Source of the DNA: Oscillibacter sp. | GTDB lineage: Bacteria > Bacillota > Clostridia > Oscillospirales > Oscillospiraceae | DNA: 64,000 nucleotides | Reading direction: 5' to 3' | Assembly (NCBI GenBank): GCA_022652815.1 | Contig: JALCRR010000001.1 | Coordinates: forward strand, 1-64,000 | In this document: piece by piece, positions 1 through 64,000 of the stretch | How the letters are laid out: the number at the start of each line of letters is the position of its first letter | Position numbering within the stretch: position 1 is the first letter of the stretch | Position numbers and translations under genes: made by a program | The notes under the pieces: generated by a model | What the model was told of the DNA's origin: nothing | What the model saw: only the letters and a program-made list of their open reading frames with translations | Databases searched by the model: none

Positions 1-120
1 CTTCAAAGCTATTTGGATGAATTTTGCTACCGTTTAAATCGTCGCTTTCACCGTGATCAATTATTTACGCGTCTGCTTTGTGCTGTTTCACAACCGTGCA
101 CAGCTGAGCAAAGTAGATAA
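1..120 (+). pseudogene. C-terminal fragment of an IS1595/ISXO2-type transposase, truncated by the window edge
   Basis: Frame 1 reads LQSYLDEFCYRLNRRFHRDQLFTRLLCAVSQPCTAEQSR* with stop at 118-120. It resembles the conserved C-terminal YLDEFxxRFNRRxxxxxLFxRLL motif of ISXO2-like transposases. It is absent from the ORF track because it has no start in the window. Confidence 0.7.
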
Positions 121-382
121 GCTTATTAAATTTTTGAAAAAGCGAACGCTTCCAAAATAGGGCGCTTTCACAAAGGTACATCCCCTTATCGACCCATGCA
201 GCATAGGATTTTCGACATGATATCCTTGCCACGCGCCCGCATTTGGGCACATGGCGATTGACTTCATTATAGCGCCCGTGGCATTGGAAAGCAAGGCGAT
301 TGTAAAAATTATGCAGAATTTTGTCGAAAAACGGCAGAAGCGCAGATATTTCTGCGCTCCTGCCGTTGTCATTATTACGTTT

Positions 383-2065
383 TTACAGGCGGGTAACCAC
401 GGGTATCACCATGGGATTCCGCTTGGTGTTTTTAAAGAGGTAGTTGCTGACGGCGGACTTGACGGCGCTTTTCAGCTCGCCGTCGTCCTTGCGACGGGCG
501 GAGCGGGAGCTTTCCGCAGCCTCCTGCGCCACGCTTTGCAGCTCGTTCATCATGTTCTCGGATTCCTTGACGTAGATGAAGCCACGGGTCACGATTTCCG
601 GGGCGCTGATGAGCTGACCGTCATGGGAGGAGACGGGCAGAACCACCACGACCATGCCGTCCTCGGCCAGACGCTTGCGGTCCCGCATGACCACGGCACC
701 CACATCACCCACGCCGGAGCCGTCCACAAAGACCTCGCCGGCGGGAACCGTGCCGCTGATCTTCATGGTCTTGGCGGTGATTTCAATGACGGAGCCGTTT
801 TCGGCAATGGCAATGTGATTGCGCTCCATGCCCATGGACTGGGCGATCCGGGAGTGAATCTGAAGCATGCGCTGCTCGCCGTGCAGGGGAATGAAGAAGC
901 GGGGCTTTACCAGTGCGTGAATGATCTTCAGCTCCTCCTGGCAGGCGTGGCCGGAGACGTGGAGCATATCGGCTCGGTCATAGACCACGTTGGCACCCTT
1001 GCGGAACAGCTCATTAATCACGCGGCCAATAGTGACCTCGTTGCCGGGAATGGCGGAGGCGGAGATAATCACCTTGTCGCCCGCGCCGATGTCCACCTGC
1101 TTGTGGGTGGAAAACGCCATGCGATACAGGGCCGACATTTCCTCGCCCTGGGAACCGGTGGTGACGATGACCTGCTTATTTTTCGGCAGACCCTTCAGCT
1201 TGGCAATGTCCATCACCGTGTTCTTGGGCACTTTCATATAGCCAAGCTCGGTGGAGACCTTCATCATGTTCTCCATGGAGCGACCGGTGATGGCCACCTT
1301 ACGCCCGCAGGCTGCGGCGGCGTCCAGCACCTGCTGAATCCGGTGGACATTGGAGGCAAAGGTGGTGACGATGATGCGCTCGGGGCAGTTGGAAAACTGC
1401 CGCATGAAGGTCTTGCCGACTTCCCGCTCGGACATGGTGTAGCCCGGGCGCTCGATATTGGTGGAGTCCGCCAGCAGGGCAAGAACGCCTTCCTTGCCCA
1501 GCTCACCGAAGCGGGCGAGGTCAATCACGTCGCCGTCGATGGGGGTGGAGTCGATCTTGAAGTCGCCGGTGTGCACCACGGTGCCCATGTGGGTGTGAAT
1601 GGCAAAAGCCACGGCGTCGGCGATGGAGTGGTTGACGTGGATAAATTCCACCTGGAATTTGCCGGCACGGATGGTTTCACCGGCCTCCACCGTCGTCAGA
1701 CGGGTGGACTTGACAAGGCCGTGCTCCTCCAGCTTCAACTTAATGAGCCCTGCTGTAAAACGGGTGCAGTAAATGGGCATGTTGACCTGCTTGAGGACGT
1801 AGGGAATGGCGCCGATATGGTCCTCGTGGCCATGGGTGATGAAAAGGCCGCGGATGCGCGCCTTGTTTTTTACCAGAAAAGAGACGTCGGGGATCACGGA
1901 GTCGATGCCATACATATCGTCGCCCGGGAAGGCCATGCCGCAGTCCACCACGATAATGTCGCCGCCAAACTCGTAAGCGGTCATATTCTTGCCGATCTCG
2001 TCCAGACCGCCAAGAGGAATAATTTTCAGTTTTTCAGCCATAGAATGTTTCTCCTTTAAAATCAA
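383..2065 (-). CDS. rnj: Ribonuclease J (metallo-beta-lactamase/beta-CASP RNase)
   Basis: 560-aa ORF with FITHGHEDHIGAIPYVL, HVNHSIADA, GDFKID and C-terminal HGEQRML motifs. Confidence 0.95.
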   Translation of the reverse strand: MILKEKHSMAEKLKIIPLGGLDEIGKNMTAYEFGGDIIVVDCGMAFPGDDMYGIDSVIPDVSFLVKNKARIRGLFITHGHEDHIGAIPYVLKQVNMPIYCTRFTAGLIKLKLEEHGLVKSTRLTTVEAGETIRAGKFQVEFIHVNHSIADAVAFAIHTHMGTVVHTGDFKIDSTPIDGDVIDLARFGELGKEGVLALLADSTNIERPGYTMSEREVGKTFMRQFSNCPERIIVTTFASNVHRIQQVLDAAAACGRKVAITGRSMENMMKVSTELGYMKVPKNTVMDIAKLKGLPKNKQVIVTTGSQGEEMSALYRMAFSTHKQVDIGAGDKVIISASAIPGNEVTIGRVINELFRKGANVVYDRADMLHVSGHACQEELKIIHALVKPRFFIPLHGEQRMLQIHSRIAQSMGMERNHIAIAENGSVIEITAKTMKISGTVPAGEVFVDGSGVGDVGAVVMRDRKRLAEDGMVVVVLPVSSHDGQLISAPEIVTRGFIYVKESENMMNELQSVAQEAAESSRSARRKDDGELKSAVKSAVSNYLFKNTKRNPMVIPVVTRL

Positions 2066-2503
2066 AAAGATGGATCAAAAACCCCACAGCTTCCGCGCAG
2101 AAAGGTGCGCTAAAAGAAGGCACGGCCAGATCAGCCGCACCGAAGGGAACGAAAATGCTCCATCCTGCCCGGCCCCGTTTCGCCGTCAGATTTGGAGCGC
2201 CGCGCGCCCATAGGTACTGTGAAGTTTTATTTATTTGACCGGCGAGAGGTACGGCCCGACCGGTAAAATACGAAAACAAAGCGGAGCGGCCTGCGGCTGC
2301 TCAACGCAGATGAAATAGACAAAAACCTAAAAGATTTTTATTAGTATAGCACAAAACCACCCGATTGTATACATTTTTTTGCGAACATGCGGGAATCTGC
2401 GTTATTTCTTGCACCCATGGAGAAAACCTGCTATACTATATAAACCGCAAAAATGCGCTTTGAAGCGCCTCAGGCGCTTTTTCCCGATAAAGGAAGGAAT
2501 TTT

Positions 2504-4492
2504 ATGAACAAAAAATTGTCACGATTGCTGGAGCCAAATTTGAAGCTCTACTTTCTCTTTCTGTTTGTTTTTTCTCTGGCGGCCATTCCTTTCAGCTGGA
2601 TGCTGGCTGCGGTGGAGCTTGCTCTGACGGCGGTTTTGTATGCCGGCTTCACCCATGTCAGCCGCAAACGGCACCAGGGGATTCTGAAGTATATCGACCA
2701 CTTGACCGGCAGCGTGGACACTGCCAGCAAATCCACCCTCATCAATTCGCCGCTGCCCATTATGATCTTCCGTCCGGACACCGGCGAGGTGATCTGGAGC
2801 AATGAAAACTTCATGCAGCTGGCCGGCGTACGGGAGCATCTGTTTGAAATCAAGGTGGAGGACACGGTGCCCAACTTCCCGGTTCAGTGGCTGTTGGAAG
2901 GGAAGCAGGAGTGCCCCGACCGCGTGGAAATGAACAACCGCCGCTTCCGGGTTTACGGCAGTCTGGTGCGCTCCCGGGGCGAGGACGGACAGCAAAATCT
3001 GGTGGCTACCACGTATTGGGTGGATACCACGGAAACGGATTTTCTGAAAGAACAGTATACGGCCACCCGCCCCGTTGTGGCGGTTTTGCAGGTGGACAAC
3101 TATGAAGATCTGATGAAAGCCTGCGCAGATACCCAGCGCAGCGCAATTCTGGCCCAGATCGATGAAAAGCTCAACAAATGGGCGGAAGGCGCAGGCCTTT
3201 TGCTGAAAACCGAGCGCGACCACTATCTGTTCCTGTTTGAGGAACGGTATTTCCAGCACTTTGTGGAGGAGAAGTTCTCCGTTTTGGACAATATCCGCGA
3301 TATTTCCGTGGCCGAGGGCGTACATCCCACGCTGTCCATCGGCATCGGCAAGGACTTTGACAATCTGACGGAGCTCTATAAAAATGCCAATCTGTCGGTG
3401 GAGATGGCACTCTCCCGCGGCGGCGATCAAGCGGTGGTGCGCAACAAGCTGGATTTTGCATTCTTTGGCGGACGCTCCAAGACCACCGAAAAACGTACCA
3501 AGGTTAAGTCCCGTGTCATGGCGAATGCCCTGGGCGAGCTGATCGAGGATGCAAAAGAAATCTATGTCATGGGCCATTCCTATGCGGACATGGACTCCGT
3601 GGGCGCTGCGGCAGGCCTTTTGTGCATTGCCCGCAAGCGGGGCAAGCAGGCAAAAATCATCATCGACCAGGAAAAGAACGCAGCGGGAGAGGTTTTGAAA
3701 ATGCTCTCCGCGCTGCCGGAGTATCAAAACGCGCTGATCTCCCCGGGGGATGCGTTTTTGCGGATGCAGCCGGGCTGCCTTTTGATCGTGGTGGACACCA
3801 ACCGCCCGGATTTTGTGGAATCCCCGCAGGTGCTGGATGCCTGCAACCGCGTGGCGGTCATCGACCACCACCGCCGGGCAGCCAGTTATATCGAAAATGC
3901 GGCGCTGAATTTCCACGAGCCTTACGCCTCCTCCACCTCCGAGCTGGTGACGGAGCTGCTGGGCTACCTCATCGAGCCGTCCGACCTCCTGCATGAGGAG
4001 GCCATTGCATTGTTGGCCGGCATCGTGCTGGACACCAAGCACTTCTCCATGCGTACCGGCGGCCGCACCTTTGAAGCGGCAGCATTTTTGCGCCGGGGCG
4101 GCGCAGATACGGCAGACGTGCAGCGCCTGTTCCAAAACGACCTTTCCGACCTCGTAACCCGCTACGATATTATGCGCCGTGCCGAAATCGTCCATGACAC
4201 CATCGCCCTTTCCACCATCACCGAGGACGGCGTGGACCGCGTAGCAGCCGCGCAGGCTGCGGACGAGCTTTTGACGCTGAAGGGCGTGCAGGCCTCGTTT
4301 GTGCTCTACCGCATGGGCGAGGGCGTGATGATGTCCGCCCGGTCACTGGGCGACATCAACGTGCAGGTGATTCTGGAGGCTCTGGGCGGCGGCGGAAATG
4401 CCACCACCGCCGGCGGCCATATCGCAAACGGCGATGTGGAGACCGTCCGGGAACAGCTGCTCGCAGCCATCGACAACTATTTCCAGAAATAA
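2504..4492 (+). CDS. gdpP: GdpP-like cyclic-di-AMP phosphodiesterase (PAS, degenerate GGDEF, DHH/DHHA1)
   Basis: N-terminal TM helices, YVMGHSYADMDSVGAAAG (DHH), VIDHHRR, C-terminal GGGGNATTAGG; start ATG 2504 after AGGAAGGAAT. Confidence 0.93.
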   Translation: MNKKLSRLLEPNLKLYFLFLFVFSLAAIPFSWMLAAVELALTAVLYAGFTHVSRKRHQGILKYIDHLTGSVDTASKSTLINSPLPIMIFRPDTGEVIWSNENFMQLAGVREHLFEIKVEDTVPNFPVQWLLEGKQECPDRVEMNNRRFRVYGSLVRSRGEDGQQNLVATTYWVDTTETDFLKEQYTATRPVVAVLQVDNYEDLMKACADTQRSAILAQIDEKLNKWAEGAGLLLKTERDHYLFLFEERYFQHFVEEKFSVLDNIRDISVAEGVHPTLSIGIGKDFDNLTELYKNANLSVEMALSRGGDQAVVRNKLDFAFFGGRSKTTEKRTKVKSRVMANALGELIEDAKEIYVMGHSYADMDSVGAAAGLLCIARKRGKQAKIIIDQEKNAAGEVLKMLSALPEYQNALISPGDAFLRMQPGCLLIVVDTNRPDFVESPQVLDACNRVAVIDHHRRAASYIENAALNFHEPYASSTSELVTELLGYLIEPSDLLHEEAIALLAGIVLDTKHFSMRTGGRTFEAAAFLRRGGADTADVQRLFQNDLSDLVTRYDIMRRAEIVHDTIALSTITEDGVDRVAAAQAADELLTLKGVQASFVLYRMGEGVMMSARSLGDINVQVILEALGGGGNATTAGGHIANGDVETVREQLLAAIDNYFQK

Positions 4493-4540
4493 TTTCCGGC
4501 GCAAAACGCCGAGAACTGAATTTGAAGGAGAACCCAACCA

Positions 4541-4987
4541 ATGAAAGTGATTTTACAGCAGGACGTCCGCGGCCAGGGCAAAAAGGGCCAGCTGATCGAC
4601 GCCTCCGAGGGCTATGCCCGCAACTATCTTCTGCCCCGCAAGCTGGCCATTCCCGCCACGACGGACGCCATCAACACCATGAACCTCAAGGAAAAGGCCC
4701 GCAAGGCCGAGGAAGCCCGGCTGAAGGCCGAGGCCCAGGCCACTGCCGAAAAGCTGAAGGACTGCAAAGTGCAGGTGACGGCCAAGGCGGGCAACGGCGG
4801 ACGGCTGTTCGGCGCAGTGACCACCAAGGAAATTGCCGAGAACCTAAAGGCGCAGTACGGCGTGGATATTCCCAAGCAGAAGCTAGTGCTGGATGAGCCG
4901 ATCAAGGCCTTCGGCACCTATGAGATCAAGGCAAAGCTGGGCTATGAGGTGGTCGGCACCGTTATAGCCAGCGTGACAGAGGAATAA
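4541..4987 (+). CDS. rplI: 50S ribosomal protein L9
   Basis: MKVILQQDVRGQGKKGQLIDASEGYARNYLLPRKLA is the L9 N-terminal signature. Confidence 0.97.
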   Translation: MKVILQQDVRGQGKKGQLIDASEGYARNYLLPRKLAIPATTDAINTMNLKEKARKAEEARLKAEAQATAEKLKDCKVQVTAKAGNGGRLFGAVTTKEIAENLKAQYGVDIPKQKLVLDEPIKAFGTYEIKAKLGYEVVGTVIASVTEE

Positions 4988-5031
4988 CCGCTTCAAAAAA
5001 ACACCGCACAACATTCCGGAGGTGACGTTTT

Positions 5032-6390
5032 ATGGCAAATGAAGATCTGCTGACCCGGCAGATGCCCCACTCCCTGGAGGGAGAGCAGGCGGTGCTGGGC
5101 TCCATGCTGATTGATGCCGAATGCATCAAGGATGTCATGGACAAGCTGCAGCCCGGGGATTTCTACCTGCGCCAGAACCGGGAGATCTTTGAGACCATTT
5201 ACTCCATGTTCACGTATGCCAAGCCCATCGACGGCATTACCGTGGCGGAGGAAATGCAGATCAACGGCACCTATGACGAAAAAACCACCCGCTCCTATCT
5301 TGCCCAGCTGATGGAGATGACCCCCACCTCCGCCAATGTCATGGAATACGTCAAGATCGTCCGTGACAAGTCGCTATTGCGGGGCGTTGCCCAGGCAGCC
5401 AGCGAGATCACGGCCATGGTGCAGGAGGGCGTGGGCGAAGCCACCGACACACTGGAGGCCGCCGAGCAGAAAATTTACTCCATTCGCCGGGGACGCTCTG
5501 CCCAGGACATGGTGCCGGTGAAGCAGGTGCTGCCGGACGTGCTGGACGAGCTGAGCGCGCTGAACGAAAACGGCGGCAAGAGTCTGCCGGGCCTTTCCAC
5601 CGGCCTTTCCGCTGTGGACGCCAAAATCGCGGGTCTGAACAAATCCGACCTCATTTTGCTGGCAGCCCGACCCGGCATGGGCAAAACCTCCATGGCGCTG
5701 AATCTGGCGCTGAATGTGGCCAAAGCCTCCCAGCAGACCGTGGCCTTGTTCTCGTTGGAAATGTCCAAGGAACAGCTGGTGACCCGGCTTTTATCCTCCG
5801 AGGCTCTGGTGGAGAACGGAAAACTGAAAACCGGCAACCTGCGGGAGACGGACTGGGAAAAGATCGCGGCTGCGGCCACGGTACTTGACCGGCTGGACAT
5901 CCGCATCGACGATAACCCCCTTCTGTCCGTGGCGGACATGAACGCCAAGTGCCGCAGACTGGACCATCTGGGTCTGGTCGTGATCGACTATTTGCAGTTG
6001 ATGACTTCTGCCGGCAAGGGCAACAGCTATTCCGGCGAAAACCGCCAGCAGGTGGTGTCGGATATTTCCCGTATGCTGAAGATCATGGCAAAGGAATTGC
6101 AGGTGCCGGTGCTGTGCCTTTCGCAGCTGTCCCGTGCCAATGAAAAGCGCGACGACAAGCGCCCCATGCTGTCCGACCTGCGTGAATCCGGCGCTATCGA
6201 ACAGGACGCGGATATTGTCATGTTCCTATACCGCGACGACTATTATAATGAGGACTCGGAAAAGCACAACATTGCCGAGTGCATTGTGGCCAAGAACCGT
6301 CACGGCGAAACTGGCAAGGTGGAGCTGCGTTGGATGCCCGAATACACCACCTTCGGAACGCTGGAAGATCGGTACGACGAAGATGAGTGA
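5032..6390 (+). CDS. dnaB: Replicative DNA helicase
   Basis: RQMPHSLEGEQAVLGSML, LAARPGMGKTSMALNLA, SLEMSKEQL, VIDYLQLM. Confidence 0.97.
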   Translation: MANEDLLTRQMPHSLEGEQAVLGSMLIDAECIKDVMDKLQPGDFYLRQNREIFETIYSMFTYAKPIDGITVAEEMQINGTYDEKTTRSYLAQLMEMTPTSANVMEYVKIVRDKSLLRGVAQAASEITAMVQEGVGEATDTLEAAEQKIYSIRRGRSAQDMVPVKQVLPDVLDELSALNENGGKSLPGLSTGLSAVDAKIAGLNKSDLILLAARPGMGKTSMALNLALNVAKASQQTVALFSLEMSKEQLVTRLLSSEALVENGKLKTGNLRETDWEKIAAAATVLDRLDIRIDDNPLLSVADMNAKCRRLDHLGLVVIDYLQLMTSAGKGNSYSGENRQQVVSDISRMLKIMAKELQVPVLCLSQLSRANEKRDDKRPMLSDLRESGAIEQDADIVMFLYRDDYYNEDSEKHNIAECIVAKNRHGETGKVELRWMPEYTTFGTLEDRYDEDE

Positions 6391-7750
6391 CACGCTGGAA
6401 AAAGCCAGAAAGTTTCTGCTGGAAACCGTTCAGCGGCCAGGGCAGACCCGAGTGCTGGCCGCCGTATCCGGCGGAATGGACTCCATGTGCCTTTTGCATC
6501 TGCTGACGACCTGGGGCAGGCAGAACCATTTCACGGTCACTGCCGCCCATTTCAACCACGGACTGCGGGGTGCGGAAGCCGACCGGGACGAGACCTTCGT
6601 CCGGGAATACTGCGAGGAAAAGGGCATTCCATTTGTTTCCGGCCGGGGCGATACCCGGGCACGCGCCGCTCTTGCCCACGAGACGCAGGAGGAGGCCGCG
6701 CGGGGTCTGCGCTACGCCTTTTTGGCCGAGCAGCGAGAAAGACTGGACTGCCAGTGGATTCTCACGGCGCACCACGCCGATGACAATGCGGAAACCATGC
6801 TGTTGAATCTCATTCGCGGCACGGCCTCTGCGGGACTGTCCGGCATTCCGGCAGTTCGTGACCGGGTGGCAAGGCCGCTTTTGGAGTGTACCCGCGGGGA
6901 GATCGCATCCTACGCCGCACAAAACGCAATCCCCCATGTGGAAGATGAAACCAACGCGCAGGACGATGCCTCGCGGAATGTTCTGCGCCACAAGATTTTT
7001 CCTGTTCTGAAGGAGCTCAACCCCAGAGCAGTGGAGAATATGACCCGGGCGGGAAAACTCCTTGCGGAAGAAAACGCCGCGCTGGATGACTGGACGTTTC
7101 AGCTTCTGCGCTCCGCCCGCTTCGCCCCGGAGAGCGCGGAGCTCCCGCTGGGCAAGCTCACGGAAGTGCCCAGAACGGTTCAGGCCCGTGCGGTGCTGCG
7201 CATCTGCGAGCGGGTGAGCGGCCATCGCCAGGATCTCACCGCCGCCCATGTGGAGGCGGCGCTACATTTGCTAAAGCCCGATCAAGAGGGGAGAGCGGTC
7301 TCCCTGCCCTATGGAATGGTCGCCCGGAACACGGGAAAAAAGCTGTCCGTTGCGCTAAAGCCCGCCCTGCCGCAGGTCTCGGCGGAAATGGGAATCCCGG
7401 TGCGTTTCGGGTCCTGGACGGTGACAATCTCCAGCGGCAGCCTCGGCGAATTTTGCTACGAGCTTTCGGCGGCGGTTTTGAAAACATCTCTCAGCGTGAC
7501 GGCGTGGCAGCCGACGGATCGGTTGCGCCTGCTGGATGCGCGGGGACGGCGATCCCTAAAACGGTTGTGTACGGATGCGGGGATTTCCCCCTGGGTGCGG
7601 GATACGCTGCCGGTGCTACGCGCAGACGGCGAAGCCGTGGCGGTACCCGGCATCGGCATTGATTCTCATTATGCGCCATCTCCCGGCGGGGAGACGGTTT
7701 GGGTTCAATATCAAAATCAACAAGCGGAGGAAAACAACGATGGAAAATGA
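6383..7750 (+). CDS. tilS: tRNA(Ile)-lysidine synthase
   Basis: RVLAAVSGGMDSMCLLHLL PP-loop and AAHFNHGLRG; ATG at 6383 overlaps the dnaB stop. Confidence 0.94.
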   Translation: MSDTLEKARKFLLETVQRPGQTRVLAAVSGGMDSMCLLHLLTTWGRQNHFTVTAAHFNHGLRGAEADRDETFVREYCEEKGIPFVSGRGDTRARAALAHETQEEAARGLRYAFLAEQRERLDCQWILTAHHADDNAETMLLNLIRGTASAGLSGIPAVRDRVARPLLECTRGEIASYAAQNAIPHVEDETNAQDDASRNVLRHKIFPVLKELNPRAVENMTRAGKLLAEENAALDDWTFQLLRSARFAPESAELPLGKLTEVPRTVQARAVLRICERVSGHRQDLTAAHVEAALHLLKPDQEGRAVSLPYGMVARNTGKKLSVALKPALPQVSAEMGIPVRFGSWTVTISSGSLGEFCYELSAAVLKTSLSVTAWQPTDRLRLLDARGRRSLKRLCTDAGISPWVRDTLPVLRADGEAVAVPGIGIDSHYAPSPGGETVWVQYQNQQAEENNDGK

Positions 7751-8291
7751 AATGCAGCAGGATATTCTGAAGGTGCTTTTGACGGAAGAACAGCTTAAGG
7801 CCAGAATCACGGAAATGGGCGAGCAGATCGGCCAGCAGTTTGCCGGCAAATCACCGCTGTTTTTGGGCGTGCTCAAGGGCTGCTTCGTTTTTATGGCAGA
7901 CCTAATTCGCGCCTGCCCCATTAAGAGCGACCTGGAATTTATCGCAGTCAGCTCTTATGAGAATGCCACGGTCTCTTCTGGTCGTGTCCAGATCACCCAC
8001 GATGTGCAGCAGGACATCACCGGCCGCAACATCATCATTGTTGAGGACATTCTGGACTCCGGCAACACGCTGGCCTTTCTGAAGGACTACCTGCTGACCA
8101 AAGGTGCCCAGTCCATTACCATCGTGACGCTGCTGGATAAGCCCTCCCGCCGCACCAAGGCCATTACGCCGGATCTTGCCGGCTTCGTGGTGCCCGATGA
8201 GTTCGTGGTGGGCTATGGTCTGGACTTTGCCCAGCAGTACCGCAACCTGCCGTACATCGGCGTGTTGAAACCGGAGGTTTACAGCAAGTGA
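7740..8291 (+). CDS. hpt: Hypoxanthine phosphoribosyltransferase
   Basis: [26 protein letters not shown] motif; start overlaps the tilS end. Confidence 0.95.
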
Positions 8292-10162
8292 GCCGAAAGA
8301 AAACATCAAACTTAAGCTTTCTGATGCTGCTTGTGGTGATCGCACTGTGTCTTTCCTATCTGTGGGGCAGTGCGCCCAAGGGCACCAAGCTTGACTACTC
8401 CGAGGTGCGCCAGCTCTTCATTCAAGAGAAGGTTTCGTCCTTTACAATTTCGGACAACACTCTGACATTGAATCTGAAAAAAGAACTGGAAGGCAGCAAA
8501 ACTGCCACCTATGAGCTCTACGATTTTCAACTCTTCTATGACGATCTGAACCCGCTGGTGGAGGAACAGTACGAGAAGGGCATTCTCTCCTCCTACGACT
8601 ACCACGCAGACCATTCCACCAACTGGCTGGAAATTTTGCTGCCGTATATCTCTATTGCAGTGGTGTTCGGTCTGCTGTGGTACTTCATGATTGCCCGCGC
8701 CCAGGGCGGCGGCATGGGGCCGGATCGGATGCAGAAGTTCGGCTCCGCCCATGTGCGGACGCTGACCGACAAGGACAAAACCGTCACCTTTGACGATGTC
8801 GCCGGCGAGGACGAGGAGAAAGAGGAGCTCCAGGAAATTGTTGACTTCTTGAAGGATCCGAAGAAGTATATCGCCCTCGGCGCACGGATTCCAAAGGGCG
8901 TGCTGCTGGTTGGCCCTCCGGGCACCGGCAAGACGCTGCTTGCCAAGGCTGTTGCCGGCGAGGCCGGCGTTGCGTTCCTCTCCATTTCCGGCTCTGACTT
9001 TGTGGAGCTGTATGTGGGCGTGGGTGCCTCCCGCGTCCGCGACCTCTTTGAGCAGGCAAAAAAGCAGTCCCCGGCCATCATTTTTATTGACGAGATCGAC
9101 GCGGTAGGCCGCCAGCGCGGCACAGGCCTCGGCGGCGGACACGACGAGCGAGAGCAGACCCTCAACCAGCTCCTTGTTGAGATGGACGGCTTTGGCCGCA
9201 ACGAGGGCGTGGTCGTTCTGGCTGCCACCAACCGCGCGGACGTGCTGGACCCGGCGCTGCTGCGTCCGGGACGGTTTGACCGTCAAGTCTATGTGGGTCT
9301 GCCGGATATCCGCGGCCGCGAGGCCATTTTGAATGTCCACGCCAAGGACAAACCTCTGGCCGAGGACGTCAACCTCGGGGAAGTGGCCAAGGGCACGCCG
9401 GGCTTTACCGGCGCAGACCTTGAAAATCTGCTGAACGAGGCGGCGCTGTTGGCTGCCCGCAGAGATGAAAAGTTTATTGCCATGAAGGACCTCCGGGAGG
9501 CGGAGATCAAGGTCATCGCCGGGCCGGAAAAGCGCAGCCGCGTCATTCCGCAGGCGGAGCGCAAGCTCACCGCCTATCACGAGGCAGGTCACGCCGTGGT
9601 CATGCACGCACTGCCCGATCAGAACCCCGTCAGCCAGATCACCATTATCCCCCGGGGACAGGCCGGCGGTATGACGATCTCCCTCCCCGAGGAGGATCGC
9701 TCCTACCTTTCCCGGAAGTATCTGGAAAACGAGATTGTGGGTCTGTTGGGTGGCCGGGTGGCAGAAAAGCTGGTGCTGGGGGACATCTCCACAGGCGCCT
9801 CCAATGACATTCAGCGCGCCAGCCAGATTGCCCACAAGATGGTGGCAACCTACGGCATGAGCGACAAAATCGGAACCGTTGCCTTCGATACCGGACATGA
9901 CGAGGTCTTTATCGGCCGCACCATGTCTCAGGGACGCAGCTATTCCGAGCAGGTGGCTGCCGAGATTGACGAGGAGGTCAAGGCCGTAGTGGCCCGCGCC
10001 TATACCCGCTGCCAGGAGATCCTCACGGATAACCGCGACAAGCTGGAGAATGTGGCGCAGTATCTGCTGGCGCATGAGACAATGGACCGGGAGGCATTCC
10101 TCGCCGTATTCCAGGAGCAGACACAGCCGCTTCCAGACGGGAAAGACACCCAGCCATCGTAA
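8288..10162 (+). CDS. ftsH: ATP-dependent zinc metalloprotease FtsH
   Basis: [29 protein letters not shown] region, HEAGH zinc motif. Confidence 0.97.
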
Positions 10163-10370
10163 ATATGCGGGAACCGTGGATAAAACCGACGTAATTTGGG
10201 AAACTGTTATCAGCAAATTGCTTGAAACCCAAAAGTTTTTTGAATTTTGTTCGGCGAAATAACCAAAAACGATTGTCCACGGGTCACGGACAGCATTTCC
10301 CGAAAAAATTGGACTAACCCCAAAGTGTTTTTCCCAAGCGGACATTTGACCAATATAACAAGAACAAAAA

Positions 10371-10403
10371 CGCGGATTTTTTCAAAATTCGCGTTTTTTT
10401 CTT
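10371..10403 (+). terminator. Intrinsic terminator downstream of ftsH
   Basis: acgcggatttt-ttc-aaaattcgcgt hairpin followed by a T run. Confidence 0.75.
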
Positions 10404-10518
10404 GTTGAGGATTAATCTTGCAAAAAGGGTGGAAATCCCGTAAAATGCAGACTACACAAGTTCATCAAGGTCGGGCCGGCGGAAGATGGCCCGCAGTTTG
10501 ACAAGGAGGAAAAGAAGA

Positions 10519-11727
10519 ATGAAAAAGTTTTTTGCACTGGCTCTGGCATTGGTCATGGCCCTGTCTCTGGCAGCCTGCGGCGAGGATGCCGGCACGTCGT
10601 CCGGCAGCGCAGCTGCCGGTGGTGATGCACAGACCTTGAAGATCGGCGTTTTCGAGCCGGCTTCCGGCGACAACGGTGCCGGCGGCAAGCAGGAGGTTCT
10701 GGGCATTGAGTATGCAAACTCCGTGTGCCCCACCGTGGAAGTGGGCGGCGTGACCTACAACATCGAGCTGAAGGAAGTTGACAACCAGTCCTCTACCGAC
10801 AAGGCTGTCTCTGCCGCACAGGAGCTGGTTTCTGCCGGCGTTTCCGTGGTGCTGGGCACTTACGGCTCTGGCTGCGCAATCGCGGCAGCTCCCATTTTCG
10901 AGCAGGCACAGATTCCCGCTATCGGCTGCTCCTGCACCAACCCTGCTGTGACGGAGAGCAACCCCTACTACTTCCGTGTGTGCTATCTGGATCCGTTCCA
11001 GGGCCCTGTTATGGCAAACTTCGCCAAGGATCAGTTCAGCGCCAAGAAGGCCTATGTTCTGACCATGCTGGGCGAGGACTACGGCTCCAACCTGGGCACT
11101 TACTTCTCTCAGGAATTTGAGAAGCTGGGCGGTGAGATCAAGTCCGAGTCCTTTACCGAGGGCACGTCTGACTTCTCCGCTTATATCCAGAACGCCGTTT
11201 CCTGGGGCGCAGACGTGATTTTTGCTCCCTCTGCCACCACCTACGCATCTCTGATTATCGGCCAGGCTGCCAAGTCCGGCTGCACGATTCCTCTGCTGGC
11301 TGGCGACACCTGGGAGTCCTCCGTTATTCTGGACGCCCAGAAGGGCACCGATCAGCAGGTGTTCTGCTCTACTTTCTTTGACGAAAACGACGAGTCCGGC
11401 GCGGCTGCCTCCTTCGTCAAGGGCTTCAAGGAGTATCTGAATGCCGATTCCCAGCGCTTGACCAACAACGGCGGCAATGACATCGTGGCTGCTGTCTCCG
11501 CTCTGGGCTATGACGCCTATATGACCGCCATCGAAGGCTTGAAGCTGTCTGCTTCCACCTCCGGCGAGGACATCCAGGCAGCACTGTTCAACGTGGACTT
11601 TGACGCCGTCACCGGCCACATCACCATTGATGCCGCCACCGGCGACGCCAACAAGACCATGGCCTATATCAAGCAGGCCACGGACGGCACATTTACCTTC
11701 ATCAAGACCCAGTCCGTCTCCGAGTAA
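10519..11727 (+). CDS. Branched-chain amino acid type ABC transporter substrate-binding lipoprotein (LivJ-like)
   Basis: MKKFFALALALVMALSLAACG lipobox; periplasmic-binding fold; followed by livHMGF. Confidence 0.9.
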   Translation: MKKFFALALALVMALSLAACGEDAGTSSGSAAAGGDAQTLKIGVFEPASGDNGAGGKQEVLGIEYANSVCPTVEVGGVTYNIELKEVDNQSSTDKAVSAAQELVSAGVSVVLGTYGSGCAIAAAPIFEQAQIPAIGCSCTNPAVTESNPYYFRVCYLDPFQGPVMANFAKDQFSAKKAYVLTMLGEDYGSNLGTYFSQEFEKLGGEIKSESFTEGTSDFSAYIQNAVSWGADVIFAPSATTYASLIIGQAAKSGCTIPLLAGDTWESSVILDAQKGTDQQVFCSTFFDENDESGAAASFVKGFKEYLNADSQRLTNNGGNDIVAAVSALGYDAYMTAIEGLKLSASTSGEDIQAALFNVDFDAVTGHITIDAATGDANKTMAYIKQATDGTFTFIKTQSVSE

Positions 11728-11763
11728 GGAGCGGTTTTCACGCAAAACCCATGCGGCGCGGAA

Positions 11764-11792
11764 CGCAGGCGGGGAAAAGTCCCCCGCCTGCG
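11764..11792 (+). other. Strong GC hairpin in the SBP-livH intergenic region
   Basis: CGCAGGCGGGG-(aaaagtc)-CCCCGCCTGCG. Confidence 0.7.
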
Positions 11793-11891
11793 CTTTGCGC
11801 CCGATACAAAGGCGTCTGCTTCGCCGCAGGCCGGAGGCCGGAGGGCCTGCGGCAGAGCAGAACCAAACCCGATTAATTTGGAGGTGTCCCT

Positions 11892-12770
11892 ATGGCTGCA
11901 AAAATCCTGCCCTATCTTCTGGGCGGCATTTCCGTGGGCGGCCAGTATGCCCTAATCGCCATCGGCTATACGATGGTTTACGGCATTCTGCGTCTGATTA
12001 ACTTTGCCCACGGCGATATCTTTACAGTGGCCGGCTTTATCATGGTCTATGCCGCGGCCACCATGCCCCTTTATGTGACGATTCCTTTGGTCATTATTCT
12101 GACGATTCTGCTGGGCGTCCTGGTGGAAAAGGTGGCCTACAAGCCCCTGCGCACCGCGCCGAGAATGTCGGTCATGATCTCCGCCATCGGCATGAGCTAC
12201 CTGCTGCAAAACTCCATGTGGTATCTCACCGGCGGCCTTGCCAAGCAGTATCCGACCCTGCCTTGGATCAGCGACAAGATCACCGTGGCTGGCTATACGA
12301 CTTCCCGCGTGACCATCATCACCCCGATCCTAACCATCGTTTTGGTGGTCGCTCTGGTTGCTCTCATTCAAAAGACCAAGATCGGTATGGCCATGCGCGC
12401 TGCCTCCCGGGATTTTGAGACGGCACAGCTCATGGGCATCAAGATCAACAACGTCATCAGCTTTACCTTTGTGGTGGGCTCCGGCCTTGCCGCCATTGGT
12501 TCCATGCTGTACTTTTCCAACTACGCCACCGTCACGCCGACGGTCGGTGCCATGCCGGGTCTGAAGGCCTTTGTGGCTGCCGTGTTCGGCGGCATTGGCT
12601 CCATTCCCGGCGCCGTGATCGGCGGCTTCATCATCGGCATCTGCGAGAGCTTTATCAAGGGCACCGGCGCAACGACGTTTTCCGACGCCTTTACCTTCGC
12701 CTTGCTGATCGTGATTCTGGCAGTCAAGCCCACCGGCCTCTTCGGAGAGAATCTGACGGAGAAGGTGTGA
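11892..12770 (+). CDS. livH: Branched-chain amino acid ABC transporter permease LivH
   Basis: GGQYALIAIGYTMVYGILRLINFAHGD signature. Confidence 0.93.
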   Translation: MAAKILPYLLGGISVGGQYALIAIGYTMVYGILRLINFAHGDIFTVAGFIMVYAAATMPLYVTIPLVIILTILLGVLVEKVAYKPLRTAPRMSVMISAIGMSYLLQNSMWYLTGGLAKQYPTLPWISDKITVAGYTTSRVTIITPILTIVLVVALVALIQKTKIGMAMRAASRDFETAQLMGIKINNVISFTFVVGSGLAAIGSMLYFSNYATVTPTVGAMPGLKAFVAAVFGGIGSIPGAVIGGFIIGICESFIKGTGATTFSDAFTFALLIVILAVKPTGLFGENLTEKV

Positions 12771-12774
12771 CGGC

Positions 12775-14112
12775 ATGAAAAAGAACAACAAGACCAAGAT
12801 CGTTTCTGCCGTCCTAATTGTGGCGCTGCTGGCAGTATTACTGCTGCTGGACAACACCAAAGGTGTTCCCTCCATGCTTTTAACGGTGCTGCGCAAGGGC
12901 GCGATCTACGCACTGGTGGCCGTTTCCATGAACCTGCTGAACGGCTTCACGGGCCTTTTCTCTCTGGGACAGGCTGGCTTCATGCTGCTGGGCGCTTATA
13001 CCTACGCGGCGCTGACTATCCCGGTGGAGAGCCAGACCTCCATCTATCAGCAGTATCCCGGCGGCGGCGTGGGCTTCTCTATTACAGAGGGGCTGACCAA
13101 CGCCATGGGCGGCTTTGGCCTGCTGCTGGGCGTTGTGATCTGCCTCATTCTGGCGGGCATCGTGGCGGCGCTGCTGGCCTATGTGATCGGCTTGCCTGTG
13201 CTGCGTCTGAAATCTGACTATCTGGCCATCGCCACACTGGGCTTTGCGGAAATTCTCCGCGCTGTGGTGCAGTATGCGAAGCTGGGACCCGTCACCAACG
13301 GCTCCAACCTGCTGTACGGCTTCACCAGCTTTGACGATTTCAAGATCGGCTCTTTGAAGCTGTCCACCGTCATGCCGTTCGTATTCTCCGGACTGTGCAT
13401 TGCCGTGGTGGTGCTGCTGATTAACTCCACCTATGGCCGCGCATTCAAGGCCATCCGCGACGATGAAGTGGCGGCGGAGGCCATGGGCATCAACCTTGCC
13501 AAGCACAAGCGCATGAGCTTTGTCATCTCCTCGTTCTTCGCCGGCATTTCCGGCGCGCTGCTGGCCATGTATCAGGCGTCCGTGCAGGCGGTCACTTTCA
13601 AGGCGGCTATGACCTATGAAATTCTGCTGATCGTCGTCATCGGCGGCATCGGCTCCATCTCCGGCTCCGTGATCGCGTCGTTCCTGTTCGTGGGCTGCTC
13701 GGAATGGTGGCTGCGTTTCCTGGACAACGAAAAGACGCTGAAAAACTTCAACGCAAAGCTGATTTTTGCCATCATCTTCGGCCTGATCGTGGCCGGCATC
13801 GCCGTCGCCATCTTCTTCAAACAGAAGAAAAACGGCAAGCTGGGCGCCAATGTTCCGTGTATCGGCACGGCGATTGTTGCTCTTGCCGCCATTGGGTGGG
13901 ATATTTGGTTCGTCATCAGTCCCAATCTGAAGCTGCCGCTGCTGCGCTCCGGCTTCCGGATGGTCGTGTTCTCCGTCATCATCATGGTGGTGGTGCTCTT
14001 CTTCCGTAAGGGTCTGCTGGGCGACCAAGAGCTGCCGGATGTCCTGCACCGGTTTGGGGCATGGCTTCAAAGCCGCTTTGGAAAATCCGCCAAGGGAGGT
14101 GACGCCAAATGA
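12775..14112 (+). CDS. livM: Branched-chain amino acid ABC transporter permease LivM
   Basis: LLNGFTGLFSLGQAGFMLLGAYTYA, GRAFKAIRDDEVAAEAMGIN. Confidence 0.93.
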   Translation: MKKNNKTKIVSAVLIVALLAVLLLLDNTKGVPSMLLTVLRKGAIYALVAVSMNLLNGFTGLFSLGQAGFMLLGAYTYAALTIPVESQTSIYQQYPGGGVGFSITEGLTNAMGGFGLLLGVVICLILAGIVAALLAYVIGLPVLRLKSDYLAIATLGFAEILRAVVQYAKLGPVTNGSNLLYGFTSFDDFKIGSLKLSTVMPFVFSGLCIAVVVLLINSTYGRAFKAIRDDEVAAEAMGINLAKHKRMSFVISSFFAGISGALLAMYQASVQAVTFKAAMTYEILLIVVIGGIGSISGSVIASFLFVGCSEWWLRFLDNEKTLKNFNAKLIFAIIFGLIVAGIAVAIFFKQKKNGKLGANVPCIGTAIVALAAIGWDIWFVISPNLKLPLLRSGFRMVVFSVIIMVVVLFFRKGLLGDQELPDVLHRFGAWLQSRFGKSAKGGDAK

Positions 14113-14948
14113 ACAACGTTCTGACCATTGAGAACGCAACCATGCAGTTCGGCGGCGTCGTCGCCGTGGATAACATGAATCTCCGGGTGGACGAGGGCGA
14201 GATTGTCTCCCTAATCGGCCCCAACGGCGCCGGCAAGACCACCGCCTTTAACGTCATCACCGGCGTGTATGCCCCCACCAATGGCCGCGTGGAATTTTGC
14301 GGCAAGACCATTGTTGAAAACCATCCCCAGGGCAAAATGGAAAAGCTTTATAAGGGCCAGAACAATGGGCAGTATACCCACGTTCTGAAGCCCACTCCCG
14401 ATAAAATTACCAAGCTGGGCATGGCCCGTACCTTCCAGAACATCCGCCTGTGGAAATCGCAGACCGTGTTTGAAAACGTTCTGATCGCCAAGCACTGCCG
14501 CACCACGGCAAACTTCTTCTCCGCCACCTTCCGCATGAACCATGCGGAGGAGCAGCGCCAGCGGGAGGAGTGCGACGAGCTTTTGAGCGTTCTAGGCCTT
14601 GAAAACGTCCGCAATGAGCTGGCAACGTCCCTGCCTTACGGCCAGCAACGCCGGGTTGAGATCGCCCGGGCACTTGCCACACAGCCCAAGCTGCTGCTGT
14701 TGGATGAGCCGGCAGCCGGTATGAACCCGCAAGAAACGGATGAGCTGACGGCCTTCATCGGCAAGATTCGGGACGACTTCAAGCTGACGGTTTTCCTAAT
14801 CGAGCACCACATGGATCTGGTCATGGACATTTCCGACCGCATCTATGTGCTGGACTTCGGCAAGCTGATTGCCGACGGCACGCCGACGGAAATTCAGAAC
14901 AATCAGCGCGTGATTGACGCCTATCTGGGGGTGAGCAACGATGCTTAA
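14109..14948 (+). CDS. livG: Branched-chain amino acid ABC transporter ATP-binding protein LivG
   Basis: LIGPNGAGKTTAFNVITG, LPYGQQRRVEIARALA, LLLDEPAAGMNP. Confidence 0.94.
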   Translation: MNNVLTIENATMQFGGVVAVDNMNLRVDEGEIVSLIGPNGAGKTTAFNVITGVYAPTNGRVEFCGKTIVENHPQGKMEKLYKGQNNGQYTHVLKPTPDKITKLGMARTFQNIRLWKSQTVFENVLIAKHCRTTANFFSATFRMNHAEEQRQREECDELLSVLGLENVRNELATSLPYGQQRRVEIARALATQPKLLLLDEPAAGMNPQETDELTAFIGKIRDDFKLTVFLIEHHMDLVMDISDRIYVLDFGKLIADGTPTEIQNNQRVIDAYLGVSNDA

Positions 14949-15654
14949 AATCGAAAATCTGCACGTCTCCTACGGCGGCATCAAGGCTCTGCGCGGCATT
15001 TCTCTGGATGTCCCCGACGGCAAGATCGTCACCCTGATCGGCGCAAACGGCGCCGGCAAGTCCACCATGCTGCGTACCATTACCGGCCTTGTCAAGGCCG
15101 AGAGCGGCTCCATCCAGTGGAACGGCAAAGAACTGCTGGGCATGTCCATTGACCGCATTATCTCTGAGGGCATCGCCATGTCTCCCGAAGGCCGCCGGGT
15201 CTTTGCGGACTTGACGGTTGTGGAAAACCTAAAGATCGGCGCCTACCTCCGCAAGGACAAGGCGGAGATCGAGAAGGATTTGAACTGGGTTTATGACCTG
15301 TTTCCCCGGCTGAAGGAGCGCTCCTGGCAGCTGGCAGGCACGCTTTCCGGCGGCGAACAGCAGATGCTGGCCGTGGGTCGGGCACTGATGTCCCGTCCCA
15401 AGCTGATGATGCTGGACGAACCGTCTCTGGGCCTTGCACCTCTGGTGGTGCAGGACATCTTCTCCATCATCCGCGAGATCAACAAGCAAGGCGTGACAGT
15501 TCTGCTGATCGAGCAGAACGCCAATATGGCGCTGAAAACCGCAGATCTGGCCTACGTTCTGGAAACGGGCAACATCACCCTCTCCGGCACGGGCGCCGAG
15601 CTGCTGGCCAACGACAAGGTCAAGGAAGCCTACCTCGGCAAACACAAGAATTAA
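14941..15654 (+). CDS. livF: Branched-chain amino acid ABC transporter ATP-binding protein LivF
   Basis: LIGANGAGKSTMLRTITGL, LSGGEQQMLAVGRALM, MLDEPSLGLAP. Confidence 0.94.
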   Translation: MLKIENLHVSYGGIKALRGISLDVPDGKIVTLIGANGAGKSTMLRTITGLVKAESGSIQWNGKELLGMSIDRIISEGIAMSPEGRRVFADLTVVENLKIGAYLRKDKAEIEKDLNWVYDLFPRLKERSWQLAGTLSGGEQQMLAVGRALMSRPKLMMLDEPSLGLAPLVVQDIFSIIREINKQGVTVLLIEQNANMALKTADLAYVLETGNITLSGTGAELLANDKVKEAYLGKHKN

Positions 15655-15708
15655 AATTTCATCTTCTTTCACCGCCCCAGCGGTGGAACGCGGTGAGATA
15701 TCTATATG

Positions 15709-15742
15709 AAAAGCGGCGCAGTTTTTAAACTGCGCCGCTTTT
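15709..15742. terminator. Bidirectional intrinsic terminator after livF
   Basis: Perfect AAAAGCGGCGCAGTTT-tt-AAACTGCGCCGCTTTT palindrome. Confidence 0.85.
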
Positions 15743-15844
15743 ATCGTTCATTCGATTTGCTTTTTGGGTAGAATATCGATACAATGAAAGCGAACTTAAA
15801 AAAACGGCCGGAGAACAACTGCCGACCGGGAACGGAGCATCAGC

Positions 15845-17632
15845 ATGGCACAGAAGAAACGCGGTGAACTGGACAAGGCATTCCAGTGGAATTTGAGCCC
15901 CATCTATGAAAATCGGGCGGCTTGGGAGCGAGATCTTCAAAAGGCGCAGCAGGCAGTGGGGGAGATTGCGGCGCTCCCCGGTACGCTGAAAACCTCGAAG
16001 GAGGCACTGAAGGCAGGACTTGATGCCATCTACCGGGCATCGGCACTGGTGGAGCGGGTGTATGTCTACGCCATGCTGCAAAAAGCCGGGGACAACGGCG
16101 ACAGCGACTATCAAGAGATGGAGGGAAAGGCCACTACGCTTTCCGTCTCGTTTGGGACGGCCTGCGCCTTTGTGGACCCCGAAATTTTGAGTATTCCGGC
16201 CTCCACGCTGAAAAGCTGGACGGAAAGCGAGGAGCTGGCATCTTACCGCCACATTCTGGAGGACACCGCCCGCTCGGCAGACCATACTCTGAGCCGGGAG
16301 CAGGAGGAAATGCTGGCGGCACTTTCCGATGCGGCAGGTACGCCGGATCAGTGCTTCACCATGCTGGAAAGCGTGGATATGACCTTCCCCGAGATCACCG
16401 ATGAAACGGGAAAGAAGGTCCCTCTGACCCACGGCAGCTACGGCGTCTACCGCGACAGCCGGGTGCAAAGCGTCCGCAAGGAGGCGTTCGAGGTCTACTT
16501 CGGCGAATTCAAGCGCTATCTCAATACATTTGCGGCCATGTATGCCGGCTCCGTCAAGCTGGACTGCTACTACGCCCGGATGCGGCAGTTTTCCTCCGCC
16601 TGCGAGCGGGCGCTGTTTTCCGGCAATGTGCCCCTGCGGGTCTATGACGCGCTGGTGGAGGCGGTCCACCGGAACCTTCCTGCCATGCACCGGTATCTGG
16701 ATTTGCGGCGGGAGACGCTGGGCCTTGACGAGCTGCATATGTACGATCTCTACTGCCCTATGGTGGAGGATGTGGAGTTCAATATCACCTATCCCCAGGC
16801 GCAGCAGATGGTGAAGCAGGCGCTTGCCCCGCTGGGCGAGCGGTATGAAAAGCTTCTTGACCGCGCCTTTTCCGAGCGGTGGATCGACGTCTATGAGAAC
16901 AGCGGCAAGACCACGGGCGCGTTTTCCTGCGGCGTTTACGGCGTCCACCCCTACGTGCTTTTGAACTTTACCGGCACACTGGACGATGCCTTTACGCTGG
17001 CGCACGAGCTGGGTCACGCCATGCACTCCTTCTTCTCCGACGAAACCCAGGATTACCCCAACCACGACTACCGGATTCTGGTGGCGGAGGTCGCCTCCAC
17101 GGTGAACGAGGTGTTGCTGACCAAGTACCTGCTGAAAACCGAGACGGACCCGGCTCGCCGGGCGTATGTCCTCAATCATTTTCTGGAGGGCTTCCGCACC
17201 ACGGTTTACCGCCAGACGCTGTTTGCGGAGTTTGAGCGGCAGGCTCATGACCTTTACCAGCAGGGTCAGCCCCTGACGGCCAAGGTTTTAAGCGACGTCT
17301 ACCGGAAGCTGAACGAGGAATATTATGCCGGCGCCGTGGTGGATGCGCTGCAGGACATCGAGTGGGCGCGGATTCCCCACTTCTACAATGCGTTTTACGT
17401 CTATCAGTACGCCACCGGCTTTTCCTCCGCCGTGGCCATTGCCGAGCATATTTTAACAACCGGCGACACGGCAGGCTACCTGAAGTTCCTGACCACCGGC
17501 GGCAGCGACTATCCCATCGAGGAGCTGAAGCTGGCGGGTGTGGATTTGACCGATCCCAAAACCGTGTCTGGCGCGCTGGGCGTGTTTCGCAGCAGCCTTG
17601 ACGAGATGGCGCAGCTGCTCAAAACCCTGTAA
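15845..17632 (+). CDS. pepF: Oligoendopeptidase F (M3 family)
   Basis: [18 protein letters not shown] zinc site and M3B architecture. Confidence 0.94.
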
Positions 17633-17657
17633 CGCGAAAATTTCAGAAGAATCCAAA

Positions 17658-17689
17658 AGCAGACCCTTCGGGGGTCTGCTTTTTTTGCG
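17658..17689 (+). terminator. Intrinsic terminator after pepF
   Basis: AGCAGACCC-ttcgg-GGGTCTGCT followed by T7. Confidence 0.85.
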
Positions 17690-17787
17690 CAATTTTTCAA
17701 AATTCCGCGCATGAAACGGCAAAAAGAAGAAACCCTAACATGGAAATCCCTATGAAATTCTCCAATCGCACAAAAGGAGTGACGCAT

Positions 17788-19014
17788 TTGGAAACCGGAA
17801 TCCATAATACCTCTGAAATTGGACGCTTGAAGCGCGTCCTGCTGCACCGTCCGGGTCGGGAACTGGAAAACCTAATGCCGGAATATCTGGAGCGGCTGCT
17901 GTTTGACGACATCCCGTACCTCTCTGAAGCCCAGAAGGAGCACGACGCCTTTGCGGACTGCCTCAAAAAGGCGGGCGTGGATGTGGTGTACCTCACCGAT
18001 CTTGTTACCGAGAGCCTCGTCTCCCAGGAAGTCCGTCAGAAGCTGGTACAGGAGTTTTTGAACGAGGCCGGCGTACCCGACGAGCGGACACGGGACGCGC
18101 TGAAGGAGTATTTTTCGTCTCTGGATGACAAAACGCTGGTGGAGACCATGATGGCCGGCGTGCGAAAGAACGACCTGCGGGGGGATTCCTCCCGTCTGGG
18201 AGACTACCTGACGGCGGCGGAGGGCGACTATCCCTTCGCCGTGGACCCGCTGCCCAACCTCTATTTTACCCGTGACCCCTTTGCCACCATCGGCACCGGC
18301 GTTTCCCTGCACAAAATGCACACGGCCACCCGCAACCGGGAGACGCTGTTCGGAAAATTCATCTTCCAGTACCACCCTGTTTATAAAAACGCACCCCGCT
18401 GGTATGACCGGGGCGAGACGTCCTCTCTGGAGGGCGGCGACATTTTAATCCTCTCGCCGGAGGTTCTGGCCGTGGGCATTTCCCAGCGGACGCAGGAGGA
18501 CTCCATCGACGCGCTGGCAGAGACGGTACTCTCCAAGAGCCAGACGTTCAAAAAGGTGCTGGCGTTCAACATCCCGAAAACCCGCTCCTTCATGCACTTA
18601 GACACCGTGTTCACCATGGTGGATCGGGACAAGTTCACCGTCCATCCCAACATTCTCAAGAGCATCACGGTGTTTGTCATGGAGCTGGACGAAAACGGAA
18701 AGATGACCATTCAGCAGGAGGACGGCCGTCTGGAGGACATTCTCAAGGAGCATCTGGGGCTTGACAGCGTGACGCTGATTCCCTGCGGCGAGGGCAGTGA
18801 GATCGACGCCGCCCGGGAACAGTGGAGCGACGGCTCCAACACGCTGGCCATCGCCCCGGGCGAGGTGGTGGTCTACTCCCGCAACTATGTCACCAACCGG
18901 TCACTGGAGGAGGCGGGCATCAAGCTGCATGTCATTCCCTCGGCGGAGCTCTCCCGGGGACGCGGAGGTCCCCGCTGTATGTCCATGCCGCTTGTTCGGG
19001 ATGATCCCTCTTAA
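17788..19014 (+). CDS. arcA: Arginine deiminase
   Basis: [27 protein letters not shown]..., [10 protein letters not shown]-terminal [13 protein letters not shown]. Start read as TTG at 17788 with AAAGGAG upstream; ORF track uses ATG 17740. Confidence 0.94.
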
Positions 19015-19039
19015 AAGGGGGATACTATCCCCCTTTTAG
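19013..19039. terminator. Intrinsic terminator after arcA
   Basis: AAAAGGGGGA-tacta-TCCCCCTTTT. Confidence 0.75.
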
Positions 19040-19090
19040 AATCTCCGGCAACGAGTGAAAATCATACTGATGCAATAAGGAGAATATGTA

Positions 19091-20089
19091 ATGGCTGTTA
19101 ATTTAAAAGGACGGAGCTTTCTGACGCTTCAGGACTTTACCCCGGAGGAAATCCGGTATCTGCTGGATCTGGGCCACGACTTAAAAACCAAGCGCCGCGC
19201 CGGCATCCATGCCCCCACCATGAAGGGCAAGCATATTGTGCTGCTGTTTGAAAAGACCTCCACCCGCACCCGCTGCTCGTTCGAGGTCGCCGCCACCCAG
19301 GAGGGTGCCCACGTCACCTATCTGGACGCGGGCAGCTCCCAGATGGGTAAGAAGGAATCGCTGGAGGACTCCGCCAAGGTGCTGGGCCGTTTCTTTGACG
19401 GCATCGAGTACCGCGGCTATGACCAGAAGGTAGTCGAGGATCTGGCAAAGTTCGCAGGCGTGCCGGTGTGGAACGGTCTGACCGATGCCGACCACCCCAC
19501 CCAGATTCTGGCGGACATGATGACCATTGAGGAGCACTGCGCAAAGCCCCTGAACAAGGTCAAAGTCGTGTTCCCCGGCGATGTGCGCAACAATATGTGC
19601 TACGCCTGGATGATCGGCGCGGCCAAGATGGGCATGCACTTTGTGGGTCTGGGGCCGGAGTCGCTGGCGAAGGAAATGGACCAGAAGATCGTCAAGGAGA
19701 CGTTTGAAACAGCGCGGCAGACCGGCGGCCTGATCGAAATTACCGATGACAAAAGCTGCCTGAAGGACGCCGACGTGATCTACGGCGACATCTGGGCATC
19801 CATGGGCGAAGAGGCGCTGATTCCCGAGCGTGCCAAGCTGCTGACACCCTACCGCGTGACGGAGGAGACGCTGGAAGCCACCGGCAACAAGGACGTGCTG
19901 TATCTGCACTGCCTGCCGTCCTTCCACGACTTCGAGACGAAGATGGCCAAGGAGTGGAAGGAAAAGGGCGTGGACATCCGAGAGGCCACGGACGAGGTGT
20001 TCCGGGGCAAGCACTCCGTCGTGTTTGACGAGGCAGAAAACCGGATGCACTCCATCAAGGCCATTCTGGTGGCAACCATCGGAAAGTAA
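19091..20089 (+). CDS. argF/arcB: Ornithine carbamoyltransferase
   Basis: FEKTSTRTRCSFEVAA, NGLTDADHPTQILADMMT, LHCLPSFHD. Confidence 0.94.
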   Translation: MAVNLKGRSFLTLQDFTPEEIRYLLDLGHDLKTKRRAGIHAPTMKGKHIVLLFEKTSTRTRCSFEVAATQEGAHVTYLDAGSSQMGKKESLEDSAKVLGRFFDGIEYRGYDQKVVEDLAKFAGVPVWNGLTDADHPTQILADMMTIEEHCAKPLNKVKVVFPGDVRNNMCYAWMIGAAKMGMHFVGLGPESLAKEMDQKIVKETFETARQTGGLIEITDDKSCLKDADVIYGDIWASMGEEALIPERAKLLTPYRVTEETLEATGNKDVLYLHCLPSFHDFETKMAKEWKEKGVDIREATDEVFRGKHSVVFDEAENRMHSIKAILVATIGK

Positions 20090-20317
20090 CTTCATCAAAG
20101 TGTAAAGGCACTTTGATGAGGGGCTGCGGCCCGACACCGCGCACACACTGCCGTAGGGCAGTGCGCACACTCGCGGGCCGAGAAGAATTTTCTCCGACGC
20201 TCTTGCCGCGGTCAAAATGATTTAAATTTATTTTGCCGCTCCGGCGGCAAAACCCGGTGGGACCCGGAACCAGCAAGACCCCGGCGGAAAACGCAACGGG
20301 AAGGGAGAAAAATACGG

Positions 20318-21706
20318 ATGGCAAAATCAAAATTTCGCATGCCCACGGCGTACACGATCTTATTTGCACTGATTTTACTGGTGGCGATTGCCACCTGGCT
20401 CATTCCCGCGGGCAGCTATGATTATGTGGATGGCGTACCGGTGGCGGGGACGTACCACGCAGTGGAGGCTAGCCCCGCCGGCATCGGCGAAATCCTGCGC
20501 GCCTCGTTCGAGGGCTTTTACGACGCGGTGGACGTATGCGTGTTTATCCTCATGGTAGGCGGCTTTCTGGGCGTGGTGATGAAAACCGGCGCCATCGACG
20601 CGGGCGTGTCCGGCGTGATCGGTGCGCTGCGAGGGCGGGAGCAGTGGATGATCCCCATTTTGATGGTGGTGTTCGGTCTGGGCGGCACCACGTACGGCAT
20701 GTGGGAGGAAACCATGGCCTTTTACCCGCTGCTGATTCCAGTGTTCCTCGCGGCGGGATATGACGCGGTGGTGGGCATTTCCGTCATTCTGCTGGGCGCC
20801 GGAGCCGGTGTGTTGTGCTCCACGGTGAACCCCTTTGCAACGGGCATCGCCTCCGGCTTTGCTGGAACCTCGCTGGGCGACGGCATTGTCCTGCGGCTTT
20901 TGATGTGGCTTGCGTTTGAGGGCATCTCCATCTGGTTCGTCATGGCCTATGCGGCCAAGGTGAAGCGGGACCCAAGTGCATCCGTGGTGGGCACGGGACA
21001 CGAGCTTTTGCACACCAAAACCGACGAGGCTCCGCCGCTGACCGGGAAGCGGAAGGTTATTTTGGTGATCTTTACGCTGACGTTTGTGGTCATGGTGGTG
21101 GGCGTCGTGCCCTTTGACGAAATGGGGCTGCCGATCCCGTCTCTTGGCTGGTGGTTCCCGGAGCTGTCCGCCCTGTTTCTGGTCAGCGGCATCGTCATCG
21201 GCATCATCGACCGCATGGGGGAGGCCACCGTGGCGGAGACTTACGTCTCCGGCTGCGCCGATCTTCTGGGCGTGGCGTTTATCATCGGCATCTCCCGCGG
21301 CATCACGGTTTTGATGAATGGCGCTCATGTGACGGACACCATTCTCCACTGGGGCGAAACAGCGCTGGCCGGCAGCGGCCCCATTACGTTTACCCTGTTG
21401 GTTTACGTGCTGTATCTGCCGCTGTCCATCCTAATTCCCTCGTCCTCCGGCCTTGCCACCTTGTCCGTGCCGATTCTGGCGCCGCTGGCGTCCTTTGCCG
21501 GCGTCTCCGGATCGCTGGTGGTCACGGCCTTTCAGAGCGCCTCCGGCCTTGTCAACCTGCTGACGCCGACTGCCGCCGTGATTATGGGCGCGCTGGCGCT
21601 GGGGCATGTGGGGTATGATCGGTGGTTCAAGTATGTCTGGAAACTAATTTTATATTTTCTGCTTCTGACGCTGGCGTTTTTGATTCTCGGCGTCTGGATG
21701 CAATAA
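20318..21706 (+). CDS. YfcC/ArcD-like basic amino acid antiporter family membrane protein
   Basis: MPTAYTILFALILLVAIATWLIPAGSYDYV plus ISRGITVLMNGAHVTDTILHWGE; sits after arcA-OTC. Confidence 0.85.
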   Translation: MAKSKFRMPTAYTILFALILLVAIATWLIPAGSYDYVDGVPVAGTYHAVEASPAGIGEILRASFEGFYDAVDVCVFILMVGGFLGVVMKTGAIDAGVSGVIGALRGREQWMIPILMVVFGLGGTTYGMWEETMAFYPLLIPVFLAAGYDAVVGISVILLGAGAGVLCSTVNPFATGIASGFAGTSLGDGIVLRLLMWLAFEGISIWFVMAYAAKVKRDPSASVVGTGHELLHTKTDEAPPLTGKRKVILVIFTLTFVVMVVGVVPFDEMGLPIPSLGWWFPELSALFLVSGIVIGIIDRMGEATVAETYVSGCADLLGVAFIIGISRGITVLMNGAHVTDTILHWGETALAGSGPITFTLLVYVLYLPLSILIPSSSGLATLSVPILAPLASFAGVSGSLVVTAFQSASGLVNLLTPTAAVIMGALALGHVGYDRWFKYVWKLILYFLLLTLAFLILGVWMQ

Positions 21707-21710
21707 AAGA

Positions 21711-21742
21711 AAGGACGCTGTGCGAAAGCACAGCGCCCTTGT
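21711..21742. terminator. Terminator between convergent YfcC and degV genes
   Basis: GGACGCTGTGC-gaaa-GCACAGCGCCC. Confidence 0.7.
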
Positions 21743-21751
21743 TCAATCCGT

Positions 21752-22597
21752 TTAATAGCCCAGAATTAGGCCGTTTTTCATGGCGTAAAAGCTGGTCAGT
21801 CCCCGGCAGGAGAGAATGGACACGTCCTTCACCGGAAGCTCTTTCAAGATCAGCTCCTTGAGCTTCAGCGCTCCGGCGAGGTTTTCGCAGTTGGCGATGC
21901 AGACCTCCATGCCGGTGCAGTCCTTGCTGGTACGCATTTGCTCCACAATGGCTTGATAGGTTTTCACTTCGCCGCGAGCCTTGCCCGCCACGTGGATGGA
22001 GCCTTGCGGCGTTGCATCTGCGATGATGTGAATGCCTAGCGAGTGCAGCAGGCTGCCCACCAAAGGCCGCATGCGCCCGTTTTTAATCAAGTTGTCGTAG
22101 TTTTCCAGCGTAAAGACCGTGCGCAGCGATGCTTGATAAATCCGCAGCTCCGTGCAGACCTGCTCAAAGTCCGGCTCGTCCGTGGCCTCCAGCAGCTGCT
22201 GCGCCCGACGAGCCAGCAAGACCAGAGGACCTGCGGCAGAGCGGGAGTCAATCACGCAAATTTTCTTCTCGGGATGCTCCTCCAGCACCAGATCCCGCCC
22301 CATCACGGCGGCGTTGTACGTGCCGGAAAGAGCGGAGGAAATGGTGATGCAAATGGAGCAGTCCGCCTGCTCAAAAGCCGCAGCGAAGGTCGCGGGGGAG
22401 GGGCAGGCCGTGCCGGAAGAACCCTTCTCGGCGTTCATCGCCTCAAGCAGGGCAGGGACGTTGATCGTCTCATCATCCGTAAATTCTTCCGCACCCACGT
22501 TTATCCGCAGAGGAACCGACGTCAAAAAGAGACGATCCGGCTGCAAAACGGTGGTTTTCAGATCAGCACTGCTGTCACAGACAATATTATAAGTCAT
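21752..22597 (-). CDS. DegV family (fatty-acid-binding) protein
   Basis: IVCDSSADL N-terminus, SGTYNAAVMG, CVIDSRSAAGP. Confidence 0.9.
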   Translation of the reverse strand: MTYNIVCDSSADLKTTVLQPDRLFLTSVPLRINVGAEEFTDDETINVPALLEAMNAEKGSSGTACPSPATFAAAFEQADCSICITISSALSGTYNAAVMGRDLVLEEHPEKKICVIDSRSAAGPLVLLARRAQQLLEATDEPDFEQVCTELRIYQASLRTVFTLENYDNLIKNGRMRPLVGSLLHSLGIHIIADATPQGSIHVAGKARGEVKTYQAIVEQMRTSKDCTGMEVCIANCENLAGALKLKELILKELPVKDVSILSCRGLTSFYAMKNGLILGY

Positions 22598-22832
22598 TTC
22601 TAACTCCTTAAAATCTGGTTTACAATATCATATTTAACCACAATTTGCTTGCTTTGTCAACAGAAAAGAAATGAGGAAGGGCGGCATCGTGAATGAGAAA
22701 GCTTGCGTTTTGGGGCAAGCTATGCTATATTCTGCATTGTATAAATTTTGCCGAAATCCGCGAATCATGCGTAAAATGTGCCCCGCACAGACGCGTTCGC
22801 GAAAAATATTTTAGGATTTTACGGAGTATACC

Positions 22833-23681
22833 ATGGAAAAAACAGCGATTGTTGCAGATACAAACAGCGGACTGACACCCCAACAGGCCGATTCACTGGG
22901 CATTTACCTGCTGCCCATGCCGTTTTTGATTGACGGGGAGCAGTACCTGGAGGGGCAGAACTGCCCGGCGGAAGTGTTTTTTGAAAAGCTCCGCGCCGGT
23001 GCGGATGTCTCCACGTCTCAGCCCTCTCCCGGCAGCATTGCCATCCTGTGGGACAGGCTGCTGCGAAAATATGACCGGATTTTGCATTTTCCCATGTCCT
23101 CCACGCTGTCCGGTTCCTGCCAGACGGCACGCGCCATGGCGCTTGAATACCCCGGCCGGGTCTTTGTGGTGGACAACCGCCGCGTCTCCGTTACGCTGTA
23201 TCAGTCCATTCTGCAGGCCAAGCGCCTGCTGGAGGGCGGAATGCCCGCGGCGGACGTGTGGAAAACGATCGAGGAGGAAAGTGCAGAGCAGAGCATTTAC
23301 CTCGCCGTGAATACGCTGGCCTACCTTAAAAAGAGCGGGCGCGTGACCCCAGCGGCTGCGGCCATGGCCAGCGTTTTAAACCTGAAGCCGGTGCTGCAGA
23401 TTCAAGGCGGCAAGTTGGACGCCTATAAAAAGGTGCGGGGCATGGCCGCTGCCCGGCAGACCATGCTGGCGGCGATGAAGGAAGATCTTGCAAACCGCTT
23501 TGCCGGAGAGGACATGGCGCTGTTTGCCGTCTACTCCGGAAAAATGGAGGACGGCGCCGCCTGGCAGAAGATTGTGCAGGGGGAATTCCCCGACCGGGAG
23601 GTGGAGTTTGCCGCTCTGCCGCTGAGCATCTGCTGCCATGTGGGCGACGGAGTACAGGCCATCGCTTGTGCAAAAAAATAA
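22833..23681 (+). CDS. DegV family (fatty-acid-binding) protein
   Basis: AIVADTNSGLTPQQADSLGIYLLPMPFLIDGEQY, STLSGSCQTARA, VFVVDNRRVS. Confidence 0.9.
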   Translation: MEKTAIVADTNSGLTPQQADSLGIYLLPMPFLIDGEQYLEGQNCPAEVFFEKLRAGADVSTSQPSPGSIAILWDRLLRKYDRILHFPMSSTLSGSCQTARAMALEYPGRVFVVDNRRVSVTLYQSILQAKRLLEGGMPAADVWKTIEEESAEQSIYLAVNTLAYLKKSGRVTPAAAAMASVLNLKPVLQIQGGKLDAYKKVRGMAAARQTMLAAMKEDLANRFAGEDMALFAVYSGKMEDGAAWQKIVQGEFPDREVEFAALPLSICCHVGDGVQAIACAKK

Positions 23682-23694
23682 AAGAAGTAATGAA

Positions 23695-23730
23695 GCGGCC
23701 TTCGGTTAAATCCGAAGGCCGCCTTTTTGC
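23695..23730 (+). terminator. Intrinsic terminator
   Basis: GCGGCCTTCGG-ttaaat-CCGAAGGCCGC then CTTTTT. Confidence 0.8.
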
Positions 23731-23795
23731 GCCGGTATTTTGACCATAAATTGTCGCTTTTGCCATAGAATCGTGCATCAAAAATATTTTATAAT

Positions 23796-23870
23796 AACCA
23801 CAAGATGTGGTATTGCAATTTTTAATACTGCCAAGATTTAGTTAACAAATGGGATTACATGTGCTATGAT
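23796..23870 (+). promoter_or_regulatory. nrdDG promoter with two candidate NrdR boxes
   Basis: Box cores CAAGATGTGG (23801-23810) and CAAGATTTAG (23832-23841) are 31 bp apart; TTAACA (23842) -N17- TATGAT (23865). Confidence 0.65.
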
Positions 23871-23958
23871 AAACCCGCTGTATGATTTGCAGCTATGAAA
23901 AAAATATGCCCGCCTGCGGGCGGACTGAAAAACAAGCGGCTGGATGAGGAGAGAGACT

Positions 23959-26166
23959 ATGAAAATTATTAAGAGAAACGGACAGGAAGCGGTTTTTGAT
24001 CGGGAAAAAATTGCGCGGGCGATTCAAAAAGCCAGCGCGGCGGTGGCTGCGCAGGATCAAGTGACGGAGGCTCTTGCAGAGCAAATTGCCTGTGACATCG
24101 AGCGGGAGTGCGCCGCCAAGAGCGGAACGGTCAGCGTGGAAGCCGTGCAGGACATGGTGGAAGACAGCCTAATGAAGGCGGGCTGCTTCAATCTGGCCCG
24201 CACCTATATCACCTATCGTTACACCCACGAGCTGCGCCGGGAGAATACGACGGACGCCAAGATTCTTTCCATCGTCTCCCGCACCTCGGAGGAGGCCAAG
24301 ACCGAAAACTCCAACAAGGACCCGGACATTGTCTCCGTCATGCGGGACTATGTGGCGGGCACAGTTTCCCGCGACATTACGGAGCGCGTCCTCCTGCCGG
24401 AGGAAATCGTGCAGGCCCATCGGGACGGCATCATCCACTTCCATGACAGTGACTATTATCTCCAGCCCATGCACAACTGCTGCCTCGTCAATCTGGAGGA
24501 TATGTTGCAAAACGGCACGGTCATCAGCGGCGTGAAGATTGAAAAGCCCCACAGCTTTTCCACCGCCTGCAACATCGCCACCCAGATCATCGCCCAGGTG
24601 GCCTCCTCCCAGTACGGCGGCCAGACCATCAGCTTGACCCACCTTGCCCCGTTTGTGGACATCAGCCGTCAAAAGCTGCGCAAAGCCGTCACGCAGGAAC
24701 TGGCGGAGCTTGGACTGGACACCGCAAAGCCGGAGGTGCAGGAAAAGATCAACGACATGGCCGAAAAGCGGACGCTGGAGGAGATCAAAAAGGGCGTGCA
24801 GACCATCCAGTATCAAGTGGTCACGCTTCAGACCACCAACGGTCAGGCACCGTTCATCTCGGTCAATATGTATTTAAATGAGTGCGGCGATGACGAGCAG
24901 CTGCGCCACGATCTGGCGCTGATTATCGAGCAGACGCTGCGCCAGCGCATTCAAGGCGTGAAAAACCGGGAGGGCGTCTGGGTGACGCCGGCATTCCCCA
25001 AGCTGCTGTACGTGCTGGAGCCGGACAACATCGAGGAGGGCACGAAATACTGGTATCTCACCGAGCTTGCTGCCAAGTGTACCGCCAAGCGCATGGTGCC
25101 GGATTATATCTCCGAGAAGAAGATGCTGGAATACAAGATCGACGCCAACGGCGACGGCCATTGCTATCCCTGCATGGGCTGCCGCAGCTTCTTGACGCCG
25201 TATGTGGACGAGGACAAGAAGCCCAAGTATTACGGCCGCTTCAACCAAGGCGTTGTCACCATCAACCTGCCGGACGCGGCACTGTCCTCCGGCGGTGATG
25301 TGGACAAATTCTGGAAGATTTTTGACGAGCGGCTGGAGCTGTGCTACCGCGCACTGATGTGCCGCCACAACCGACTGATGGGCACTCCCAGCGACGTGGC
25401 ACCCATTTTGTGGCAGGACGGCGCGCTGGCCCGTCTCGCTCCCGGCGAGACCATCGACAAGCTGCTCTTTAACGGCTATTCCACCATTTCTCTGGGCTAT
25501 GCCGGCCTTTACGAGTGCGTCAAATACATGACCGGCCACTCCCATACCGAGGAGGAGGCCAAGCCCTTTGCCCTGGCTGTCATGCAAAAGATGAACGACA
25601 AGTGCAAGGAGTGGAAGGCGAAGGAGCACATGGACTTCTCCCTTTACGGCACACCGCTGGAATCCACCACCTACAAGTTTGCCCAGAGTTTGCAGCGCCG
25701 CTTTGGCATCGTCAAGGACGTGACCGACCACGGCTATGTTACAAACTCCTATCATGTCAGCGTGCGGGAAAAGATGTCCGCTTTTGATAAGCTGTCCTTT
25801 GAAAGCGAATTCCAGCGCCTGTCTCCCGGTGGCGCCATCAGCTATGTGGAAGTGCCCAACATGCAGAATAATATCGAGGGCGTGCTGGCCATTATTCGCT
25901 TTATCTACGACGACATCCAGTATGCAGAGCTGAACACCAAGTCCGATTACTGTATGAAGTGCGGCTATGACGGCGAGATCAAGATTGTGGAGGATGACGG
26001 CAAGCTGGTATGGGAGTGCCCGAAGTGCGGCAACCGCGACCAGCACCTCATGTCCGTTGCCCGCCGCACCTGCGGCTATATCGGCACCAACTTCTGGAAC
26101 CAGGGCCGCACGGAGGAAATCCGCGACCGCGTGTTGCACGTTGCCATTCCGGCCTTTGAGCGGTGA
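23959..26166 (+). CDS. nrdD: Anaerobic (class III) ribonucleoside-triphosphate reductase
   Basis: ATP-cone KIIKRNGQEAVFDREKIARAI, CMGCRSFLTPY, C-terminal CMKCGYDGEI...CPKCGNRD and RRTCGYIGTNFWNQGRTEEI. Confidence 0.96.
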   Translation: MKIIKRNGQEAVFDREKIARAIQKASAAVAAQDQVTEALAEQIACDIERECAAKSGTVSVEAVQDMVEDSLMKAGCFNLARTYITYRYTHELRRENTTDAKILSIVSRTSEEAKTENSNKDPDIVSVMRDYVAGTVSRDITERVLLPEEIVQAHRDGIIHFHDSDYYLQPMHNCCLVNLEDMLQNGTVISGVKIEKPHSFSTACNIATQIIAQVASSQYGGQTISLTHLAPFVDISRQKLRKAVTQELAELGLDTAKPEVQEKINDMAEKRTLEEIKKGVQTIQYQVVTLQTTNGQAPFISVNMYLNECGDDEQLRHDLALIIEQTLRQRIQGVKNREGVWVTPAFPKLLYVLEPDNIEEGTKYWYLTELAAKCTAKRMVPDYISEKKMLEYKIDANGDGHCYPCMGCRSFLTPYVDEDKKPKYYGRFNQGVVTINLPDAALSSGGDVDKFWKIFDERLELCYRALMCRHNRLMGTPSDVAPILWQDGALARLAPGETIDKLLFNGYSTISLGYAGLYECVKYMTGHSHTEEEAKPFALAVMQKMNDKCKEWKAKEHMDFSLYGTPLESTTYKFAQSLQRRFGIVKDVTDHGYVTNSYHVSVREKMSAFDKLSFESEFQRLSPGGAISYVEVPNMQNNIEGVLAIIRFIYDDIQYAELNTKSDYCMKCGYDGEIKIVEDDGKLVWECPKCGNRDQHLMSVARRTCGYIGTNFWNQGRTEEIRDRVLHVAIPAFER

Positions 26167-26171
26167 GGGGC

Positions 26172-26708
26172 ATGAACTACGCCCAAATTTTTGACTGCGA
26201 CTGCGGCAATGGCCCCGGTATGCGGGAAATCCTGTTCGTCAGCGGCTGCCGCCATCGGTGCGAGGGCTGCTTCAACGAGCAGGCGTGGGACTTTTCCTTC
26301 GGCGAACCGTTCACCAAGGACGTGGAGGAGCAGCTGCTCAAAAAGCTGTCGCCGTCCTATATTGCGGGGCTGACCCTGTTGGGCGGAGAGCCTATGGAGA
26401 TCGAAAACCAGCGGGGCCTACTGCCGTTTGCCAAGCGTGTGCGGGAACAATTTCCCAATAAGACCATTTGGCTTTTTTCCGGGTTCCTTTTTGAGGAGCT
26501 GACCGGGCAAAAGCCCTCCCGTTGCCGCTGTGAGGTGACGGACGAGCTGCTGGGCGCGTGTGACGTGCTGGTGGACGGGCCGTTCATCCTTGCCCAAAAG
26601 GACATTTCCCTCAAGTTCCGGGGCAGCACCAACCAGCGGGTGCTGGATTTGAAACGGTCCCTTGCGGCAAAGACTCCCGTCTGGCTGGCGGGTTACAGCG
26701 AGCCTTAA
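26172..26708 (+). CDS. nrdG: Anaerobic RNR activating protein (radical SAM)
   Basis: MREILFVSGCRHRCEGCFNEQAWDF radical-SAM CxxxxxxCxxC variant. Confidence 0.95.
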   Translation: MNYAQIFDCDCGNGPGMREILFVSGCRHRCEGCFNEQAWDFSFGEPFTKDVEEQLLKKLSPSYIAGLTLLGGEPMEIENQRGLLPFAKRVREQFPNKTIWLFSGFLFEELTGQKPSRCRCEVTDELLGACDVLVDGPFILAQKDISLKFRGSTNQRVLDLKRSLAAKTPVWLAGYSEP

Positions 26709-26718
26709 AAATGGTAAA

Positions 26719-26767
26719 AGGTGCAGCCTGTCGAAAAAGTTCTTTCGACAGGCTGTGCTTTTTTTGC
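26719..26767 (+). terminator. Intrinsic terminator after nrdG
   Basis: GCAGCCTGTCGAAA...TTTCGACAGGCTGTGC then T7. Confidence 0.85.
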
Positions 26768-26951
26768 GAAAATAGAAGCAAAATAGGAATGTTATTCGTT
26801 TTTCTGAAAAGAAGCACCATATCAGAGAATCTTTTGGCAATAAAATATGAAAAAGGACTGGAAATGTAAACAACAAAGGATTATAATCATTTGTCGTTCT
26901 CGATAGGCCAACCGGAAGAAGGCCTGTCGGACGAATGAAAGAGAGGATTGC

Positions 26952-28970
26952 ATGAAAAGAAAGTCCCTAAACATGGCTGCCTGTTCGCCGGAGGGAAAGC
27001 GGCGGTGGTGGCTGTCTGCATATCTGTGGGTGCCGGTGCTGGCCCTGCTGGACACGCTTGTGATCGAGGCGTTTAACCATAAAATATTTACGATGGGCTT
27101 TGCGGCTCTGACCCGGTTTGTGACCCAGTTTCCGCTGGCGTTTTTGACCAATTTGCTGCTGGTGCTGCTCACCTTGTCCCCGGCATTTTTCCTGCGCCGC
27201 CGGGCATTTTGGTGTACGCTGGTGTCGGCAATTTGGCTGATTGGCGGCGGCGTCAACGGCTTCATTCTGATGAGCCGCATGACCCCCTTTACAACGGCGG
27301 ATTTGACGGTGCTGAACACCGGTCTTGATACCCTGCCGAACTATATGTCTACGGGGTATATTATTCTGCTGGCCGTTTTACTGGTGGCGCTGCTGGCATT
27401 TTTGGTATTCCTGCTGATCTGGGGGCCAAAAAGCCGGGAAAAGCTGCCCCACCGCCTGCTGACGGGCGTTTGCGCGGTGGCGCTGTCCGCTCTGGCGCTG
27501 ACCGGCTGCTGGAAGCTGGCTTTCAAGGTCGATCAGCTGTCCACCTCCTTTGCAAACCTGGCCTTTGCCTATGACGATTACGGATTCCCGTACTGCTTTT
27601 TGCAGACCTGGCTGAACAAGGGCATCCGGGAGCCGAACGGCTACGATCAAGAGGATTTGGACCGCATCAAGGCGGAAATTGCAAAGGACGTGGAAAAAAA
27701 TGACCTTCCTGCGGCACAGACCGATGTGAACGTGGTCTATGTGCAGCTGGAATCCTTTATGGACCCGTCTGAAATTGAGGGACTGGAGCTCAGCGAGGAC
27801 GCCGTTCCCATCTGGCACGAGTTGGAGGAGAACTTCAGCTCCGGCTATCTCCATGTGCCCGTAGTGGGCGCCGGCACCGCCAATACGGAGTTTGAAATGC
27901 TGACGGGCATGTCCAGCAAGCTCTTTGGCCCCGGAGAGTACCCCTATAAGACCTGCTTGCAGGATCAGACGGCGGAATCCATTGCCTATGACCTGTCCGA
28001 ACTGGGCTATGCCACCCACGCAATTCACAACCACCGCGCCACATTCTATACCCGCAACATCGTATACGCCAATCTGGGCTTTGACGATTTTACGTCTCTG
28101 GAGTATATGCCCCGGGTACAGAGAACCCCCAAGGGCTGGTCCAAGGATTATGTCTTGACGAGCCAGATTGAAAATGCGCTGGACGCAACGGAGGATCAGC
28201 CGGATCTGGTCTTTACGGTTTCTGTTCAAGGTCACGGCAGCTATCCCACGGAGCCGGTCATTGAAAACCCGACCATCACCGTGACGAAGAGCCCCGCAAG
28301 TGTCAACCAATATTCTGCCGAATATTATGTCAACCAGATTCACGAGATGGATATTTTCATCGGCAATCTGATAGAGGAGCTCTCCGAGCGCAGCGAAAAA
28401 ACCATCTTGATTTTGTACGGCGATCACCTGCCGTCCTTGAATCTGGAAAAGAGCGATATGAAGTCCGGTTCCCTGTATGAAACCAAATACGTTATCTGGA
28501 ACAACTTCAATCTGCCCCAGGAGGATCAAGACATCTACGCCTATCAGCTCTCCGCCAAGGCGCTGGGCTCTATCGGAATCTCTCAAGGACTGTTCACCCA
28601 GTTCCACCAGTCCTGCAAGGATGAGCCCACCTATCGCACGGATCTGAAGGAATTGCAGTACGACACACTCTACGGGCAGGATTACCTCTATGGCGGCTCA
28701 TCCCCGTATGCGGCGACTGACATGAAGATGGGTGTTGCCAAGATCACCGCCACCGGCATGTATCAGCGGGACGGCTGCTGGTATATTCAAGGCATGAACT
28801 TCAGCCCCTACTGCAAGGTTGCGGTGGACGGCAAGATTCTCGACACCACCTATATCAACAACATGCTCCTGCGGATGAACGAGGATCCCGGCACCATGGA
28901 TATCCACGATCTGTCGATCAGCGTTGTGGACATGCACAAGGAAGTCCTTAGCGATACCGAGCTGGATTAA
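26952..28970 (+). CDS. ltaS-like: LTA synthase family membrane sulfatase
   Basis: N-terminal TM helices; VVYVQLESFMD, GAGTANTEFEMLTGMSS, ILYGDHLPSL. Confidence 0.88.
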   Translation: MKRKSLNMAACSPEGKRRWWLSAYLWVPVLALLDTLVIEAFNHKIFTMGFAALTRFVTQFPLAFLTNLLLVLLTLSPAFFLRRRAFWCTLVSAIWLIGGGVNGFILMSRMTPFTTADLTVLNTGLDTLPNYMSTGYIILLAVLLVALLAFLVFLLIWGPKSREKLPHRLLTGVCAVALSALALTGCWKLAFKVDQLSTSFANLAFAYDDYGFPYCFLQTWLNKGIREPNGYDQEDLDRIKAEIAKDVEKNDLPAAQTDVNVVYVQLESFMDPSEIEGLELSEDAVPIWHELEENFSSGYLHVPVVGAGTANTEFEMLTGMSSKLFGPGEYPYKTCLQDQTAESIAYDLSELGYATHAIHNHRATFYTRNIVYANLGFDDFTSLEYMPRVQRTPKGWSKDYVLTSQIENALDATEDQPDLVFTVSVQGHGSYPTEPVIENPTITVTKSPASVNQYSAEYYVNQIHEMDIFIGNLIEELSERSEKTILILYGDHLPSLNLEKSDMKSGSLYETKYVIWNNFNLPQEDQDIYAYQLSAKALGSIGISQGLFTQFHQSCKDEPTYRTDLKELQYDTLYGQDYLYGGSSPYAATDMKMGVAKITATGMYQRDGCWYIQGMNFSPYCKVAVDGKILDTTYINNMLLRMNEDPGTMDIHDLSISVVDMHKEVLSDTELD

Positions 28971-29018
28971 CTGCGGCGTTGCCGCGGGAATCCGGCGGCT
29001 GCCGAAAGCTGCGGCCCC

Positions 29019-29048
29019 CATTCTTTTTCGTCTTGCCGAAAAAGAATG
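29019..29048. repeat. Perfect 12-bp inverted repeat
   Basis: CATTCTTTTTCG-tcttgc-CGAAAAAGAATG. Confidence 0.8.
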
Positions 29049-29096
29049 CGCCTTGCATGGTGGAAGAAAAAGGCGCTTTGGACGCACCCCGCAAGG

Positions 29097-29130
29097 AAAA
29101 TCACCTGCCCGAAAAGGCAGGTGATTTTTT
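29097..29130. terminator. Strong bidirectional terminator-like hairpin
   Basis: AAAATCACCTGCC-cgaaaa-GGCAGGTGATTTTTT. Confidence 0.85.
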
Positions 29131-29432
29131 CGTGGGGACCTCGTGTCCGGGGATCGCACGGTGTGGTGCGGTGGTCATCCAACTCTTTGCCCGCGTCTTG
29201 CAGAAAACCCAGAAAAATTTGTGCTGCAAATTTGAAAGGCCTCTGCGTTATGTCCCGCGCGTTCCGCTGCGCTACGCGCTACCCGGAAAATCACGGTAAG
29301 CGCCAGCGGGAATCGGAGCAGAGACAATACGATTTTCTGCCCCAGACGAAAGCGAGTGAGTACTTTCGCGTCTACTGGATGCACCGAAGGTTTGCAGGAG
29401 ACTAACTTGAAGCGGTTTTCTTTTCCACCGCT

Positions 29433-29475
29433 GGCGGCCCATTTTCTTTTGCCAAGACAAAAGAAAATGGGGGGC
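29433..29475. repeat. Perfect 14-bp inverted repeat (palindromic intergenic element)
   Basis: CCCATTTTCTTTTG-ccaaga-CAAAAGAAAATGGG flanked by GGC/GCC. Confidence 0.8.
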
Positions 29476-29591
29476 CAGGTTCCCTCCGCGCAGCAGCGCG
29501 GATTCGCGCGGCAAGGCCGCGTCCTCTGCGGCGGAACGCCGCAGTTCTCCGCCGCCATCAAGCGGCGTATTCACGCAGGCGGTGATGTTTT

Positions 29592-30365
29592 TCAGTTTCC
29601 ACACTCAATGGAGATCTTGTTGAACATCCCCAGAATTTCGTCAATCGACGTGTTCTTCTTTTCTTCTCCGGCTTTGTCCAAAACCACATGCCCGTGATTC
29701 ATCATCAAAATCCGGTCGCCGTACTCCACGGCGTAGCGCAGGTTGTGGGTGACCATCATGGCGGTGAGCTGCTTTTCCCGCACCACCTTGTCGGTGAGTT
29801 GCATGATGATCTCGGCGGTTTTGGGGTCCAGCGCCGCGGTATGTTCGTCCAGAATCAGAAACTTCAGCGGCGTCATGGTTGCCATCACCAGCGCCACAGC
29901 TTGACGCTGACCGCCGGAGAGGGAACCCATTTTCACGTTCAGCTTATCCTCCAGCCCCAGACCGAGGGAAGCCAGCTCCGAACGGTAAAAATCCACGCGG
30001 CGGCGGTTGATGCCCCGGGTGAGCCCGTAGGAGCGACCCTTGTTGTCCGCCAGAGACAGATTTTCCAGCATGGTGAGATTGGGGCAGGTGCCGCTGGCGG
30101 GGTTCTGATACACGCGGCCCATGGTGATGTAGCGCTGATAGTCCGGCAGCTTCACAATGCTTTTCCCGCCCACCAGAATGTCGCCGCTGTCGGCGGGGAT
30201 GGAGCCGCAGATGAGGTTCAAAAGGGAGGTCTTGCCGGAGCCGTTGGAGCCGACGATGGCCACGAACTGCCCGTCGTCCACGGAGAGGGAGAAGTGGTCA
30301 AAAAGCCGCAGCTCCGTCACCGCACCGGCATTGTAGGTCTTGCAAATATCACGAACTTCAAGCAT
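29592..30365 (-). CDS. ABC transporter ATP-binding protein (TrpXYZ-type operon 1)
   Basis: VGSNGSGKTSLLNLICGS, LSGGQRQAVALVMA, LILDEHTAALDPKTA. Confidence 0.92.
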   Translation of the reverse strand: MLEVRDICKTYNAGAVTELRLFDHFSLSVDDGQFVAIVGSNGSGKTSLLNLICGSIPADSGDILVGGKSIVKLPDYQRYITMGRVYQNPASGTCPNLTMLENLSLADNKGRSYGLTRGINRRRVDFYRSELASLGLGLEDKLNVKMGSLSGGQRQAVALVMATMTPLKFLILDEHTAALDPKTAEIIMQLTDKVVREKQLTAMMVTHNLRYAVEYGDRILMMNHGHVVLDKAGEEKKNTSIDEILGMFNKISIECGN

Positions 30366-31242
30366 GGATAATCTCCTCTCCCTTCCGACCGGAGCACACC
30401 AGCACCAGCAAAAACAGCGCCGCGGTAATCAGCTTCAAGAGGTTTGCCGGCAGGCCGACGGAAATGGCCACCTGTATGCAGGCCTTGTACAGCACGCTGC
30501 CCACGATGACGGCGGTGGTGCCCTTCACAAAGCTCAGTCGGCGGAACAGCGTGATGCCGATGATGACCGTTGCCAGACCGAATACCAGCTGGCCAGTGCC
30601 CATGGTGGCGGAGAAGCTGCGCTGCTCGTGGCAGACGATGCACCCGGCCAGCGCCACCAGCGCGTTGGAAATCATTAAGCCCAGAATTTTCATATTGCCC
30701 ATGTTTTTCGCAAGGGTGGTGACCAGGGTGGAGTTATCGCCCACGGCACGCAGAAGCAGCCCCGATTTGGTGCGAAAATAGGCGTCCAGCACCAACTTGA
30801 CAACAACGACCACCACCAGCGTGACCGCCAACTTGCGCGCCAGCAGGGAAAGTCCGCCGAACAGCGCCATGGTGGGTGCGGCGGTAAAGATGGTGTCGCT
30901 GCTGCGATCCACTGTCAGATTGGAGCCGGCGATCTGCAAATTGATGGAAAACAGCGCCGTCTGCGTAATGATACCGGCCAGCAGGTTGCGCACGTGGAGC
31001 TTCACATGGATGATGCCGGTGGCAAGCCCGGAAAGCGCGCCTGCGGCGATGGCTGCCAGCAGCGTGAGGTAGGGGTTCGCACCCGCGACCAGCATCACGG
31101 CGGTGACGGCGGCGCCCAGCGGGAAGCTGCCATCCACCCCCAGATCGGGGAAGTCCAGAATGGTATAGGTGATGTACACGCCAAAGGAAATCAGCGCATA
31201 GATCAGCCCCTGCGTTAGGGTGCTGACAATCAGATCCAGCAT
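30358..31242 (-). CDS. ABC transporter permease (TrpXYZ-type operon 1)
   Basis: QGLIYALISFGVYITYTILDFPDLGVDGSFPLGAAV; paralogous to 33832..34809. Confidence 0.9.
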   Translation of the reverse strand: MLDLIVSTLTQGLIYALISFGVYITYTILDFPDLGVDGSFPLGAAVTAVMLVAGANPYLTLLAAIAAGALSGLATGIIHVKLHVRNLLAGIITQTALFSINLQIAGSNLTVDRSSDTIFTAAPTMALFGGLSLLARKLAVTLVVVVVVKLVLDAYFRTKSGLLLRAVGDNSTLVTTLAKNMGNMKILGLMISNALVALAGCIVCHEQRSFSATMGTGQLVFGLATVIIGITLFRRLSFVKGTTAVIVGSVLYKACIQVAISVGLPANLLKLITAALFLLVLVCSGRKGEEIIHA

Positions 31243-31282
31243 GGGGGTTCCTCCTTACTCAAAGCGGCGAAAAAATACGGTT

Positions 31283-31311
31283 CTCCCCTGCGACATTTTG
31301 CCGCAGGGGAG
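31283..31311 (-). other. Hairpin between SBP and permease genes
   Basis: CTCCCCTGCG...CGCAGGGGAG. Confidence 0.7.
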
Positions 31312-31330
31312 GGTGGATCGTTACCAAAAA

Positions 31331-32368
31331 TTAGGCCTCAGTGGATTCAATCGCCTTAGCGGCAATCTCGTCGGGAACGGTGATGTTCATGGCGGCTAGC
31401 GCCTCGGAATTCACATAGATGCCGTACTCGCTGATGGTTTCAAAGGGCGTGTCGTCGCAAGTGGTTGCGCCGGTGAGGATCTTCGCGGCCATAATGCCGG
31501 TCTGAATGCCCAGCTGATAGTAGTCAATGCCGGCGGCGGCCACGCAACCGATCTTGACCTGCTCGACTTCGGAGCCGTAGACGGGGATTCCGGCCTCATT
31601 GGTCTTTTCCAGAATAGAGGAGAGCACGCCCACCACGTTGTTGTCGGTTAAGTTGGACAGGCAGTCGACCTTGTCGGCGATCAGCTTGTCGGCGGCCTGG
31701 GTGACTTCGGACTGGGCGGTGACGCCGATCTCGTCAATGGTGAAGCCGTAGTCGCCGGCCTTCTCCTTATACTCGGCAATGGCGGAGACGGAGTTGGGCT
31801 CGGACGTGGTGTAGATGATGCCGATGGTCTTGGCGTCGGGCTGCATCTGGCGAATCAGATCCAGCTGTGCCTCCACCGGCAGCTTGTCGGAGGTGCCGGT
31901 GCAGTTGCCGGCGGTCAAGTTGGCGGCTTCGGGATCGGTGACGGCGGTGAAGATCACGGGAATGTTCTTATCCTCGGCTGCGGCGTAGCAGGCGATGGCG
32001 GAGGGCGTTGCGATGCCCACCATCAAATCGCAGTTCTCTGCGGAAAAGCTCTGGGCGATCTGGGTGTCGATGGAATCATCGAACTGTGCGTTCTGGTAAT
32101 CCAGCGTGATGTTGTCGGCGGTCAGCAGACCGGAGTCGGTCAAGCCCTGCAAAAAGCCCTCGCGGCAGTTGTCCAGAGAGGCGTGTTCGCCGTACTGGGC
32201 AAGGCCGATCGTATAGTGTGCGTCGGATGCGGCGCCGGAAGCGGCGGCAGATGCGCCGGCAGAAGCGGCGGAAGAAGCTGCGCCGGTGGAGCCGCAGGCG
32301 GCGAGGGAAGCGGTCATGGTCAGTGCCAGAGCGGCAGTCAGAAGCTTTTTAAAAGTGTTGTTTTTCAT
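31331..32368 (-). CDS. trpX-like: ABC transporter substrate-binding lipoprotein, probable tryptophan type (TrpX-like)
   Basis: Lipobox LAACG, YTIGLAQYGEHASLDNCREGFLQGL; preceded by a UGG T-box and a Trp-rich uORF. Confidence 0.87.
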   Translation of the reverse strand: MKNNTFKKLLTAALALTMTASLAACGSTGAASSAASAGASAAASGAASDAHYTIGLAQYGEHASLDNCREGFLQGLTDSGLLTADNITLDYQNAQFDDSIDTQIAQSFSAENCDLMVGIATPSAIACYAAAEDKNIPVIFTAVTDPEAANLTAGNCTGTSDKLPVEAQLDLIRQMQPDAKTIGIIYTTSEPNSVSAIAEYKEKAGDYGFTIDEIGVTAQSEVTQAADKLIADKVDCLSNLTDNNVVGVLSSILEKTNEAGIPVYGSEVEQVKIGCVAAAGIDYYQLGIQTGIMAAKILTGATTCDDTPFETISEYGIYVNSEALAAMNITVPDEIAAKAIESTEA

Positions 32369-32475
32369 AGTTGGGATTCCTTTCTAAAGTCCGTATGGAC
32401 GGATGATGTTGTGTTGTTGAATGTGTGAAAATCGAACCAGCACCATCGGCGCCATCGTTTTGTTAAAAGGTTCAT
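32365..32475 (-). CDS. Putative Trp-rich leader peptide MNLLTKRWRRWCWFDFHTFNNTTSSVHTDFRKESQL
   Basis: ATG at 32475 preceded by AAAAGGAGTTTTGAAC; Trp codons 8, 11 and 13; stop TGA overlaps the SBP start (ATGA). Not in the ORF track. Confidence 0.6.
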   Translation of the reverse strand: MNLLTKRWRRWCWFDFHTFNNTTSSVHTDFRKESQL

Positions 32476-32604
32476 GTTCAAAACTCCTTTTCAAGAGGTA
32501 AAAGCGTATTTGGGCAACGAAGCAGCGAAGCGGATTCCAGCCATAAAAATCGGTTGCCGCGCAGCGGCGAGATTTTTGGCCATTTAATTTTTTGTTGCAG
32601 GGCA

Positions 32605-32870
32605 ACAAAAAAAGCCCTATCCCAATATCATTGGGACAAGACTTCCATCCTGCGGTACCACCCAAGTTGACGCGATTGCGCCCGCTCGTTTCAGAGAACC
32701 AACATTCTCTGCCGCGCTGGTAACGGGTGCGGCTCCCGTCAGACACTACTTGCCCTGCGGCTTTCGTTCTGCCCTCACAAGTCCATTCACCGGAAAGTCC
32801 TCTGCCGTGATCCCACCATCCACAGCTCTCTGAAAGGTTGCCCAACCGGATACTACTCTTGCTCAGCGGT
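32605..32870 (-). promoter_or_regulatory. T-box leader (tryptophan, specifier UGG)
   Basis: Minus strand has GAGTAGTA, CAGAGAGC, GTGAA-TGG-AC (specifier at 32783-32785), GGGTGGTACCGCAGG antiterminator and terminator AGTCTTGTCCCAAT-gat-ATTGGGATAGGGCTTTTTTT. Confidence 0.92.
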
Positions 32871-32892
32871 TTGTTTTGTTTGATTGTTTTGC

Positions 32893-32921
32893 ATTATATG
32901 CGCCCAGAGATTGGAAGTCAA
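32893..32921 (-). promoter_or_regulatory. Sigma-A promoter of the Trp T-box operon
   Basis: TTGACT-N17-TATAAT on the minus strand. Confidence 0.8.
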
Positions 32922-33044
32922 TCGTCATTTTACACAAATCGGCGCTTTAAACAAAAAAAGTGAAAATCGAAACAGCCCGGAAAACGGGAAGGAAGATAGC
33001 CACGCGGTGCGGGCGGTTGTCGCCGCCCGCACCGGAGAATCTAA

Positions 33045-33839
33045 TCAAGACAGCAGGACGGAATCGGTTTCTTCCTGCACACCGGCAACCTCGGCAAACT
33101 TTTGCAGCAGGTCGGCCTTGGTGAGCTTCTTTTTCTCCTCACCCTCGATGTCCAGAATGATGCGTCCCTCGTTCATCATGATGATGCGGTTGCCGTGGGC
33201 AATCGCGTCTTTCATGTTGTGGGTAATCATCATGGCGGTGAGGCCGTTTTCCTGCACGATGGTGTCGGACAGCTCCAGCACCTTGGCGGCAGTGGCGGGG
33301 TCCAGTGCGGCGGTGTGCTCGTCCAGAAGCAGAAGCTTCGGCTTTTGCAGCGCCGCCATTAAAAGCGTCAGCGCTTGACGCTGACCGCCGGAGAGCAGAC
33401 CGACCTTGCTGGTCATGCGATCCTCAAGCCCCAGACCCAGCGTCTTGAGCTTCTCGCGGTAGAGCGTGCGCTCCGCCTTGGTGACGCCCCAGCCCAGACC
33501 CCGCTTTTTGCCGCGGCGATAGGCCAGTGCCAGATTTTCCTCGATCTGCATATTGGGCGCAGTACCCATCATGGGGTCTTGAAACACGCGGCCGATGAGC
33601 CGTGCCCGCTGATATTCGGCGAGGCCGGTCACATCCTCGCCGTCGATGACGATGGAGCCGCTGTCTACCGGCCACACGCCGGCAACCGCATTGAGCATGG
33701 TGGATTTGCCGGCGCCGTTGCCACCGATCACGGTAACAAAATCGCCCTCCTTCAAGTGCAGATTCAGATTGACGAGGGCTTTCTTTTCGTTGATGGTGCC
33801 GGGGTTGAACGTCTTGGAGACGTGATTGATGTCAAGCAT
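33045..33839 (-). CDS. ABC transporter ATP-binding protein (TrpXYZ-type operon 2)
   Basis: IGGNGAGKSTMLNAVAG, LSGGQRQALTLLMA, LLLDEHTAALDPATA. Confidence 0.92.
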   Translation of the reverse strand: MLDINHVSKTFNPGTINEKKALVNLNLHLKEGDFVTVIGGNGAGKSTMLNAVAGVWPVDSGSIVIDGEDVTGLAEYQRARLIGRVFQDPMMGTAPNMQIEENLALAYRRGKKRGLGWGVTKAERTLYREKLKTLGLGLEDRMTSKVGLLSGGQRQALTLLMAALQKPKLLLLDEHTAALDPATAAKVLELSDTIVQENGLTAMMITHNMKDAIAHGNRIIMMNEGRIILDIEGEEKKKLTKADLLQKFAEVAGVQEETDSVLLS

Positions 33840-34809
33840 GAGTGGTTCCCTCCTCTTTCAGCGCAGCTTTTCCGGCTTGGCGGAAGGAGCTTTTGGCCTG
33901 CTTTTGCAGATACGGAACGGCCAGGAAAACGGCAACCACTGCGGCGGTGAAGAGCTTCAAATCGTTGGAGGGCAGCCGCAGCCACAGCACCACGCCCACG
34001 ACGACGTAGTACACGATGCCACCGATGACCAAGAAGATCAGACGGGTGGAGAAGCTGGAGCCCTTTCGGAAGAATGCGTCGCACAGCGTCTCGCCGATGA
34101 TGACGGCGGCGAGGCCGATGACGATGGAGCCGCGGCCCATGTTGATGTCGGAAAATCCTTGATACTGGGCCATCAGACCGCCGGAGAGCGCCACCAGGGC
34201 GTTGGAAATGGCAAGGCCTAATACTTTCATGGAGTTGATGTTGATACCCTGCGCCCGGGACATGGCGGGGTTGGAGCCGGTGGCGCGGATGGCGGAGCCT
34301 TGCTCCGTGCCGAAGTACCAGTACAAAACGGCAATGATGACCGCTGCAGCCACAGCGCCCACGATGATGGCCTTGGGCACATGGCGCAGGGAAATCAGCA
34401 GCGCGTACTGATCCGGATTCACGGACTTGTTGGCGGCGCCCTTCCAGCCGCCCATGATGTGCAGGTTGACGGAGTACAGGGCGAACTGGGTCAGAATGCC
34501 GGCCAGAATGGCCGGAATGCCCAGCTTGGTGTGCAGCAGACCGGTGACAAGACCGGCCAGCAGTCCGGCGACGATGGCAACCAACAGCGCTGCCCATGCG
34601 GGGCAGCCCATCAAAATCAGCGTGACGGTGACCGCACCGCCGGTGGTGAAGGAACCGTCCACCGTCAGATCGGCGATGTCCAAAAGTCGGAAGGTAATGT
34701 AAACGCCCAGAGCCATCAGGCCCCAGACAATGCCCTGCGCCACGCTGCCGGGAATCCCTTTAATTAGGTTGGCCGGATTCAGTGACGCGAAATATGCGGC
34801 AATACTCAT
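33832..34809 (-). CDS. ABC transporter permease (TrpXYZ-type operon 2)
   Basis: AQGIVWGLMALGVYITFRLLDIADLTVDGSFTTGGAV; paralogue of 30358..31242. Confidence 0.9.
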   Translation of the reverse strand: MSIAAYFASLNPANLIKGIPGSVAQGIVWGLMALGVYITFRLLDIADLTVDGSFTTGGAVTVTLILMGCPAWAALLVAIVAGLLAGLVTGLLHTKLGIPAILAGILTQFALYSVNLHIMGGWKGAANKSVNPDQYALLISLRHVPKAIIVGAVAAAVIIAVLYWYFGTEQGSAIRATGSNPAMSRAQGININSMKVLGLAISNALVALSGGLMAQYQGFSDINMGRGSIVIGLAAVIIGETLCDAFFRKGSSFSTRLIFLVIGGIVYYVVVGVVLWLRLPSNDLKLFTAAVVAVFLAVPYLQKQAKSSFRQAGKAALKEEGTTHA

Positions 34810-34957
34810 GGTGTCCTCTCCTTTTGCGTTGTTTCTTCGGTCGGGGACAGGGGAACGGGTCTCGGAACCCCGTTCCCCCAACCCCGAAGGGCTGGGGATA
34901 ATCAGCAGGGGAAACGCCGTCCGAGCGGCGTTCCCCCTACATAATTACAAGGGAAGC

Positions 34958-35965
34958 TTAGGCGGCAATGGCCACATAGTCGCTGGGAGGCGTGATGCCC
35001 AGAGCGGCGCAGATGGTCTCGTTGTACTCCTTGGTGAACTGGGGAGCAAACTGAATGTCCATCGTGGCGGGGTCAGCGCCGTTCACCAGAATCTCGTATG
35101 CCATCTCGCCGGTGGCATAGCCCAGATCATAGTAGCTGATAGAGAGAGTCGCCACGCCGCAGCCGGAGCAGATGCCTTCCTCACCGGCAACAATGGGGAT
35201 GCCGGCGGGCTGGGCAACGTTGTTGATGGCCTCGGCGCAGGAGGCGGCGGTGTTGTCAGTGGGGATGTACAGCACTTCGTTTTCGCCGCAGGCGGTGGTG
35301 GTGACGGCGGCAACGTCGTTGGAGTCAGAGAACGCATAGGCGGTCACGGTGTAGCCCGCATCCTCCAGGAACGGAGTGATGGTCTCCACTTGATAGGCGG
35401 AGTTGGCCTCGGCGGAGCAGTACAGAATGCCCACGGTCTTGGCGTCGGGGAACAGCTCCTTGATCATGCTGGCCTGACCGTCCAGGGGAGCAAGGTCAGA
35501 GGTGCCGGAGATGTTGGTGCCGGTGGCGCCGGTCCAGCCGGAGATGCTCAGCGCGGAGCCGTAATCGGTGACGGAGGTGCCCAGAATGGGGGTTTCGCTG
35601 GTGGCGGCGGCAGCGGCTTGCAGGGCGGGTGTTGCGTTGGCCATAATTAGGTCGTCTCCACTGGAGACGAAGCCGTTGCAGATGGTGGCGCAGGTGGCGG
35701 AATCGCCGGCAGCGTTCTGCTCGTCAAAGGTCACGCTGTCACCCAGCTTTTTGGTCAGAGCGTCCTTAAAGCCCTGGGTTGCGGCGTCCAGAGCCGGATG
35801 CTGAACCAGCTGGCAGATGCCGACGGTGTAGCTTTCGCCGGAAGCGGCTGCGCTGGCGGAGGCGGATGCGCCGGCAGATGCGGCGGGAGCGGAGCTGGAG
35901 CCGCAGGCTGCCAGACTCAGAGCCATACAGGCTGCCAGAAGGGTTGCAAGAATCTTCTTTTTCAT
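34958..35965 (-). CDS. ABC transporter substrate-binding lipoprotein (operon 2)
   Basis: Lipobox LAACGSSSAP, YTVGICQLVQHPALDAATQGFKDAL; ABC_sub_bind-type. Confidence 0.9.
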   Translation of the reverse strand: MKKKILATLLAACMALSLAACGSSSAPAASAGASASASAAASGESYTVGICQLVQHPALDAATQGFKDALTKKLGDSVTFDEQNAAGDSATCATICNGFVSSGDDLIMANATPALQAAAAATSETPILGTSVTDYGSALSISGWTGATGTNISGTSDLAPLDGQASMIKELFPDAKTVGILYCSAEANSAYQVETITPFLEDAGYTVTAYAFSDSNDVAAVTTTACGENEVLYIPTDNTAASCAEAINNVAQPAGIPIVAGEEGICSGCGVATLSISYYDLGYATGEMAYEILVNGADPATMDIQFAPQFTKEYNETICAALGITPPSDYVAIAA

Positions 35966-36013
35966 GGTGACAATCTCCTTTTAAAAATGATTTTTCATTT
36001 GAAAGCATATTAT

Positions 36014-36046
36014 AAAAAGCGGCTCTGTCCGAAAGAACAGAGCCGC
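36014..36046 (-). terminator. Intrinsic terminator upstream of operon 2 (candidate attenuator)
   Basis: Minus strand GCGGCTCTGT-tctttcgg-ACAGAGCCGC followed by TTTTT. Confidence 0.85.
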
Positions 36047-36076
36047 CTTCCATACAAAATGTTCAGCGTGTCCCGG

Positions 36077-36193
36077 TCATTCAGCCAGCCCTGTGCATTT
36101 CCCGTTCAAGGTACGGTAATAACGGCCCGCAAAGCGGACCTGCATAAAGGCGTAATAGGAGGACAGCCCATGAACGATCTGATTCTTTGCCAT
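36077..36193 (-). CDS. Putative 38-aa leader peptide MAKNQIVHGLSSYYAFMQVRFAGRYYRTLNGKCTGLAE
   Basis: ATG preceded by AAGGAGGAACACATC; YY pairs at 13-14 and 25-26; followed 30 nt later by the intrinsic terminator. Confidence 0.6.
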   Translation of the reverse strand: MAKNQIVHGLSSYYAFMQVRFAGRYYRTLNGKCTGLAE

Positions 36194-36438
36194 GATGTGT
36201 TCCTCCTTCTGCCTTTTGGCTGAATGCGGTAAAAACCGCGCTTGATTTACTTTTACAGCATAAAGCTTTAAAGCCATAAATTCAACCGTCAAATTACACA
36301 AAAACTTTTCTTCATTCTCCGCCTTCTGGCAAAAAAGCGCGAAAAAAGAATCGCAAGCTCCTGCAAAGACCCTCTTTTTCCCAGTGGGCAGTTTGCCAGA
36401 AGGCTGTGAATTCCCTGGAAAAACCACGCCGCCAAGAA

Positions 36439-36467
36439 TTGACTTTTGCAGACCTGTGTGCTATATT
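36439..36467 (+). promoter_or_regulatory. Candidate promoter of pyrG
   Basis: TTGACT-N17-TATATT. Confidence 0.7.
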
Positions 36468-36677
36468 AGACGGAGTATTTTGATTGTGCAAAGCGGCGAT
36501 TTGCGGCAAAAACCGCAGAAATTCCATCAAAAAAAGAAGATAAACGCGACACCGCGGATCGCAGCTGAAGGCCCTTGAAATCGAAGGGACTTTTGGCCGC
36601 AAAATCCGGCGGTGCTTTTATTTTTTGTCGCGGCGGCGCAGTTGGAGAGAGAAATTACAAAGGGTAAGGTGAGGGTT

Positions 36678-38285
36678 ATGTCAACCAAATTCGTATTCGT
36701 GACCGGCGGTGTGGTGTCCGGCCTCGGCAAGGGAATCTGCGCAGCTTCTCTGGGCCGTCTGCTCAAGCAGCGGGGACTTTCCGTCCGCAACCAGAAGTTT
36801 GATCCTTATATTAATGTGGACCCGGGCACTATGAGCCCCTATCAGCACGGCGAGGTGTTCGTCACCGACGACGGCGCCGAGACGGATCTGGATTTGGGCC
36901 ATTACGAGCGGTTCGTGGATGAAACGCTGTCCGGCAATTCCTCCATCTCCTCCGGTAAGATTTACTGGAGTGTGCTGAACCGGGAGCGCCGGGGCGACTA
37001 TCTGGGCGCCACCGTGCAGATCATTCCTCACATTACCAATGAAATCAAGAGCCGCATTTACTCCATGGAGTCCGACGATGTGGACGTGGTCATCTCCGAA
37101 ATCGGCGGCACCGTGGGCGATATCGAGTCCCAGCCGTTTCTGGAGGCCATCCGCCAGGTGGCAGCCGAGCGGGGACGGGAGAACGTGCTCTTTGTCCACG
37201 TCTCTTTGATTGTGGAGATCCCCGGTTCCGGCGAGCTAAAGAGCAAGCCCACCCAGCACTCCGTCAAGGAGCTGCTGAGCCTTGGCATCCAGCCGGACGT
37301 GCTGGTGTGCCGGTGCGATGTGCCCATCACGGACGACATTCGCCGCAAGATCAGCCTGTTTTGCAATGTGGAGCAGGACTGCGTCATTCAAAACTCCACG
37401 GCGGAGACACTGTATGAGGTGCCGCTGCTGATGGCCAGAGAGGGTCTGGACGAGGTGGTCTGCCGCAAGCTGGGCCTTTCTACGCCGAAGCCCGACCTAA
37501 CCGAGTGGACCCAGATGGTCCAGCGGGAGAAAAACGCCCACCGTAAGGTGCGGATTGCGCTGGTGGGAAAATACACCCAGCTGCATGACGCATATCTCTC
37601 CGTGGTGGAATCCCTCGCCCATGCCGGCACGGCAAATGACGCCATTGTGGACATCAAGTGGGTGGACTCGGAAACTCTGACGGAAAAGAACGTGGCGGAC
37701 GAGCTGTCCGACGTCACCGGTATTCTGGTTCCCGGCGGCTTTGGCGACCGCGGCATCGAGGGCATGATTACCGCCGTTCGGTATGCGCGGGAACACAGCG
37801 TGCCCTATTTCGGCATCTGCCTCGGCATGCAGATGGCGGTTGTGGAATTTGCCCGGCACGTGCTGGGCTTTGAGGATGCCAATTCCGAAGAATTCAACCT
37901 GGGCAGCCAGCATCAAGTGATTGCTCTGATGCCCGATCAGGTGAACGTCACGGAAAAGGGCGGCACCATGCGTCTTGGCAAATATCCCTGCGTTCTGGTG
38001 GACGGCACCAAGAGCCGGGAGCTGTACGGCTCCCAGGAAATCTCCGAGCGCCATCGCCATCGCTTTGAGTTCAACAACGACTATCGCAAGGAGATCGAGG
38101 CCGGCGGTATGAAGTTGGCTGGTCTGTCTCCCAGCGGTCGTCTGGTGGAAATCGTGGAGCTGCCGGATCATCCCTGGTTCGTCGGCGTCCAGTTCCATCC
38201 CGAATTTAAGAGCCGTCCGAATCGCGCACAGCCTTTGTTCTACGGCTTTGTAAAGGCATCTCTGGAAAAAGCGGAGAAGAAATAA
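36678..38285 (+). CDS. pyrG: CTP synthase
   Basis: [33 protein letters not shown]; GATase [16 protein letters not shown]. Confidence 0.97.
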
Positions 38286-38378
38286 CTGCTGGGGACGGCG
38301 CTTGACCATCTAAAAAAGATGGGCTGCGGCCTTGACTGCGGGAAAAGCGCCCGCGCAGAAAGATAAGAGGGTACTGGC

Positions 38379-39452
38379 ATGAATCATTTTCGTCAAATCA
38401 CTGAAAAACTGAACGCCTACGCACTGGATGGAATGCTGCTGACCGGTGAGGCCAACCGCTTTTATGCGTCCGGCTTCCACTCCATTGCCACCGACGGCGT
38501 GGCACTGGTGACCCGCGGCAAGTCCTATTACTTTACGGACTCCCGCTATATCGAGGCGGCCAACCGCTATGTGCAGGGCGCCGAGATCCGCATGGTCAGT
38601 CGTGGCCGGGGCTACACGGTTCTGCTGGATGAGGTGATCCGTGCCCACAAGCTCCACCGTTTGGGCTACGAGGATGCCACCATGACCGTGGCGGACTATG
38701 AAACCTACCGCAAGGCACTGCCCTGCGAGCTGACGCCGGCAACCAAGCTGCTGCTGGAGCTTCGCCGGATCAAGGACGAGGAAGAGCTTCAGAACATGAT
38801 CGCCGCCCAGCGGATCGCGGAAAAGGCGATTACGGAGATTATGAACGAGATCCGTCCCGGCGTGACGGAGAAGGAAATTGCGGCGCGGATTCAGTATTTG
38901 ATGCTGCATTACGGCGCGGAGAATATGTCCTTTGACCCCATTGTCCTTACCGGAGCCAACGGCAGCCTGCCCCACGGCGTGCCCAGCGATACGAAGATCC
39001 AAAACGGCGACTTTGTCACCATGGATATCGGCTGCATTTACCACGGCTACTGTTCCGACATGACCCGTACCGTTGCCGTGGGCTTTGCAACGGAGGAGAT
39101 GCAGATGGTCTATCACACCGTCCTCTCCGCCCAGAAGGCCGGCATCGCCTCGGCGCGCGCCGGCATCTCCGGCCAGGAAATTGACGGCGTCGCCCGGAAG
39201 ATTATTTCCTCCGCCGGCTACGGGGACTACTTTGGCCACAGCTTTGGTCACGGCGTGGGCGTGGAGGTTCACGAAGCCCCCAACGCCTCCCCCAGCAACG
39301 AGCAGTTGCTTCCCGCCAACACGGTGATTTCTGCCGAACCGGGCATCTATATTCCCGGCAAGATGGGCGTCCGCATTGAGGATGTCATCGTTCTCAAGGA
39401 GAACGGCTGCCAGAATCTCACCAAGGCGCCCAAGGAACTGATGATCCTATAA
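38379..39452 (+). CDS. M24 family Xaa-Pro peptidase
   Basis: SFDPIVLTGANGSLPHG, DIGCIYHGYCSDMTRT, GHSFGHGVGVEVHEAP. Confidence 0.93.
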   Translation: MNHFRQITEKLNAYALDGMLLTGEANRFYASGFHSIATDGVALVTRGKSYYFTDSRYIEAANRYVQGAEIRMVSRGRGYTVLLDEVIRAHKLHRLGYEDATMTVADYETYRKALPCELTPATKLLLELRRIKDEEELQNMIAAQRIAEKAITEIMNEIRPGVTEKEIAARIQYLMLHYGAENMSFDPIVLTGANGSLPHGVPSDTKIQNGDFVTMDIGCIYHGYCSDMTRTVAVGFATEEMQMVYHTVLSAQKAGIASARAGISGQEIDGVARKIISSAGYGDYFGHSFGHGVGVEVHEAPNASPSNEQLLPANTVISAEPGIYIPGKMGVRIEDVIVLKENGCQNLTKAPKELMIL

Positions 39453-39460
39453 TTGATTAA

Positions 39461-39495
39461 GCGGCGATCCCGACTGTGCCGGGATCGCCGCTTTT
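39461..39495 (+). terminator. Intrinsic terminator
   Basis: GCGGCGATCCCG-actgtgc-CGGGATCGCCGC then TTTT. Confidence 0.85.
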
Positions 39496-39601
39496 GCCAA
39501 ATTTTCTTTCGCAAACGATTGCCTTTTGGGAATCGGTTGACACGGCCAAAAGGGTGCCGTAAGATGCACAGTGAAACTATGAAATGAGAGGGTCTTTCCT
39601 T

Positions 39602-41221
39602 GTGGATACTATTTATGTAACCGGACACCGCAATCCCGACACAGACTCCATCGTCTCCGCCATGGCGTATGCCGCCCTGCAAAATTCTCTGGGCGAGCGG
39701 GCATATACTGCCGCCTGCCTGGGACGGGTCAGCGACGAGACGCAGGCCGTGTTGGATCGCTTTAAGTTCAAGGCGCCGCTGCTGATCGAAAACGTGCGCA
39801 CCCAGGTTTCGGATCTGGATTTTGATACGCCGCCCACACTGAATGCCGGCGTTACCATCAGCCGCGCCTGGCAGACCATTCACAAAGACGGCGCCCATAT
39901 TACCACCATCCCCGTGGTGAACGAGGACGGCTCCCTTTACGGCATGCTGTCCTCCGGGGACATTGCGGCCTATGATATGTCCTCCGTCCGCAATCCGTAT
40001 ATCGCGGGCATTCCCCTTTACAACCTGCTGAGCGTCATTGAGGGCAAGCTCCTCAACGAAGCCGGACAGATGGTGGACAGCATTTCCGGCTCAGTGACCA
40101 TCGCCCTGCCGTCCTCCTGCAAAAACTTGATGCTTTCCGATCAGAACAGCATCGTGATCTGCGGCGATCAGCCGGATATGATTCAAAAGGCCATGGAGAC
40201 GGGCGTGCGGTGCATCATTGTCTGCCAGTCCGAGGTCAGCGAAGAGGTGCGCTCCATCAAAAGCGAGTCCTGCCTAATCTCCACGCCGTTTGATGCTTAC
40301 CGCACGGTGCGTCTTTTGTGCCATGCGCTGCCGGTGTCCCGTATCTGCAAGACCAACGATCTGGTCTGCTTCCATCTGGACGACTATATCGACGACGTGC
40401 GGGAAACCGTGCTGAAAAGCCGTTTCCGCTGCTATCCCATTTTGAACGAGGATGAGCAGGTCGTGGGCACGCTGTCCCGCTTCCATCTGCTGCGCCCCCG
40501 CCGCAAGCGGGTGGTTCTGGTGGATCACAACGAAATGGCGCAGGCCGTCCGAGGCCTTGAGCAGGCGGAGATTCTCGGCATCATCGACCATCACCGTCTG
40601 GCGGATATTCAGACCGGCAGCCCGATTTTCGTGCGCAACGAGCCGGTGGGCAGCACCACCACCATCGTGGCGGGTATGTACCAGGACAAGGGCTTGATGC
40701 CCTCCGAGCGCATGGCCGGACTGATGGCTGCCGCCATTCTCTCCGACACCGTCATGTTCAAATCCCCCACCTGTACCCAGCGGGATATTGATACGGCCAA
40801 CCGCATGGCCCGTATTGCCAACATCTCGCTGGAGGATCTGGGTCACATGATTTTCTCCGCCTCCGGCGGCGACAACCGCTCCGCAGACGAGTTGCTGATG
40901 ACAGATTTCAAGGAGTTCCATATTGCCGGCCACGATCTGGGCGTCTCCCAGATCACCTGCACGGACTCCGAGCATATGCTCACCCGCAGCGGCGAGTTTT
41001 TCGATACCATGGGCCGCATGAAGCAGGAAAAGCATTATGATATGATGCTCTTGATGCTCACCGATGTGTTGCAGGAAGGCACACGGCTTTTGTATCTGGG
41101 TGACGACCAGTCCATTCAGCAGGCGTTCAACTGCAAGCCCGAGGGCGGCAGCGTGTTCCTGCCCCACGTCATGTCCCGGAAGAAGCAGGTCATCCCCGCC
41201 CTCTCCGGGTTGTGGGGCTAA
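39602..41221 (+). CDS. ppaC: Mn-dependent inorganic pyrophosphatase with CBS/DRTGG-type insert
   Basis: IYVTGHRNPDTDSIVSAMAYA (DHH), VVLVDHNEMAQA, IDHHRLADIQT; CBS-like insert. GTG start 39602 is likely. Confidence 0.92.
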   Translation: MDTIYVTGHRNPDTDSIVSAMAYAALQNSLGERAYTAACLGRVSDETQAVLDRFKFKAPLLIENVRTQVSDLDFDTPPTLNAGVTISRAWQTIHKDGAHITTIPVVNEDGSLYGMLSSGDIAAYDMSSVRNPYIAGIPLYNLLSVIEGKLLNEAGQMVDSISGSVTIALPSSCKNLMLSDQNSIVICGDQPDMIQKAMETGVRCIIVCQSEVSEEVRSIKSESCLISTPFDAYRTVRLLCHALPVSRICKTNDLVCFHLDDYIDDVRETVLKSRFRCYPILNEDEQVVGTLSRFHLLRPRRKRVVLVDHNEMAQAVRGLEQAEILGIIDHHRLADIQTGSPIFVRNEPVGSTTTIVAGMYQDKGLMPSERMAGLMAAAILSDTVMFKSPTCTQRDIDTANRMARIANISLEDLGHMIFSASGGDNRSADELLMTDFKEFHIAGHDLGVSQITCTDSEHMLTRSGEFFDTMGRMKQEKHYDMMLLMLTDVLQEGTRLLYLGDDQSIQQAFNCKPEGGSVFLPHVMSRKKQVIPALSGLWG

Positions 41222-41649
41222 GCGTCTTGCGCCGCCTGCGGCGGAGCAAGCAAGACAGGGAACCCCGCAAAAGCCCAGCGAAGCGGGTTTTGCGGGGAGA
41301 GGAAAAGTAGCGAAATGAGTGAGCTTTTGTGCTAAAGCGCAAAAGCGAAGGATATGGAGCTTGCTTTGACGACGAGGAAGCGGCGCGATTGGCGGACACG
41401 AAGTGTCCGGGAATCGCAGTGCCGCGACGGTGGGCAAGTAAGCGTCTTGCGCCGCCTGCGGCGGAGCAAGCGAGACAGGGAACCCCGCAAAAGCCTAGCG
41501 AAGCGGGTTTTGCGGGGAGAGGAAAAGCAGCGAAATGAGTGAGCTTTTGTGCTAAAGCGCAAAAGCGAAGGATATGTAGCTTGCTTTGACGACGAGGAAG
41601 CGGCGCGATTGGCGGGTGCGAAGTGCAGTGCCGCGACGGTGGGCAAGTA
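41221..41649. repeat. Tandem duplication, about 1.95 copies of a 220-bp hairpin-rich unit
   Basis: 41221-41440 and 41441-41649 are nearly identical over the first ~175 bp (4 substitutions seen). Confidence 0.95.
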
Positions 41650-41704
41650 ACAGCCGAAGCGCCGCCGCGTCGCCGCCTGCTGCGCATCTACCCGACCTTA
41701 CCAA

Positions 41705-41737
41705 AAAACGGCGAAAGCACACCGCTTTCGCCGTTTT
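41705..41737. terminator. Bidirectional terminator
   Basis: AAAACGGCGAAAGC-acacc-GCTTTCGCCGTTTT. Confidence 0.85.
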
Positions 41738-41832
41738 ATGCACCCTTTTTCAAAAGAATTTCAAAATTTCTCTTGACCTTCCACCAACTGGACGGCTTAC
41801 AATGACCGTACAAGTAAAAGGAGAGATGAATG

Positions 41833-42630
41833 ATGATTTCTAATGCACAAATTTTCGCAATCATATTTAGCGCGGCGGTGTCCTTCTTGTTTCCGCTAAT
41901 CGCAATGATTGTCTGGCGGAAAAAGACCCACGCCCGCATTTTCGCGGCGGTGACCGGCGCCGTGATCTTTTTCGTGTTCGCCATGGTATTGGAGCAGGTG
42001 ATGCACGTTTTGGTGCTGCGCCCCAATGGCTATGTCCTCAGCCACACCTGGTCATACGTCCTGTACGGTACGCTGGCTGCCGGCGTCTTTGAGGAGACGG
42101 GCCGGCTGGTGGGCTTCAAGCTACTGCTCAAGCGCCAGACCGGGCGGGAAACCGGCGTGATGTGCGGCCTGGGCCACGGCGGCATGGAGTCGCTGCTGCT
42201 GTGCACGGTGGCCATGGTCACCAATTTGGTGGTGGCGTTGCAGCTCAATGCTGCCGGAGGCAATGTGGATGCCTTGAGTGAAACCTTCCAGACACTGGCA
42301 GCTTCTCTGACGCAGATGCCGGCGGGGCAACTGGCCCTGTCTGGACTGGAGCGCGTGCTGGCAATCTGCCTGCATACCGCCTTGAGCGTACTCGTCTTTC
42401 AAGCCGTCAACCGTCCGGGAAAATTCTGGCTGTACCCTGCGGCGATTGCCCTCCATGCAGGCGTGGATGTCTTTGCGGCACTCCGCCAGCGCGGCGTGAT
42501 TTCGATGTACGTCAGCGAGCTTCTGGTTCTGGCGGCTGTCGTGGTGGTGTGCCTAATTGCCGTAAAGCTCTACCGCGCCGATCTGGAAAAAACGGAAGAA
42601 CCAGTGGAAATCTCCGCGGAAAACGAGTAA
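41833..42630 (+). CDS. YhfC family intramembrane protein (putative glutamic-type membrane protease)
   Basis: Multi-TM, AAGVFEETGRLVGFKLL, GLGHGGMESLLL, ALHAGVDVFAAL. Confidence 0.82.
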   Translation: MISNAQIFAIIFSAAVSFLFPLIAMIVWRKKTHARIFAAVTGAVIFFVFAMVLEQVMHVLVLRPNGYVLSHTWSYVLYGTLAAGVFEETGRLVGFKLLLKRQTGRETGVMCGLGHGGMESLLLCTVAMVTNLVVALQLNAAGGNVDALSETFQTLAASLTQMPAGQLALSGLERVLAICLHTALSVLVFQAVNRPGKFWLYPAAIALHAGVDVFAALRQRGVISMYVSELLVLAAVVVVCLIAVKLYRADLEKTEEPVEISAENE

Positions 42631-42668
42631 AATAGGGACAACAATCATACACGGAGGGAGTCCCCAAA

Positions 42669-42962
42669 ATGAGCAATTATATCGGTGCGGAGGCCGAGCA
42701 GCAGGAGGAAGATGAACTGTTGGTGGCCTTTGCGAAAGAGGCAAAGAAGGATGACCCGGAGAGCGCCGAGGCGCAGGCTCTGGTGGTCCGCTGGAAAGAG
42801 CACATGGCAAAGTTCCATGAGGGCTGGGACGACGAACGGCTGCGCCGCATGGGTTTCATGTACGGCGCGGATGACCGTTTCCTGGAGAGCATGGACAGCT
42901 ACGGCGAGGGCACTGCCCATTTTATGAGCGACGCCATTGCCGCCTATTTGGAAAACAAGTAA
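42669..42962 (+). CDS. Stand-alone TipAS-like domain protein
   Basis: 97 aa, VVRWKEHMAKFHEGWDDERLRRMGFMYGADDRFLESMDSYGEGTAHFMSDAIAAYL resembles TipA C-terminal effector domains. Confidence 0.7.
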   Translation: MSNYIGAEAEQQEEDELLVAFAKEAKKDDPESAEAQALVVRWKEHMAKFHEGWDDERLRRMGFMYGADDRFLESMDSYGEGTAHFMSDAIAAYLENK

Positions 42963-42968
42963 ACAAAA

Positions 42969-43006
42969 AAGGAATCCCGAACCAGTGGTTCGGGGTTCCT
43001 TTTTAT
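42969..43006. terminator. Intrinsic terminator
   Basis: AGGAATCCCGAAC-cagt-GGTTCGGGGTTCCT then TTTT. Confidence 0.8.
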
Positions 43007-43047
43007 ATCCTGCGAAGCAAATTTGGGAAAGAGAACGTTTTACGCCC

Positions 43048-43650
43048 TTACGATAGATGCTTTTCGTAGCACTTGACGGATAGGGGAATGGAGATGGCGG
43101 TCAAGACGATGGCACCCACCGGCAGCGCCAGCGTCATGAGTGGCACCAGCGTACTGGTAGCGGAACTTTCCACGATGCCGCTGACGAGCGTTGCCGAGCT
43201 GCAGGCGGCCAAAACCATCAGAATGATGAAGAACATTCTGCCCTTTTCCACGCCCAAGCGGAACATGGGCGGCAACGTAATGTCCATCATGATGATCCCT
43301 ACGCACAGAGAAAGCCCTGCGATTAGGGGAGAGCTGCCGTTCAGCCCGAAGCGGGTTTCAATGACCCCGGCAACTGCGGCAACGACGGCGGCGCAAACTG
43401 TGAAGATCCAGCCGAGAATGTACTTGGAAACCACGATTTGCCGGGTGGAGTAGGGCATCATGCCGGCCATCTGCTCCCAATGGCTGCGCTCGTCATAGGC
43501 CAGCGCCGTATAGGGCATCATGGCGGCGTACACCACGGCGAACACCGTCATGTTGGAGCCGGGAATCACGGAAAAGACAACAATGAACAGCAGGAAAACA
43601 CGCATTTGCCGGGTGAGCACGTAGAGATCTTTCAACAGCAGCCCTTTCAT
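43048..43650 (-). CDS. ABC-2 type transporter permease
   Basis: MKGLLLKDLYVLTRQMRVFLLFIVVFSVIPG, multi-TM; next to an ATPase gene. Confidence 0.8.
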   Translation of the reverse strand: MKGLLLKDLYVLTRQMRVFLLFIVVFSVIPGSNMTVFAVVYAAMMPYTALAYDERSHWEQMAGMMPYSTRQIVVSKYILGWIFTVCAAVVAAVAGVIETRFGLNGSSPLIAGLSLCVGIIMMDITLPPMFRLGVEKGRMFFIILMVLAACSSATLVSGIVESSATSTLVPLMTLALPVGAIVLTAISIPLSVKCYEKHLS

Positions 43651-44507
43651 GCTTTGGCCTCCCCCTTTACCAGAAACAGAATGATGTCCTCAATCGAGGC
43701 GTGCTCCACCGGGAAACCGGCGGGCATTTCGCTGCGGCGCACCAGCGCCCGGACACCGCCGTAACCGCTGGCTTGCCGACCTAAAAGCGCCTCCGGGCGG
43801 AGAGAATCCGCCTGATCGGTGGTGCCGACAAAGATGCCGTACTCCTCCAGCAGCGCGTCCTTTTCCTCGCAGAACAGCAGCTTGCCCTTGTGGAGGAACG
43901 CCACATAATCGCAGATCTTCTCAAGATCGCTTAGAATGTGGGAGGAAATCAGAATCGAGTGAGTCTCATCCCGGGTGAAGTCCGCGAAAATGTCCAGAAT
44001 TTCATCCCGGACAATGGGGTCAAGCCCGGAGGTGGCCTCGTCCAGAATCAGCAGCTTTGGCTGATGGGAAAGCGCCACCGCAATGGCCAGCTTCATCTTC
44101 ATGCCACGGGAAAAATCCTTGAATTCCTTCTCCCACGGCAAGTCAAACCGCTTTACATAGGCGGCAAACGTCTCGCTGTCCCAGCGGCGGTAGGTATTGA
44201 CCATGACGCGCTCCACCTGCTTGATGTTCAAAACCTCGGGGAAGTAGGCCTCGTCCAGCACCACGCCGATGTCCTCTTTCAGCGATTGGAACGCGGGGGA
44301 GGTGTTGTCCTGCCCCAGCACCGAGATGCTGCCAAAATCCCGGCGCAGCGTGTTCATAATCAGCCGAATGGTGGTGGATTTGCCCGCGCCGTTTTCACCC
44401 ACCAGCCCCAGAATGCAGCCCTGCGGCAGCGTGAGATTCACGCCCTTTAGGGCAAAGTCGCCGAAACTGCGGCTGACGTTTTTCAGTTCGATTGCATTGC
44501 CTGCCAT
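43647..44507 (-). CDS. ABC transporter ATP-binding protein
   Basis: LVGENGAGKSTTIRLIM, FSRGMKMKLAIAVALSHQPKLLILDEATSGLDP. Confidence 0.92.
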   Translation of the reverse strand: MAGNAIELKNVSRSFGDFALKGVNLTLPQGCILGLVGENGAGKSTTIRLIMNTLRRDFGSISVLGQDNTSPAFQSLKEDIGVVLDEAYFPEVLNIKQVERVMVNTYRRWDSETFAAYVKRFDLPWEKEFKDFSRGMKMKLAIAVALSHQPKLLILDEATSGLDPIVRDEILDIFADFTRDETHSILISSHILSDLEKICDYVAFLHKGKLLFCEEKDALLEEYGIFVGTTDQADSLRPEALLGRQASGYGGVRALVRRSEMPAGFPVEHASIEDIILFLVKGEAKA

Positions 44508-44511
44508 AAAT

Positions 44512-44886
44512 TTATTCCTCCTCCAGCTGAAGCCTCAGCATTTCCAGAAGCTCCGTATCCGATATTCCGCACCCGGCGGCCAGCTCCACCGCGGCGCGCA
44601 GGTGATCTTCCACCTGCTTGAGGTGCATCTCCCGCACCAGTTCCAGATTTTGCTCCGCCACAAAGCTGCCCTTGCCGGCCACCGTGCAGAGGAAACCCTC
44701 CGCCTCCAGCTCGTCATAGGCGCGCTTGGTCGTGATGACGGAAATCCGCAGATCCTTGGCCAGCGCCCGAATAGAGGGCAGCGGGTCCCCGGGCTGCAGC
44801 GCCCCGGAAATGATCTCGTTTTTAATTTGTGAGCGGATCTGTTCGTAAATGGGCTGTCCGCTGGAATTTCGGATCAGAATTTCCAT
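44512..44886 (-). CDS. GntR/YtrA family transcriptional regulator
   Basis: GQPIYEQIRSQIKNEIISGALQPGDPLPSIRALAKDLRISVITTKRAYDELEAEG. Confidence 0.9.
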   Translation of the reverse strand: MEILIRNSSGQPIYEQIRSQIKNEIISGALQPGDPLPSIRALAKDLRISVITTKRAYDELEAEGFLCTVAGKGSFVAEQNLELVREMHLKQVEDHLRAAVELAAGCGISDTELLEMLRLQLEEE

Positions 44887-45059
44887 AACTGTTCTGCTCC
44901 TTTCGTACTGTACATACACAGTATATACAGTATAAGCAGATTGTCAAGGGGTAATTTGAAAAAAGCAAAAAAATTTTATGCAGCCCGCCGGAAATGGGGG
45001 AAAACGGTTCAAAACTGCGAAAAAGTATGCTAAACTGAAAACTTGAGACTGGACTTTAT

Positions 45060-45105
45060 GGCAATGCCGCACAAAGCCGTTAGGCGGTTTTTGCGCGGTG
45101 TTGCC
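45060..45105. repeat. MITE-like hairpin element, copy A
   Basis: GGCAATGCCGCACAAAGCCG-ttagg-CGGTTTTTGCGCGGTGTTGCC; ends inside the 5'UTR of the 45121 ORF. Confidence 0.75.
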
Positions 45106-45120
45106 TTAGGAGCGTGAAAC

Positions 45121-46098
45121 GTGGAAACCATCAGCGGGGAGAACAATTTGATCGTGACCTTCCGGCGGGAAGGCGGCGGCGTGACCATCACGCACCTTGC
45201 CACGGCGGACGCCGCGGTGACAGTGCCGGAGACGCTCTGTGGCCTGCCGGTCATCGCTCTGGGTGACCATGCGCTGACGCCGGAACGACCAGCGCCGGAG
45301 GGGGAGCAGGTGCGCATTTCCTGCGGCGCAGGCTGGGCGGAAACGCCCATGGACAACAAAAACCTTGCGGAGGTTGCCCTGCCGCGGACGCTGCAAACCG
45401 TTGGGGACTACGCGTTTTACAACTGCACGGAGCTCACGCGCCTGCGGCTTTTCGACACCACGGAAAACTGGGGCGGCAGCGTGCTGATGAACTGCCACGC
45501 GTTCCATACGATTGCCCTGCAAAAGGAGAAGCCCCGCAGCCGGACGCTCCACTATTTCGCGGACGAACTTTCCTGCGAACTGGACGTGACTCTCACGGCA
45601 CCGGACGGCACGGCGGGACGCTTCCTCTTCCCGGAGTATCAGGAATCCTACGAGGAAAATTCCCCCGCCCACCATTTTGACTACCAGATTTTCGGCGCGG
45701 GCTACCCCTATCACCACTGCTTTCGTGACCGGGAATTTTTCCCGGCGGATTACGACGCCCTGTGGGACAAGTTTCTGCGGACGGAGCATGACGCGCTCTG
45801 CGCGTTGCGCCTTGCGTGGTATCGGCTTCACTCCCGCCCGCTGCCGGAGCCTTCGGCGGCGCAGCGGTATCTTGCCTATTTGACCGCCAACGCCCCAGAC
45901 GTTTTGCACTGGCTGATCGAAAACCGGGACGGCGAGGGGCTTGCGTGGTTTTTAAAGACTGCCCAAATTGAGCAATCCGCCCTGCGCGGAGCTTGCGGGG
46001 AAGCCCGGGAAAAGCAGGAGCCGGGGCTTCAGGTCTTGCTTTTGGAAGCGCTGCACCGCCGGTTTCCCTCCGGCGCAGAGCAGACCTTTGACCTATAA
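45121..46098 (+). CDS. Hypothetical protein with BspA-type (LRR_5) N-terminus
   Basis: VTVPETLCGLPVIALGDHA...NLAEVALPRTLQTVGDYAFYNCTELTRLRLFDT; helical C-terminus; GTG start. Confidence 0.7.
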   Translation: METISGENNLIVTFRREGGGVTITHLATADAAVTVPETLCGLPVIALGDHALTPERPAPEGEQVRISCGAGWAETPMDNKNLAEVALPRTLQTVGDYAFYNCTELTRLRLFDTTENWGGSVLMNCHAFHTIALQKEKPRSRTLHYFADELSCELDVTLTAPDGTAGRFLFPEYQESYEENSPAHHFDYQIFGAGYPYHHCFRDREFFPADYDALWDKFLRTEHDALCALRLAWYRLHSRPLPEPSAAQRYLAYLTANAPDVLHWLIENRDGEGLAWFLKTAQIEQSALRGACGEAREKQEPGLQVLLLEALHRRFPSGAEQTFDL

Positions 46099-46105
46099 AT
46101 GGGAC

Positions 46106-46140
46106 GCAATTCGCGCACAATCTCTGCACGGTATTGCCTT
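46106..46140. repeat. Degenerate MITE-like element, copy B
   Basis: GCAATTCGCGCACAATCTCTGCACGGTATTGCCTT, same end motif as copies A and C. Confidence 0.45.
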
Positions 46141-46172
46141 GACCAATAGTACATGGAAAGGAGGCACGGCAG

Positions 46173-47540
46173 GTGTCCGAAAAGAAGAATCTCAACGAGA
46201 TCGGGCAGGAGATTTTGCTCTCCGCCCGGAACGAGCTGTATTTAAATCTGCCCTATCTGGACGCGGCGCTGTGCGGCCTTTCCTTTGCGCCGGGGCAGGG
46301 TGTCACCGTCAGCATCGCCACGGATGGCGAAACGCTTTACTACGACGGCAGCTTCCTCTCTGACCGCTACCTCCGATCCCGGACGCTGGTCAACCGCGCC
46401 TATCTCCATGTGATTTTGCACTGTATGCTCCGCCACCTGGCCAAAAAGCACGGCCGCAACAGCGAGCTGTGGGATCTTTCCTGCGACGTCGCGGTGGAGA
46501 GCATTTTAGACGGGCTGACCTACCCCTGTCTCGGCTCCGGCGGCTCGCTGCCCCTGCGGCAGAGTTTGTACGCCTCCCTGCGGGGAGAAATCCCCGTGCT
46601 CAGTGCGGAGGGCGTTTACCGCAGTCTGCTGCGGCGAAATCTGTCCGAATATGACCGGGCGCGGCTCCAGCGGGAATTTCTGGCGGACGACCACGGCTTG
46701 TGGGACCCGGAGAGCCGGGAGCAGAAGGAGCGAAGCCAGCGGCAGGATCAAAAGTGGAAGGGCGCGGCGGAAAAGACCCAGACGGGGCTGGAAACCGTTC
46801 TGGCCGGGCAGGCCACCGGCGGCGAGGCCGTCTATGAGCAGGTGCGCGTTGCCAATCGGGAAAGCGTGGATTATCGCCGCTTTCTCCGCCGCTTTGCCGT
46901 GCCCCGGGAGATCATGGCGGTGGACGGCGATGCCTTTGATTATAGCTACTATGCCTACGGTTTGTCGCTGTACGGCAATCAGCCCCTGATCGAGCCGCCG
47001 GAGACGAAGGAAGAAAAGCGCATCGAGGACTTCGTCATCGCGGTGGACACCTCCATGTCCACCTCCGGCGAGCTGGTGCGCCAGTTTTTAAGCAGCACCT
47101 ATACCATTTTAAAAAGCACGGAGACCTTCACCCGAAAGGTCAATCTTCGCATCATGCAGTGCGACGACCAGCTCCGCTCCGACCAGCCCATCCACGACCT
47201 GCGGGAGTTGGAGGAGTATATGGAGCATTTTCAGCTCATCGGCGGCAGCGCCACGGACTTCCGCCCGGTGTTCGCCCATGTGGGGGACTTGATGGCGCAG
47301 GGGGTGTTCACCCACCTGCGGGGACTGATTTACTTCACCGACGGCATGGGTATCTATCCCAAAAAGCGCCCGCCCTATGAGGCGGCGTTCGTTATGCCGG
47401 AAAAACCCGCGGCCGCTGTGGAGGTGCCGCCTTGGGCCATTCGCCTGCCGCTGACGCAGGAGGAACTGGAAGCCGCGGCGCAGACCGCGCCGGATTTGGA
47501 GCGCACCGAGGAAGAAATGCAGGAGCTTCCGGAACTGTAA
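46173..47540 (+). CDS. VWA-like domain protein (DUF2201-type, putative metallopeptidase-like)
   Basis: DFVIAVDTSMSTSGELVRQFLSSTYTIL; HVILHCMLRHLAKKHGR zinc-helix-like motif; GTG start. Confidence 0.82.
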   Translation: MSEKKNLNEIGQEILLSARNELYLNLPYLDAALCGLSFAPGQGVTVSIATDGETLYYDGSFLSDRYLRSRTLVNRAYLHVILHCMLRHLAKKHGRNSELWDLSCDVAVESILDGLTYPCLGSGGSLPLRQSLYASLRGEIPVLSAEGVYRSLLRRNLSEYDRARLQREFLADDHGLWDPESREQKERSQRQDQKWKGAAEKTQTGLETVLAGQATGGEAVYEQVRVANRESVDYRRFLRRFAVPREIMAVDGDAFDYSYYAYGLSLYGNQPLIEPPETKEEKRIEDFVIAVDTSMSTSGELVRQFLSSTYTILKSTETFTRKVNLRIMQCDDQLRSDQPIHDLRELEEYMEHFQLIGGSATDFRPVFAHVGDLMAQGVFTHLRGLIYFTDGMGIYPKKRPPYEAAFVMPEKPAAAVEVPPWAIRLPLTQEELEAAAQTAPDLERTEEEMQELPEL

Positions 47541-47551
47541 GGAGAAAAGCC

Positions 47552-49084
47552 ATGAATATCAAACAGGCAAAAATTGAAATCCAGAACACCATTCGGGCCT
47601 ATCTTGCCAAGGACGAGCTGGGGGCTTACCGCATTCCCTCCGTCCGCCAGCGGCCCATTTTGCTGATGGGGCCTCCGGGCGTGGGCAAGACCCAGATCAT
47701 GGAGCAGATCGCGGCGGAAACCGACGTGGGACTTGTGGCCTACACCATCACCCACCACACCCGCCAGAGCGCCATCGGCCTGCCGATCATTCAGCACCGC
47801 ACCTACGACGGGCAGGACGTCACCGTGACGGAGTACACCATGAGCGAGATTCTCGCCTCCGTCTATCAGCTGATGGAAAAGACCGGCTTGCGGGAGGGCA
47901 TCTTGTTCCTCGACGAGATCAACTGTGTGTCCGAGACGCTGGCGCCCATGATGCTGCAATTCCTTCAGTGCAAGACCTTTGGCAACCAGGCGCTGCCCGA
48001 GGGCTGGACCATCGTCGCCGCTGGCAACCCGCCGGAGTATAACAAGTCTGTCCGGGATTTTGACGTGGTGACGCTGGACCGCGTGAAGCGCATCGACGTC
48101 ACCGCCGATTTCGGCGTGTGGAAGGAATACGCCCGCCGCAAGGGACTCCACGGTGCCATCATCTCCTATCTGGACATCAAAAAGGAGAACTTCTACCGGG
48201 TGGAAACCACGGTGGACGGCTTGCAGTTTGCCACCGCCCGCGGCTGGGAGGATCTTTCCGAACTGATGCTGACCTACGAGAGCATGGATATGCACGTCAA
48301 TCGGGAGGTCATCGAGCAGTATATTCAGATGCCCCGCATCGCCCGGGATTTTGCCAACTATCTGGAGCTCTATTATAAATATCAGCGCACCTACCATGTG
48401 GACGAAATTCTCCGGGGCGCATGGCCTCAGACCACCGTGACCGAGCTGCGCGCCGCACCGTTTGACGAGCGCCTTTCCGTCATGGGACTGCTGCTCTCCC
48501 GGCTCGGTGAGAGCGCGGCAAACGCCCGGCCGGAGGACACGCTGACCACGGATCTCCACGCAGCGCTGCTGCGCGTGCGGGAAGAGCTTGCCGCCGGAGC
48601 AGAGGCTGCCGCCGTGCTGGAAACCCTTGTAAAAGAAGCGCAGACCGATTTGCGCCGCGCCAAGGACGCAGGCCAGCTTACCAAAGAGCGCCGCAGCGCC
48701 TCCACCCGTTTGATTGCGGCGCTGGAAGGCTACCGCAGCCGCCTGCAAAGCGAGAATCTGACGCCGGAGCAGGCAATGGACGCCCTGCGGGAGTGGTTTT
48801 CCGCGCAGGTTGCAGCCCGGAAGTCCGCCGGCGAAGCGGCGGGCGCGCAGTTTGACAACGCCTTCCGCTTTTTGGAGCAGACCTTTGGCGACTCCCAGGA
48901 GCTGGTGCTTTTCGTGACGGAGATCACCGCCGGGTATGACACCTCCTGGTTTGTGGAAACCTTTGGCTGCGAGGCCTACTTCCGCCACAATCGGGAGCTG
49001 CTGTTTGACGATAGCCGCCAGCGCCTTTGCAGGGACATTGCCGCAGCCAAGGCGGCAGAAAGTGAGGAAATCCCCCATGAATGA
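47552..49084 (+). CDS. MoxR-like AAA+ ATPase
   Basis: ILLMGPPGVGKTQIMEQIA, GILFLDEINCVSETLAPMMLQFLQ, IVAAGNPPEYNKSVRDFD. Confidence 0.9.
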   Translation: MNIKQAKIEIQNTIRAYLAKDELGAYRIPSVRQRPILLMGPPGVGKTQIMEQIAAETDVGLVAYTITHHTRQSAIGLPIIQHRTYDGQDVTVTEYTMSEILASVYQLMEKTGLREGILFLDEINCVSETLAPMMLQFLQCKTFGNQALPEGWTIVAAGNPPEYNKSVRDFDVVTLDRVKRIDVTADFGVWKEYARRKGLHGAIISYLDIKKENFYRVETTVDGLQFATARGWEDLSELMLTYESMDMHVNREVIEQYIQMPRIARDFANYLELYYKYQRTYHVDEILRGAWPQTTVTELRAAPFDERLSVMGLLLSRLGESAANARPEDTLTTDLHAALLRVREELAAGAEAAAVLETLVKEAQTDLRRAKDAGQLTKERRSASTRLIAALEGYRSRLQSENLTPEQAMDALREWFSAQVAARKSAGEAAGAQFDNAFRFLEQTFGDSQELVLFVTEITAGYDTSWFVETFGCEAYFRHNRELLFDDSRQRLCRDIAAAKAAESEEIPHE

Positions 49085-49370
49085 AGAAATGAAACGTATC
49101 GAGCAGGTGCTCGATGAAAAGGTTCGCCCTCAGCTCCACGCCCACGGCGGCGAGGTGGAGATCGACCATCTGGAGGGCGGCACCCTCTATGTCAAGCTGT
49201 TGGGTCAGTGTTCCGGCTGCCCCAGCGCCGATCTGACCAACGAGACGATTATCGAAGCCGAGGTCGTCAAGGCACTGCCGGAGCTGGTGGAAAAAGTGGC
49301 GGTGATCCAGTCCGTCAGTGACGAGCTGTGGGAGCAGGCGAAAAAGCTCCTGCGGGATCACGAACTGTAA
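49077..49370 (+). CDS. NifU C-terminal domain (Fe-S scaffold-like) protein
   Basis: RPQLHAHGGEVEIDHLEGGTLYVKLLGQCSGCPSADLTNETIIEAEV; ATG overlaps the MoxR stop. Confidence 0.9.
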   Translation: MNEEMKRIEQVLDEKVRPQLHAHGGEVEIDHLEGGTLYVKLLGQCSGCPSADLTNETIIEAEVVKALPELVEKVAVIQSVSDELWEQAKKLLRDHEL

Positions 49371-49424
49371 AAGGCCAGCGTGAACGGCGGAAAGTGCCTT
49401 TCACTTTATAAAAGAGAAATAGAA

Positions 49425-49454
49425 AAAGCTGCGGAACGTGAGTTCCGCAGCTTT
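49425..49454. terminator. Bidirectional terminator
   Basis: AAAGCTGCGGAAC-gtga-GTTCCGCAGCTTT. Confidence 0.8.
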
Positions 49455-49471
49455 CTTATGAAGTTCAAAAA

Positions 49472-50557
49472 TTAGCCCTTGCAGACGGGAACGATCCAGC
49501 CCTTGTTGTCGGGAATCTTGCCCCACTGCATGCCGGTCATGGTGTCATACAGCTTCTGGGTCAAGGGGCCGATCTCGCCGTTGTTGATGAAGGCGGACTG
49601 ATCCTCGTAGTCCAGCTTCTTGACGGGGGAGACGACGGCGGCGGTGCCGGAGCCAAAGACTTCTTCCAGCTTGCCTTCCTTGGAAGCCTTCATGATGTCG
49701 GCGATGGCCAGCTTGCCCTCGATGACTTCATAGCCCCAGTCCTTCAGCAGTTCGATGATAGAGCGGCGGGTGACGCCGGGCAGAACCGTGCCGTCCTTGT
49801 CCTGTGCCTTGGCGGTGTACAGCTTGCCGTCGATCTTGAAGAAGATGTTCATGGCGCCGACTTCCTCAACATACTTGCGCTCCACGCCGTCCAGCCACAG
49901 AACCTGGCTGTAACCCTTTTCCTCGGCGATCTTGCCGGCCAGCAGAGACACAGCGTAGTTGCCGCCGCACTTGGTGAAGCCGGTGCCGCCCGGGCAGGCA
50001 CGCACATAAGTATCCTCGACATAGATGTCGATGGGAGCGAGGCCGGCGGCGTAATAAGCGCCGGAGGGCGCGCAAATGATGATGAACTGATAGCTGGTGG
50101 AAGCGTGGACGCCCAGCTGTGCCATGGTGGCAATGGTGAAGGGACGGATGTACAGGGAAGCGCCCTCAGTGTGGGGAACCCAGTCCTTCTCAACCTCGAC
50201 CAGAGCCTTGACAGCCTGCACGAAATCCTCCACGGGGATTTCGGGGATGCACAGACGATCCTGGGTGTTGTTCATGCGGCGGGCATTGCAGTCCGGGCGG
50301 AACAGCTGAATCTGGTTGTCGGCGGTGCGATAGGCCTTCATGCCCTCAAAGCACTCCTGTGCGTAATGGAACACCACAGCGGAGGGATCCAGAGAAATGG
50401 GCGCATAGGGGACGATGCGGGCGTCATGCCAGCCCTGACCTGCGTCATAGTTCATAATGAACATATGGTCGGAAAAGGTCTTGCCAAAGCCCAGCTTGGT
50501 TTCGTCGGTGGGCTTCACCTTGGGAGAAGTTGTTTTTGTGATTTTGATGTTCAGCAT
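49472..50557 (-). CDS. ilvE: Branched-chain amino acid aminotransferase
   Basis: YAQECFEGMKAYRTADNQIQLFRPDCNARRMN, GVTRRSIIELLKDWGYEV. Confidence 0.96.
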   Translation of the reverse strand: MLNIKITKTTSPKVKPTDETKLGFGKTFSDHMFIMNYDAGQGWHDARIVPYAPISLDPSAVVFHYAQECFEGMKAYRTADNQIQLFRPDCNARRMNNTQDRLCIPEIPVEDFVQAVKALVEVEKDWVPHTEGASLYIRPFTIATMAQLGVHASTSYQFIIICAPSGAYYAAGLAPIDIYVEDTYVRACPGGTGFTKCGGNYAVSLLAGKIAEEKGYSQVLWLDGVERKYVEEVGAMNIFFKIDGKLYTAKAQDKDGTVLPGVTRRSIIELLKDWGYEVIEGKLAIADIMKASKEGKLEEVFGSGTAAVVSPVKKLDYEDQSAFINNGEIGPLTQKLYDTMTGMQWGKIPDNKGWIVPVCKG

Positions 50558-50594
50558 GATAGTTCGCTCCTTTATAATATGTATTTCTGCAAAT

Positions 50595-50885
50595 GGATTC
50601 CCGGCAACCCCAGAGAAACAAAAAGACTTCCGCCGCTCCTGTTCCTCAGGAGAGACGAAAGCCGGACTTCCGTGGTACCACTCTCATTGCCGCGAAAATA
50701 CGGCCACTCGTGTGCCGGCTGTATCGGGCGGCTCCCGGTCCGGCCTACTAAAAGGAAAATCCCTTTTTCGGCGGACTGCTCCCGGGCCAGCTCCTGTGGA
50801 CCAATTCTGCCGCCTTGCACCGTCCGGCGGCTCTCTGAAAGAATCTGCTTCCACGGATTTCCCGTTCATCGCATGAACAAGTATT
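50595..50885 (-). promoter_or_regulatory. T-box leader of ilvE (probable Leu, CUG specifier)
   Basis: Minus strand CAGAGAGCC, GAGAGTGGTACCACGGAAG, terminator CTTTCGTCTCTCCTG-aggaa-CAGGAGCGGCGGAAGTCTTTTT; candidate specifier GAG-CTG-G at 50788-50790. Confidence 0.88.
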
Positions 50886-50891
50886 ACCTCT

Positions 50892-50920
50892 TTTATACGC
50901 TGCGCGCGGGGTAAAGTCAA
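50892..50920 (-). promoter_or_regulatory. Promoter of the ilvE T-box transcript
   Basis: TTGACT-N17-TATAAA. Confidence 0.8.
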
Positions 50921-51063
50921 TCGTTAAATTGCACAGACTTCCCAAGGGGCAAAGGCACGGCGGCCGAAAGTCTGACGGAAGAAACTGGTAAAATAGGCCA
51001 AAAGCGACCAGACGGGGAGGCCTCCGCTGGTCGCTTCTGGTGTGAAGTGAAGGGGAACGAATC

Positions 51064-51600
51064 TTACTTTACACACTCCATGCCGCGGTGGAAAGCGTCG
51101 ATGTTCAGAGGAACAAACTTCGCCTTGCGTCCGGTAAACATGGAATGAATCATGGATTCAATGGTCTCGGGCTTGAGAATCTTCGTCTCAGCCACGTAAG
51201 CGCCCAGCATGACCATGTTGCTGACCTTGGGATTGCCGACTTCCTCTGCAATGGTGGAGCAGGGGACGTAGACGGCCTTCAAGTCGGGACGAGACACCTT
51301 GTCGGTGACCACGTCGCTGTTGATGAACACGGTGCCGCCGGGGACAACGCCGGCTTCAAACTTCACGAGCGACGGCTCGTTTAGTGCGATCAGCTCGGTG
51401 TAGCGGGCAAAGACGGGGGAGCCCACGGGCTTGTCGGAAAGAACCACGGAGCAGTTGGCAGTGCCGCCGCGCATCTCGGGGCCGTAGGAGGGAGCCCAGG
51501 TGACTTCCAGACCCTCAGCCATGCCGGCTTCCACCAGATTTTTGCCGATGGCCAAGCCGCCCTGACCGCCGAATCCGGAAATGATGATCTCTTTCTTCAT
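51064..51600 (-). CDS. korC: 2-oxoacid:ferredoxin oxidoreductase, gamma subunit
   Basis: IIISGFGGQGGLAIGKNLVEAG, WAPSYGPEMRGGTANCSVVLSD. Confidence 0.92.
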   Translation of the reverse strand: MKKEIIISGFGGQGGLAIGKNLVEAGMAEGLEVTWAPSYGPEMRGGTANCSVVLSDKPVGSPVFARYTELIALNEPSLVKFEAGVVPGGTVFINSDVVTDKVSRPDLKAVYVPCSTIAEEVGNPKVSNMVMLGAYVAETKILKPETIESMIHSMFTGRKAKFVPLNIDAFHRGMECVK

Positions 51601-51601
51601 T

Positions 51602-52360
51602 TCATTTCACCTCCGCTTTCGGAGCATCAATGTCCTTGATGCAGCCCAGAGGATAGTAAGGAATCATGTTGTCGGTGAGCCATTCCTTGGCCTTCAGCGG
51701 CGTCATGCCCCAGTTGGTGGGGCAGGTGGACAGAACTTCCACAAAGGTGAAGCCCTCGCCAGCCAGCTGCTTCTGGAATGCCTTCTTGATAGCGGCCTTC
51801 GCCTTGTTTAGGTGAGGAATGTCGGTGACGCAGACGCGCTCGGCATAGACGCAGCCGTCCAGCGTGGAGAGCATCTCGGCCATGCGGATGGGCATACCGG
51901 CCTGTTCCTTGGTACGGCCCAGGGGGCAGGTGGTTGCTTTCTGACCAATCAGCGTGGTGGGGGCCATCTGGCCGCCGGTCATGCCGTAAATGGCGTTGTT
52001 GACAAAGATGGTGGTGAACTTCTCACCGCGCATGGCGGCGTGGGTGATCTCGGCGCAGCCGATGGAGGCCAGATCGCCGTCGCCTTGATAGGTGAACACC
52101 GGAGAATTGGGATGGGTGCGCTTAATGCCGGTTGCAACAGCGGGAGCACGGCCGTGAGCGGCCTCCTGCATGTCGCAGTTGAAGTAATTGTAGGCGAACA
52201 CGGAGCAGCCCACGGGGCACACACCAATGGTGGTGTCCAGAATGCCCAGCTCATCCATGACCTCGGCAACCAGCTTGTGGATAATGCCGTGGTTGCAGCC
52301 GGGGCAGTAATGCAGTTCTTTATCAGTTAGACCTGCGGATTTCTGATATACAATCGCCAT
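51602..52360 (-). CDS. korB: 2-oxoacid:ferredoxin oxidoreductase, beta subunit (TPP-binding)
   Basis: HYCPGCNHGIIHKLVAEVMDELG, TYQGDGDLASIGCAE. Confidence 0.94.
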   Translation of the reverse strand: MAIVYQKSAGLTDKELHYCPGCNHGIIHKLVAEVMDELGILDTTIGVCPVGCSVFAYNYFNCDMQEAAHGRAPAVATGIKRTHPNSPVFTYQGDGDLASIGCAEITHAAMRGEKFTTIFVNNAIYGMTGGQMAPTTLIGQKATTCPLGRTKEQAGMPIRMAEMLSTLDGCVYAERVCVTDIPHLNKAKAAIKKAFQKQLAGEGFTFVEVLSTCPTNWGMTPLKAKEWLTDNMIPYYPLGCIKDIDAPKAEVK

Positions 52361-52361
52361 G

Positions 52362-53432
52362 TTACTTTGCCTCCTTCAAGGCCTTCTTGGCCGCTTCTAC
52401 CATCTCTTCGACAGTGGGCATCACGCCGCCGGCATGACCCAAGAAGCTGATGGGCTTCTGGCCTTCCACTGCAAGACGGATATCGTCGATCATCTGGCCG
52501 GAAGAGCTCATCTCCACGTCCAGGAACTGCTTGACATGGCCGGCGGCAGCCAGCTCATGCAGCGGCTTTTCGGGGAAGGGCCAAAGGGTAATCGGACGGA
52601 ACAGGCCGACCTTATAGCCCTCTTCGCGCAGCTGCTCAATGGCAGTGATGGCGATACGGGCAGGCGTGCCGTAAGCGGTAAAGACCAGCTCGGCATCGTC
52701 GCAGTCGCGCTCTTCAAAGCGCACCTCGTTCTTGGTGATCTCGGCGTACTTTGCGTCCAGATGATGGTTGTGATCGTCGCACTCGGCGGGGTCAATATAC
52801 AGGGAGTTGACGACGTTGGTGTGATCGCGGCCATGCTTGCCGGTGGTAGCCCAGTCCTTCGGGGGCAGCTTGCGCTTGGGCACTTCGTGCCACACGATGG
52901 GCTCCATCATCTGGCCGATCAGACCGTCAGCCAGCACAACCACGGGGTTGCGATACTGGTCGGCAATGTCAAAGGCTTCCTGCACAAAGTCGACAGCTTC
53001 CTGTACGTTGGAGGGAGCCAGAACGACGGTGCGGTAGTCGCCGTTGCCGCCGCCGCGGGTAGCCTGGAAATAGTCGCCCTGTGCGGGCTGAATGGTGCCA
53101 AGGCCGGGGCCGCCGCGCATGCAGTTGACGATGACGCAGGGCAGCTCGGCGCCTGCGATGTATGTAATGCCTTCCTGCTTCAAGCTGACGCCGGGAGAGG
53201 AGGAGGAGGTCATGGCACGCATACCGGCACCGGCAGCGCCGTAGACCATGTTGATGGCCGCAACCTCAGATTCAGACTGCACAAACACCTTGCCGTGTTC
53301 GGGCATATGTAATGACATATATTCGGGGACCTCGCTCTGCGGGGTGATGGGATAGCCGAAGAAGCAGTCGCAGCCGGCACGGATGGCGGCTTCTGCAATC
53401 GCTTCATTGCCTTTCCAAAGTTCCTTTTCCAC
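52362..53432 (-). CDS. korA: 2-oxoacid:ferredoxin oxidoreductase, alpha subunit
   Basis: GNEAIAEAAIRAGCDCFFGYPITPQSEVPEYM; GTG start 53432 preceded by AGGAGGT. Confidence 0.94.
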   Translation of the reverse strand: MEKELWKGNEAIAEAAIRAGCDCFFGYPITPQSEVPEYMSLHMPEHGKVFVQSESEVAAINMVYGAAGAGMRAMTSSSSPGVSLKQEGITYIAGAELPCVIVNCMRGGPGLGTIQPAQGDYFQATRGGGNGDYRTVVLAPSNVQEAVDFVQEAFDIADQYRNPVVVLADGLIGQMMEPIVWHEVPKRKLPPKDWATTGKHGRDHTNVVNSLYIDPAECDDHNHHLDAKYAEITKNEVRFEERDCDDAELVFTAYGTPARIAITAIEQLREEGYKVGLFRPITLWPFPEKPLHELAAAGHVKQFLDVEMSSSGQMIDDIRLAVEGQKPISFLGHAGGVMPTVEEMVEAAKKALKEAK

Positions 53433-53451
53433 GAAAAACGACCTCCTTTTA

Positions 53452-53664
53452 TCAGAATTTTTCAACCGTAATAATCGAGTCGGGGCAGATCTTTGCGCAG
53501 CTTGCGCAGGCAATGCACTGGGAGATGTCAACCACATGTGCGGGGTGATAACCCTTGCGGTTGATCGTCTCTTGATCGATGGCTACAATGTGCTTCGGGC
53601 ACACAGATACACAAAGCTCGCACCCCTTGCACCGATCGGAATTGAACGTCACCTTTGCTGTCAT
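53452..53664 (-). CDS. korD: 2-oxoacid:ferredoxin oxidoreductase, 4Fe-4S ferredoxin subunit
   Basis: CKGCELCVSVCP and CIACASCAKICPDS. Confidence 0.93.
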   Translation of the reverse strand: MTAKVTFNSDRCKGCELCVSVCPKHIVAIDQETINRKGYHPAHVVDISQCIACASCAKICPDSIITVEKF

Positions 53665-53698
53665 ATCGTTTCCTCCTTTCCCGTTGGCCGGGGATAAA

Positions 53699-54457
53699 TT
53701 ACTTTTCCCAGGGCTTTTTCATCTGAATGGTTATGGGATAAACCGGCCCATTGAGGCAGCCGAGTTTGTCTTTCAAGGTTTCCACGGCGGTGTGGCACAG
53801 CAGGGGAATACCGGTTTCTTTGGAAATCTCCTCCGCCAGAGCGGCACCCTTGCAAATTTCCTCCGGCGTGGTTTCGCCGCACAGGTGGGTGTTGTTGACG
53901 ATGCCGCCGCACTTGAGCCCGGTGACTTCCTCAATGCAACGCATATAGGAAATCGCGTTGGCTGCGGTGCGTACCTCCGGCCGGTTGGCGTTGGAGACGA
54001 AGATCATCTGATAGTCCTCGGTCACGATCTTCGGCTGGAAACGGGCCAAAACCCGCGCGCCGTCCGGATCGCCGCCAATGTCCAGAATGCCGCGATAGGA
54101 GCGATCCTCCAAAACGGTCAGCACCTCGGCGGGAATGGCGGGCACATCGGCGTCCGAGCACTCCTGCGAGGAGGAGATCACCCGCACCCCGGCTGCCTGC
54201 AAAAGATCTCTGCGCTCCCGGGAGCGAAAATAGGGATTCACAATATCCAAATCCGCCAGCATGACCTTTTCACCGGCCTTTGCCAGATCCAAAGCCAGAT
54301 TGACGGAGAACTCCGTCTTGCCCGTGCCGTAGTGTCCGGTGACAATCAGAAGGCGGTGGGCGGAAACCTGTTCTGCGGGAATCAGCAAGAAAAGCTCCTC
54401 CTTCCAGCTGTCAAAAATTGACGTTGTATTATTTCTAAATCTGTTGTATGATGTCAT
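53699..54457 (-). CDS. P-loop NTPase (MinD/ParA-like) linked to the kor operon
   Basis: LIVTGHYGTGKTEFSVNLALDLAKAGEKVMLADLDIVNPYFRSRE. Confidence 0.75.
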   Translation of the reverse strand: MTSYNRFRNNTTSIFDSWKEELFLLIPAEQVSAHRLLIVTGHYGTGKTEFSVNLALDLAKAGEKVMLADLDIVNPYFRSRERRDLLQAAGVRVISSSQECSDADVPAIPAEVLTVLEDRSYRGILDIGGDPDGARVLARFQPKIVTEDYQMIFVSNANRPEVRTAANAISYMRCIEEVTGLKCGGIVNNTHLCGETTPEEICKGAALAEEISKETGIPLLCHTAVETLKDKLGCLNGPVYPITIQMKKPWEK

Positions 54458-54576
54458 TGTATACTAAAAGCTGTATGATGTCAAGAATGGTTTTGTAGCT
54501 TTTTCTTGACGAGATTGCTATATAATGTATATAATCGGTAAGAAATCGGCGCTGCGCGCCAATCGGAGGAATTTTC

Positions 54577-55260
54577 ATGGGCGACGGGAAAAGGGCAAAG
54601 CTTTCCGAACAGACGGCGGACCGCCTGTTTGAGATGATTATGGACGAGCGCGCATATGCGCCGGGCAGCAAGCTGCCCAACGAAAACGACCTGTCGGAGA
54701 CGCTGAACGTCAGCCGCACCACGCTACGGGAGGCAATTTCCTTCCTGGTGGCGCAGGATGTGCTGGTGATTCGCCGGGGCAAGGGTACCTTTGTGGCGGA
54801 CAATCTGCCGTCCGAGGTGGTGGATTTGACCTCGCTGCAGCATCTGCACTCCCGGGTTCGTGCCAAGGACCTTTTTGAGATGCGGCTGATTTTTGAGCCG
54901 GCCACGGTGGCGCTGGCTTGCGAGCGCGCCAGCGACGAGGAGATGGAGCAGATTCGCCGCAAGGCCCTCCGGGTGGAGGAGATTGCCGCGGCGGGTGGGG
55001 ACTGGCCTGCGGCAGATCAAGATTTTCACCTGTCCATCATCCGCGCGTCCCACAACGAATATATGCGCCGGCTGTACCCGATCCTCAACGGCGCGGTCAA
55101 TGAGATCCTGCAAATCTCCCAGAATCGCCAGCACATGCAGGAGATTGCCATTGCCGATAACCGCACGATTCTGGAGTTTTTGCTCCAGCGGGACGGCGCG
55201 GGTGCGCGCTATGCCATGAGCATTCATATGAAGCATCTGATTCACACCCTGCAAAACTGA
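54577..55260 (+). CDS. FadR subfamily GntR transcriptional regulator (FCD domain)
   Basis: YAPGSKLPNENDLSETLNVSRTTLREAISFLVAQDVLVIRRGKGTFVA; divergent from kor. Confidence 0.92.
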   Translation: MGDGKRAKLSEQTADRLFEMIMDERAYAPGSKLPNENDLSETLNVSRTTLREAISFLVAQDVLVIRRGKGTFVADNLPSEVVDLTSLQHLHSRVRAKDLFEMRLIFEPATVALACERASDEEMEQIRRKALRVEEIAAAGGDWPAADQDFHLSIIRASHNEYMRRLYPILNGAVNEILQISQNRQHMQEIAIADNRTILEFLLQRDGAGARYAMSIHMKHLIHTLQN

Positions 55261-55283
55261 AAGCAGAACACGAAAACGATTAC

Positions 55284-55317
55284 AAGCAGGGCCAAATGGC
55301 CCTGCTTGTGCTTTTCT
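55284..55317 (+). terminator. Intrinsic terminator
   Basis: CAAGCAGGGCC-aaat-GGCCCTGCTTG. Confidence 0.8.
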
Positions 55318-55446
55318 TACAAAATCGCTGCGACATTTTTATACAAAATGCGCCTATAAAAGGAGACTTTTTAACGGATTCTTTGCTATATTTACCAATT
55401 TTTGTCGGTCTATTCACAAAATGTACACAAATTTAGCGCTACCCCC

Positions 55447-55475
55447 TTAACAAAAACAAAACGTTCGTGTATAAT
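55447..55475 (+). promoter_or_regulatory. Promoter upstream of the 173-aa protein/cstA
   Basis: TTAACA-N17-TATAAT with AAAACGTT in the spacer. Confidence 0.75.
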
Positions 55476-55521
55476 GACAACCGTAGCAATAGAATTTATG
55501 TCGACGAAAATAGGAGAACGC

Positions 55522-56043
55522 ATGGAAAACACAACCCTGCAGGAAAAACTGGAACGGCTACTGAAAGCCTATCACTTTTATTTTGATATCGAGCGCGACG
55601 TTTCAGTGAACGGAGAAACCTTTCCCGCTGCGGCGACGTATCACTTCCGTGAAGAAAACTACGTGATGACGCGGGCCCACACGATCTACGCGTCGGAGCA
55701 GCACGAGTATGTGTATTTCTACACCACCGAGCATCTGAATCTGGAAACGCTTCAGCGCATCATTGACTTGACGCGGGAAGCTGGAATTGCAAAGGTCAAT
55801 CCCCACAAGGAGCACATGTTCTCCTATGTGACGCTGGTGATTCTGGCGGACGTGATTGACGACGATGCAGCGGCGTACCTCAAGCGGTATCGGTACCGCA
55901 AAAACTATTGGCTGACACTCCATGGCTGGATGGAGTATCATATAGCGGCAATGGACATTTCAAAGCAACACTTCCTGTCCAATCCAGCCGGGAAGGAAGC
56001 CAGAAATACCCTCGAGCGCAATTTCCAACCCAAGGCAAAATAA
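55522..56043 (+). CDS. Hypothetical protein (173 aa) preceding cstA
   Basis: ATG 55522 with AGGAGAACGC; MENTTLQEKLERLLKAYHFYFDIERDVSVNGETFPAAATYHF. Confidence 0.7.
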   Translation: MENTTLQEKLERLLKAYHFYFDIERDVSVNGETFPAAATYHFREENYVMTRAHTIYASEQHEYVYFYTTEHLNLETLQRIIDLTREAGIAKVNPHKEHMFSYVTLVILADVIDDDAAAYLKRYRYRKNYWLTLHGWMEYHIAAMDISKQHFLSNPAGKEARNTLERNFQPKAK

Positions 56044-56059
56044 GAAGGGAGAGTATTCT

Positions 56060-57745
56060 ATGAACTCATTAGTTATCCTGCTGATCAGTATCGTCGTTCT
56101 GGTTTGCGGCTACCTGTTCTATGGCAAGTGGCTGGCAAAAGAATGGGGTGTTGATCCCTCTCGTGAGACTCCTGCCCATACCATGGCAGACGGCCTCGAT
56201 TACTGCCCGGCTAAGGCACCTGTTCTGCTGGGCCATCACTTTGCTTCCATCGCAGGCGCCGGCCCCATCAACGGCCCCATTCAGGCCGCTATCTTCGGCT
56301 GGGTTCCCGTTCTGCTGTGGATCCTGCTCGGCGGCGTGTTCTTTGGCGCAACCCATGACTTCGCCGCTCTGTTTTCTTCCATCCGTCATGAAGGCAAGTC
56401 CATCGGCCACGTCATCGAAGTCAACATTGGCCGCAAGGGCAAGAGACTGTTCCTGGTCTTTGCTTATCTGACCCTGCTGCTGGTTGTCGCTGCCTTCGGC
56501 TCCATCGTTGTTGGCACATTCGCTTCCGGCGCTGAGGGCACGGATGCCTTCAACCTGGCCAATGGCCGTACCGCCAGCATCTCCATGCTGTTCATCCTGC
56601 TGGCTATCCTGTTCGGCTTCTTCGTGTATCGCCGCAACGCTCCTCTGGGCGTTTCCACGGTCATCGGCGTTGCCGCACTGATCGGCTGCATTGCACTGGG
56701 CTACAACTTCCCCGTGCATATGACTGCAACGTTCTGGACGTTCTTCGTCCTGGCTTACATTCTGATCGCTTCTGTCACGCCTGTCTGGATTCTGCTCCAG
56801 CCCCGTGACTATCTGAACTCCTTCCTGCTGTATGGCATGATCATTCTGGCTATTGTCGGCATTGTTGTCGCACATCCGGTCATGAACCTGCCTGCATTCA
56901 CCGGCTTCCGCGGCATTGCCGGCACGAGCTATCTGTTCCCCGTGCTGTTCATCACCGTGGCTTGCGGCGCAATCTCCGGCTTCCATTCTCTGGTTGGTTC
57001 CGGCACGACTGCAAAGCAGCTGGACAACGAGAAAGACGCTATGGCTATCGGCTACGGCGGCATGCTGATCGAGTGCGGCCTGGCCGTGATCTCCTTGATC
57101 TGCGTTGGCGTTCTGTTTGCTGATGGTGCAATGCCCGCCGGCACTCCCACCGTTGTGTTTGCAACTGGTATCTCCCAGATGCTGACCACCGTTGGCCTGT
57201 CTGCTGACGTCATGTATTCCATCCTGATCCTGGCCGTTTCCGCATTCTGCCTGACCTCTCTGGACACTGCAACTCGTCTGGCTCGTTACATGCTGCAGGA
57301 GTTCTTCGTGGACGAGGGCGAGGATGTCAAGAACTTGACCGGCTTCAAGAAGCTCATTGCAAATCCGTTCGTCTCCACTCTGATCACTGTCATCCTGGGT
57401 GGTCTGCTGATGACTGGCGGCTACACCAAGATTTGGCCGCTGTTCGGCGCTGCTAACCAGCTGCTGGCTGCTCTGGCTCTGCTGGCCTGCGCTGCATGGC
57501 TGGGCAACATCGGCAAGAACAACAAGATGTTCTACATCCCCATGGTGTTCATGCTGTGCGCAACCTTGACCTCTCTGGTCATCACCTTTGTCACCAAGTG
57601 CCAGTCTCTGGCCGGTGGCTCTGAGACCGTTGCCGCTGACGCTCTGCAGGTGTTCTTCTCTGCAGTGCTGTTCATCCTGGCAATCATCCTGGTGGTTGAG
57701 GGCGTTAAGACTCTGACTTCTAAGAAGCCTGCTGAAGCGAAGTAA
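56060..57745 (+). CDS. cstA: Carbon starvation protein A (CstA family)
   Basis: LDYCPAKAPVLLGHHFASIAGAGPINGPI signature; many TM helices. Confidence 0.95.
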   Translation: MNSLVILLISIVVLVCGYLFYGKWLAKEWGVDPSRETPAHTMADGLDYCPAKAPVLLGHHFASIAGAGPINGPIQAAIFGWVPVLLWILLGGVFFGATHDFAALFSSIRHEGKSIGHVIEVNIGRKGKRLFLVFAYLTLLLVVAAFGSIVVGTFASGAEGTDAFNLANGRTASISMLFILLAILFGFFVYRRNAPLGVSTVIGVAALIGCIALGYNFPVHMTATFWTFFVLAYILIASVTPVWILLQPRDYLNSFLLYGMIILAIVGIVVAHPVMNLPAFTGFRGIAGTSYLFPVLFITVACGAISGFHSLVGSGTTAKQLDNEKDAMAIGYGGMLIECGLAVISLICVGVLFADGAMPAGTPTVVFATGISQMLTTVGLSADVMYSILILAVSAFCLTSLDTATRLARYMLQEFFVDEGEDVKNLTGFKKLIANPFVSTLITVILGGLLMTGGYTKIWPLFGAANQLLAALALLACAAWLGNIGKNNKMFYIPMVFMLCATLTSLVITFVTKCQSLAGGSETVAADALQVFFSAVLFILAIILVVEGVKTLTSKKPAEAK

Positions 57746-57786
57746 TTTCGCCTTTTCAGACTTCGCCCAATGTCCGCTGTCAGCAA

Positions 57787-57820
57787 GGGAGCTGCCGCTT
57801 TTGCGGCAGCTCCCTATTTT
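57787..57820 (+). terminator. Intrinsic terminator after cstA
   Basis: GGGAGCTGCCGC-tttt-GCGGCAGCTCCC. Confidence 0.85.
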
Positions 57821-57962
57821 TGCGGCAATATCGTATCTATGCGAAACAAGGAAGCGGCCCGGCAAAAGCCGGACCGCTTTACTTGCCGAGAAACCCCAAA
57901 GAGTTGGGCACCGGAAAGGAAGATAACGACAGAAGAAACCCGGGAAGGGTTCCCTTTTCAAT

Positions 57963-58421
57963 TTACCGTTTGCCCAGCTCTTTGCGGACAACCTTGATCA
58001 GAAGCTCCTGCCCCTCCGGACTTTTCAGCGTGTCCAGAACGGCTGCGTGGAGTGCCTCCTTGAATTTCTTGCTGGTCAAAAAGGCGTCCAGCATATTGCC
58101 CTCGCCGGAGGCGGCCTCCGTGACGGCAGGCGCGGCCGCCTGCACCCGCTTGCGGATCATGGGCGCGGCCTCGACCTCGGTGTAGGCCTCGTCCATCCAG
58201 GTGGTCTGGCGGGTGGGATCGTCGCTTTCTCCCCGCAGGTAAAACAGGGACACGCCGAAGTAGTTCGCCAGCTTCTCCTGCTGCTCCTGGGACGGCGTCT
58301 GCCGACCCGTTTCAAACTTTTCAACCGCCATTCTGGGAAAGCCCAGCGCGGCGGCAAGCGCCGGACGGCTAAGGCCACGCTCGGTGCGTAGCTGCTCCAT
58401 CCGCTGAATCATGCTGACCAT
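57963..58421 (-). CDS. XRE-family helix-turn-helix regulator
   Basis: IQRMEQLRTERGLSRPALAAALGFPRMAVEKFETGRQTPSQEQQEKLANYFGVS. Confidence 0.88.
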   Translation of the reverse strand: MVSMIQRMEQLRTERGLSRPALAAALGFPRMAVEKFETGRQTPSQEQQEKLANYFGVSLFYLRGESDDPTRQTTWMDEAYTEVEAAPMIRKRVQAAAPAVTEAASGEGNMLDAFLTSKKFKEALHAAVLDTLKSPEGQELLIKVVRKELGKR

Positions 58422-58460
58422 AGTATGTGATCCTCCTAAAAAACAATTTTGATCCTGTAT

Positions 58461-59744
58461 TTATATGAATTTGTCCAGCTCCCGCTCGACCTCCGGCATT
58501 TTCTTGACCTGGGGATTGCGGAAAATCCGGCCCCGGGCAACGACCATGGCCGGTGTGCGCAGCGCGGTCAGATCGTCCAAGGGGTTTTCCTTCGTCACCA
58601 GCAGATCAGCGCACTTGCCGCCTTCAATGCTGCCGGTAACAGTGCCCAGCCCCGCCAGCTCCGCATTGCGTCGGGTGGCGGTGTACAGGGCAAAGGCGGG
58701 GGTTACGCCGCAGTATTTGTGGAAGTAGTTGACCTCCCGCCACATGTCGTAGTGGGTGATGTAGGGACAGCCGGTATCGGTGCCAAGCCCCACGGGAACG
58801 CCGGCGGCAAGGCACGCCTTGGCGCACGCCACAATCCCGCGGAACACCACGTCGCCGTTGAACTGCTCCATCTCCGAAACGTGGCTGATGGCGCGGTCAA
58901 AGAGCGCGTAGGGCAGGGCGGGGGAGAGTGTCGCAATCTGGCAGGCGCCGCGCTCACGGAACAGCCGAAGGATTTCCTCGTCCGGCTGCGCGCCGTGCTC
59001 GATGGTGTCCACGCCGTTTTCAAGCGCCGCCCGGACGCCCTCCGGACTTTCCACATGGGCGGCAACGGGCAGACCCAGCGCGTGCGCCTGTTCGCAGGCG
59101 GCGCGAATGGTCTCCGGCGGCATCTTCAAAACTCCGGGCTCGCCCTTGGCTTTGGCGTCCAGCACACCGCCGGTAATCATCAGTTTGATTAAATCCGGCT
59201 TGTCGGACGCAATCTTCCGCACAAAATCCCGGGCTTCCTCCGGCGTGCGGGCGATGTAGGCAAGGGACCCGGCCATGTGCCCCTCCGGGACGGAGACGGC
59301 CATGTTGCCCGCCAGAATCCGGGGGCCGATCAGCTTTCCCGCGGCGATTTCGTCGCGGACGCAGGTGTCCACCGCCAGAATGCCGCCCACAGTGCGGATG
59401 GTGGTCACGCCGCTGAGCAGCTGCGTGCGGGCGTATTTGGCGCAGAGATTGTGGGCAAATTTCCGCCCGATGGGATTGCTGGTGACCATGCGGACGGTCT
59501 TGACGTTGTCCTGCTGCTTGTCCTTCGGCTTGCCGGAGGCCGGCAGATGTACGTGGAGATTGATGAGCCCGGGCATCAGATATTGACCGTGCAGGTCGAT
59601 GACCTCATAGCCCGTGAGATCGGCAGCGCCTTGCGGCACAACCGCTTCAATCGTATCCCCGTTTACCAGAACGGCAAGACCGGCTTGCGGCGTCATATCC
59701 TCGCTGCCGCTGAGCACCAATCCCCCGGTTAGGGCGTATTTCAT
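58461..59744 (-). CDS. Amidohydrolase family protein (imidazolonepropionase/prolidase-like)
   Basis: DLHGQYLMPGLINLHVHLPA, GVTTIRTVGG, VPVGLGTDTGCP; start ATG 59744. Confidence 0.88.
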   Translation of the reverse strand: MKYALTGGLVLSGSEDMTPQAGLAVLVNGDTIEAVVPQGAADLTGYEVIDLHGQYLMPGLINLHVHLPASGKPKDKQQDNVKTVRMVTSNPIGRKFAHNLCAKYARTQLLSGVTTIRTVGGILAVDTCVRDEIAAGKLIGPRILAGNMAVSVPEGHMAGSLAYIARTPEEARDFVRKIASDKPDLIKLMITGGVLDAKAKGEPGVLKMPPETIRAACEQAHALGLPVAAHVESPEGVRAALENGVDTIEHGAQPDEEILRLFRERGACQIATLSPALPYALFDRAISHVSEMEQFNGDVVFRGIVACAKACLAAGVPVGLGTDTGCPYITHYDMWREVNYFHKYCGVTPAFALYTATRRNAELAGLGTVTGSIEGGKCADLLVTKENPLDDLTALRTPAMVVARGRIFRNPQVKKMPEVERELDKFI

Positions 59745-59786
59745 AAAAATGCCTCCTCTGCATCGGAGCGCAATCCGCCCCAATTT

Positions 59787-59851
59787 AGGCAATCCCGCAC
59801 AAAGACCGCCTAACGGCACAGCCCCCGCATAATTTCTACGCGGGATTGCCT
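59787..59851. mobile_element. MITE-like element, copy C, with perfect 12-bp terminal inverted repeats
   Basis: AGGCAATCCCGC (59787-59798) ... GCGGGATTGCCT (59840-59851). Confidence 0.75.
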
Positions 59852-59977
59852 TAGATTTTCTTTGCTTTATTATAGGCCGCCCCGGCGGGATTGTCCACCG
59901 AAAACCGCCGACTTCTCCGCTGCGTCTTGCATCACGGGGAAGAAAACGGTATGATGAGAAACAGGAGATGACGACAT

Positions 59978-61021
59978 ATGCTTCTACGCGCCCCGGATTA
60001 TTTTGACCGCTTTCACTGCATTGCGGACAAGTGCCCCCGCAACTGCTGCGTCGGCTGGGAGGTCGTGGTGGATAACGACACCGCCGCCTATTTTGCAGGC
60101 GTTCCCGGCCCCTTTGGCGATCGGCTTCGCGCCGGACTGACGGTGGACGGAGAGGGGGAGCGGTGCTTTGTGCGGCAAAACCGCCGCTGCCCGTTTTTGG
60201 ACGGGCGGAACCTCTGCGAGATCTATCAAGTCTTGGGGGAGGAGCACACCAGCCGTACCTGCCGCCTGCACCCCCGCTTTACGGAGGATTACGGCAGTGT
60301 GCGGGAAACCAGCCTCTCCGCGTCCTGCCCCGTGGCGGCGGATCTGCTGCTTGGTAGTGAGGAAAGATTGACCTTCCCGGCCACGGGGGAGTTAGAGGCG
60401 GGGGAGTGCTGGACAGATGCGTGGGAGCCGCTACTGTTCGCCTGCCGGGAGCGGGCGCTTGCCATTTTGCAGACGCGTTCCCTGCCCATACGGACGCGGT
60501 TTACGTGGTTCCTGCTCTTCTCCAACGAGGTGCAGTCCGCGCTGGACGAGGAGCAGACGGAGGGCTTGCAAGACTTGTGTGAGGCCTACGGCGACCTGCC
60601 GGAGGAACTTCCTGCACTGGAGCTGACCGGCCCGGGACTGTTTCCGGCGGCGCTCAAAACGCTAGAGCGCCTTGAAATTCTGGAGGAAGACTGGCTGCCG
60701 CTGCTGCGTGCGGCGGAAGCCGCGCCCAGACGGAAGCTTCCCGACTGGATGCTGGAGCGGATGGCGGCCTATTTCGTGTTTCGGGACTTTTGCAAGGCCG
60801 TACGGGACGGGGATCTCCTGTCCCGGGCGGAATTTGCCGTGCTGGCGCCGCTGTGCGTGGAGCATTTGAGTGCCGCGGGAATTGCTCCGCAGGAGGCGCT
60901 GTACCGTTTCTGCCGGGAAATCGAGCACGATCCGGACAACCTGGCGGCGCTGCAAACGGCCTTTTGCGAGGATCCGGCGCTTGGTCTGCGTGCCTTTTTT
61001 TGGCAGCTGGCAAACGATTGA
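59978..61021 (+). CDS. Flagellin lysine-N-methylase (FliB)-like cysteine cluster protein
   Basis: YFDRFHCIADKCPRNCCVGWEVVVD, RRCPFLDGRNLCEIYQVLGEEHTSRTCRLHPRF. Confidence 0.8.
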   Translation: MLLRAPDYFDRFHCIADKCPRNCCVGWEVVVDNDTAAYFAGVPGPFGDRLRAGLTVDGEGERCFVRQNRRCPFLDGRNLCEIYQVLGEEHTSRTCRLHPRFTEDYGSVRETSLSASCPVAADLLLGSEERLTFPATGELEAGECWTDAWEPLLFACRERALAILQTRSLPIRTRFTWFLLFSNEVQSALDEEQTEGLQDLCEAYGDLPEELPALELTGPGLFPAALKTLERLEILEEDWLPLLRAAEAAPRRKLPDWMLERMAAYFVFRDFCKAVRDGDLLSRAEFAVLAPLCVEHLSAAGIAPQEALYRFCREIEHDPDNLAALQTAFCEDPALGLRAFFWQLAND

Positions 61022-61108
61022 CCGATTGCGCAGGAAGAGACTGCGGAAAATCCGCAGCCCCTTCCCTTTTTTGTTGTTACCTAAAAAATAAAATTTGCAC
61101 AAAAACAG

Positions 61109-61137
61109 TTGACAAATATCCAAAAGTGTTGTACATT
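61109..61137 (+). promoter_or_regulatory. Promoter of the structured RNA candidate
   Basis: TTGACA-N17-TACATT directly upstream of the structured element. Confidence 0.65.
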
Positions 61138-61143
61138 ATAGCC

Positions 61144-61370
61144 ATGGAAGGAGTGAGTCCAATGGGCTAGTTCCCAACGCGAACTCCACTGATTCCCGGC
61201 ACATCTGGAAGGAAATTATGCGAACACTTCAGGACCTTACCAAAGAGGAAACACTGCTCATACTCTGAGCCCGTACGGGTCCCCGGTTTACCGGAGAAAA
61301 TATTCCGTGCATTGATTTGTTTACCGTTCTTGAAAAGATACCTGTCGATTTCCCAATGGTCTCCTTCCAT
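61144..61370 (+). ncRNA. Candidate structured non-coding RNA
   Basis: Closing helix ATGGAAGGAG (61144-61153)/CTCCTTCCAT (61361-61370), extended by CCAATGGG/CCCAATGG; internal hairpins AGTTC..GAACT, GCTCA..TGAGC, CCGG-ttta-CCGG; no substantial ORF. Confidence 0.65.
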
Positions 61371-61425
61371 ACGTGTATCCTGTAGAAAGCAAGAGGTATG
61401 TCATTTGAGCGAACCTAATCAGAAG

Positions 61426-61475
61426 TGACCCCGCCAGCTCGTTGGAAGTTGGCGGGGTCGAATCTTTTATATTAT
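61426..61475 (+). terminator. Terminator-like hairpin downstream of the RNA candidate
   Basis: GACCCCGCCA-gctcgttggaagt-TGGCGGGGTC, then gaatcttttatatt. Confidence 0.65.
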
Positions 61476-61643
61476 AAAATCAAGTGTTTGCAATGCTTTC
61501 GGGCGTTTCAAACGGTAGGAGTTGTACCACATTTCAGATCATTTTGTGGTACAGCTGCTTTTTTTTGCGCCGTAAGGGCAAAAAGGGAGCCGCCTCCTCG
61601 CATGCAGCTGCGAAGAGGCGGCGAATGACAGTTCTAATTGATC

Positions 61644-62660
<1,017 letters not shown>

Positions 62661-62712
62661 TCAATAGACTCCTTTCAAATTGGACGGCCTGCACGGATGG
62701 TCGGGACCGTCA

Positions 62713-62753
62713 AAAACGTTTGCGTAAACGTTTTGTTAAACGATTGCATCGTT
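62713..62753. promoter_or_regulatory. Palindromic operator candidates upstream of gap
   Basis: AAAACGTTT-gcgt-AAACGTTTT (62713-62734) and AACGAT-tgc-ATCGTT (62739-62753). Confidence 0.6.
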
Positions 62754-62881
62754 AATATTAGCACATCTGCCATAGACCTTCAACTGTCATTTTTAATAAT
62801 GTTAAACCGATTACATTGTGCATTTTTTATAATTTTGCTGTCAGATTCCCCAAAAAAGGAGCAGAAAATGCGGAAAAGCAC

Positions 62882-62955
62882 TTGACGGCGCCCGGTGAAT
62901 GGCATATACTAAACTTAAGAAATTGATTACGCAAGTTACATAACGCTTACGCAAG
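62882..62955 (+). promoter_or_regulatory. lacI-type gene promoter with two TTACGCAAG direct repeats
   Basis: TTGACG-N17-TATACT (62882-62910); TTACGCAAG at 62927-62935 and 62947-62955. Confidence 0.65.
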
Positions 62956-62966
62956 AGGGTGAAAGC

Positions 62967-63983
62967 ATGAAAGTGACCATCAGCGATGTTGCGAAGATGG
63001 CGGGGGTATCCACCGCCACCGTGTCCCACACCATCAACAATACCCGCTATGTCTCCAGTGAGACGAAGGACAAGGTCTATCAGGCCATTTCCGAGTTGGG
63101 CTATACGCCGGACGCATCGGCTCGGAGCTTCCGCACCGGCAAGAAAAAGACCATCGGCTTTATTGTGCCCGATATTTCCAATAAATTCTTTGCCACGATG
63201 ATTGAATCGGTGGAAACCTATCTTTCCCAGCAGGGGTACCACTTGATTATCGCCAATACCAAGGAGAACGAGGAGCGGGAAGAAGTCAATATCCGCCTTC
63301 TATCTGCGGGACTGGTGGACGGACTGCTGATTGCCAGCACCATGGACAGCGCCGAGAAATTTGAAAGTCTGATTCCCGCCGGATTCCCGGTGGTTTTGGT
63401 GGATCGAACCTTCGATTCCAAGAATTTTTCCTCTCTGTGCGTTTCCAACTTTCAGCCCATTTACCGCAGCGTCTGCCGTCTGGCGGGCAAGGGCGATCAC
63501 AAGATCGGCATTATCGGCGGTCTGCCGCGGTTGAGCACCACCAAGGAGCGCATCTCTGCCTATCAGCAGGCAGTGACGGATTGTGGCCTTACCGTGGATG
63601 ACAACTTGATTCGCTACGGCAATTCTCTGGAAAACAGCGCCGCCGACTGTCTGGACGATCTTTTGGATCAGCACTGCGATGCCATTATCGCCACCAACGG
63701 CCTAATGGCCTCCGATACGATCATGTATCTGCACAAGAAGGGTCTGCAGTTGGCCAAGGACATTGACCTTGTCTGCTTTGTGGACTTCAACTCCAGCTTT
63801 TTCCAGATGTACTCCAACCAGATCGATTCCATTGTCCAACCGGTCGAGGAGCTTGGCGCTGCCGCTGGCGAGCAGATTCTCAAACGGGTAGAGGACCCGG
63901 AGGCACCCATTTTTGAAAAGGTGCTGACCTCCGCCTACCGCCCCTATAATCTGCCTAACTCCTGGAATCACTCTGACAGATAA
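62967..63983 (+). CDS. LacI/CcpA-family transcriptional regulator
   Basis: VTISDVAKMAGVSTATVSHTINNTRYVSSETKDKVYQAISELGYTPDASARSFRTG. Confidence 0.94.
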   Translation: MKVTISDVAKMAGVSTATVSHTINNTRYVSSETKDKVYQAISELGYTPDASARSFRTGKKKTIGFIVPDISNKFFATMIESVETYLSQQGYHLIIANTKENEEREEVNIRLLSAGLVDGLLIASTMDSAEKFESLIPAGFPVVLVDRTFDSKNFSSLCVSNFQPIYRSVCRLAGKGDHKIGIIGGLPRLSTTKERISAYQQAVTDCGLTVDDNLIRYGNSLENSAADCLDDLLDQHCDAIIATNGLMASDTIMYLHKKGLQLAKDIDLVCFVDFNSSFFQMYSNQIDSIVQPVEELGAAAGEQILKRVEDPEAPIFEKVLTSAYRPYNLPNSWNHSDR

Positions 63984-64000
63984 TTGCACCCCCATTTCTC

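Follow-up and report, generated by a model that had tools for sequence, protein, structure and literature searches.

A short open reading frame (ORF) between a tryptophan T-box riboswitch and a TrpX-like ABC transporter operon of Oscillibacter sp. is a conserved leader, in which the supply of charged tRNA-Trp would probably be tested a second time, downstream of the T-box, at a CGA-UGG codon pair. This reading is drawn from sequence comparison, in which the element that is conserved is the putative decision point at the CGA-UGG pair itself. The locus was studied in a stretch of 64,000 nucleotides (contig JALCRR010000001.1), hereafter the window; elsewhere in Clostridia, trpX-, trpB-, and trpB2-like genes repeatedly have the same arrangement directly before them.

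Anatomy of the Locus

All features of the locus lie on the minus strand. A TTGACT-N17-TATAAT promoter (32893..32921, 11 of the 12 consensus bases matching) precedes a T-box riboswitch (32629..32875), which scores 104.2 bits against an RF00230 gathering threshold of 93 (E = 6e-22) and has both an antiterminator with its UGGN, GGGTGGTACCGCAGG, and an intrinsic terminator found by terminator scan (32610..32646). Read from the sequence, the Stem I specifier is UGG (32785-32783, in the context GUGAA-UGG-AC); GAA-UGG-A is likewise found in relatives, and a UGG T-box precedes the orthologous substrate-binding protein (SBP) gene in most of them.

Behind the terminator come a Shine-Dalgarno (SD) sequence, AAAAGGAG (32484..32491), and the 36-codon leader ORF (32365..32475, from the ATG at 32475 to the end of the TGA stop at 32365), recognized from its sequence and from family conservation. 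Its product, MNLLTKRWRRWCWFDFHTFNNTTSSVHTDFRKESQL, has Trp at codons 8, 11 and 13. The near-invariant CGA-TGG pair (Arg7-Trp8, 32452..32457), which we propose as the decision point, is followed in this leader by a second CGA-TGG (32448-32443). The TGA shares bases with the ATG of the SBP gene, whose own SD sits within the final leader codons. A first-pass annotation of this DNA had described the promoter, the UGG T-box, the terminator, the SD, the ORF with its three Trp codons, and the TGA/ATG overlap; all these sequence statements are correct, and the two stacked Trp-related elements that it recognized, T-box and Trp-codon ORF, are both present.

The operon encodes a lipoprotein SBP (PF04392, 31331..32368), an ABC permease (PF02653, 30358..31242), and an ABC ATPase (PF00005, 29592..30365). 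Its earlier designation as a Trp-type transporter is sustained by the PF04392 match of the SBP (223.7 bits) and not by the NCBIfam TrpX model NF041285, whose cut-off the SBP misses (240.5 bits vs 390); we therefore call the SBP TrpX-like. A paralogous transporter operon adjoins just upstream (33045-35965).

Compared with relatives, the window has about 90 additional bases between the T-box terminator and the leader (32510-32600, minus strand). They hold an imperfect inverted repeat, GGCCAAAAATC...GATTTTTATGGC, present in one copy in the window, and the segment is possibly a small insertion.

Conservation of the Leader

Among the 15 T-boxes of the window's own genome, that of the window is the only one with such an ORF behind it. 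For the others, the gene mostly lies some 60-90 nt past the T-box end, and the leader is absent from the other UGG T-box, located before a TrpB2-like gene (locus L010). DNA similarity with genomes of the same genus ends near the terminator, and the same-genus intervals between T-box and orthologous SBP gene that were printed bear a short SD-led ORF (MKLYTKRWRRWRG, MILFTKRWRLCRR, MKRDTRRWRGQRA, and others).

A motif-blind search, which used only SBP homology and accepted every ATG ORF that had an SD and a TGG near its start, was positive for 60 of 90 T-box-to-SBP intervals. In these 60 leaders, Trp is preceded by CGA in 55, is codon 8 in 44, and is followed by a CGN codon in 52 (CGG 22, CGA 15, CGC 8, CGT 7), the use of all four wobble bases indicating coding. 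The reverse test started from the hexamer CGATGG, which is found in 57 of 87 T-box-to-SBP intervals; 200 dinucleotide shuffles gave 4.0 and never more than 10. At all 56 loci having an SD-led ATG just upstream, the hexamer is in open frame with this ATG (Trp being codon 8 in 45 of the 56), and SD-ATG candidates are distributed 62:4:3 among the three frames relative to CGATGG. From these frame and count tests, whose loci come from related genomes and are not independent events, we conclude that the sequence is translated and under codon-level constraint. A chance ORF was ruled out by leader conservation across relatives together with the shuffle test.

The codon preceding Trp is CGA in 54 of 58 trpX leaders, that is, in all 54 that have Arg there, the remaining four having Gly or Asp codons. 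At the same loci, CGA represents 4.7% of host Arg codons, and it accounts for 9 of the 91 Arg codons that precede TGG in ordinary ORFs. Such a codon-level constraint is not needed by ordinary attenuation. Across Clostridia, the shared form is an SD-led M-x5-R-W-R, in which Trp mostly occupies codon 8. Tandem or multiple Trp codons, of which the annotation had noted three, are not what is conserved, the conserved unit being a single CGA-UGG at codons 7-8. The annotation had named lost conservation in relatives as what would refute it, and this outcome did not occur: genomes far beyond the genus retain a small Trp-codon ORF, in a form other than the proposed one, since neither its length of 36 codons, nor Trp at codons 11 and 13, nor the overlap of stop and start is conserved.

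Could the constraint bear on something other than a Trp codon read by a ribosome? CGAUGGYG might be an RNA or protein binding motif whose location in an ORF is fortuitous, as CGA is fixed at the nucleotide level in codon 7 and as the bases following UGG are C or U and then G, even where they encode Cys or a stop. We consider this quite unlikely, given that the hexamer keeps to the frame of the SD-led ATG, that Trp falls at codon 8, and that the wobble base of the next codon is free. The recurrent M-[FK]-x-L-T-[KR]-R-W-R might also suggest that the product itself is functional, perhaps as a small cationic micropeptide, but the C-terminus is unconstrained in both sequence and length, Trp8 is the last residue of several peptides, and peptide function requires no invariant rare codon, so that this explanation appears extremely improbable.

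About a third of the T-box/SBP intervals, including those of Coprococcus and Dorea, lack the motif, and these leaderless intervals are shorter (median 99 vs 144 bases). The leader is therefore not essential to T-box control. Two leaderless intervals (L136 and L143) bear CCACCATCGA, the reverse complement of TCGATGGTGG, possibly by coincidence. At three loci (L118, L064, and L071), the RWR leader occurs twice in tandem between the T-box and the SBP gene, and both copies have an SD of their own; in two genomes with tandem leaders, the distance from W to the next ATG is 71-78 nt (78 and 71), resembling the usual W-to-SBP spacing. Finally, locus L032 has about 570 added bases between the T-box terminator and the leader, possibly with a gene fragment inside, and its SBP-adjacent leader is intact.

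Genes and Taxa Behind the Leader

Searches for a T-box followed by the motif covered Clostridia and the window's order. They yielded leaders (such as MFILTKRWRKVK, MVILTKRWRNLK, MFLPGRRWRLFS, and MFILAVRW) ahead of trpB (identified with TIGR00263, 507 bits), trpB2-like (loci L189 and L194), and trpX-like genes. Most of the T-boxes preceding these leaders show a UGG specifier by a simple pattern, and a minority, mainly located before trpB, has no visible one. Leader carriers span many families, and a draw of 150 genomes from the phylum produced one carrier placed outside class Clostridia (L246). No clear non-Trp target was found among the leader loci, one of which (L209) has a gene without family assignment, and the T-box-plus-motif hits ahead of valS- or ileS-like genes have no leader inside. 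Given this recurrence in Clostridia, many gut bacteria may sense tRNA-Trp twice.

Tissierella provides a variant with GWW (MDSGWWRFS and MDNGWWCYR), and its GWWR form (L144 and L153) resembles E. coli trpL.

Leader Stop and RNA Structure

The annotation had proposed that ribosomes finishing the ORF cover the SD of the SBP gene, which would stay accessible when they stall at the Trp codons. This agrees with the position of the stop and of the SBP SD in the window, and rtpLP of B. subtilis is a precedent. Across the family, however, the leader stop overlaps the SBP ATG (gap ≤0) at just 6 of 58 loci, lies more than 20 nt upstream at 51, and lies more than 35 nt upstream at 34. Gaps between the stop and the SBP gene vary widely (mean 43, sd 25), and the distance from the Trp codon to the SBP ATG is tighter (80, sd 13): constraint falls on the Trp codon and its neighbors, not on the stop. 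A conserved stop/start overlap was rejected on these counts. Because the stop is scattered, occlusion of the SD by a terminating ribosome is unlikely as a shared mechanism and lacks support as the general one. Moreover, ATGA overlaps serve positive coupling too, and that of the window could equally represent translational coupling, with an effect opposite in sign to occlusion.

A ribosome stalled in the leader might instead shift downstream pairing and thereby control a terminator or release the SD, trpL and erm being general precedents. The window has a terminator-like hairpin of seven pairs (32454-32438) that begins at the Trp8 codon and has a weak U tract, but its conservation in relatives is not apparent by eye. 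The segment between the Trp codon and the SBP start is no more structured than shuffles (mean folding z +0.2, 57 loci), with no excess of hairpins past the leader codons, as in a classical trp attenuator, or of hairpins sequestering the gene SD, as in erm-type control. The SBP SD has a mean unpaired fraction of about one half, and no terminator was seen after the leader in the printed intervals, several of which are too AT-rich and short to hold one. With a scattered stop and null folding, a terminator or SD-hairpin switch thus loses support and seems highly improbable; SD sequestration or a terminator between leader and gene was rejected on the null folding z-scores.

The leader could also chiefly recruit ribosomes, or couple translation to the gene, regardless of Trp supply. 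Its strong SDs, the stop/start overlap in the window and a few relatives, and the many leader stops lying within about 50 nt of the gene agree with such a role, which nevertheless leaves unexplained the Trp codon, the invariance of CGA, and the restriction to Trp genes and Trp T-boxes, and which we therefore regard as very unlikely. Two other candidates were set aside: a programmed frameshift into the SBP gene, the stops in alternative frames being scattered, and pairing of UGGC with the GCCA 3' end of tRNA, for which further support was absent.

Trp-Free Operons and a Proposed Mechanism

The SBP, permease, and ATPase of the window are each devoid of Trp, with none in 896 aa where about 6.6 would be expected from the frequency of Trp in the window's long ORFs (0.74%). 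Likewise, not one of 57 SBPs or of 14 TrpBs contains Trp; the neighboring paralogous operon has 8. The leader is therefore the sole carrier of the operon's translated Trp codons. This Trp-free operon, like the CGA constraint, the fixed codon-8 position, and the trpB and trpB2 cases, was absent from the annotation.

Under the reading that we favor, a second test of charged tRNA-Trp, the Trp T-box would release the mRNA first, and the leader would then probe the supply of charged tRNA-Trp again. A ribosome initiating at the leader SD would make about seven residues, after which CGA would occupy the P site and UGG the A site. When Trp-tRNA is scarce, we infer that the ribosome would pause at this pair; when Trp-tRNA is plentiful, it would pass and terminate at a stop codon without fixed position. 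The downstream genes would remain translatable under Trp starvation because they contain no Trp codons. The presence of CGA in the P site may sharpen the pause at UGG. In the his leader of Salmonella, CGA behaves as a slow codon (PMC4046918), but in B. subtilis a lacZ reporter was not slowed by CGA repeats (PMC10454642), so that a kinetic role of CGA is only tentative in this phylum.

As an output, the paused ribosome near the 5' end could shield the mRNA against decay from that end, a role that has been suggested for erm leaders; for ErmBL, mRNA stability is separable from stalling (PMC5118997). Taken on its own, 5'-end protection is the most likely output step, which we put forward tentatively and at less than even chances; it is favored because what is conserved calls for no RNA switch and is compatible with leader ends that vary. 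Local occlusion or coupling could come on top of this in the window itself, through its stop/start overlap. More generally, these leaders might form a Clostridia class in which a fixed pair (a slow CGA in the P site and a hungry UGG in the A site, with a seven-residue chain) reports the level of charged tRNA-Trp sharply and acts without a structural switch in the RNA, for instance as a roadblock to mRNA decay, on Trp-free operons that already have a T-box; we hold this as a possibility of similarly limited confidence. The near-invariant CGA before UGG makes testable the question of whether a neighboring rare codon tunes the sharpness of ribosomal aminoacyl-tRNA sensing.

Relation to Known Systems

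To our knowledge, a T-box combined with a Trp leader peptide is known solely from the Bacillus rtpA operon. The B. subtilis rtpA (anti-TRAP) operon reportedly associates a Trp T-box with the rtpLP leader peptide, in work said to be that of Chen and Yanofsky in 2003 and 2004, and the rtpA target is a TRAP antagonist. The parallel drawn by the annotation stands, as a short SD-led ORF with one or more Trp codons is found between a Trp T-box with its terminator and the regulated gene, and the Clostridia arrangement would similarly sense charged tRNA-Trp twice. PMC11255114 cites Chen and Yanofsky for the B. subtilis rtpA arrangement, in which a leader with Trp codons stands behind a Trp T-box. Unlike that of rtpA, the Clostridia leader usually has a single Trp codon, placed eighth and preceded by CGA, and the genes are trpX or trpB. 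Also, in contrast to rtpLP, its stop position is not conserved and the occlusion geometry is rare, the stop being placed so that a terminating ribosome would cover the downstream SD in the window and not in the family.

A second likeness concerns the T-box. In Streptococcus suis, when Trp is limiting, a Trp-specifier T-box controls trpXYZ, which like the window operon encodes an ABC transporter of TrpX type (PMC9382623); unlike in the window, a leader peptide is unmentioned in PMC9382623 as far as a term search of that source goes. The leader also recalls trp attenuators (E. coli trpL and the trp leaders of Corynebacterium and Streptomyces, PMC1262725), in which a Trp-codon leader ORF likewise precedes Trp genes, but it has no terminator or antiterminator behind it, termination being performed by the upstream T-box. 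With erm leaders it shares its shortness and a ribosome stall near the 5' end (here proposed), linked in erm to mRNA stability (PMC5118997). Unlike erm, neither drug-dependent nascent-chain arrest nor an SD-sequestering hairpin was seen here.

We thus regard the Clostridia leader as a real, widely conserved variant of T-box plus leader-peptide control, to which the annotation's occlusion model is partly applicable. No published description of it was found in the open-licence literature, where novelty is provisional; the annotation had similarly known of none for a TrpXYZ-type transporter, and none was found there.

Other Elements in the Window

A second T-box of the window (50648-50878, minus strand; RF00230, 101 bits) is located upstream of a branched-chain aminotransferase-like gene. 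Upstream of the paralogous SBP operon, an SD-led ORF with Tyr codons, MAKNQIVHGLSSYYAFMQVRFAGRYYRTLNGKCTGLAE (36077-36193, minus strand), is followed by an intrinsic terminator at about 36047-36013. Related ORFs in some same-genus relatives have Tyr/Phe codons ahead of a VRxAGR segment, and the window DNA at this segment could pair as a hairpin, GGUCCGC-UUU-GCGGGCC. Judged from its letters, this ORF and its terminator look like a Tyr/Phe ribosome-mediated attenuator. The SBP of the paralogous operon belongs to the same family as a solved SBP, PDB 6hni.

Follow-up and report, generated by a model that had tools for sequence, protein, structure and literature searches.

The enteric attenuators trpL, pheL and hisL are built alike, each with a short open reading frame (ORF) led by a Shine-Dalgarno (SD) sequence, control codons, RNA segments that pair as 1:2, 2:3 and 3:4, a terminator and a downstream amino acid gene; in trpL, the stop codon falls between segments 1 and 2. 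T-boxes are the amino acid sensors usually ascribed to Firmicutes, and Bacillus subtilis is said to transcribe well ahead of its ribosomes, a mode in which leader-peptide attenuation would be unlikely. His leader peptides have been reported in Firmicutes (PMC2965389, PMC9413887), as has a Leu-rich leader of Staphylococcus aureus ilv (PMC5794164), and the uORFC-13-1 motif of Acholeplasma aroF, for which 24 examples are known by prediction only, includes a Phe-codon leader ORF (PMC8632094). Within the partial body of papers that we consulted, no report of a Tyr/Phe leader family was found.

We analyzed a 64,000-nucleotide stretch of Oscillibacter DNA (the window), in which the second of two adjacent paralogous ABC operons is preceded by such a leader. 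On the evidence of sequence comparison, this leader is very probably a ribosome-mediated attenuator that responds to the charging of tRNA-Tyr as well as tRNA-Phe and governs a predicted aromatic ABC importer. In sequence it has the parts of the enteric attenuators, the antiterminator (2:3) among them as a candidate, whereas its family lies in a different phylum, would control an importer and mixes Tyr with Phe. It resembles uORFC-13-1 in that a predicted leader ORF with Phe codons is followed by a terminator and then an aromatic gene, but the two differ in taxon, gene and RNA, and uORFC-13-1 carries Phe only. With the Firmicutes His and Leu leaders, compared here by description, it would share leader-peptide attenuation, applied there to other amino acids and genes. 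A T-box (RF00230), such as the one before operon 1, would be its counterpart in sensing tRNA charging and in acting on a terminator, that of the adjoining paralogous operon, but a T-box binds tRNA directly and involves no translation.

Promoter, ORF and terminator of the leader

The locus is read from the minus strand; a divergent CTP synthase gene flanks it on one side and the ABC operon on the other. A sigma-70-type promoter, TTGAAT-N17-TATGCT (36257–36285; TTGAAT at 36285–36280, TATGCT at 36262–36257, spacer of 17 nt), is followed by the SD sequence AAGGAGG (36202–36208), a leader ORF of 38 aa, MAKNQIVHGLSSYYAFMQVRFAGRYYRTLNGKCTGLAE (36077–36193, stop included), and an intrinsic terminator (36014–36046), identified by terminator scan and alignment, with a perfect 10-bp stem (36046–36037/36028–36019) and a U5 tract (36018–36014). 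The gene for the substrate-binding protein SBP2 starts at 35965, so that an SD-led short ORF stands between promoter and structural gene, with an intrinsic terminator before the latter. When checked on the minus strand, all of these elements were where an earlier reading of the letters alone (the sequence-only reading) had placed them.

The terminator ranked strongest of the 13 in the 6 kb scanned (20 counted pairs), and the leader region folded much more stably than its shuffles (z = −5.2). No Rfam family matched the leader, and the T-box covariance model, which matched the window at 32629–32875 and 50648–50878 only, had no match in it, in line with the prior statement that operon 2 has no visible T-box. 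Upstream of the SBP2 gene, the consensus TTGACT-N17-TATRNT was kept in 61 promoters, leader present or absent. A palindrome, CTTTAAAG (36266–36273, minus strand), was observed within the promoter spacer; across the 61 promoters, the TTTAAAG columns held 1.76 to 2.00 bits versus 0.5 to 0.9 bits in adjoining spacer columns, and the palindrome is possibly part of an operator or of an extended promoter.

Distribution of the leader

A plain protein search with the leader ORF returned several weak but syntenic matches. Among 86 Oscillibacter and Dysosmobacter genomes, a peptide profile built from six leaders found the ORF, in the same place, in 34, and a covariance model found the leader in 41 at E <= 1.6e-8. 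The window leader was among the training sequences of both models; its E value of 2.4e-17 against the peptide profile is thus that of a training member, as is its share in the RNA model matches, which stood at about 1e-24 per genome. Homologues also occurred in scattered Clostridia outside the genus.

A DNA pattern composed of the hairpin described below and the terminator arm, and blind to the downstream gene, was run over about 85,000 genomes. It yielded 33 stretches, from Oscillibacter, Dysosmobacter, other Clostridia and one Chloroflexi contig, and 32 of them lay directly upstream of an SBP2 orthologue. The Chloroflexi stretch (L052) had no SBP and was discarded as a chance pattern match. 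Also rejected were four chance peptide matches (L004, L005, L009 and L010) and a group in which the RNA model had matched terminators only (L113, L115–L121 and L142–L147).

In the homologues, reading frame, promoter, terminator and SD sequence (AGGAG-type in nearly all those listed) were kept, together with the peptide core [YF]xFx[KQE]VRxAG; the peptide outside the core was variable, and the ORF varied in its start, its stop and its N- and C-terminal parts. Orthologues without the leader retained the promoter and were without both ORF and terminator, indicating that the module is lost as a unit. Four loci (L210–L213) had no leader ORF and a terminator right behind the promoter, which counts against leader-peptide attenuation, and one (L133) had a decayed leader ORF; a leader ORF without a terminator was not seen among the variants examined.

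A near-invariant hairpin and fixed aromatic codons

Within the ORF, segment 1 (GGUCCGC, 36134–36140, minus strand) and segment 2 (GCGGGCC, 36124–36130, minus strand) are the 5′ and 3′ arms of a hairpin, 1:2. In an alignment of 36 leaders, the hairpin GGUCCGC-NNN-GCGGGCC was invariant, synonymous positions included, an invariance partly due to the selection of sequences by pattern, though 30 of the 36 were peptide-profile finds. Pairing was kept in L099, which has GGCCCGC instead of GGUCCGC, and in L108–L110 and L112 (CGUCCGC/GCGGGCG), and L134 and L135 had the hairpin with larger loops. In every leader the hairpin was in frame with the ORF, and the amino acid coded by its loop varied among Phe, Tyr, Cys, Leu and Pro. 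Since the synonymous sites of the hairpin are invariant while the loop amino acid is variable, the constraint acts on the RNA.

Codons were then counted back from the hairpin over 41 leaders. Codon −5 was Tyr or Phe in all 41 (21 Tyr, 20 Phe), and codon −3 was aromatic in 35 (85%; 34 Phe). The aromatic share was 63% at codon −6, 41% at codon −4 and at most 2% at codons −1, −2 and −7. In the window, the cluster comprises Tyr13 (−6), Tyr14 (−5), Ala15 and Phe16 (−3), at 36146–36157 on the minus strand, and control codons are thus conserved beside segment 1. Tyr and Phe occurred together in the cluster of 36 of the 41 leaders, and Trp in none. The sequence-only reading had proposed control by Tyr or by aromatic amino acids; these counts agree with aromatic control, and Tyr alone is too narrow. 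A fixed hairpin and fixed aromatic codons, with the rest of the peptide drifting, argue for selection on RNA and codons, not on the protein.

Unlike trpL, the ORF in this family extends 14–59 nt past segment 2, so that hairpin 1:2 must re-form behind the ribosome. As a separate observation, a C-R-U-R motif was kept 8 to about 11 nt past hairpin 1:2 in the window (CGTA at 36115–36112) and in homologues. Its spacing is that of a hairpin-stabilized polymerase pause; alternatively, it could pair with the UAUG before segment 3.

Proposed alternative pairing of the terminator arm

The terminator 5′ arm, segment 3 (GCGGCUC, 36040–36046, minus strand), is the proposed partner of segment 2. It read GCGG[CU][CU]C in 35 of 36 leaders, and can pair both with segment 4 and with GGGCC(GUU) of segment 2. 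GGGCCG or GAGCCG is common to segments 2 and 4, and GG[CU][CU]C to segments 1 and 3, an arrangement also found in classical attenuators. In the terminator stem, 98% of the cells of the 36-leader alignment were paired, and four pairs had changes on both sides.

For the 2:3 pairing, GGGCC of segment 2 was fully pairable with segment 3 in 35 of 36 leaders. Under a scheme of 10+5 pairs, 87% of cells were paired versus 43 to 51% when the strands were slid, and the core held at least 7 of 10 pairs in every row, with 9 or 10 in 21 rows. Covariation was weak, as 15, 404, 44, 465 and 22 of 500 shuffles reached the five measures, and native 2:3 duplex energies were no better than those of permuted pairs, segment 2 being invariant. 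A segment 2 constrained by two partners would be expected to covary little, and we do not offer the covariation as proof. For the antiterminator named in the sequence-only reading, ACAGGGCU, it was absent.

Folding with ribosome masks

To model the switch, RNA running from the predicted start through segment 3 was folded under ribosome masks whose footprint reached +16 relative to the P site. The results depend on the amount of 5′ RNA included, and the run with the whole 5′ RNA is conservative relative to those with shortened RNA. Hairpin 1:2 was held at 0.89 without a ribosome and at 0.96 with the A site at codon −5, and it opened to 0.31 at codon −4 and 0.03 at codon −3. A ribosome stalled at codon −5 stands at the hairpin foot, short of segment 1, and its +16 footprint would leave the hairpin closed.

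In the window leader, placing Phe16 in the A site opened hairpin 1:2, and the pairing of segment 3 with segment 2 reached 0.86, compared with 0.00 when no ribosome was present; stalls at Tyr13, Tyr14, Tyr25 and Tyr26 gave 0.00 to 0.01. Across the family, the antiterminator exceeded 0.5 at codon −3 in 6 of 36 leaders versus 6 of 144 controls (whole 5′ RNA). With only 6 of 36 leaders above this value, the support that equilibrium folding gives to the switch direction is not strong.

The operon downstream of the leader

The operon encodes, on the minus strand, SBP2 (34958–35965), a PF04392 protein that is TrpX-like (below the NCBIfam cut-off), an ABC permease (33832–34878) and an ABC ATPase (33045–33839), the last two assigned from ORFs and domain searches. 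The closest solved structure to SBP2 is 6hni, Clostridioides difficile CD0873, which was shown to bind Tyr via Glu263, with Tyr279 in its pocket (PMC6816091). In our alignment, Glu and Tyr at these positions were kept in SBP2 and its leader-bearing orthologues. SBP1 of operon 1 has the same pocket Glu, so that an aromatic ligand is supported but Tyr and Trp are not separated; a pocket rule for Tyr versus Trp was discarded on the same ground. From its sequence, the operon is predicted to encode an aromatic amino acid importer, probably for Tyr.

Upstream of operon 1, the T-box (RF00230, 32629–32875) has UGG at the specifier position, and a T-box preceded the operon-1 orthologue in five of six neighboring-species loci. 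These findings support the Trp control that had been proposed for operon 1. By Rfam, a second T-box leader is present in the window at 50648–50878 (minus strand).

Leaders of the same build elsewhere

Outside the genus, aromatic leaders found with the RNA model preceded TrpX-like SBPs in other Clostridia, as well as pheA (bifunctional chorismate mutase/prephenate dehydratase; L107), a TrpB2-like gene (L111) and a DUF554 gene (L105). On one contig, two Phe-rich leaders about 240 bases apart (L227 and L230), each with a terminator, stood in tandem before the phenylacetate-CoA ligase gene paaK. The RNA model scores aromatic-coding sequence, so the aromatic bias of this set is built in, but the match with gene function is not, and the downstream genes do correspond to the amino acids of the control codons (TrpX-like SBP; pheA and PaaK in relatives). 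The pheA of the genus itself was considered as a leader target and rejected, as it lies behind a coding sequence that reads as aroC-like and has no leader.

Found through their terminator region, Ile/Leu/Val-codon leaders with a similar terminator lay directly upstream of a gene for a LivK-type branched-chain amino acid binding protein in four genus genomes (L148, L149, L225 and L226), and another (L132) lay at a contig end in the genome of the window (G000:C65:38-198, minus strand). These five share the core ILDAI..ASIII, in which GGACGCC...GGCGTCC makes an ORF-internal hairpin. An Ile/Leu/Val-rich frame with a terminator was also seen upstream of ilvB (acetolactate synthase large subunit; L229) in another Clostridium, from a different family of the class. 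The chances seem to us evenly balanced that Clostridia hold a sizeable set of unannotated attenuators, aromatic (TrpX-like ABC, pheA, TrpB2-like, PaaK) and branched-chain (livK, ilvB), in which a cassette of codons, ORF-internal hairpin and terminator stands in for T-boxes and needs close coupling of transcription and translation in these leaders.

Discussion

From the arrangement and conservation of these parts, we infer that the leader ORF is translated and that its ribosome reports on Tyr and Phe. When both amino acids are ample, or when there is no translation, hairpin 1:2 would form or re-form, segments 3 and 4 would pair and the polymerase would stop. A shortage of Tyr or of Phe would stall the ribosome in the aromatic cluster just before the hairpin, where it would cover segment 1, most clearly at codon −3. 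Segment 2, extended by GUU and now free, would pair with segment 3 instead (2:3), and transcription would run on into the operon. Leader-peptide transcription attenuation of an aromatic ABC operon, the central proposal of the sequence-only reading, is well supported.

The details of that proposal fare differently. Read as Tyr-only control, it places the stall at Tyr25-Tyr26, with ACAGGGCU (36094–36087) as the antiterminator. This segment can indeed form the eight pairs described in the window, and in L017 and L034 the complementarity at this site spans 11 nt, but the pairing is not generally conserved: the longest complementary stretch between ORF tail and terminator 5′ arm averaged 6.5 nt versus 6.1 in shuffles. 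Tyr25-Tyr26 is often absent as well, the position commonly being Phe-Glu in homologues, and the conserved cluster is the one that reads Tyr13-Tyr14-Ala-Phe16 in the window; and because the site lies 3′ of segment 2, a ribosome there would mask that segment, and the model yields no antiterminator. We hold this version to be most unlikely, and neither Tyr25-Tyr26 nor the ACAGGGCU pairing is confirmed as a working part.

The peptide itself might be the sensor: just as TnaC responds to Trp, it would stall its ribosome on free Tyr or Phe. In favor of this, the core F-x-[KQE]-V-R-x-A-G is kept at the peptide level and codon −1 is Lys, Gln or Glu in 40 of 41 leaders. The conserved residues, however, overlap an RNA hairpin whose synonymous sites are fixed too, the loop residue ranges from Phe to Pro and the aromatic window swaps Tyr and Phe freely, and a surplus of an amino acid that induced its importer would act in the wrong direction, which makes such sensing very unlikely. 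If the ORF were incidental and hairpin 1:2 the receptor of a riboswitch-like RNA binding a metabolite or protein, the invariance of the hairpin over 36 sequences would be explained, but not why it is always in frame in an SD-led ORF with aromatic codons at fixed positions; moreover, nothing in Rfam matches, and a 7-bp hairpin with a variable 3-nt loop is small for a receptor, so that we regard this reading as highly improbable. An ordinary small protein gene with its own terminator would fit the good SD sequence and start, yet length, N-terminus and C-terminus are variable, no Pfam family is matched, and the ORF occurs with a terminator and before aromatic genes (once DUF554) and was not encountered as a conserved small protein of the ordinary kind outside the setting of ABC operons; we judge this to be extremely unlikely. 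Attenuation by a ribosome stalled at Tyr and Phe codons thus stays the preferred explanation.

The mechanism is a classic one that has rarely been reported in the bacterial group of the gut Clostridium relatives. That the family is kept through a gut genus and recurs in other Clostridia suggests that, in some of these organisms, ribosome and polymerase move in step, at least in the leader. The adjacent paralogous operons, one with a Trp T-box and the other with a Tyr/Phe leader, make a natural pair for comparing the two modes of sensing, and the leader offers a handle on Tyr and Phe uptake by gut anaerobes.
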